A stretch of 24,439 nucleotides of DNA from a virus. Below the pieces are notes generated by a model. That model saw only the letters and a program-made list of their open reading frames with translations. It had not been told where the DNA came from and made no database searches. This document shows positions 1 to 24,439 of the stretch, piece by piece. The stretch covers positions 1 through 24,439 of the IMG/VR virus record IMGVR_UViG_3300048924_000209; one strand, written 5' to 3'. Within the stretch, counting starts at the first letter, position 1. Each line of letters opens with the position of its first letter. Position numbers and translations under genes: made by a program.

Positions 1-1349
1 GGGTTGATCGACGCGCGGGCGATCGGCGGCACATAGGTGCCGATCGTCCCGGGGAACTCCTCACAGGTGAACTGCAGCTGCCCCTGATCATCTTCCTGGA
101 TGTCGGTGACGCGTACGCGAACGACCACGCCGGTGTAATTCAGCGGGATCTTCAGCACGGTGCCGGGCAGACAGAGGATGAACCGGTAGCTGGTCGTGAA
201 GGTATAGGTGTTGCGCAGATAAGCCGCGCGCTTCCCGATCAGCTGAACAACGATCTCTCCCACCTTGGGATCGCAAATATCGTCGCCCTGGACCGAGGTG
301 CTGTCGCGCACCCCGAACTGGTCGACGAGCTGGTCGTCCTGATACGGGATCGGGTTGCTGGTGTAGCCGAGCGTGCGATCGGTGATGCTCAGCGAGGTGC
401 TATTGAAGCAATCCGCCGGGTCCTTGCGGCTGACAGCTACTGGCGGTGTGTTTCCCTGCTGGACCAGATCCGCCAGCGTCAGCTCATAGGCGACATCGAC
501 CTGGGGCACATAGCTTGCGCCGTTGCCGGTCACCGCACTGTCGCCGAGCGGCACGAACTCCAGCTGCGTTCCCGACCAGTAGATCCAGGAGTTGCTGAGC
601 TGGGCCCAGCGGTCGAGAATGTCGGTCGCCTTGGTCTGGGTGTTCAGCAGCGGCGACAGGAATATGCCCTGCGCGCGCTGATACGCCGCGAACTGGTCGA
701 TCGGACCAATGTCGGCGCCAGTCCAACCCATCCCATATTGGGGATTGGTCAGAAAATCTGGAATGATGTCACTGAGCAGGCAATCCTTGCCGGGCGACAC
801 CGCGTGCGAGTTCGGGTTGATCCAGCCGTCCGAGGTCTGGACATAGGCGAAGCCGTTGGTCCGCACGCATTCGAAGCCATTGTCCGGGATCGTCGCCGAC
901 GCGCCGAGATCGAGGTTTGGCGCGACGAGATAGGCGGTCAGCGAATAGGACATCGCCCGGGAAGGGTGCTTCGTCGCCCAGAACGACGAGGGCGCCTGCG
1001 AGGCCGTGCCGGAGAAGAACGTCATGTTCAACGCCGAGAGCGACGTCGTGGTCGTCGTCGATCCAGATCCCCAGATATTCTGGATATAGTCGATCGGGCC
1101 TTCTCCGAGGCCCTGGATCACATCGGCGGTGTAATCATATTGCTGTCCGCCCTTGCCGCCGCCGCCCTTCCCTTTCCCGCTCGAGACGTGCTCGGTGAAG
1201 CCGGCATAGTCCAACGCGTTCGTGCTAAGGCGCCGCATGCCCCAGAACAGCTGGACCGGCATGTTCAGCTGCGACGTTGATACGTTCAGTCCGGAATAGC
1301 GGATCGGCGCGTTGGTCGGGCTCTGGGAGCCGCCGCCAAAGCCGCTCAT
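1..1349 (-). CDS. Large phage tail tip protein (host-specificity / GTA gp15-like), 3' end missing
   Basis: The reading frame is open from the ATG at 1349 down to the window edge, so about 449 N-terminal residues are present and the C-terminus lies outside. The protein starts MSGFGGGSQSPTNAPIRYSG and has a Gly/Lys-rich stretch near residues 55-65. The part around residues 285-360 (VDVAYELTLADLVQQGN, then NPIPYQDDQLVDQFGVR) resembles the Phage-tail_3 region of central tail fibre/hub proteins. Its ATG shares ATGA with the stop of the NlpC/P60 gene. The order DUF2460, DUF2163, NlpC/P60, large protein is that of GTA-type baseplates, where the last protein builds the megatron/fibre that touches the host. 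The role in the tail tip is inferred from family and position. The receptor-binding end cannot be judged because it is missing. Confidence 0.85.
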   Translation of the reverse strand, partial: MSGFGGGSQSPTNAPIRYSGLNVSTSQLNMPVQLFWGMRRLSTNALDYAGFTEHVSSGKGKGGGGKGGQQYDYTADVIQGLGEGPIDYIQNIWGSGSTTTTTSLSALNMTFFSGTASQAPSSFWATKHPSRAMSYSLTAYLVAPNLDLGASATIPDNGFECVRTNGFAYVQTSDGWINPNSHAVSPGKDCLLSDIIPDFLTNPQYGMGWTGADIGPIDQFAAYQRAQGIFLSPLLNTQTKATDILDRWAQLSNSWIYWSGTQLEFVPLGDSAVTGNGASYVPQVDVAYELTLADLVQQGNTPPVAVSRKDPADCFNSTSLSITDRTLGYTSNPIPYQDDQLVDQFGVRDSTSVQGDDICDPKVGEIVVQLIGKRAAYLRNTYTFTTSYRFILCLPGTVLKIPLNYTGVVVRVRVTDIQEDDQGQLQFTCEEFPGTIGTYVPPIARASIN

Positions 1350-1897
1350 CGCGCCGCGCTCCACAGGTCGAAATAGCGCACCGGCCGCGGCGTCGAGCTG
1401 CCGAAGACCGGGATGCTGGTCAGCGCCGGCTCATCGCGCCGCGACACGAGCGTCGTGCGCGCCGCGTAATAGGCGTGCAGGACCTCCTCCGAATTGACCA
1501 GGATCCCGCCATGGCTGAAGCATCGGCCGAAATACCACACGACGACGTCGCCGATCCTGGGCACCTCGACCTCGCGGGCGCCAAACCGGCCGACGATCCA
1601 GTCGATGAACTTCTCTTCCGAGTGGTGCAGGTGCCAGCGCGGCGAATAGGGCCGAGGATCGAAGGGCTTGAGCAACCCGCTATCGACAGACGCCCGGGTG
1701 AGCAGCATCGCGCAATCGACCGCCCCGCTCGGCCCCTTCACATCGGCGCAATCGCGAAACGGCGTGCCGATCCAGGTCAGCGCCTCGTTGATGAACGCGG
1801 CGCGCGTCGTCGCTTCCGCCTCGGTCTCGAACTGATGTGTCTCGACGCCCCCCGGCGCCGGCGCCAGGAGGGTCGTTCCCTCGCGAACGATCGCCAT
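1346..1897 (-). CDS. NlpC/P60-family tail peptidase (GTA gp14-like)
   Basis: A 183-residue protein. The frame extends further upstream, but the ATG at 1897 is chosen because it overlaps the DUF2163 stop (TGATG). A catalytic Cys-His pair is visible: C62 in GAVDCAML and H129 in RCFSHGGI, with a possible third polar residue at H141 (EVLHAYY). The region AFINEALTWIGTPFRDCADV before the Cys is typical of phage NlpC/P60 cell-wall peptidases. Such proteins sit in the baseplate and cut peptide cross-links in peptidoglycan so the tail can pass during DNA entry. It lies between the hub and the large tail protein, as in GTAs. The family call is secure; the bond cut is not known from sequence. Confidence 0.9.
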   Translation of the reverse strand: MAIVREGTTLLAPAPGGVETHQFETEAEATTRAAFINEALTWIGTPFRDCADVKGPSGAVDCAMLLTRASVDSGLLKPFDPRPYSPRWHLHHSEEKFIDWIVGRFGAREVEVPRIGDVVVWYFGRCFSHGGILVNSEEVLHAYYAARTTLVSRRDEPALTSIPVFGSSTPRPVRYFDLWSAAR

Positions 1898-2787
1898 CAG
1901 TAGGCCGAATTCGGCGGCGGCACGAACCGAAATCCGCGATAATGCTGGGTATTGCCCCGGTCGGTGCAGCTCTGCCCCGATCCGGAATCGTACGTCTTGT
2001 CGCACCCCTGAAACAGCGTGAACGCGTCACCGGCCGCCGGCAGGGAGTAGAGCGGATAGGCCAACGACAGGCCGGTCGCATCTGCCTTGGTCACGGTGCG
2101 GCGCGATCCCGACGCCGGGCCCGACGTAAAGGCGATCGTGCCGTTCTGATTGGCCGTGGCGTTCGCGGGCGCAGCACCGTTCCACGGGATGAATATCTCG
2201 GTCGGCGCGGTGCCGGCAACGAACGCCGCGGTGAAGGTCGCCCGGTTGAGCGTGCAGCCCAGATCGCAAAATCCGTGGTTGCACGGGATCTGATACAGGT
2301 TGCGCGGCGCATATTGGTCAAGGTCGTTGATCCTGCCCTTGACGTTGATGACGGCCGAGATGCCGTCGAGGTCGAGCCCCGCGCTCTTGCCGCCGAACAG
2401 CGCCACCGCGCCGAGCTCGTCGGCGTTGCCCGGCGTCTTCATATAGACGCGCTGCAGAAGGACGATCGCGCCGTCGAGCAGACCGTCATGGATCTGCGTC
2501 TGGAGCGCCGCGCCACCGGCGAAGCCGCTGTTGAGCGACAGCAGTGTGACCTTCATGGTCGGCACCTGCATCTTGTTCGTCACCTGCCAGGTCGACCGGT
2601 TGATCCACGGGGCGCGCGAGCGATAGGTCACGCCGTCGCAGACCAGGTCGCTATCCCAGGTTGTCCAGTTGAGGACCGTGACGCCATCGGCGAGCGTGAA
2701 GCTGAGCAGATCGGCGACCCAGAGCCGCACCCCCGACGCAAGCGCGGATTTCAGCGCCGGCGAGGCATCGCGGAGAAACGCGCTCAT
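1897..2787 (-). CDS. Tail hub protein, DUF2163 / phage BR0599 family (GTA gp13-like)
   Basis: A 296-residue protein. The N-terminal half (about 1-160) matches DUF2163 and the C-terminal part (about 195-296, ending CTDRGNTQHYRGFRFVPPP) matches the phage_BR0599 region. Cysteines stand at 169, 174, 178, 262 and 274, in the pattern CNHGFCDLGC plus GCDKT and SCTDRG. In lambda gpL, a tail-tip protein in the same position, C-terminal cysteines bind an iron-sulphur cluster, so metal binding is plausible here by inference. The start ATG at 2787 overlaps the DUF2460 stop (ATGA) and the stop overlaps the peptidase ATG, so the baseplate genes are probably translationally coupled. Confidence 0.88.
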   Translation of the reverse strand: MSAFLRDASPALKSALASGVRLWVADLLSFTLADGVTVLNWTTWDSDLVCDGVTYRSRAPWINRSTWQVTNKMQVPTMKVTLLSLNSGFAGGAALQTQIHDGLLDGAIVLLQRVYMKTPGNADELGAVALFGGKSAGLDLDGISAVINVKGRINDLDQYAPRNLYQIPCNHGFCDLGCTLNRATFTAAFVAGTAPTEIFIPWNGAAPANATANQNGTIAFTSGPASGSRRTVTKADATGLSLAYPLYSLPAAGDAFTLFQGCDKTYDSGSGQSCTDRGNTQHYRGFRFVPPPNSAY

Positions 2788-3449
2788 GCGCCAGGCCTGC
2801 AGCTATGGAGCGTGATCTTGTTCAGCAGCCACAGCCGATCCATGAACTTCTCGAACGTGTTCGAGTTGTCGTGCAGCTTGCAGTAATAGAAATATTCCAT
2901 GTCGAGGCTGATCGCCTGCCCCGCGCCTGGCGCCGTATCGAACGTGATGGTGTTCGCCACCGGCACCGAGGTGTCGATCGCGTAGAGCGTCGGGTCGAGC
3001 GGCGCCGCGGACGCGCCGAGATAGACGTTCACGCCGGCGTCGACATTGATATGCCCGACCGGCTCGGTCCCGAAATAGCCGTTGGCGCCAAAGGTCCGCG
3101 TGATCGGAAAGACGGTGGTCGCCCCATCGCCGACGCCGATCTGGTTACGATAGGCGCGATCGTCGTCGGGGTTCCGGTACAGGAAGCGACCGAGCGTGCC
3201 GGCAAGCGCGAGATGGAATCCCATCATCGTCCTGAACTCCAGCCCGGCGAGCGTTCCGCCGGCATGCGGGCCGTCGCGGAAAAAGGAATAGGTCAGCTCG
3301 AAATCGTGCAGCGGATATTGCGCCATGCCGACGTCGAGATCCGCGCCGGTCGTCGTCGTCGCGGACTGGTTGAAGAAGATCGGCGACCACTTCGAATTAT
3401 AGGTCATGCCGGCCAGAAGGTTGCGGCCGGGATAGACGGGCAATGTCAT
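2784..3449 (-). CDS. Distal tail / baseplate protein, DUF2460 family (GTA gp12-like)
   Basis: About 221 residues. A TTG three bases upstream would also be in frame, but the ATG at 3449 overlaps the tape-measure stop (TGATG) and is the better start. The N-terminal part (to about residue 80) contains AQYPLHDFELTYSFFRDG and GLEFRTMMGFHLALAGTLG, typical of DUF2460. The middle, from about residue 100, has the IGVGDGATTVFPITRTFG and EPVGHINVD segments common in this family. These proteins form the ring linking tail tube to hub. The adjacent tape measure and hub genes support the call. Confidence 0.87.
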   Translation of the reverse strand: MTLPVYPGRNLLAGMTYNSKWSPIFFNQSATTTTGADLDVGMAQYPLHDFELTYSFFRDGPHAGGTLAGLEFRTMMGFHLALAGTLGRFLYRNPDDDRAYRNQIGVGDGATTVFPITRTFGANGYFGTEPVGHINVDAGVNVYLGASAAPLDPTLYAIDTSVPVANTITFDTAPGAGQAISLDMEYFYYCKLHDNSNTFEKFMDRLWLLNKITLHSCRPGA

Positions 3450-6400
3450 CAACCTACCTTCAACACGCCGTCGCGCGTCGCGCGGTTGATCATCGCCACG
3501 AGATCGCTCGCATGGTCATGCAGCTGCCGCCGGAACGGCTTGGTGTCGCCCTGCAGCTGCGGCGAATAATGCAGGTGCGTATCGCCGCGCTTGCCACCGT
3601 CGCCGGTGCCGCGGCCGACGGCGGCGAGCAGCTGCGCGTTGTCGGCCGCCGGCACGATGCGCTCGCCCTTGTGGACCTGGGCGATCATGTCGGACGGCAG
3701 GCTGTTCGTGCCCTTGTCGAAGCTCGCCAGCGCGCCGAACGCCTCGACGGCGACGAAGGTCGTCGCGGCCGCCACCGCGCCGAGCACCGGCCCGACGACG
3801 GGAATGCCGGCCATGGCATGATAGGCCGCGGCGGCCGCGGTCGCGGCGTGGCTGGTGATTTCCTTCATGTTGTGCAGCGACGTGATTGCGGCCGACTGCG
3901 ACGCGCCCGCCGCGGTCGCGACCACGCGCGCCTCGTTGCCAACGACGGTCGCGCCGGTCTTGGCTGCCTCGGCCGCGACATGGGTGCCGGTCTGCAGCGC
4001 GAGCTGCGCCCGCTCGGCCGCCGTCATCAGCAGGTGCTGCGCGATCCACCGCGTGACGAATCCCGTCAGGCGCTGCTCGATCGTCCCCAGCGCCGAGGAA
4101 TAGACGTTCCGGACCGTGTTCGACCAGGTCTGCGTACCGGTCGCCATCCGGAGGAACCCGCTAGTGCCGGCCGCCACCATGCCATTGATCGACTGGGCAT
4201 AGGCCTGGCGCACGGCGAGCATGTCCTGAAGGCTCTTGGCCTGGGTCTGCGCCTCTATCTCCGCCCGGCTATTGGCATAGTCCTGGTCGGCCTTCTTCTT
4301 CAGGTCGGTCAGGTCGCGGTAGCGCAGTGCGTCGCTGCCATATTTCGCGGCGGCGTCCGAAATCGCCTTGTCGAGAAGTTGCGTCTCGAAAGCATGGAAT
4401 TGCTCGAGGTCCGTCATCTTCTGTTCGTTGAGCTGGGCGTTGATCTGGCCGATGCGTACCGCGGCCGAGGCCTCGGCGATCGGCGACAGCGAACCGCCCG
4501 TATCCGCCCGGATTACCGAGGTGGCGCCCTGGGCGTCGGCCTGCCGGCTCTTCTGCTGCCCCTCGATCGCCCGCCGGCGCGCCTCGATCTGCGCTTCCAC
4601 CGAGCGCTTCGTCTCACTCAGCTCTTTCTCGTCGTGCTGGTGCTGCGCGCGCTCCATGTCGCGATAGGCATTCTGGTATTCGGCCGACTGCTCGCCGAAC
4701 TTGCCCTTGATATAGGCGAGCTTCTCGGTCCAATCGGCCTGTTCCTTCGACCAATTGTCGCGATCGGCCTCGATGCGCTCGTTCAGGCCAGCGAGATGCT
4801 GCTGGTAATCGTCGCGCGCGAGGCTCTTGTTCGCCTCGTAGATCTTGGCCTGGACCTCGATCCAGTCCTTTGACCCTGATTGGGTGAGCGCCAGCTTGGA
4901 CTGCCAGAACGCAAGCTCGCCCGCCGTCTGGTCCTTGAAATATTCGCCCGACGCGATTTCCTGCTGGTGCAGCTGCTCCTGCCACTGGGCAACCGCGCCC
5001 GGCCCTTTCGAGCCCTTGGCCTTGCCCGTCGCCGCACCCGACTTGTCGGCCGCGTCGGAGGCGCGCTGCGCGGCCTCATCCGGGCTCATCACCTCGCCCG
5101 CGACGTTCAGCATTGCCTTCTGCTGCGTCAGGCTCTCCACACCGGCCTTGTCGTGCTTCCGGCGCGCCTCGCTGATCTGCGCGTCCAGCTGGGCAATCTG
5201 GTGCGCCTTTTCGGCGGTCGGAATGAAGGTGCTGAGCGCCCGGTGATAATCCTCAAGCGCCTGGCGATCGCGCTGCACGGCCGCGGAGTGCGCGCCGCTG
5301 AGCGCGGTGTCGGCAACGAGCGCGGTGTCGAGGCGCTTGATATCGTCGACCAGTTCCTGGCGCCGCGCGGCATCGCGCGCTTCGGGCGTTGCGCCGGTCA
5401 GGGCGGCGCCGGCGTTCGACTGGCCCGTGAGCTGCGCCCGGTTGCTCCGGACGCTCTCCGCCGTCTTGGCGGCCGCCTCGCCCTTCTCAACGTCGTGCGT
5501 GACCAGATTATAGATGCGATATTTGTCAATGAACTTGTCGAGGGCGTCGGTGGAGCGGCCGAGCCAGTTCCACAGGTTGCTCAACCCCGCCGCCATGTCG
5601 CCGAAGGTCGAGTTCAGGCCGACGCCGGCCGATTTCGCCTCGCCCATGGCGCGCTGCAGCTCGCCAAGGATGATAGCGACGGCCTTGTCCTTGTCGCCGG
5701 CTTCGACCGCGACCCTGATCTGCTCCATCTGGGAGGCGGACAGGATGCCGAGTTTCTCATTGAGCGACTGGGCACCCTTGATCGGGTCCTGCATCGCCGC
5801 GGCCAGCTCTTTCTGAGCATCGGCGGCCTTTTCACCCGTTAGCGCCGCATAGATCTGGACGTCGCCGGATAGCGAGGTGATCGCGGCCTGCGAGCGCACG
5901 CCGGCGCCGGCGAACGCGGTCGCCGCCTCCGTCGACGCGGCGATCGACTGCCCGCTCCAGCTCGCGGCCGCCGCGCCGGCTTCATCGAGCTGCGCGGCGG
6001 TCATGCCCGATGCGGCGGCAACGCCCATCGTGCTGGCGGTGAGCTTGTCCTGGCCGTCCTGGTACTGCTTTTCGGCCACCGTCGCCGCGACGAAAGCGGC
6101 GGCGCCGGCAGCCACGCCAATATTCAACGGGGTGAGCAACGCGGTCAGCTTGGCCATACCGCCCGCCATGCCGCCGCTGTCCATGCTCAGGACCTCGGCG
6201 CCCTTGTGCGCCTCCAGGGCAAAGGCACGGAGCGGCGATTGGCCTGCAAGGACGGCATCGGTGAACCGCATCACCGCCGATTGCGCAGTGATCGTCTGCG
6301 CGCGATTCAGCCCCAGCGCCGCGGTGTGGCCGTGCGTGTCGTTGGTGAGCGCCTTGAGCTCGCGATCGACACCGCGAATTTGCGCCTGGGCCTTCGCGAC

Positions 6401-6580
6401 CGCATCGCCAGCCGCCAGCATCGATGTCCGGAGCTCGTCGGTCATCCCGCCGGTCTTGGCGGTTTTGGCGAAGTCGTTCAGATCCTTCTGAGCGCTTTTC
6501 AGCTCCTGGGACAGGATCGCCCGCTTCGCCTGCAGGTCCGCGATGTCTGCCGTGATCGAGACGGCAATGTTGTTCGACAT
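3449..6580 (-). CDS. Tail tape measure protein
   Basis: A 1043-residue protein, the longest in the window. It is mostly predicted helix, with a coiled-coil N-terminus (residues 10-45), further charged Glu/Lys/Gln-rich coils around 530-760, and Ala/Gly-rich hydrophobic stretches around 130-170 and 880-950. The C-terminus has GTNSLPSDMIAQVHKGERIV, a motif common near the end of phage tape measures. The family sets tail length and is ejected with the DNA. At about 0.15 nm per residue the tail would be roughly 155 nm, an estimate by rule of thumb. The start ATG at 6580 is 63 bases after the frameshifted chaperone stop, with AGAAAGGG upstream as a plausible ribosome site. Confidence 0.93.
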   Translation of the reverse strand: MSNNIAVSITADIADLQAKRAILSQELKSAQKDLNDFAKTAKTGGMTDELRTSMLAAGDAVAKAQAQIRGVDRELKALTNDTHGHTAALGLNRAQTITAQSAVMRFTDAVLAGQSPLRAFALEAHKGAEVLSMDSGGMAGGMAKLTALLTPLNIGVAAGAAAFVAATVAEKQYQDGQDKLTASTMGVAAASGMTAAQLDEAGAAAASWSGQSIAASTEAATAFAGAGVRSQAAITSLSGDVQIYAALTGEKAADAQKELAAAMQDPIKGAQSLNEKLGILSASQMEQIRVAVEAGDKDKAVAIILGELQRAMGEAKSAGVGLNSTFGDMAAGLSNLWNWLGRSTDALDKFIDKYRIYNLVTHDVEKGEAAAKTAESVRSNRAQLTGQSNAGAALTGATPEARDAARRQELVDDIKRLDTALVADTALSGAHSAAVQRDRQALEDYHRALSTFIPTAEKAHQIAQLDAQISEARRKHDKAGVESLTQQKAMLNVAGEVMSPDEAAQRASDAADKSGAATGKAKGSKGPGAVAQWQEQLHQQEIASGEYFKDQTAGELAFWQSKLALTQSGSKDWIEVQAKIYEANKSLARDDYQQHLAGLNERIEADRDNWSKEQADWTEKLAYIKGKFGEQSAEYQNAYRDMERAQHQHDEKELSETKRSVEAQIEARRRAIEGQQKSRQADAQGATSVIRADTGGSLSPIAEASAAVRIGQINAQLNEQKMTDLEQFHAFETQLLDKAISDAAAKYGSDALRYRDLTDLKKKADQDYANSRAEIEAQTQAKSLQDMLAVRQAYAQSINGMVAAGTSGFLRMATGTQTWSNTVRNVYSSALGTIEQRLTGFVTRWIAQHLLMTAAERAQLALQTGTHVAAEAAKTGATVVGNEARVVATAAGASQSAAITSLHNMKEITSHAATAAAAAYHAMAGIPVVGPVLGAVAAATTFVAVEAFGALASFDKGTNSLPSDMIAQVHKGERIVPAADNAQLLAAVGRGTGDGGKRGDTHLHYSPQLQGDTKPFRRQLHDHASDLVAMINRATRDGVLKVG

Positions 6581-6643
6581 CGGCGCCCTTTCTGATCGGA
6601 GGCACGGGAAGGGGTGGCGCGAAACGGACCGCCGCGATGCTGG

Positions 6644-6970
6644 CTATTCGGTCTCGTCCGGGAATGGGCATTCCCAGATCTCCGGCTCGCCATCGCCGGC
6701 ATCGCTCGTGGCCGCAGCGGGCGGTTCCCACCATTTGTTGGCGATGAAATAGAGCTGGATCAGGTCATCAGCCGGCGGGTTTTCGTTCAGTTCGCGGCTG
6801 TAAATGCCCATCCAGTCCTGAAGGGTGGCGTGCTGGAGCCAATATTCCTTCGGCTGGTGGAAATAGCGGATCAGGCGGGCGAGGATTCGGTCGAAATCGA
6901 CTTCTGGGGGCTCGCCTCCCCCTCCGCTTCCCCCGTGCCCTGCTCCGCTGGGGCTGTCACAGGAACCCAC
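6644..6970 (-). CDS. Tail assembly chaperone, -1 frame extension (gpT-like part)
   Basis: This frame overlaps the 3' end of the upstream chaperone gene by about 100 bases, in the -1 frame, and lies directly before the tape measure: the standard layout of gpG/gpGT-type tail chaperones. The part that looks like protein begins at GGGGEPPEVDFDRILARLI and runs through YFHQPKEYWLQHATLQDWMG to DETE at 6644. The ATG-like start at 6970 is really GTG and has no good ribosome site, so independent translation is unlikely. The frame is closed upstream by a TAA about 100 bases further up. The fusion made by slipping near 6928-6934 would be about 215 residues. It would bind the tape measure during tail assembly. 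Confidence 0.75.
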   Translation of the reverse strand: MGSCDSPSGAGHGGSGGGGEPPEVDFDRILARLIRYFHQPKEYWLQHATLQDWMGIYSRELNENPPADDLIQLYFIANKWWEPPAAATSDAGDGEPEIWECPFPDETE

Positions 6971-7290
6971 ACTCCCGTCTGGTAGCGTGCGACGGAGAAA
7001 AACGCATCGAAGAGCTGCACCGGATTAGTCGGTATTGCACCGAATTCATCCTGCGTGAACGTTGGATCGGCCAGTTGGGCACAGGCGAAAGCTATCTCTT
7101 CTAGGACAGCCTGTTCTTCCTTCTCCAGTGCCTCGACGATGCCGACCGCGACCACCTTGTCGACCAGCGCTCCCTTCAGCGACAGCTGCCGACACAGCGG
7201 ATACACCTGCCGGTTCACGTCCAGCGGTAGGGGTGGGACAGCGAAAATCCTGTCCCCCAAAATCATCATACGATCTTTGGTTTTGGTCAT
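6871..7290 (-). CDS. Tail assembly chaperone, unshifted product (gpG-like)
   Basis: A 139-residue protein, start ATG at 7290 overlapping the stop of the gene before it (ATGA). The body MTKTKDRMMILGDRIFAVPP through QLFDAFFSVARYQTG is compact and helical. From about residue 112 the sequence turns into a Gly/Glu/Ala-rich low-complexity tail, which is where a ribosome would shift to the -1 frame and continue into the 6644-6970 segment. Both short and long forms are normally needed, in a fixed ratio, to hold the tape measure until the tube grows over it. The position between tail tube and tape measure supports the call; sequence similarity to lambda gpG was not tested. Confidence 0.8.
   Translation of the reverse strand: MTKTKDRMMILGDRIFAVPPLPLDVNRQVYPLCRQLSLKGALVDKVVAVGIVEALEKEEQAVLEEIAFACAQLADPTFTQDEFGAIPTNPVQLFDAFFSVARYQTGVWVPVTAPAEQGTGEAEGEASPQKSISTESSPA
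6904..6934 (-). other. Candidate -1 ribosomal slippery site region of the tail chaperone
   Basis: Within the overlap the only heptamers with a repeatable P-site codon are G-GGG-GAA (6934-6928), G-GGG-GAG (6922-6916) and C-CCC-CAG (6910-6904), read on the minus strand with zero-frame codons as spaced. None is the canonical X-XXY-YYZ such as lambda's G-GGA-AAG. The first is favoured because GGG re-pairs perfectly and the glutamate tRNA could wobble onto GGA. Confidence 0.45.
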
Positions 7291-7655
7291 TTATTTGCCT
7301 CAGCCATGCGACGCGAGGCTCCCTCGATCATTTCGGGATGATCGAACGCCTGCACCGTGATTTTTCCAAGAATGAGTTGGGTCGAGAGGTCGAGGTCGCC
7401 AATTTTCATCAGCACGCCGAGCAGCGGCCGGCGATTCCAGCGGATCGCCTTGACGTCGTCGCACGGCAGCGGAGGTTGGCGGCGCAACACCAGGTACTCG
7501 GTGATCTTGTTCGCGACGAACCGGCGCGCTTGGTCGACCTCGAGCTGCGACAGCCGGAAATCCTCCCCGACCTTCTCGGGCGGCACGCCGTTCGCGATAT
7601 TCTGGAAGATGAGACGCCGGGTACGCCCCACCTCCCGGCGCTCATCTTCCGTCAT
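7287..7655 (-). CDS. Unrecognised tail-module protein with HTH-like N-terminus
   Basis: A 122-residue protein not recognised by family. Residues 1-60 contain a stretch resembling a helix-turn-helix (PEKVGEDFRLSQLEVDQARR), followed by a mixed segment (EYLVLRRQPPLPCDDVKAI) and a charged helical end. It lies between the tail tube gene, 7 bases upstream, and the chaperone, with which it shares ATGA. The slot between tail tube and chaperone suggests a tail-assembly role, but a regulator cannot be excluded. The start ATG at 7655 is the first in the frame and sits right after the tail tube stop. Confidence 0.72.
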   Translation of the reverse strand: MTEDERREVGRTRRLIFQNIANGVPPEKVGEDFRLSQLEVDQARRFVANKITEYLVLRRQPPLPCDDVKAIRWNRRPLLGVLMKIGDLDLSTQLILGKITVQAFDHPEMIEGASRRMAEANK

Positions 7656-7662
7656 GGCCGCG

Positions 7663-8439
7663 CTACGCCGCCTGGGCGAACGTCGCGACGCCGACCTGGT
7701 CGTTCGCGTTCGCGGCCGCGGTGTAATCGAGCGTGAAGCTGCTGAACCCGCTCTTCTTCAGAGAGATGCCACTCGACCCGGCGAGGCAATTGTAGAACAC
7801 GAACATGTCCTGCTCAGCACCCCATGGCAGCACGTGCACCGCCTGGAAGTTGCCGGTGAGGCCCTGCTGCTGGTTGGCGAGGATCACGGTCTCGCCCACG
7901 GTGGAGTTCGTATAGGCGTACGAGAACTTCATGTTCGCGCTCGCGTCGCCGGCAGCGAAGGTATATTTTCCCTTGTTCATGCCGCTGCTCGCAACCGAGT
8001 AGGACGAGCCGGCCGTCTCCGCGCCGGGCGCCACGCAGCTGTAGATCGCGCCGGTGTCGGCGTTGACGACGCCCAGATCGAACAGGAAGTTGGTCGCGTT
8101 CGCCACCGTGACGACATAGGTCGTCGCGGCCGGCACGGTGCCCGCTTCCTTGTCCGCCTCGAGAGTGGAGCCGGTCGTCGAGCCGTCGCCGAACACGATA
8201 TCGGCAAACACGCGGGCATTGATCTTACCGAACTCGACCTTGCCGCTGACCTCCATTTCGCCGGCACCGACCGCGACGGCCAGCTGCTTCTCGCCGAACA
8301 GGCTTTCGGTCTTGCGCTTGAAATCGATCGACTGGCTCTGCGGCACAAGTGCCCGGGCGGGCGTGGGGTTGGCGACATTCGCGGTCATGAAGGCACGGCC
8401 GGCGCCGAAAGTCGGCTTGCCGCTCAGAACAGTGGTCAT
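7663..8439 (-). CDS. Major tail tube protein with inserted beta-rich domain
   Basis: A 258-residue protein. The flanking parts (about 35-95 and 180-258, with ESLFGEKQLAVAVGAGEMEV and GNFQAVHVLPWGAEQDMFVF) have the alternating pattern of tail tube proteins. Residues 98-177 form a separate module starting EAGTVPAATTYVVTVA and ending KFSYAYT. The same module type occurs in the head-tail adaptor of this phage (see findings). In a tube protein such an insert would be expected to decorate the tail surface, which is inference. The start ATG at 8439 has AAGGA about 9 bases upstream. It is the first of a run that leads into the chaperone and tape measure. Confidence 0.87.
   Translation of the reverse strand: MTTVLSGKPTFGAGRAFMTANVANPTPARALVPQSQSIDFKRKTESLFGEKQLAVAVGAGEMEVSGKVEFGKINARVFADIVFGDGSTTGSTLEADKEAGTVPAATTYVVTVANATNFLFDLGVVNADTGAIYSCVAPGAETAGSSYSVASSGMNKGKYTFAAGDASANMKFSYAYTNSTVGETVILANQQQGLTGNFQAVHVLPWGAEQDMFVFYNCLAGSSGISLKKSGFSSFTLDYTAAANANDQVGVATFAQAA
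7909..8148 (-). repeat. Inserted domain in tail tube protein, shared with the head-tail adaptor
   Basis: Encodes residues 98-177 of the tail tube protein. It shares, in order, EAGTVPA, a Y-x-V strand, F-x-x-D-x-x-V, A-D-x-x-x-x-x-V-A, YSV, G-x-Y-x-FA-x-x-DA and F-x-YA with residues 159-230 of the protein at 9893-10795. The similarity is at protein level. Confidence 0.75.
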
Positions 8440-8466
8440 AGCAGGGGTCCTTTCAGGAGCCAGGGG

Positions 8467-8739
8467 TTAAGCGGAAGTAGGGGTGTCGCCGCCGGGCGCG
8501 CCCGGCGTTGACGGATCGGCCGCCGCGGGCTTCTGGCCCTTCACCGACGGTTTTTCGGTGCCGGTGTCAGCCGGCGTGTCGGCCGTTGCGACCGGAGCAG
8601 GATCGGCGCCGGGTTCGAGCTGCTCGATCAGCTCGGGCAGTGCGGCGACGACCTGGTTATAGGCCTCGGTGTCCCGGCCGAGCGCGCCCGTGGCGAGGCG
8701 CTGGCGGAACCACTCGTTGACGGTATCGCGTACGGACAT
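8467..8739 (-). CDS. Small tail-module protein with disordered Pro/Ala/Thr tail
   Basis: A 90-residue protein, not recognised. The first 42 residues (MSVRDTVNEWFRQRL to ELIEQLEPG) form a likely helical domain. From residue 43 the chain is Pro/Ala/Thr/Gly-rich and probably disordered. The start is well supported: GAGGAG lies 9 bases before the ATG at 8739. It is placed between the tail terminator-like gene and the tail tube gene, 12 bases after the former's stop. A tail or head-tail joining role is possible from position only. Confidence 0.7.
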   Translation of the reverse strand: MSVRDTVNEWFRQRLATGALGRDTEAYNQVVAALPELIEQLEPGADPAPVATADTPADTGTEKPSVKGQKPAAADPSTPGAPGGDTPTSA

Positions 8740-8751
8740 AACGGCTGCTCC

Positions 8752-9390
8752 TCAGGGCAATGTGATGCGGATCGGGATGCGCGCGATCGCCTGCGGCCCT
8801 TGATCGCCAGGCGAGATGTCGCTCTTGCCTTCGATCCGGCACCAGTGGACGAGACCGCCCAGAGTGAAGCGTGGATCGCCATAGTCGCCGTCGGGCTCCA
8901 GGCTCGCGCGGATCAGGCGCTCAAGGCCGGTCAACACCGAATCCGGTGCGACGTTCGGATCCTGTCCGGCATTACAATAGATCCAGGCCTCGCCTTCGAG
9001 CGTCGTGATCGTGAAGAAATTCTCGTGCGCCGCCTCGTCCGTCACACCGGTGCGGCGCAGGAAGAAGGCTGGCTGGTCGGGCACCTGCGTCCAGTGCTTC
9101 ACGCGGCGGCCGGTGGTCAGAAAGCCCGTGGTGAAGTCCGCCGCCGTACCATCGATCGCGACGGCCTCGGTGAGCGTGATCGTGCGGGCCTGCTCATCCA
9201 GCGCCTGGATCTTCGCACCGCTCGCGACGCCGGGCCCGAACACGGGAAGACCGGCGAACAGATCGACGAACGAAGTGACGTTCGATAGCGTCGGGCCGTT
9301 CACAGCACAATCCGCCGAGAAGGGAATACTGGCCGCCGCGACCATATGATCGAACAGCGCGGACATGGGCGTTTCGAAGTCGATATTCAT
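8752..9390 (-). CDS. Tail terminator / minor tail protein U-like, with inserted module
   Basis: A 212-residue protein. The N-terminal MNIDFETPMSALFDHMVAAA and the region from about residue 94 (GRRVKHWTQVPDQPAFFLRR), together with the C-terminal LGGLVHWCRIEGKSDISPGD and RIPIRITLP, fit tail terminator or tail completion proteins that cap the tail and join it to the head. Between them, residues about 27-93 form an extra module (see the separate entry). The usual family length is about 130-150 residues, so the extra length is explained by the insert. Start ATG 9390 overlaps the gp10-like stop (ATGA). The family call is moderately sure and rests partly on position. Confidence 0.72.
   Translation of the reverse strand: MNIDFETPMSALFDHMVAAASIPFSADCAVNGPTLSNVTSFVDLFAGLPVFGPGVASGAKIQALDEQARTITLTEAVAIDGTAADFTTGFLTTGRRVKHWTQVPDQPAFFLRRTGVTDEAAHENFFTITTLEGEAWIYCNAGQDPNVAPDSVLTGLERLIRASLEPDGDYGDPRFTLGGLVHWCRIEGKSDISPGDQGPQAIARIPIRITLP
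9112..9312 (-). repeat. Inserted module in the tail terminator-like protein
   Basis: Encodes residues about 27-93. The pattern FVDLFAGLPVFGPGVASGAK, then IQALDEQARTITLTEAVAID, then FTTGF resembles a short beta module found in many phage and bacterial surface proteins, in which 'G-x-G-[IV]-x-x-G' is followed by an 'I-x-x-[IL]-D' strand and a 'I-x-L' strand. That resemblance is from memory of the pattern, not a search. Confidence 0.55.
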
Positions 9391-9893
9391 GCGTTCGCCT
9401 CGGCGACGCGCTTCTCAACGATAGCATTGAGCCGTGCCAGCACTTGAGGTCGCATCGCTTCGAGCGGACCACGTTCGAACCGATGCTCGGCAATATTACC
9501 GGGAAGCGTGATTGCCTTGACCATGACGGTCATCGGCTCTGCCAGTTTTGCCGACCACAAGTGGTCGAGCTTCATCGAATGGGCTTGGCGCTCGAAACTC
9601 TTCCCGGACGACCCGTATTCTAGTGCGCCCGCCTTGGCGAAGTCCGATCCTCCTTTGTCGCCGGCGATGTCGATATAGCCGGTGATACGGTTCTCGTCGG
9701 TGAAGAGCCGGCGCCGCTCCTGGCTCAACATCTTGCCGGTCAGTTCCGGCGTATCGGCACGTATCAGCGCGAACAGCTCAATCGAAAGCGCATCGATCTC
9801 CTGCCGGAAATCCTCGTAAAGCGCCTCTGGGAACTGCTCGAACCGCAGGCCGACCTGGCGATCGCCGGCGACATCGATGTGGATCGTGTCCAT
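9387..9893 (-). CDS. HK97 gp10-like head-tail joining / tail completion protein
   Basis: A 168-residue protein. The frame is open further upstream, but the ATG at 9893 (MDTIHIDVAGDRQVG) overlaps the adaptor stop (TGATG) and fits the operon pattern. The sequence has the features of HK97 gp10-like proteins: an early helix (FRQEIDALSIELFALIRADT), then PELTGKML, then ITGYIDIAGDKGGSDFAKAG and ALEYGSSGK, followed by a C-terminal helix. Such proteins help join heads to tails. Its place between the gp6-like adaptor and the tail terminator matches the HK97 gene order. Confidence 0.8.
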   Translation of the reverse strand: MDTIHIDVAGDRQVGLRFEQFPEALYEDFRQEIDALSIELFALIRADTPELTGKMLSQERRRLFTDENRITGYIDIAGDKGGSDFAKAGALEYGSSGKSFERQAHSMKLDHLWSAKLAEPMTVMVKAITLPGNIAEHRFERGPLEAMRPQVLARLNAIVEKRVAEANA

Positions 9894-10795
9894 CAATAAG
9901 CGCCCGGCATGCGGTACGACTCGTCGAGTTGCGCCTCGATGTCGGGCGGGAAAGCCCCTTTCTGGCCAGGCGCGCCGCCGAACCACCAACGCTCGGTGCC
10001 AACGCCGGGGGTATCGCGTTGGACCAGCGAGGGGTCGCGGCCCTTGGCCAAATAGCGGCCGGAGATCAGCCGCAACGATATCTCGACAAGATCATTCGGG
10101 ATGGCGGCCACCGCATAGGTGAATGCAAGGGTCTCGTTAGCATCGACGGAGGCGAACGAATAAAGTCCGGCATCCACGCTGTATTGGCCCTGGGCGGGAT
10201 TGGCTGCGACGCGTTTGAGCGCCGAACCATCCGCATACGCGACCGACACATCGCAGGAGAACGATAAGGGAAACGCGATCGCGACCTGATACGGCGCATC
10301 GGCTGGGACGGTGCCCGCCTCCTGGACAATGTCACCATAGCCGGCCGTGTATTCCACGGTGGTCGGCAGCGCCTCCCATAGCGTGCCCACACCGGTGAAG
10401 GGGCTCAGGCGCAGCAGCTCGCCCGCTTCATAGTCTACCCGGAAATCCTTCCCCTCGATCAGGGGCTGTGTCGTTCCGGGCGCCAGCGTCTGTGTCACCG
10501 AAGCCACGTCCAGGATCGGGTAGCGCGTCAGCTGCAGGGTCGGAAATCCACCCGGCGTCTGATAGGGATATGGGTCCTGCTGGATATCGAAGGTATCGCG
10601 AACGACCTCGGGCGGGAAAACGCGCTTGGTGTGATTGGCGATCGACGTCGACACCTGCCCGATTGCCCGGCCGAGCCACAAATCGTTCGACGTGTTGCCG
10701 GCGCCGATCGACAGCTCGTCCTTTACGGTATCGAGATCCGTCAGGTTATAGCTCGCCGCCTTCGACAGCACGGTGGTGGCGACGGAGAAGCCCAT
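9893..10795 (-). CDS. Head-tail adaptor (HK97 gp6-like) interrupted by an inserted beta-rich domain
   Basis: A 300-residue protein; gp6-like adaptors are usually 100-200 residues. The outer parts fit the family: LTDLDTVKDELSIGAGNTSN with WLGRAIGQVSTSIANHTKR at the N-terminus, EYTAGYGDI at 148-156, and after the insert IPNDLVEISLRLISGRYLA at 232-250. Joining 156 to 232 would restore a normal 'GYG-x-x-P-x-DL' helix start. Residues 158-231 between them form the module shared with the tail tube protein. Gp6 forms a ring under the portal. The start ATG at 10795 is 8 bases after the spike-base-like stop. Confidence 0.82.
   Translation of the reverse strand: MGFSVATTVLSKAASYNLTDLDTVKDELSIGAGNTSNDLWLGRAIGQVSTSIANHTKRVFPPEVVRDTFDIQQDPYPYQTPGGFPTLQLTRYPILDVASVTQTLAPGTTQPLIEGKDFRVDYEAGELLRLSPFTGVGTLWEALPTTVEYTAGYGDIVQEAGTVPADAPYQVAIAFPLSFSCDVSVAYADGSALKRVAANPAQGQYSVDAGLYSFASVDANETLAFTYAVAAIPNDLVEISLRLISGRYLAKGRDPSLVQRDTPGVGTERWWFGGAPGQKGAFPPDIEAQLDESYRMPGAY
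10106..10321 (-). repeat. Inserted domain in head-tail adaptor, shared with the tail tube
   Basis: Encodes residues 159-230 of the adaptor (EAGTVPADAPYQVAIAF to LAFTYAVA). It aligns over its full length with residues 98-177 of the tail tube protein, with one gap of several residues before YSV and another after it. Confidence 0.75.
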
Positions 10796-10803
10796 CGGTC
10801 AGA

Positions 10804-11067
10804 TCAATATTCAGCGACGATATTGGACGCGGTCGTCCCGGTCGCTTTCACCCGCGCGGCGCGGACCTGCAGATAGCAGCCCGCCGGCACAGAATTATAG
10901 ACGACCGTATCACCGCCGACCGTAACAAGGGCCACGTTGCCGGCGCCTCCGACCCATAGGCGCTTGCTCGAGGTGGGCAGATCGGCCGAGTCGTTCGGCG
11001 CCACCGCGGCGGCATGGCGCGCGGGGCCGAGAAGATCGTCGCCGAGATTCGCATAAGGATCGGGCAT
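10804..11067 (-). CDS. Spike-base-like small structural protein (RCAP_Rcc01079-type)
   Basis: An 87-residue protein: MPDPYANLGDDLLGPARHAA, then LPTSSKRLWVGGAGNVALVT, then VPAGCYLQVRAARVKATGTT and NIVAEY. This is the compact all-beta pattern of a small phage protein family that includes the head-spike base of RcGTA, as far as I can recognise it. In GTAs the spike base sits at capsid vertices and carries the spike that binds host capsule. Here the gene lies in the head-to-tail transition, 8 bases before the adaptor gene. The family call is from memory of the motif order and should be checked by profile search. Confidence 0.68.
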   Translation of the reverse strand: MPDPYANLGDDLLGPARHAAAVAPNDSADLPTSSKRLWVGGAGNVALVTVGGDTVVYNSVPAGCYLQVRAARVKATGTTASNIVAEY

Positions 11068-11069
11068 TT

Positions 11070-11294
11070 CTACCTCGCCATTCTCTGATCGCGCGGCTTA
11101 CCTGCCGGACGGGTCGGCTGCAGGGTGGGGCGCTCGGGCTTTCGGGGCGCCTCGCTGGGCGCCCCGGCCGGCCACGGCTCGCTGGACGACAGATAGTCGC
11201 CTTTCCCCAGCGCCACCGCGACGGCATCCGATACCAGCCGCGTATCGCCTGCGGCGTGCGGGGCGAGCGGCACCGCGAACGTCACGAGCCTCAT
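11070..11294 (-). CDS. Small hypothetical protein, basic Pro-rich tail
   Basis: A 74-residue protein, not recognised. Residues 1-36 (MRLVTFAVPLAPHAAGDTRL, VALGKGDYL) may be a small beta unit; the rest is Pro/Arg/Lys-rich (PRKPERPTLQPTRPAGKPRD) and likely disordered. Start ATG at 11294 overlaps the previous stop (ATGA); two bases separate its stop from the spike-base-like ATG. A basic tail could touch DNA or RNA, but no function can be assigned. Confidence 0.65.
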   Translation of the reverse strand: MRLVTFAVPLAPHAAGDTRLVSDAVAVALGKGDYLSSSEPWPAGAPSEAPRKPERPTLQPTRPAGKPRDQRMAR

Positions 11295-11605
11295 GCCGTT
11301 TCGTCCGTCTCGGCGGCAGGTTCGGCCACAGCCGGCGCCTGCTTGTCATCAACCGCAATAACCGGCTCTTCCTCGGGTGCCTCGTCCTGGTCGGCCTCGA
11401 GCTCGTCCGGCAGGGCGGCCGCTTCGCCAGCGCCGGTGTGCTCGGAGCCAGCTGCAACGTTCAGGAGGCGATCGCGCGCGGTGATGATATCCGCTTGCAG
11501 CTGGCTTGCCGCGCCGAGAATGAACACGGCGCTGACGACCGTGCCATCGTGCTCTGCCATTGCCGTAGCGCGGGCCAGAATAAGATCATCGACTGTGAGC
11601 GGCAT
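11291..11605 (-). CDS. Small hypothetical protein with acidic disordered tail
   Basis: A 104-residue protein. The start is the ATG at 11605, which overlaps the glycosyltransferase stop (TGATG); the longer upstream frame is antisense-like noise overlapping that gene. Residues 1-55 (MPLTVDDLILARATAMAEHD, then LQADIITARDRLLN) look like a small helical domain. Residues 56-104 are rich in Glu, Asp, Ala and Pro (ADQDEAPEEEPVIAVDDKQA) and are probably unstructured. It follows the glycosyltransferase and precedes the basic-tail protein. Function unknown. Confidence 0.68.
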   Translation of the reverse strand: MPLTVDDLILARATAMAEHDGTVVSAVFILGAASQLQADIITARDRLLNVAAGSEHTGAGEAAALPDELEADQDEAPEEEPVIAVDDKQAPAVAEPAAETDETA

Positions 11606-12351
11606 CACGCGGTCTCCAGGGGAGTGAGAAGGTCCTCGACGGCGCCGGCGAAGTTGAACGCGCCGACATGGCCGAGGCGAATGGTGGGATCGACCCAGAC
11701 GCGCTCGCCCATTTGGCGCCAGCGATGGCAGAAGCCATAATCCTCGCTGAGCTCGCCGAACTCGTCGCGTTCCGTCTGGTTGAAAAACTCGAAATAATGG
11801 GCACGCAGATCTGCCGGCCAATCGGCCGCGCCATCGCGCTTCCAACCCGGGTGCGCCTCGACCATGTCGGCGAACACGCGGCGGTTGATAAGCAAAAAGG
11901 CTGCGCCAACGCCGCGGACCTCGATCGCGCCCATCTCGTCCTGGATAAGGTTGCCGTCGGCGGCGCGCAGCGGGCGCCAGCACCAGACAGCAGGATCGGA
12001 ATTCGGTTTCTGGCAGCGCATGCGGCCGGCGCCACCGATCAGCGGCTTATCCGACCCAAGCAGGCGGAGCACGGCATCGGGCGACCATTGCATGTCGTCG
12101 TCGACGAAGAGGAGATCCGTGCAGTCGCTCAGAAGGAAATGCGCGACGAGTTCGTTGCGCGCCTTGTGAATGACCGAGCTGCCGACGACGAACTGGAAGG
12201 TAACGCGGATCTGCTGCTCCTGGAGGAACAGCAGCGTTGAGGCGAGCGACGCGGTATATTCCCAGACCGGGTTACGCGCGATTGGGGTGCAAATCATCAC
12301 CGAGCGCTGGCGTGCGCGCTCCAGGCGCTCGGTGATGACCGCATCGATCAC
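11605..12351 (-). CDS. Glycosyltransferase, GT-A fold (family 2-like)
   Basis: A 248-residue protein. A GT-A type sugar-nucleotide site is visible: LLFVDDDMQWS with the metal-binding DDD at residues 84-86, an acidic SEDYGFC at 202-208 that fits the catalytic base position, and a late H228 (RLGHVG). N-terminal CTPIARNPVWEY and SVIHKARNELVAHFL match small glycosyltransferases found in phages and bacteria. The start is GTG at 12351, with AAGG about 9 bases before; no nearer ATG exists until residue 19. It is embedded in the head genes between the decoration-like protein and small structural proteins, so modification of a virion protein, such as the capsid or spike, is the leading idea. Donor and target are unknown. 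Confidence 0.85.
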   Translation of the reverse strand: MIDAVITERLERARQRSVMICTPIARNPVWEYTASLASTLLFLQEQQIRVTFQFVVGSSVIHKARNELVAHFLLSDCTDLLFVDDDMQWSPDAVLRLLGSDKPLIGGAGRMRCQKPNSDPAVWCWRPLRAADGNLIQDEMGAIEVRGVGAAFLLINRRVFADMVEAHPGWKRDGAADWPADLRAHYFEFFNQTERDEFGELSEDYGFCHRWRQMGERVWVDPTIRLGHVGAFNFAGAVEDLLTPLETA

Positions 12352-12362
12352 AATACTCTGCC

Positions 12363-12833
12363 TTACTGCGGCAAGCGATCGAAGCCGGCGAAGAAGCCGA
12401 CGGCGCGCGACTGGGCGGTATCGGTGCCCGTGGCGCTGAGGTCGGGCGCATGGTTGAACCGCACGAAGCGCCGCGCCGACGTCAGGTTGACGCCCACCTC
12501 CATCTGTCCGGCGACCACCGAAGCGGCCGTTGAGCCGGTGGCGACGATCGCGGAGGTACCGGTCTGATAGTCGGACCAGTTCGTGCCGTCGGCGCTGTCC
12601 TGCGCGGCATAACCGAAGGCCAGCGTCTTGCCGGTCTGCAGCGTCGCCTCATAGGCGATAGCCGCTGCAAGGGTCATCGGCATGGAGCCCGAAGAGAAAC
12701 CCATGCGGTCGATCGTGGCGCCGGTCGTGGTGGCGGCATCGCCGGCACCAGCGGCAACAGCCGATGCGGCGGCGGAGAGGCGCAGAAGCGAGCCGAGAGA
12801 GCCCACGTCGCGCTGAAGGACGATGTCAGACAT
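12363..12833 (-). CDS. Putative head decoration protein
   Basis: A 156-residue protein starting MSDIVLQRDVGSLG. The ATG at 12833 is preceded by AAAGGA nine bases upstream; an upstream TTG at 12842 is less likely. Residues 20-45 are Ala/Gly/Thr-rich; the C-terminal part (VAGQMEVGVNLTSARRFVRF, then GFFAGFDRLPQ) has the alternating pattern of beta-sandwich capsid accessory proteins. It directly follows the major capsid gene after a stable hairpin. Decoration role is inferred from position and composition. Confidence 0.68.
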   Translation of the reverse strand: MSDIVLQRDVGSLGSLLRLSAAASAVAAGAGDAATTTGATIDRMGFSSGSMPMTLAAAIAYEATLQTGKTLAFGYAAQDSADGTNWSDYQTGTSAIVATGSTAASVVAGQMEVGVNLTSARRFVRFNHAPDLSATGTDTAQSRAVGFFAGFDRLPQ

Positions 12834-12869
12834 CGCAATCAATCCTTTCTAAAAATGGAAGCTTGGTGG

Positions 12870-12887
12870 ACGGGGCCGAAGCCCCGC
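12870..12887 (-). terminator. UUCG stem-loop between capsid and decoration genes
   Basis: On the minus strand GCGGGGC-TTCG-GCCCCGT: six G:C pairs plus one G-U, closed by the very stable C(UUCG)G tetraloop. A T-run (TTTTTA) lies about 15 bases further on, too far for a textbook intrinsic terminator. It may stabilise the capsid mRNA end or act as a partial terminator, which would help the capsid be made in excess. Confidence 0.55.
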
Positions 12888-12891
12888 CCGG

Positions 12892-14262
12892 TTATGCCAG
12901 CGCCGGCGCCCAGCGCACGAACTGGATCACCGCGATCGCCGCGTCATGGCGGACCTGGTGATCATGCTCGGCGATGGCGCGGATGATCGTCTGGTCGTTC
13001 TGGAACGCCGAGATGGCGGTTCCGCTGGCATCGATATAGGTGCCCTCGCGAGACACGGCGAGCTCGAGGCTCATCGAGTCGAGGATCATGTCCTCCGACA
13101 TCTCGACCAGGAAAATGAACGAGCAGTCCGTCTGCGTCCCGTCGGCATTGTAATAGTTCGTGCCGATCTGGGTGGTCTTCTTGAACGGATAGCCGAGCAG
13201 CTTCCCATCCTTCAGCTCGTCGCGATAGACGTAGACGCCAAGCGAGTTCTGGACGTTATAGAGGTAGTTATAGGAGCGCGGGTGCATGAACCAGGTGCGC
13301 TTGAAATCCGGCACATTCGCCGTGTCGAGCTTGTTCACCGCACCGCCCAACTCCGCGGCAACAGTTGCCAGGGTATAGTTGGCCGTCGACGTGATGAAGT
13401 TGCCACCGACCGCCGCGGTCGAATTGCCAACGGTCGAATAAACGGCCGCCTTGCCCCCACTGGAAGCCGCGAAGCCGTTCGCGAAGGACAGGAAGCCGCG
13501 CGGGGTGTCCTGCGTGCCATCGCTGAGGATGAAGTTGAGATCCTCCGTCAGAGCGATGATCTTCACCAGATCGTCGCGCACGAACGCGTCGACCGCCGGG
13601 TCCGCATAGCGCATCATGTCGTTCGACACCGGCACCAGCGCGGTCAGCTTCTTGAAGCTGGCGACGATCTGGTTGAGCGTCTGCTGCGACGAGACGATCT
13701 TGCGCCCCTCCGCACCATACCCGGCGGTGGCGGCCGACGCCTGGCCGGGCAGCGTCATCGTCCCGCGCGGCATCGGGATCACCCGGGGTCCTGCACCGCG
13801 AACGACCGCGAGCGGCCGCAGCAGCTCGATGATCTCGTTCATGTAGTCGGGCGGAACGATGAAGCCGCCGGCGGAGCCGGACGAGGTCACCAAGGCACGC
13901 GTGACCGGGTGGTTCTCGCCATACAGCTCGATCGAATCCGTCCGGGCAACGCTGATGATGCCGTTGGACCGGCCGAGCATCTTCATGGCGCCGCCGATGA
14001 CGAGGCTCTTGTCGTTCTGATAGGCGTCGCGGTTAACGGTAGCCGGGGTCGTAACCACCTCCTGGCCTGCGACCGGCTGGGCGGTCGAGGCGGCCAAGGA
14101 CTGCACGTCCTTGGCGCGGAGGATCTGGGCGTCGACGTCCATGACGCCCCGCTTCAGCGATTCGTATTCGGTCACTTCTTCCGGGGTGAGGGTCGGCTTG
14201 TCGGCAACCACCTTGAACGCGTCAAAGGCGGCCGCCCGCTTCTTGAGCAGCTCTACGAGCAT
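12892..14262 (-). CDS. Major capsid protein, HK97 fold
   Basis: About 456 residues from the ATG at 14262, which has GGAG six bases before it. Another in-frame ATG at 14274 gives four more residues but has no ribosome site at good distance. The N-terminal 70 or so residues (LVELLKKRAAAFDAF, LTPEEVTEYESLKRG) form the coiled delta/scaffold-like domain of HK97-type capsid proteins, normally removed by the prohead protease. The mature part includes GGFIVPPDYMNEIIELLRPL, PRGTMTLPGQASAAT and DDLVKIIALTEDLNFILSDG, all typical of the E-loop, spine and P-domain regions. It follows the protease/scaffold gene as expected. The call is firm; the exact cleavage site is not obvious. Confidence 0.95.
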   Translation of the reverse strand: MLVELLKKRAAAFDAFKVVADKPTLTPEEVTEYESLKRGVMDVDAQILRAKDVQSLAASTAQPVAGQEVVTTPATVNRDAYQNDKSLVIGGAMKMLGRSNGIISVARTDSIELYGENHPVTRALVTSSGSAGGFIVPPDYMNEIIELLRPLAVVRGAGPRVIPMPRGTMTLPGQASAATAGYGAEGRKIVSSQQTLNQIVASFKKLTALVPVSNDMMRYADPAVDAFVRDDLVKIIALTEDLNFILSDGTQDTPRGFLSFANGFAASSGGKAAVYSTVGNSTAAVGGNFITSTANYTLATVAAELGGAVNKLDTANVPDFKRTWFMHPRSYNYLYNVQNSLGVYVYRDELKDGKLLGYPFKKTTQIGTNYYNADGTQTDCSFIFLVEMSEDMILDSMSLELAVSREGTYIDASGTAISAFQNDQTIIRAIAEHDHQVRHDAAIAVIQFVRWAPALA

Positions 14263-14334
14263 ATTGGGCTCCATCTGGGGGAATGGCGCGCCTCACGGCG
14301 GGCCGGCTACCGTTGCCCAAGCGGCGGGTGGGGC

Positions 14335-14352
14335 ATTCGCCTTTCGGCGAAT
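14335..14352 (-). other. GAAA-loop hairpin in the protease-capsid gap
   Basis: ATTCGCC-GAAA-GGCGAAT on the minus strand: a perfect 7-bp stem closed by a GNRA tetraloop, lying between the protease stop and the capsid start. No T-run follows, so an intrinsic terminator is unlikely; mRNA processing or stability is more likely. Confidence 0.55.
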
Positions 14353-14356
14353 CTGG

Positions 14357-14377
14357 TTCCGGTGTCGGAAACCGGAA
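14357..14377 (-). other. Second hairpin just after the protease stop codon
   Basis: Arms TTCCGG and CCGGAA with a 9-base loop, starting at the base after the protease TAA. With the neighbouring GAAA hairpin it makes a tandem pair in the 115-base gap before the capsid start. The gap holds no gene. Confidence 0.45.
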
Positions 14378-15133
14378 TTAAGCGGGCGGGAACGCCAGCA
14401 TCTCGACCTGGCGGCGGCGGAATTCGGCGCTCAGAGCGCCTTCATCGCCATTTGTGCCCTCCATCCTGAGAACGACCAAGGGCGAGGGCGCGGCGCGCGA
14501 ACCCTCGTCGATATCGGTGCCTTCCGAGGTCTGGACGGTCTGCGTCGTATCGGTGTCCGGGTCCGATACACCGGATCGGTCGAGCAGATCGTCGATCGCC
14601 GCGACGCCATCCTTGTGCTTGCGCATCGCACTGCGGTGCATGTCCATGGCGTCCTCGTGGAGGCCCTTGGCATCGCGCAGGCAGCGCACCGTTTCGGTCG
14701 ACAGGGTCTTGCCGGCGCGCAGCTTGGCGTGCGCCAAGCCCCGGCGGAACGAGCGGACCGCAGGGCTGGGCGCCACCGCGATATATTCGCGCTCATCGAC
14801 CAAGAGCACGGTGTCACCCTGGTCATCGTCCTCGGCGGGCTCGACATCGCAGCCGGCGAGCGCCTCGGCAATCTCCTCCTGCGTCATGGCGAGCAGCGCC
14901 TCGCCAAGATCGGTGAACGCGGCCGCGAGCATGCCCGGGACCTTGCTCGAATCGCCTTCGATCGCCGCCTCGTATTTGGCGAGGTCGACGTGCCAGCCTA
15001 GTTCCTCGAAAAGATAGCAGAGGCTGGCGACCTGATAGAGGCCACGTTTAAACGCAATATTCCCGGAGCGAATGCCGGCATCGCGCGTGGTCACGCGGCT
15101 GGCGCTGCGTTCGTTCTGTTCGAGTTCCGGCAT
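14378..15133 (-). CDS. Putative nested scaffold protein from an internal start in the protease gene
   Basis: In the protease frame an ATG at 15133 (MPELEQNERSASRV) is preceded by GGAG eight bases away, a stronger ribosome site than many genes here have. It falls exactly after the protease domain, so it would yield a 251-residue protein equal to the C-terminal half. Lambda makes its scaffold Nu3 in the same way from inside gene C. The segment is helix-rich and acidic with a charged C-terminus, as scaffolds often are. This is inference; the alternative is a single long protease with a fused scaffold. Confidence 0.5.
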   Translation of the reverse strand: MPELEQNERSASRVTTRDAGIRSGNIAFKRGLYQVASLCYLFEELGWHVDLAKYEAAIEGDSSKVPGMLAAAFTDLGEALLAMTQEEIAEALAGCDVEPAEDDDQGDTVLLVDEREYIAVAPSPAVRSFRRGLAHAKLRAGKTLSTETVRCLRDAKGLHEDAMDMHRSAMRKHKDGVAAIDDLLDRSGVSDPDTDTTQTVQTSEGTDIDEGSRAAPSPLVVLRMEGTNGDEGALSAEFRRRQVEMLAFPPA

Positions 15134-15607
15134 GGTCTTGTCTCCATTTGCTCGGGCCGTCACGACGGCACCGGTGTCGGCCGGCACGCTGACAAACGAC
15201 AGCTCGAGCAATTCCCATTCGATGATGCGCTGGCCGCCGCGCGGCTTCTTCGGATCGAGCGGTTCCATGGTGATCGGCTCGAAGCCGATCGATACCGCCC
15301 GGATTACGCCAGCCTTCGTCAGGCCCCGGATCTCGTCGGCCTTGCACGAGATGCCGAGCGGCGCGAAACGCGCGCGCGCCGCGATCTGCGTCGGCTCGAC
15401 CGCGATATCCTCGGCATTACCGATCGGCTTGTCAGGGTCGTGCGACCAAAGGACGATCGGGTTCGCGCGGTAATTGTCGAGACGGCATCCCTGAGGCACC
15501 AACACATGGCCATCCCGCGCGAGCGACGCGGTGGACATGACGACCTCGACCTCGTCGTCACCTAGCTGGTTGATATGCGCCCGGACGAGCTTGCGGATCA
15601 TGGTCAT
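14378..15607 (-). CDS. HK97-family prohead protease with long C-terminal (scaffold-like) extension
   Basis: A 409-residue protein from the ATG at 15607, with GAGG eight bases upstream; the open frame continues upstream through the portal gene but this start follows the portal stop by 10 bases. The protease part spans about residues 1-155. It has the catalytic His (H56 in VLWSHDPDKPIG) and Ser (S137 in ELSFVSVPAD) of the U35 herpesvirus/HK97 protease fold. It cleaves the delta domain of the capsid during prohead maturation. Family members are usually about 200 residues; here a further ~250 residues follow, helical and acidic (AEDDDQGDTVLLVDE, then HEDAMDMHRSAMRKHKDG). An internal start with a good ribosome site marks the junction (see next entry). 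Confidence 0.9.
   Translation of the reverse strand: MTMIRKLVRAHINQLGDDEVEVVMSTASLARDGHVLVPQGCRLDNYRANPIVLWSHDPDKPIGNAEDIAVEPTQIAARARFAPLGISCKADEIRGLTKAGVIRAVSIGFEPITMEPLDPKKPRGGQRIIEWELLELSFVSVPADTGAVVTARANGDKTMPELEQNERSASRVTTRDAGIRSGNIAFKRGLYQVASLCYLFEELGWHVDLAKYEAAIEGDSSKVPGMLAAAFTDLGEALLAMTQEEIAEALAGCDVEPAEDDDQGDTVLLVDEREYIAVAPSPAVRSFRRGLAHAKLRAGKTLSTETVRCLRDAKGLHEDAMDMHRSAMRKHKDGVAAIDDLLDRSGVSDPDTDTTQTVQTSEGTDIDEGSRAAPSPLVVLRMEGTNGDEGALSAEFRRRQVEMLAFPPA
15142..15145 (-). promoter_or_regulatory. Internal ribosome binding site for the nested scaffold start
   Basis: GGAG eight bases before the in-frame ATG at 15133, within AAATGGAGACAAGACC on the minus strand. Confidence 0.5.
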
Positions 15608-15617
15608 CGACTGAGCC

Positions 15618-16949
15618 TCAATTCTCTGTGGCTGCATCCTGCGAGGTTGCCTGCGTCCCGCCGGTACCGGCGCCACCATCCCCGACCGTGCCGCCCTTCG
15701 GCTTCCCCGCGCCATCCGGCGCCTGGCCGGTGATGTTCGAGCCCTCGGCCGCCATGTTGGTGGGCATCATCAGGCGATCGCCGCCAGGCAGCGGCTTCTT
15801 CCCATCGACGAGCCGCTCTTCGTTCTGTGTCGTCTTGCCGGACAGGATGTTGATCCGCGACACGTTCGCCTGGGTCATCACGTCGGCGCGCAGCAGCTGG
15901 CCGAGGTCGCGCTCCAGGAACAACTCCTCCTCATACAGACCGAAGGTCCAGGCGAAGCGCTGCTCGAAATTGACGATCCGCTGCGTGATCGCCGAGTTCA
16001 CGTAATCCTGATCCTGCGCGGCAAGGTTCTGACTGGCGCCCTTGGCATCGGCGCCGACTCCGACCTTGTGTGGCGGCACGCCAAAGAACCGGCACACCTC
16101 CTCCGGCTGCATCTTGCGCTGCTCGATGAACTGCAGATCGACGGAGGTCAGCTGCAGCGCCACCGGCTCGATGCCGTCTTCCAGCACCACCGTCTTACCG
16201 GTGTTCTGATATCCGGCGTGCAGATCGTCGAACTGCGTTTTGAGGCGCTTCGCCGCGCCATCCGATAATTGCTTTGACGTCTTGAGCCAGGTTGAGGGTC
16301 GCGCGCCGTTTGCGATGAAGCGGTTCGCCTGCTGCTCAAGCGCCATCGAAAGCCCGATGGTGTCGCGCGCCATGCCGATCGTCGACACGCCGACGAGCGA
16401 ATTGAACGACATCCCGCGCAGGTGGAAGATATCCTCCGACGGGATCGCGACCGGGAAATCGCGCAGCATGGCGATCTGCCAGAGGCCGATGCGATTGACG
16501 TTATAGAAAATCGAGCCGTCACCCGCTTCCAGCACCATTACGGCGTCGGGATTGATCGGGATGAGCTCGATCGGATCACCGCGGTAGTTCCGGCGAATAG
16601 CCGCATAGGCATTGCCGCGAAGCAAAAGGCCGACCCACATCTGCCGGTCAAATTCGAACCAGGTCTGCTGGCGATTGGGCCGCGCGAATAGGTTATTGAG
16701 GAGATGATGTGTGACCCGCTCCTTGCTGCCATCGGCAAGTTTAGCGAAAATACCCGGCGAGCAGCGCGCCAGGTCGGTCGAAAGTCGATCGACGCAGCCG
16801 TAAACGGTCGAGACCGTCATCGCCGAGGCCTGGCTGATCTGCGCACCAGACGCCGACGCGATCGATCCCAGCGGGGGAATCATGCCATAGGACGGCGTGC
16901 CGGCGCTGGCGCGCTCCATGGGCGCCGCCATGCGGCTCAACATTCCCAT
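15618..16949 (-). CDS. Portal protein, HK97 family
   Basis: A 443-residue protein. The frame is open further upstream, but the ATG at 16949 (MGMLSRMAAPMERASAG) overlaps the stop of the small membrane protein (TGATG). Family features include MTVSTVYGCVDRLSTDLARC near residue 40, WFEFDRQMWVGLLLRGNAYA, LIPINPDAVMV and the clip/stem region VDLQFIEQRKMQPEEVCRFF-GVPPHKVG. The C-terminal ~40 residues are Gly/Thr/Asp-rich and likely disordered. The portal forms the 12-subunit ring through which terminase drives DNA. Its place between terminase and protease is standard. Confidence 0.94.
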   Translation of the reverse strand: MGMLSRMAAPMERASAGTPSYGMIPPLGSIASASGAQISQASAMTVSTVYGCVDRLSTDLARCSPGIFAKLADGSKERVTHHLLNNLFARPNRQQTWFEFDRQMWVGLLLRGNAYAAIRRNYRGDPIELIPINPDAVMVLEAGDGSIFYNVNRIGLWQIAMLRDFPVAIPSEDIFHLRGMSFNSLVGVSTIGMARDTIGLSMALEQQANRFIANGARPSTWLKTSKQLSDGAAKRLKTQFDDLHAGYQNTGKTVVLEDGIEPVALQLTSVDLQFIEQRKMQPEEVCRFFGVPPHKVGVGADAKGASQNLAAQDQDYVNSAITQRIVNFEQRFAWTFGLYEEELFLERDLGQLLRADVMTQANVSRINILSGKTTQNEERLVDGKKPLPGGDRLMMPTNMAAEGSNITGQAPDGAGKPKGGTVGDGGAGTGGTQATSQDAATEN

Positions 16950-17137
16950 CAGCCGGATTTCCGAGCAGCCAACCAGGCGCCACCAAGAAGGAACAGCCCT
17001 CCAACGATGGGGCCGGCCGGATGATAGGCGAGGTTTGCGCCATAGGTGATCAGGGCGGCGCCGGTCAGGGCCGCCGCATCCTGCATGAAGCTGGAAACGA
17101 GGCTTGCGGCGCGCTGCCGGGTATCCGGATCGATCAT
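16949..17137 (-). CDS. Small two-helix membrane protein between terminase and portal
   Basis: A 62-residue protein with two hydrophobic segments, about residues 22-40 (DAAALTGAALITYGANLAY) and 46-60 (GPIVGGLFLLGGAWLA), ending in basic residues. The ATG at 17137 is chosen because GAGG lies six bases before it; a GTG at 17149 overlapping the terminase stop is the other option and would add four residues. Not recognised by family. The form recalls holins, but its place in the packaging module argues for a membrane or morphogenesis role. Function open. Confidence 0.75.
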   Translation of the reverse strand: MIDPDTRQRAASLVSSFMQDAAALTGAALITYGANLAYHPAGPIVGGLFLLGGAWLAARKSG

Positions 17138-17145
17138 CGCTGGCC

Positions 17146-18924
17146 TCACAATACGAGAAGGCCGCGCGTCTCATAGAGCGAGCGCCGCGCCTCTGGGTTG
17201 GTTGCCATCACGGTCACGGCGTCGAACAGCGCCATCGCCGGATCGATCTTCGCGTCGCCGGCATTCTGCTTGGTGGCGCGGATGGCCGTGGCCGTATTCT
17301 CAATCTTCAGGTTGGAGACGCACCAGTCCATCATGGCCTGGTCGGCATGGACGAGCGTGCCATTTGCCAACTTGCGTTCCGCCGTCTTTAGCGCGTTCAT
17401 CATCGCGTAGCCCTGCGCTGCGCCGATGACGTAATTGCTCCCGGAATCCCGGTTTTCCTGAGTTATGCCGACACTGGCCAGCGCATCGATCATTTCGCCG
17501 AGGCCAGCTGGATCGACCGCCACGCAGCAGAGAAGCCCGGCGTCCTTGATGCGGACGATGATCTCAAGGATCGCGGCGACATCGGCCGGGAGACCTTCAG
17601 TCATCTCGCCGTTTTCAAGGATCGTAAGTTCGCCTGCGTCCTCGAGATCGTGGAGCTTTTCGACAATCGTCATGCGGCGGTCGAGGACAACCTTGTGGGC
17701 CCAGGCATAGCTCCATGAAAGCCAGCGCTTGACGCGCTTTTTGCCGCCGGACGCTTCCTGAGATTCCTCTTCTGATGCCGTTTCTGCGGCTACCTCGATC
17801 TCCTGAGGTTCGCGGCCGAGGACGGTGAGGCCATGGAGATCATCCAGACCGCCGCCATCCAGGCCGACGATGATTACCTCGCAGCGCTCGATAATGGTAT
17901 CGAGCGTGATGGTCGGGTCCGCGCGGTCCTTCCAGAATTCGGCGCCGACCCAATTGTCGGAACGCGCGCCCATGCCGGGCTCGATATTAAGGGACTTGGC
18001 GAAGAAGCCGACGAGCGACTTTTGCCCCTCGCGCTTCGCTTCCTCATAGTCATCAAGCAGGGATTGCTCATCGACTGAGGCGCCAAGGTTCGGGTTCGGA
18101 ATGTAGAAGTTCCGAGGATCCTTGTAATCCTCGGATTTGACCATGTGGGGCGGGAATTCGTAGAGAAATCCCATTGAGCGAGGGACGATAATCTTGCCGT
18201 CGCGGATATCCCTAAAGCGCCGAAGCCATTCGAGAAAGACCCCTTCCGGCGGATCGTCGGCCTGCGTCGTCAGCGCGATTACGAACCCCTCGGGCCGACT
18301 CTTGAGGCCGCCCATCGCCTCACGCATCATGTTCCTGGCGTTAGGGCGCTTCCCGAACAACCATAGTTCATCGAACAGGACGCCGGTCGATTTTCCGCCA
18401 GCAACTGTCTCGGAATCCGCGGCGAGGATCTTCAACTGCGCCTTGGTGAACCGATGCTCGATCAGCCTCTGGTGCGCGACTGGCTTCAAGATTCGCTTGA
18501 GCTCAGGATGCTCCGCGACGAAGTCCATCGCCGGCTCAGCTGAATTCTTCGCGACCTCGATCGTCGGCGCGATAATCGTGTACTGGGCCGAGTGGCGCTC
18601 GTTGCGCATCAGCTCCGTCAGCATGATGCCGGCAGCGCGGGTGGATTTCGTGTTCTTCTTGGCGATCAGCTCGAAGAACTTGTTGATTTCCCGACGACCA
18701 GTTTCCGGATTGTACGAGCCGAAAACCGCCCGGGGTAGGTCGAAGGTCCAGTCGCGCCCAATATCGCCGAAGGTGGGCTTCCCGATCATGTCGACGATCG
18801 GCAAGTCCTTGAAAATGGCAAGGCCGGCTTCAGCCTCCTCCGGGAATAGGGGCTCGCACGGCATCAGCGACCGGCGCCCAACAATCCTTTCCTCCCAGTC
18901 TAGGCAGGCGGTCGACCATTCCAC
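17146..18924 (-). CDS. terL: Terminase large subunit (HK97-type)
   Basis: A 592-residue protein, GTG start at 18924, 2 bases after the small terminase stop; WSTACLDWEERIVGRRSLMP at residues 3-22 is the usual N-terminus, which supports the GTG. The ATPase has a Walker A-like LIAKKNTKS at 86-94, Walker B VLFDE at 182-186 and a coupling ALTTQ at 217-221. The RNase H-like nuclease has acidic residues at D356 (VGLDGGG), D471 (AVDPAG) and D568 (ALFDAV). An acidic then lysine-rich insert (about 377-399, ETASEEESQEASGGKK) lies inside the nuclease domain. It cuts and pumps the genome into the prohead. The neighbouring small subunit and HNH protein complete a packaging set. Confidence 0.95.
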   Translation of the reverse strand: MEWSTACLDWEERIVGRRSLMPCEPLFPEEAEAGLAIFKDLPIVDMIGKPTFGDIGRDWTFDLPRAVFGSYNPETGRREINKFFELIAKKNTKSTRAAGIMLTELMRNERHSAQYTIIAPTIEVAKNSAEPAMDFVAEHPELKRILKPVAHQRLIEHRFTKAQLKILAADSETVAGGKSTGVLFDELWLFGKRPNARNMMREAMGGLKSRPEGFVIALTTQADDPPEGVFLEWLRRFRDIRDGKIIVPRSMGFLYEFPPHMVKSEDYKDPRNFYIPNPNLGASVDEQSLLDDYEEAKREGQKSLVGFFAKSLNIEPGMGARSDNWVGAEFWKDRADPTITLDTIIERCEVIIVGLDGGGLDDLHGLTVLGREPQEIEVAAETASEEESQEASGGKKRVKRWLSWSYAWAHKVVLDRRMTIVEKLHDLEDAGELTILENGEMTEGLPADVAAILEIIVRIKDAGLLCCVAVDPAGLGEMIDALASVGITQENRDSGSNYVIGAAQGYAMMNALKTAERKLANGTLVHADQAMMDWCVSNLKIENTATAIRATKQNAGDAKIDPAMALFDAVTVMATNPEARRSLYETRGLLVL

Positions 18925-18926
18925 GA

Positions 18927-19535
18927 TCAGCTGCGCTTATCGACTGGCTTGCCGTTCGCCGTTGCCAGGCGCGGGGCGGCGCGGGGCGCGAATTTGCTGC
19001 CCTCGGTCACGACAGCTTCTGCATCCGCCTTGGCAGCGGCTTTCTTGCCGACATACCCAGCACCAAGCGCCGGCCCACCTTCGCCCACCTCAACGACCTG
19101 GGTTAGCGCCTCGAGCTTGTTGGTCGCACCTACGGTGCCCGCGCGCATCTGGACGTCGAGTTGGTCGAGCACCTTGGCGCGATAGACCGCGCCGCCGATC
19201 TCGATCTCCCGTTGAAAGTCGACCTTGAAGGTGTCGAAATCTGGCTCGGTCTCATAACCCAACGCATAGGCAACCTGTCGGATCGGCATTTTACATCCGA
19301 CGTACCGCTTGACCTTCTCCCGCTGCTCATCGGTCACTTTGCGAACGGGAGTCGTCGCCTCGCGCGATTTCTTGGCGGAAAAAATCTCCTCCTGAAAATA
19401 TTTCCGGAAGGTGGGAAGGGAGTAACCGAGCAGCTTCGCCAAGTCACTGATCGGAGCCTTATCCGCCAGTAATTCCGTGACTTTCTTGCGATCTGCCTTG
19501 GTCGGCGCTTTGGTCGGTCGGCCGGCTTTGGACAT
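18927..19535 (-). CDS. Terminase small subunit-like protein with two HTH units
   Basis: A 202-residue protein immediately before terL. Two related helix-turn-helix units are visible: residues 19-51 (ADKAPISDLAKLLGYSLPTF, ending FQEEI) and 75-111 (GCKMPIRQVAYALGY, then TFKVDFQREI). The C-terminal third is Ala/Gly/Lys-rich. Small terminases bind the packaging start site on DNA. The start ATG at 19535 has no strong ribosome site, only GGGGGCCCC upstream. The call relies on the HTH content and position. Confidence 0.82.
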   Translation of the reverse strand: MSKAGRPTKAPTKADRKKVTELLADKAPISDLAKLLGYSLPTFRKYFQEEIFSAKKSREATTPVRKVTDEQREKVKRYVGCKMPIRQVAYALGYETEPDFDTFKVDFQREIEIGGAVYRAKVLDQLDVQMRAGTVGATNKLEALTQVVEVGEGGPALGAGYVGKKAAAKADAEAVVTEGSKFAPRAAPRLATANGKPVDKRS

Positions 19536-19783
19536 GAGTCGGGGCCCCCGAATAATTTTCAGTTGCCCTCGCCGACCGTGCGCCGGTAAATCGCGGCACA
19601 GAAAAAAATCTCTGCGTGGGTACCAACGCGGTTGGCGGCCCGGCTCGGCCGGAGGGCTAAACCCCCTAGGGGGTTGGCACGGTCTTTGCCGGGATGATCG
19701 CCTTCGATCGTTGCTCGGTCGCGCAATATTGTTACGTCACGCGGCGCAGGTGCGAGGGTTAGCCTCCAGGACTTTGCTACTCG
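19536..19783. other. Gene-free gap between HNH and small terminase; candidate cos / promoter region
   Basis: No convincing gene is seen in these 248 bases. They hold a perfect 16-bp palindrome (19660-19675), a second small inverted repeat CCAAC-GCG-GTTGG (19623-19635), GGGGCCCC (19541-19548) and an A7 tract (19602-19608). In HK97 the cohesive-end site lies between the HNH gene and the small terminase gene, which is the same arrangement. A late promoter could also be here, but no clear -35/-10 pair was found. Confidence 0.5.
19660..19675. repeat. Perfect 16-bp palindrome AACCCCCTAGGGGGTT
   Basis: A loop-free inverted repeat centred on CTAG in the gap before the small terminase gene. It may be a protein-binding or terminase cutting site. 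The symmetry is certain; the role is inferred. Confidence 0.6.
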
Positions 19784-20113
19784 TCACCGCCCGCGTCGTG
19801 CGGCCCGAGCCTTCGCGGTCTTCGCCCCGTGGTGCGCGCCGCAGAGGCACTGGCCGTTCGTCACGTCGTAGAGCGGACCGCCGTCGCGCACCTCTTCCTT
19901 GTGGTCTGCGAACATGCGGTGGCGGGGCTCTGCTTTCAAGCACCGCACCCCGTTGTCGACCGCCTCGCACCGGCGCCCGGCGCGTGCGATCACCGCCTCG
20001 CGCCACCGCTTGAACTCCGGTGAGCTATAGATGGGACGGGCCGTCTTCGGTGGGACGGTCACGCGTCGCATGTCGGAAGCGGCGATACGCAAGCCCATGA
20101 CTGGCAGTGCCAT
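19784..20113 (-). CDS. HNH endonuclease of the packaging module
   Basis: A 109-residue protein. The HNH site is clear: D70-H71 in MFADHKEEV, N86 in DVTNGQ and H95 in CGAHHGAKT. Zinc ligands are C49 and C58 on one side, and C91 with H94 on the other, where a CxxC is more usual. The start ATG at 20113 has AAGGGAAG just upstream; shorter starts at 20098 and 20071 are possible. HNH proteins next to terminase, such as HK97 gp74, are needed for specific cos cutting together with the terminase. The position ahead of terS and the intervening gap support that role. Confidence 0.9.
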   Translation of the reverse strand: MALPVMGLRIAASDMRRVTVPPKTARPIYSSPEFKRWREAVIARAGRRCEAVDNGVRCLKAEPRHRMFADHKEEVRDGGPLYDVTNGQCLCGAHHGAKTAKARAARRGR

Positions 20114-20146
20114 CGCCGCTTCCCTTCGATCAGCCGGACTGGCTGG

Positions 20147-20473
20147 TTACGCGCTGACGACCGGCGCGGTGGCGTCGCCTGCCTGAGCAGTGGTCTCAGA
20201 CTGCGGCTCGGCCACCGGCGCGGTAGACTGAGGAAGGATCGACCGCAGCGATGCGGTCACGGCGTCGATGTCGGCGGTCTTGTCGGCGTTGGCCAGGTCG
20301 CCCTGCAGCGAGGTGACATAGGCAGCAACGTCAGCAGCTGCGGCCTTGAGGTTGTCGATTGCGTCCATGTTAAGCTCCTGCGTTGGGGTGGGCAGCGGAT
20401 AGCGTCCGATGAGGACGCGAAAGGCGAACTGGATGCGGGCAGCGATATCGCTGATGCGGCCGGTCAAGGTCAT
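20147..20473 (-). CDS. Small protein with two in-frame starts, helical N-terminus and disordered tail
   Basis: The long form is 108 residues from the ATG at 20473, with GGAG six bases before it; a second ATG at 20368 has AGGAG seven bases before it and gives a 73-residue form (MDAIDNLKAAAADVAAYVTS). The first 35 residues are basic and partly hydrophobic (IAARIQFAFRVLIGRYPLPT); the core is helical; the last 30 are Pro/Ala/Thr/Glu-rich. No family recognised. Two strong ribosome sites in the same frame suggest both forms are made. It precedes the HNH gene by 33 bases. Confidence 0.62.
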   Translation of the reverse strand: MTLTGRISDIAARIQFAFRVLIGRYPLPTPTQELNMDAIDNLKAAAADVAAYVTSLQGDLANADKTADIDAVTASLRSILPQSTAPVAEPQSETTAQAGDATAPVVSA

Positions 20474-20494
20474 GCAGATCTCCGGTGGCGCCGA

Positions 20495-20665
20495 TCAGCC
20501 GCGCACTGCAGCGCGGGCGATGGCGCAGATGCGCTCGACCTCAGCGATGCGGCGCTCGGCAAATGCGACATTCGGAGCCGGCTCGCGGAAGTCGAACACA
20601 ACCGAGTGAAGGTCCGTGGCGCAGCGCTCAAGGATGTCGGCGGTGGATCGTACGGCCTGGGCCAT
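20495..20665 (-). CDS. Small hypothetical protein
   Basis: A 56-residue helical protein (MAQAVRSTADILERCATDLH, then AERRIAEVERICAIARAAV). The ATG at 20665 is chosen because GGAGG lies five bases upstream. The frame runs on to an ATG at 20887 but that extension has no ribosome site and unusual composition. It is the first gene of the leftward block after the tRNA. Function unknown. Confidence 0.6.
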   Translation of the reverse strand: MAQAVRSTADILERCATDLHSVVFDFREPAPNVAFAERRIAEVERICAIARAAVRG

Positions 20666-21011
20666 CACTGCCTCCGACACACGATGTGGCGGAGGGCGAC
20701 CCAACTGGCCGCCCTCCTCATAGGGATCAGTGCACGGCAGCGCGCCGGTCACCACCGTGTAAACGGCCCCCGTATCAATTGGTGGGGCGGCCCCGATCCT
20801 TTGCCCGCTGCGACGCTCGCGGAGGTCGGTTGCTATAACGGCCCGCCCCGGCCGGCTCTGCCTTTCGGCTCGGCGGTCGCCCATCACTTCATGAGGAAAT
20901 GCAGGGCTGTCATGGCCGGGGGTTTGGCTTGTTCCGATGGTCGCCGGGACGGTGCGTCTAAACCGTTGCCCTTTGCCCAGCGGGCCGCGCCCCCTTTCTG
21001 GGGTATCTAAA
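20666..21011. other. Gene-poor stretch between the first small gene and the tRNA
   Basis: No convincing start plus ribosome site is seen on either strand. It includes an 8-bp GC-rich inverted repeat (20691-20717) and a C4/G4 hairpin just downstream of the tRNA. The frames open here are most likely chance in GC-rich DNA. Confidence 0.5.
20691..20717 (-). other. GC-rich hairpin upstream of the 56-residue gene
   Basis: Perfect 8-bp arms GGAGGGCG and CGCCCTCC with an 11-base loop, 26 bases before the ATG at 20665. No T-run follows on either side, so this is not a standard terminator; it may be a leader structure. Confidence 0.4.
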
Positions 21012-21085
21012 TGGCGGGGGCCAGATTTGAACTGGCGACCTTCAGGTCATGACCCTGACGAGCTACCGGGCTGCTCTACCCCACG
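21012..21085 (-). tRNA. tRNA-Met (CAT), initiator-like
   Basis: The complement of 21012-21085 folds as a cloverleaf: acceptor 1-7 CGTGGGG with CCCCGCC, D-arm GAGC/GCTC, anticodon stem TCAGG/CCTGA around loop GTCATGA, T-arm GCCAG/CTGGC with TTCAAAT. The anticodon CAT is at 21049-21051. Initiator marks are an unpaired C1-C72 and A11:U24 in the D-stem. The stem has A29:U41 in place of the first of three G:C pairs. Unusual points are G32 and G37 in the loop, a U3-G70 wobble and no encoded CCA. It lies on the same strand as the late block, between the NusG-like gene and the structural genes. Confidence 0.85.
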
Positions 21086-21117
21086 TCCGACGATTTCAGG
21101 TAGCCTTCGGAATTCGC

Positions 21118-21135
21118 CGGAAGCGCGTGCTTCCG
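21118..21135 (-). other. 7-bp hairpin between the NusG-like gene and the tRNA
   Basis: CGGAAGC-ACGC-GCTTCCG on the minus strand, 33 bases before the tRNA 5' end and about 60 after the NusG-like stop. It has no T-run; a tRNA processing element or an antitermination-sensitive pause site is possible. A further 5-bp hairpin with loop TTGA sits over the NusG-like stop at 21189-21202. Confidence 0.4.
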
Positions 21136-21193
21136 TACGGGAGATGACGCGCGCAAGGAAATCTATTCCCAGATCAACAGCGTCGACAGCCGC

Positions 21194-21877
21194 TCAAGCG
21201 GCAACTGGCGTCTGATCTATAACAACGGGAAGAATCTGCCAAGCCTCTATCGTGATGGCCCATGTCCCGCCGAACACGACACGCGCCGACTTGCCGTCGC
21301 TGCTCTCGATCACGCCGACCATGCCGGCGAAAGCAGGGTAATCCGCCACGCGCACCCTGTCGCCGGCAGCAAACCTGCGACGTTCCGAGCGAAGCGCCTT
21401 TAACCTGGCAGCCTTGGTGCGCATCGCCGCGGCGCGTGCACGGCGTTCCTCGTCACGCGTCTCGCATTCCCGAAGTGCAGCAATGATTTCCGCCTGCTCC
21501 CTCTCCTCAGCGCGTAACCCGTCGATCTGAGCATCGCCAACCAGCGGCACGCGCCCAGCGTGGCGGAAGATAGAAAATGACGGGTGTGGACTGACTGCAG
21601 CGACCGACGCAATCGCGAGCTCGCCCAGGTGCACGGCGCGGGCGAACACGAGAGTGGGCATGATCGGCGCGTCAACGTCGATCGTCGGACGCTTTCCACC
21701 GGGGAGCAGGCGGGCATGAGCTCGGACGCGCCGCATCACGCGCTCTGGCGTCCATACATCGAAGCCAGCTTCCCGCAGCGACCGCGCCAGCGGTAGCGTC
21801 TTCGCGCCTGTCGTTCGCAGGATGATCCAGCGATCGGCCGCCGCACCATCCCGTTCATCCCGCCCCACCATTACCAT
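21194..21877 (-). CDS. NusG/RfaH-like transcription elongation factor (phage antiterminator candidate)
   Basis: About 227 residues from the ATG at 21877. A second ATG at 21871 has better spacing to GGTGGGG and may be the real start; a TTG at 21892 is less likely. Residues 16-118 look like an NGN domain (DRWIILRTTGAKTLPLARSL, then GFDVWTPERVMRRVR, then PIMPTLVFARAV). Residues 122-168 form a charged coil. Residues 170-222 form a KOW domain (FAAGDRVRVADYPAFAGMVG, VVFGG). NusG family proteins bind RNA polymerase and change pausing and termination. A separate NusG paralogue next to a long operon usually acts on that operon, as RfaH and LoaP do. Here it is the first gene of the leftward late block. 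The family call is good; the antiterminator role is inference. Confidence 0.82.
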   Translation of the reverse strand: MVMVGRDERDGAAADRWIILRTTGAKTLPLARSLREAGFDVWTPERVMRRVRAHARLLPGGKRPTIDVDAPIMPTLVFARAVHLGELAIASVAAVSPHPSFSIFRHAGRVPLVGDAQIDGLRAEEREQAEIIAALRECETRDEERRARAAAMRTKAARLKALRSERRRFAAGDRVRVADYPAFAGMVGVIESSDGKSARVVFGGTWAITIEAWQILPVVIDQTPVAA

Positions 21878-22118
21878 TTCCCCACCCAGCAAACCTAAAA
21901 GAACATACCTAGAACGACGCGATTTCGCTATCCGCTCGAACGTCGCACCGCGGCGGCCTTGGCGCGCGCCGCCTCGGCATCGTCCGGCCGTCCCATGCGG
22001 TCGTACAGCGCAGCGCTGGCTTCGAACGCCGCGGCCTGGTCGGCGGCGGGTACGCCTACGACGACGCCATTAATCGGCTTGCTGTCGGCCTGGTCGAGTG
22101 CCTCCGCCGGGTGCCGGC
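21878..22118. pseudogene. Divergent junction with gene-like frames lacking starts on both strands
   Basis: On the minus strand a frame is open from 22182 to a TAG at 21928-21930 and ends in convincing protein sequence (AADQAAAFEASAALYDRMGR, then AEAARAKAAAVRRSSG), but it has no ATG, GTG or TTG before the Met of DRMGR. On the plus strand a frame ends GYAYDDAINRLAVGLVECLR...VPA with a TGA at 22120-22122 that overlaps the GTG of the next gene, again with no start after the TAG at 21910. The two are codon-for-codon antisense, so at most one is real. Either would be a truncated remnant. AT-richer bases at 21893-21915 carry a TAGGTATGT/TAGGTTTGC near-repeat. Confidence 0.45.
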
Positions 22119-22328
22119 GTGAATAAGTGGATCGACTGGCCCGGCGGCCCGTGCCCGGAGCCCGCCGGGACCAAGGTGAATTTCACCACCAAGGTGACCG
22201 GGCGGCTCCCCGTGAAGCTGCGGGATGAGCTGGAGGCCGAGATCCACGACGTCGCGGACCTCGAATGGGAGTTCCCGCGGCTCCGCCACAACGTCTCTGC
22301 CTATCGTCTTGTCGAGGTGGCAAAATGA
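22119..22328 (+). CDS. Small phage protein with W-GG-CP motif
   Basis: A 69-residue protein from the GTG at 22119, starting (M)NKWIDWPGGPCPEPAGTKV. The N-terminal pattern 'W-I-D-W-x-G-G-x-C-P' is one I recognise from small proteins in many phages, and supports this start over the GTG at 22098. No strong ribosome site is visible; the GTG overlaps an upstream TGA, so translation may have been coupled to a gene now lost. The remaining part (RLPVKLRDELEAEIHDVADL) is helical. First intact gene of the rightward operon. Function unknown. Confidence 0.7.
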   Translation: MNKWIDWPGGPCPEPAGTKVNFTTKVTGRLPVKLRDELEAEIHDVADLEWEFPRLRHNVSAYRLVEVAK

Positions 22329-22693
22329 GGTTGGCGCGCTCCGCCTTTCAGACCCGCAAGCCGCGCCGCGCCGGTCGCCCGGCATGGAAGTGCGCCGACG
22401 AGTTCCGTCGCTGGCTGCGCAAGCTGCCGTGCGCGAAGTGCGGCCACGTCGGCGACGACGCGAATCCGATCGTCGCCGCGCATGTCGATCATGCGGGCGG
22501 GAAGGGCATGGCGACCAAAGTTGCCGACAGGCACAGCCTACCGCTCTGCAATGACTGCCATACCGAGCAGCACCGTGTCGGCTGGATGACCTTCGAAAAG
22601 GGCCTGCCGATGGCCGACGCGGTTGCCCTGGCTGGCGTCTTCTGGGTCGAATGGCCGGGCCGCCTTCAATGGGAACGGGAGTTGGCGGCGTGA
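22325..22693 (+). CDS. HNH / Ref-like zinc nuclease (DUF968-like)
   Basis: A 122-residue protein. The ATG at 22325 overlaps the previous stop (ATGA). Zinc site candidates are C36-x2-C39 (LPCAKCGH) and C75-x2-C78-H79 (LPLCNDCHTEQH), with H53 and H56 (VAAHVDHAGGKG) at the catalytic position and a GMATKVADRHSLPLC segment. This matches small phage nucleases related to Ref and DUF968, which cut DNA, often in recombination or repair. It differs from the packaging HNH protein in spacing. Activity and substrate are inferred. Confidence 0.82.
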   Translation: MRLARSAFQTRKPRRAGRPAWKCADEFRRWLRKLPCAKCGHVGDDANPIVAAHVDHAGGKGMATKVADRHSLPLCNDCHTEQHRVGWMTFEKGLPMADAVALAGVFWVEWPGRLQWERELAA

Positions 22694-23118
22694 CCCGCGA
22701 TCCCGACCTTGCCCAGGCTATCGTCGACATGCGCCCGGTCTATGCCGAGTGGCGCGTGCTGGCGAAGCGGCTGCGCACCCTCAACCCGTCGCTCGAATCC
22801 GTCGCCGTCGCTCGGACGCGCGCGCAGATCGCTGATCTTCGTGGCCGCATCGTCACCAGGGCGGAAAGGCTTGCCTATGATCCGGCAGGGTTCACCCTGA
22901 TCCTGTACGCCGAGCATTACGAGCGCGGTCGACTGAGGCGGAAACCGAGCGCCACCCAGATGGCGAACGCGCTACGCGGCGAGCGCAAGCACCGGGCGGA
23001 AGCGCTGTCCGAAGCCGAGCACGAATTCCAACGCGCGCGGGACGCCCTCGAAAAGCGTCGCGCCGAAGACGCGGCCGGTCGCGCCGCGTGCGCTCTCTAC
23101 ACCGGGTTCGACCGGTGA
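22690..23118 (+). CDS. Unrecognised helical protein
   Basis: A 142-residue protein. The GTG at 22690 overlaps the nuclease stop (GTGA). Nearly all of it is charged helix (LAQAIVDMRPVYAEWRVLAK, QIADLRGRIVTRAERLAYD, and the coiled-coil ALSEAEHEFQRARDALEKRR). Residues 73-95 (GFTLILYAEHYERGRLRRKP) are the only clearly mixed part. It may bind DNA or a partner protein. No family recognised. Confidence 0.72.
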   Translation: MTRDPDLAQAIVDMRPVYAEWRVLAKRLRTLNPSLESVAVARTRAQIADLRGRIVTRAERLAYDPAGFTLILYAEHYERGRLRRKPSATQMANALRGERKHRAEALSEAEHEFQRARDALEKRRAEDAAGRAACALYTGFDR

Positions 23119-23150
23119 GCATCCCGAACCGCAAAAGAGGAGCTGGTAGA

Positions 23151-23330
23151 GTGCCTATCCAGAATCCGGCGACCCGTGCGCCGCGCCACTTGGTGGCGGA
23201 AGAGCTGCAGTATTTCCCCGAGCCCGAGCCGTTGGTGACCTGGCTGAACGTCCGGGACTTCACCCTCGGCGCCGTATCGGCCGCGCTGGTTATCGTCGCG
23301 GTCGCCGCGCACCATGGGCTGACGATATGA
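23151..23330 (+). CDS. Small single-pass membrane protein
   Basis: A 59-residue protein from the GTG at 23151, with GAGGAG eight bases before it. A GTG at 23115 overlapping the previous stop would add 12 residues. A C-terminal hydrophobic helix (about 40-56, LGAVSAALVIVAVAAHHG) suggests a tail-anchored membrane protein with a soluble N-terminus of about 38 residues. Function unknown. Confidence 0.65.
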   Translation: MPIQNPATRAPRHLVAEELQYFPEPEPLVTWLNVRDFTLGAVSAALVIVAVAAHHGLTI

Positions 23331-23536
23331 CGCACTGTCAGCGCGCGCGACGCCTTCGCCAGATCCATGCCCGGCGCCATGCCATCGATCTCGAAATCCG
23401 CTCTCTCGATACCGAAGCTCGGGGGCTTGAGAACGAGCATAGCTGGGCGCTCGGGTTCAAGGTGCCGCTCCGTGGGCGGCGGCTAATTGACGAGATGGAC
23501 CGCCTGGATGGCGACCGAAAGGTGGTGGGGCTGTGA
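23327..23536 (+). CDS. Small charged helical protein
   Basis: A 69-residue, Arg-rich protein (MTHCQRARRLRQIHARRHAI) with a coiled-coil-like middle (LEIRSLDTEARGLENEH) and a short C-terminal helix. ATG at 23327 overlaps the previous stop (ATGA). Not recognised; small basic helical proteins of this kind are common in phage early operons. Confidence 0.62.
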   Translation: MTHCQRARRLRQIHARRHAIDLEIRSLDTEARGLENEHSWALGFKVPLRGRRLIDEMDRLDGDRKVVGL

Positions 23537-23784
23537 AACCTACCCATGGAGGCTACCCCGATGCCAAGCCGAAGCGCCGCTGCCATCCCATCCATCTGCA
23601 AATCGCAAGGGCCAGCGAGGAGCACGATATGTGGCGGCGCCGGTTCGCGGCGGTCAGCAGCCTCAAGGCCTTCGATGACCGCCCGCCGGAATTCGCTGAC
23701 CGCGACGGCAGATGGAGCATGGCCGAGCTGCTGAACTACATGGCCAGTGCTTGCGGTTTTGCGCGCACCGAGGGGCGCGAGTGA
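23533..23784 (+). CDS. Small hypothetical protein
   Basis: An 83-residue protein. The GTG at 23533 overlaps the previous stop (GTGA). It begins MKPTHGGYPDAKPKRRCHP and has a helical core (ARASEEHDMWRRRFAAVSSL, WSMAELLNYMASACGFA). No motif recognised. Codon use and overlaps match its neighbours. Confidence 0.65.
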   Translation: MKPTHGGYPDAKPKRRCHPIHLQIARASEEHDMWRRRFAAVSSLKAFDDRPPEFADRDGRWSMAELLNYMASACGFARTEGRE

Positions 23785-24014
23785 TGGCTGATATCGTCGA
23801 TCTCGCAAGCGAGCTTGAGCAAGAGCACCTGGCGCGCAGCATCCGTGCTGCCCGGGTTCCTATCCCTGTCGGTGTTGCCGGCGAATGCGAACAGTGCGGG
23901 GATGACATGCCCCGCCTGATCGAGGGCCGCTGCGGGTTCTGTAGGGACGGCAGGCGCCGCCCTGCCGTCGCCGTCCTCACGCTCGACCAGCTCGCCGCGG
24001 AGGGTCCGCTATGA
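23784..24014 (+). CDS. TraR/DksA-like zinc-finger protein
   Basis: A 76-residue protein. The ATG at 23784 overlaps the previous stop (TGATG). A four-Cys zinc finger, C35-x2-C38 and C50-x2-C53 (GECEQCGDDMPRLIEGRCGF), follows an N-terminal helix (IVDLASELEQEHLARSIRAA), the layout of short phage TraR proteins. TraR binds the RNA polymerase secondary channel and alters promoter choice without ppGpp. The usual 'R-R-x-A-x-P-G' between the Cys pairs is replaced by a shorter, different loop, so the match is partial. Confidence 0.75.
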   Translation: MADIVDLASELEQEHLARSIRAARVPIPVGVAGECEQCGDDMPRLIEGRCGFCRDGRRRPAVAVLTLDQLAAEGPL

Positions 24015-24439
24015 GCGCGTTGGATCTCGGCCGGCACGACCGCGTCACCGAAGTGCAGGGCCCGCGCGCCTATGAGGTGCGGACCGGCAAGCGCTACCTC
24101 CATGGCTTAGAGGATGGTGAGGTGCGCGGCTGGCCGGAATATCACCTCTTCATCCTGGACGAGCGCACCGGGTCGCTGATGATCGAGGGCGGGTACGGCA
24201 CGTTCTCCTATTGCTGGCCGAACCGCGCCAGAGACAGCGAAAGCCTGCATGCGTTCCTGTACGATCTCGACTTCGACTATTTCATGAAGAAGGCGTCGAA
24301 GACACCGCACCGCGTGTTCGATGGCGAAAAGACGGTGGCCGAGATGCGGGCTTCGGTGATCCAGTCTCGCAAGTGGGGCGATATCACCAAGCGCGAAGCG
24401 GCTGATATCTGGTTCGACATTGCCCACGAGATCGATAAC
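24011..24439 (+). CDS. Unrecognised protein, 3' end beyond window
   Basis: Open from the ATG at 24011 (overlapping the previous stop, ATGA) to the window edge, giving 143 residues so far. It has a beta-rich first half (AYEVRTGKRYLHGLEDGEVR, YHLFILDERTGSLMIEGGYG) and then SYCWPNRARDSESLHAFLYD, a segment with the look of small phage early proteins. The last part (DIWFDIAHEID) is helical. I do not recognise the family. It continues the rightward operon without a gap. Confidence 0.75.
   Translation, partial: MSALDLGRHDRVTEVQGPRAYEVRTGKRYLHGLEDGEVRGWPEYHLFILDERTGSLMIEGGYGTFSYCWPNRARDSESLHAFLYDLDFDYFMKKASKTPHRVFDGEKTVAEMRASVIQSRKWGDITKREAADIWFDIAHEIDN

Follow-up and report, generated by a model that had tools for sequence, protein, structure and literature searches.

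A NusG paralogue gene, a promoter-like signal and a covarying leader RNA form a candidate late-gene antitermination cassette in sphingomonad phages

Introduction

The described systems closest to the locus analysed here are found among the specialised relatives of NusG and among the antitermination systems of phages. LoaP, a NusG paralogue acting on the dfn and mln operons of Bacillus velezensis, antiterminates only if the leader of the operon contains an RNA hairpin (PMC12691694). Its element consists of a single small UNCG hairpin, and the operons it serves are antibiotic operons. UpxY paralogues act in the leaders of their own operons, the Bacteroides capsule operons, these leaders being situated upstream of upxY. 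RfaH, which antiterminates long operons and carries the hydrophobic NGN patch P-N-Y-L-F, is brought in by the DNA element ops, and its gene lies apart from the operons it controls. In phage lambda, the gene of the regulator Q lies upstream of the late operon, with the late promoter pR' at the gene end and the leader next; Q is unrelated to NusG, and qut is DNA. Structured RNAs head long operons in the case of HK022 put, EAR and conAn, of which the put RNA needs no phage protein. To our knowledge, the known phage late switches (N, Q, gp39, put) are not of the NusG type. A pairing of RNA with protein has been described for conAn (PMC8955417).

The stretch of DNA analysed here, referred to as the window, is a viral record of 24,439 bases and represents a fragment. 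It contains a gene for a NusG paralogue and, as in the case of LoaP, an RNA in the leader of the presumed target operon. In contrast to LoaP, this RNA comprises about 110 nt and four hairpins, the operon is a phage late operon, and a putative promoter is found where the regulator gene ends. UpxY, a paralogue that acts in the leader of the operon encoding it, provides the best NCBIfam match, but here the RNA is located downstream of the gene. The fold and a hydrophobic NGN patch (P-T-F-V-F) are shared with RfaH, whereas the element found here is a structured RNA adjacent to the gene. The order of regulator gene, promoter and leader is that of lambda Q/pR'/qut, though with a NusG paralogue and an RNA as its components, while a NusG-type partner has not been described for put, EAR or conAn, and the RNA found here has no Rfam match. 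We consider it likely that the locus constitutes a Q/pR'-like antitermination cassette for the late genes, in which the leader RNA would load the paralogue onto RNA polymerase.

Results and discussion

The NusG paralogue and its gene

The preliminary description had placed an open reading frame at 21194..21877, which was confirmed on the minus strand, with an ATG start codon at 21877, a stop at 21194 and an extra in-frame TTG at 21892. Single-sequence searches of Pfam and the PDB with the 227-aa product gave almost no matches. The PHROGs family phrog_6386, annotated as 'transcription antiterminator', was on the other hand matched by the protein with E 1e-16, and also by 48 of 48 relatives. An AlphaFold2 model computed from the 48-sequence alignment A2 (pLDDT 93.7) shows a beta-alpha NGN domain followed by a helix spanning residues 115-163 and a five-stranded barrel, with the C-terminal domain modelled in the beta-barrel form only. 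The NGN-like domain, predicted to bind RNA polymerase, covers residues 16-113 (21539..21832, minus strand) and contains W17 and the stretches EAGFDVWTP and PILPTFVFA, which are conserved in alignments A1 and A2. It is joined by a long, basic, helical linker of 49 residues (115-163; 21389..21535, minus strand) to a KOW domain at residues 172-217 (21227..21364, minus strand), for which the A2 profile matched the KOW domains of SPT5 and NusG in the PDB.

Comparison with NusG and RfaH by model and profile, the check proposed at the outset, bore out the predicted order of NGN, linker and KOW. NusG and RfaH ranked first in a Foldseek search of the PDB, where the matches are at the level of single domains and whole-chain TM-scores are low, since the relative placement of the domains differs. 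The PDB profile search with A2 retrieved SPT5, NusG and RfaH, and hhalign aligned the family profile to host NusG with E 1e-6. With an NGN domain followed by a KOW domain, the protein is a member of the NusG/Spt5 superfamily. The NCBIfam models for UpxY, RfaH and NusG were matched by 43, 18 and 12 of the 48 members, respectively. The UpxY model (NF033644) gave the window protein 24.1 bits, below its cut-off of 100. The RfaH model (TIGR01955) left it unmatched at E <= 0.01 while matching 18 of 48 members (best E 1e-9), and the LoaP model (NF033641) also left it unmatched and detected two of the 48 members weakly, the best with E 0.005.

In each of the ten host genomes checked, a single Pfam NusG gene was present, at a locus apart from the family gene. 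The housekeeping NusG of most Sphingomonas genomes was matched by the family profile (E ~5e-5) at the same places as Pfam NusG. Since the profile finds both genes and the Pfam NusG sits elsewhere, the phage protein represents a NusG paralogue encoded separately from the NusG of the host. BFVD already contains predicted phage proteins named RfaH or NusG, which means that the mere existence of such a paralogue in phages is no novelty, and phrog_6386 is itself an already annotated, though uncharacterised, family of NusG type. A NusG-type phage antiterminator had initially been regarded as unusual, but the protein taken by itself is not new. The long linker, which had been singled out, is real in the window without defining the family, as around half of the members carry a short linker of 18-47 residues and the rest one of 51-62.

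Distribution and the downstream late operon

More than 70 relatives were collected from viral contigs and genomes, for the most part Sphingomonas prophages; those from genomes all belong to Sphingomonas or Sphingobium. No relative was detected among 50,697 phage records (isolated phages) or 72,556 plasmids, and a sample of 385 alphaproteobacterial genomes, searched for relatives beyond the Sphingomonadaceae, yielded only G001 (Sphingomonas immobilis) itself and one weak match. Judged only by these relatives, the host of the window's virus would be a sphingomonad. Literature searches, with few papers examined in full, returned no paper on a phage NusG system of this type.

To the left of a tRNA-Met gene that follows the paralogue gene, and on the same strand, the window encodes an HNH endonuclease, a large terminase early in the late operon (TerL; 17146..18924, minus strand; phrog_9, E 2e-101), a portal protein (15618..17174, minus strand; phrog_12, E 1e-91; true start probably further in), a protease, a major head protein (12892..14274, minus strand; phrog_10, E 3e-47) and, near the far end of the operon, a tape measure protein (3449..6580, minus strand; phrog_24, E 2e-8). 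The orientation shared with the late genes, already noted from the window, thus applies to terminase, portal, protease and capsid genes. It extends to the relatives, where every recognised TerL (25 loci), portal (34), protease (17) and capsid gene lies downstream of the family gene on the same strand. The TerL proteins of relatives outside the window are only ~22-52% identical to that of the window, which indicates that the cassette is tied to the late operon and to many packaging modules rather than to one. Upstream genes were co-directional in 42 of 50 loci according to a rough ORF model, while they are divergent in the window. The divergent genes of the window encode an HNH-like protein (22265-22693, plus strand) and a DksA-like zinc-finger protein (23712-24014, plus strand).

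A conserved structured RNA at the end of the gene

Comparison of the downstream regions by blast revealed conserved non-coding stretches immediately past the stop codon. In the window they correspond to a structured RNA of about 110 nt (21094..21204, minus strand) with four hairpins, delineated by covariance models and covariation. P1 (21189..21202), predicted by folding, is the hairpin GCCGC-TTGA-GCGGC, whose loop includes the stop codon, and the same hairpin straddles the stop codon in most loci. It is followed by P2 (21146..21184), a long irregular hairpin containing the internal loop GATCTGG...CCTTGCG, conserved in type A RNAs, by P3 (21118..21135; CGGAAGC-ACGC-GCTTCCG), both taken from the covariance alignment, and by the mini-hairpin region P4 (21099..21112; TTCCGAAGGCTACC), identified in the alignments and closed in relatives by UNCG, GNRA or GAA loops; all four are on the minus strand. 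A strand of type A RNAs, often GCTCTT, resembled a boxA, but this assignment was rejected, since the strand pairs within P2 and covaries (GCTCT, GTCCT, GCCCT) as part of a helix.

A first covariance model (R1), built from 11 seed loci including the window with the structure set by hand, located the element at the gene end in approximately 30 non-seed loci when 63 loci (0.95 Mb) were searched, and a second model (R2) built from 44 sequences recovered it in further loci. The window RNA scores 82.9 bits with R1 and 85.1 bits with R2. In the 44-sequence alignment (A8), 87.5% of cells pair compared to 72.0% after shuffling, and changes on both sides occur in 21 of 25 pairs. The covariation score of 0.345, against 0.137 for shuffled alignments and <= 0.09 for slid partners, leans towards the structure to which A8 was fitted; plain MAFFT alignments, not fitted to any structure, gave 0.320 against 0.184 and 0.280 against 0.120, with slid partners at <= 0.14. 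The RNA has no Rfam family, the tRNA being the sole Rfam match in the window and six relatives; the EAR model was also unmatched.

Across 295 Sphingomonas genomes, R2 gave 41 matches in 38 genomes, and 35 of the 41 adjoin a family gene. Most family genes lacking an RNA match in this strict genome scan gained one when their locus was searched alone. The six matches without an adjoining gene (L147-L152) are of several kinds. L148 (4839-5097) holds the RNA with a broken copy, of which only a fragment of the NusG-like gene is left; the RNA at L147 (5602-5712), without an intact gene, looks like part of a prophage remnant; L149 and L150 are regions where the late genes of the window were not found; and the matches in L151 and L152 were discarded as probably due to chance, lying inside unrelated coding genes. 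A further leader-like match of 24.8 bits was seen in L071 (9703-9811, minus strand), on the other strand and ~1.1 kb past the gene, and may be due to chance or represent a second element.

The hairpins at 21118, 14335 and 12870 had been proposed as terminators, but a scan for intrinsic terminators returned no site at any of them and no more sites than in shuffled sequences. The first of these hairpins does exist, at 21118-21135; it has no U-tract and is P3 of the leader RNA. Neither a conserved intrinsic terminator nor a clear excess of terminators just past the leader was detected, and the target may therefore be Rho-dependent termination or pausing.

A promoter-like signal near the end of the gene

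A sigma70-like pattern, cTTGGCR-N17-TAnAgn with the -35 variants TTTACA and TTTCCT, was found upstream of P1, at the 3' end of the gene or close to it. Using a generic sigma70 score, a promoter-like pair was present in 39 of 48 loci, compared to 1.8 +/- 1.3 loci (maximum 6 in 300 rounds) when the coding stretch was recoded synonymously and 0-2 of 48 loci for any other 72-nt window; as this score was settled on with the sequences already in view and the loci are related, the exact odds should not be over-read, but the contrast is nevertheless very large. The spacer measures 17 nt in 35 of 40 cases. The distance from the -10 element to P1 is 29 nt in 17 loci, including L025, where the -10 element falls past the stop codon. 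The stop codon itself varies in position between 15 nt after the start of P1 and 50 nt before it. Measured from P1, the -10 element shows a scatter of 7.8 nt, as against 15.8 nt when measured from the stop codon. The promoter thus keeps a steady distance to the RNA and not to the stop codon, which argues that the late transcript probably begins with this RNA as its 5' leader; at the commonest spacing, the implied start lies ~10-20 nt upstream of P1.

In the window, the putative late promoter comprises a -35 element TTGGCA inside the gene (21237..21242, minus strand) and, after a 17-nt spacer, a -10 element TAGATC (21214..21219, minus strand), with a predicted start at about 21205-21209. An alternative -10 of the same promoter, TATAGA (21216-21221, minus strand), would have a 15-nt spacer. 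The distance from -10 to P1 is shorter than the commonest one, and the promoter of the window itself does not rank with the best ones, the generic scan having left it unlisted. Taken across the family, the pattern suggests that a promoter at the gene end is in use.

Possible mechanism and alternative explanations

According to the scheme that we favour, the NusG paralogue would be produced ahead of late expression or in its early phase, RNA polymerase would initiate at the promoter in the 3' end of its gene, and the folded leader P1-P4 would be transcribed first. The paralogue would then recognise the leader RNA together with the elongating polymerase, displace host NusG by means of its NGN domain and remain on the polymerase, which would resist pausing and termination over the ~20-kb packaging, head and tail operon. 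The termination being resisted would probably be Rho-dependent, given the lack of an excess of intrinsic terminators. A NusG-type fold, a place upstream of the late genes, a promoter-like signal and a covarying RNA adjoining the gene, all read from sequence, are consistent with binding of the paralogue to both leader RNA and RNA polymerase and suggest processive antitermination as the outcome. The role of late antiterminator, proposed earlier for the paralogue, gains strength because of the conserved promoter and leader RNA, both of which the preliminary description had missed. A point against this scheme is that the upstream genes are co-directional in most relatives, where the late genes could also be supplied by read-through from upstream.

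The chief rival scheme assigns the main work to the RNA, which would itself be the antiterminator, binding and modifying RNA polymerase in the style of put and EAR, the paralogue being a helper or processivity factor. The leader RNA accompanies the paralogue gene almost always, however, whereas the put RNA works without a phage protein, and we regard this scheme as unlikely. It does have in its favour that the leader is bigger and more complex than the LoaP hairpin, that a transcript from the putative promoter would begin directly with it, and that two-part systems of RNA and protein exist, such as conAn (PMC8955417).

The position of P1, which usually straddles the stop codon, together with a likely ribosome-binding site and start codon within ~30 nt in some loci, could also mean that the RNA, as a 3'-UTR or 5'-UTR, controls translation or mRNA stability of the paralogue or the first late gene, with the paralogue acting elsewhere or on host Rho. 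This is improbable in our estimation, since the distance of the element is steadier to the promoter than to the stop codon and unrelated first genes follow it, the window having a tRNA and no reading frame at this place. A DNA function, whether in packaging (as a cos or pac site) or as some other DNA signal close to the terminase, with a coincidental promoter, would fit the distance of 0.5-4 kb from element to terminase in many loci. Its base pairs are nevertheless maintained via compensatory changes, the P4 loops swap between UNCG and GNRA, as is typical of RNA hairpins, and the element adjoins a regulator gene instead of the terminase, the terminases being very different, all of which makes such a function highly improbable.

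Favouring antitermination by a paralogue loaded from the leader RNA, we think that, on balance, the locus represents an undescribed two-part class, in which a paralogue gene ending in a late promoter is coupled to a new ~110-nt leader RNA that recruits its product, and which would serve as a general late switch of Sphingomonas temperate phages, swapped as a cassette among otherwise unrelated phages. A universal elongation factor would seemingly have become an antiterminator specific to phages, equipped with a promoter and an RNA address of its own. The cassette also adds an RNA family absent from Rfam, and could yield a portable read-through tool for alphaproteobacteria.

Linker length, RNA type and multiple cassettes

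Long linkers occur with type A RNA and short linkers with type B, concordantly in 47 of 47 cases when the RNA type of L029, set by hand, is counted. Since approximately four changes in the tree account for this concordance, it argues only weakly for a direct contact between protein and RNA and provides no independent proof. The N-terminal ~45 residues of L002 are near-identical to those of L004, L016 and L024, while linker, KOW domain and RNA type differ; in these mosaic genes, the three seem to be exchanged as a unit. The natural pairs of protein and RNA variants make recognition directly testable.

G001 carries two family genes and, on a third contig, a further leader RNA (C21, C11 and C15), from which it follows that a single cell can harbour several such cassettes. 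Their presence in one genome makes cross-specificity testable.

tRNA genes near the leader

The tRNA-Met (CAT) gene of the window (21012..21085, minus strand), detected by ARAGORN and by the Rfam tRNA model (52.1 bits), starts 9 nt past the RNA element and has an initiator-type D arm (AGCAGCCCGGTAGCTC) and an unpaired position 1-72. A phage-borne initiator tRNA within a late leader is unusual. A tRNA-Met is carried at the same place by two distant phages, that of the window (21012-21085, minus strand) and L006 (8749-8825, plus strand). It follows the element in these two only, and a part for the tRNA as a component of the system was rejected; it is probably cargo. In L075, genes for tRNA-Thr and tRNA-Gly are located ~515 and ~595 nt past the stop codon of the NusG-like gene, which resembles the situation in Stx phages, where tRNA genes can follow the Q/pR' region.
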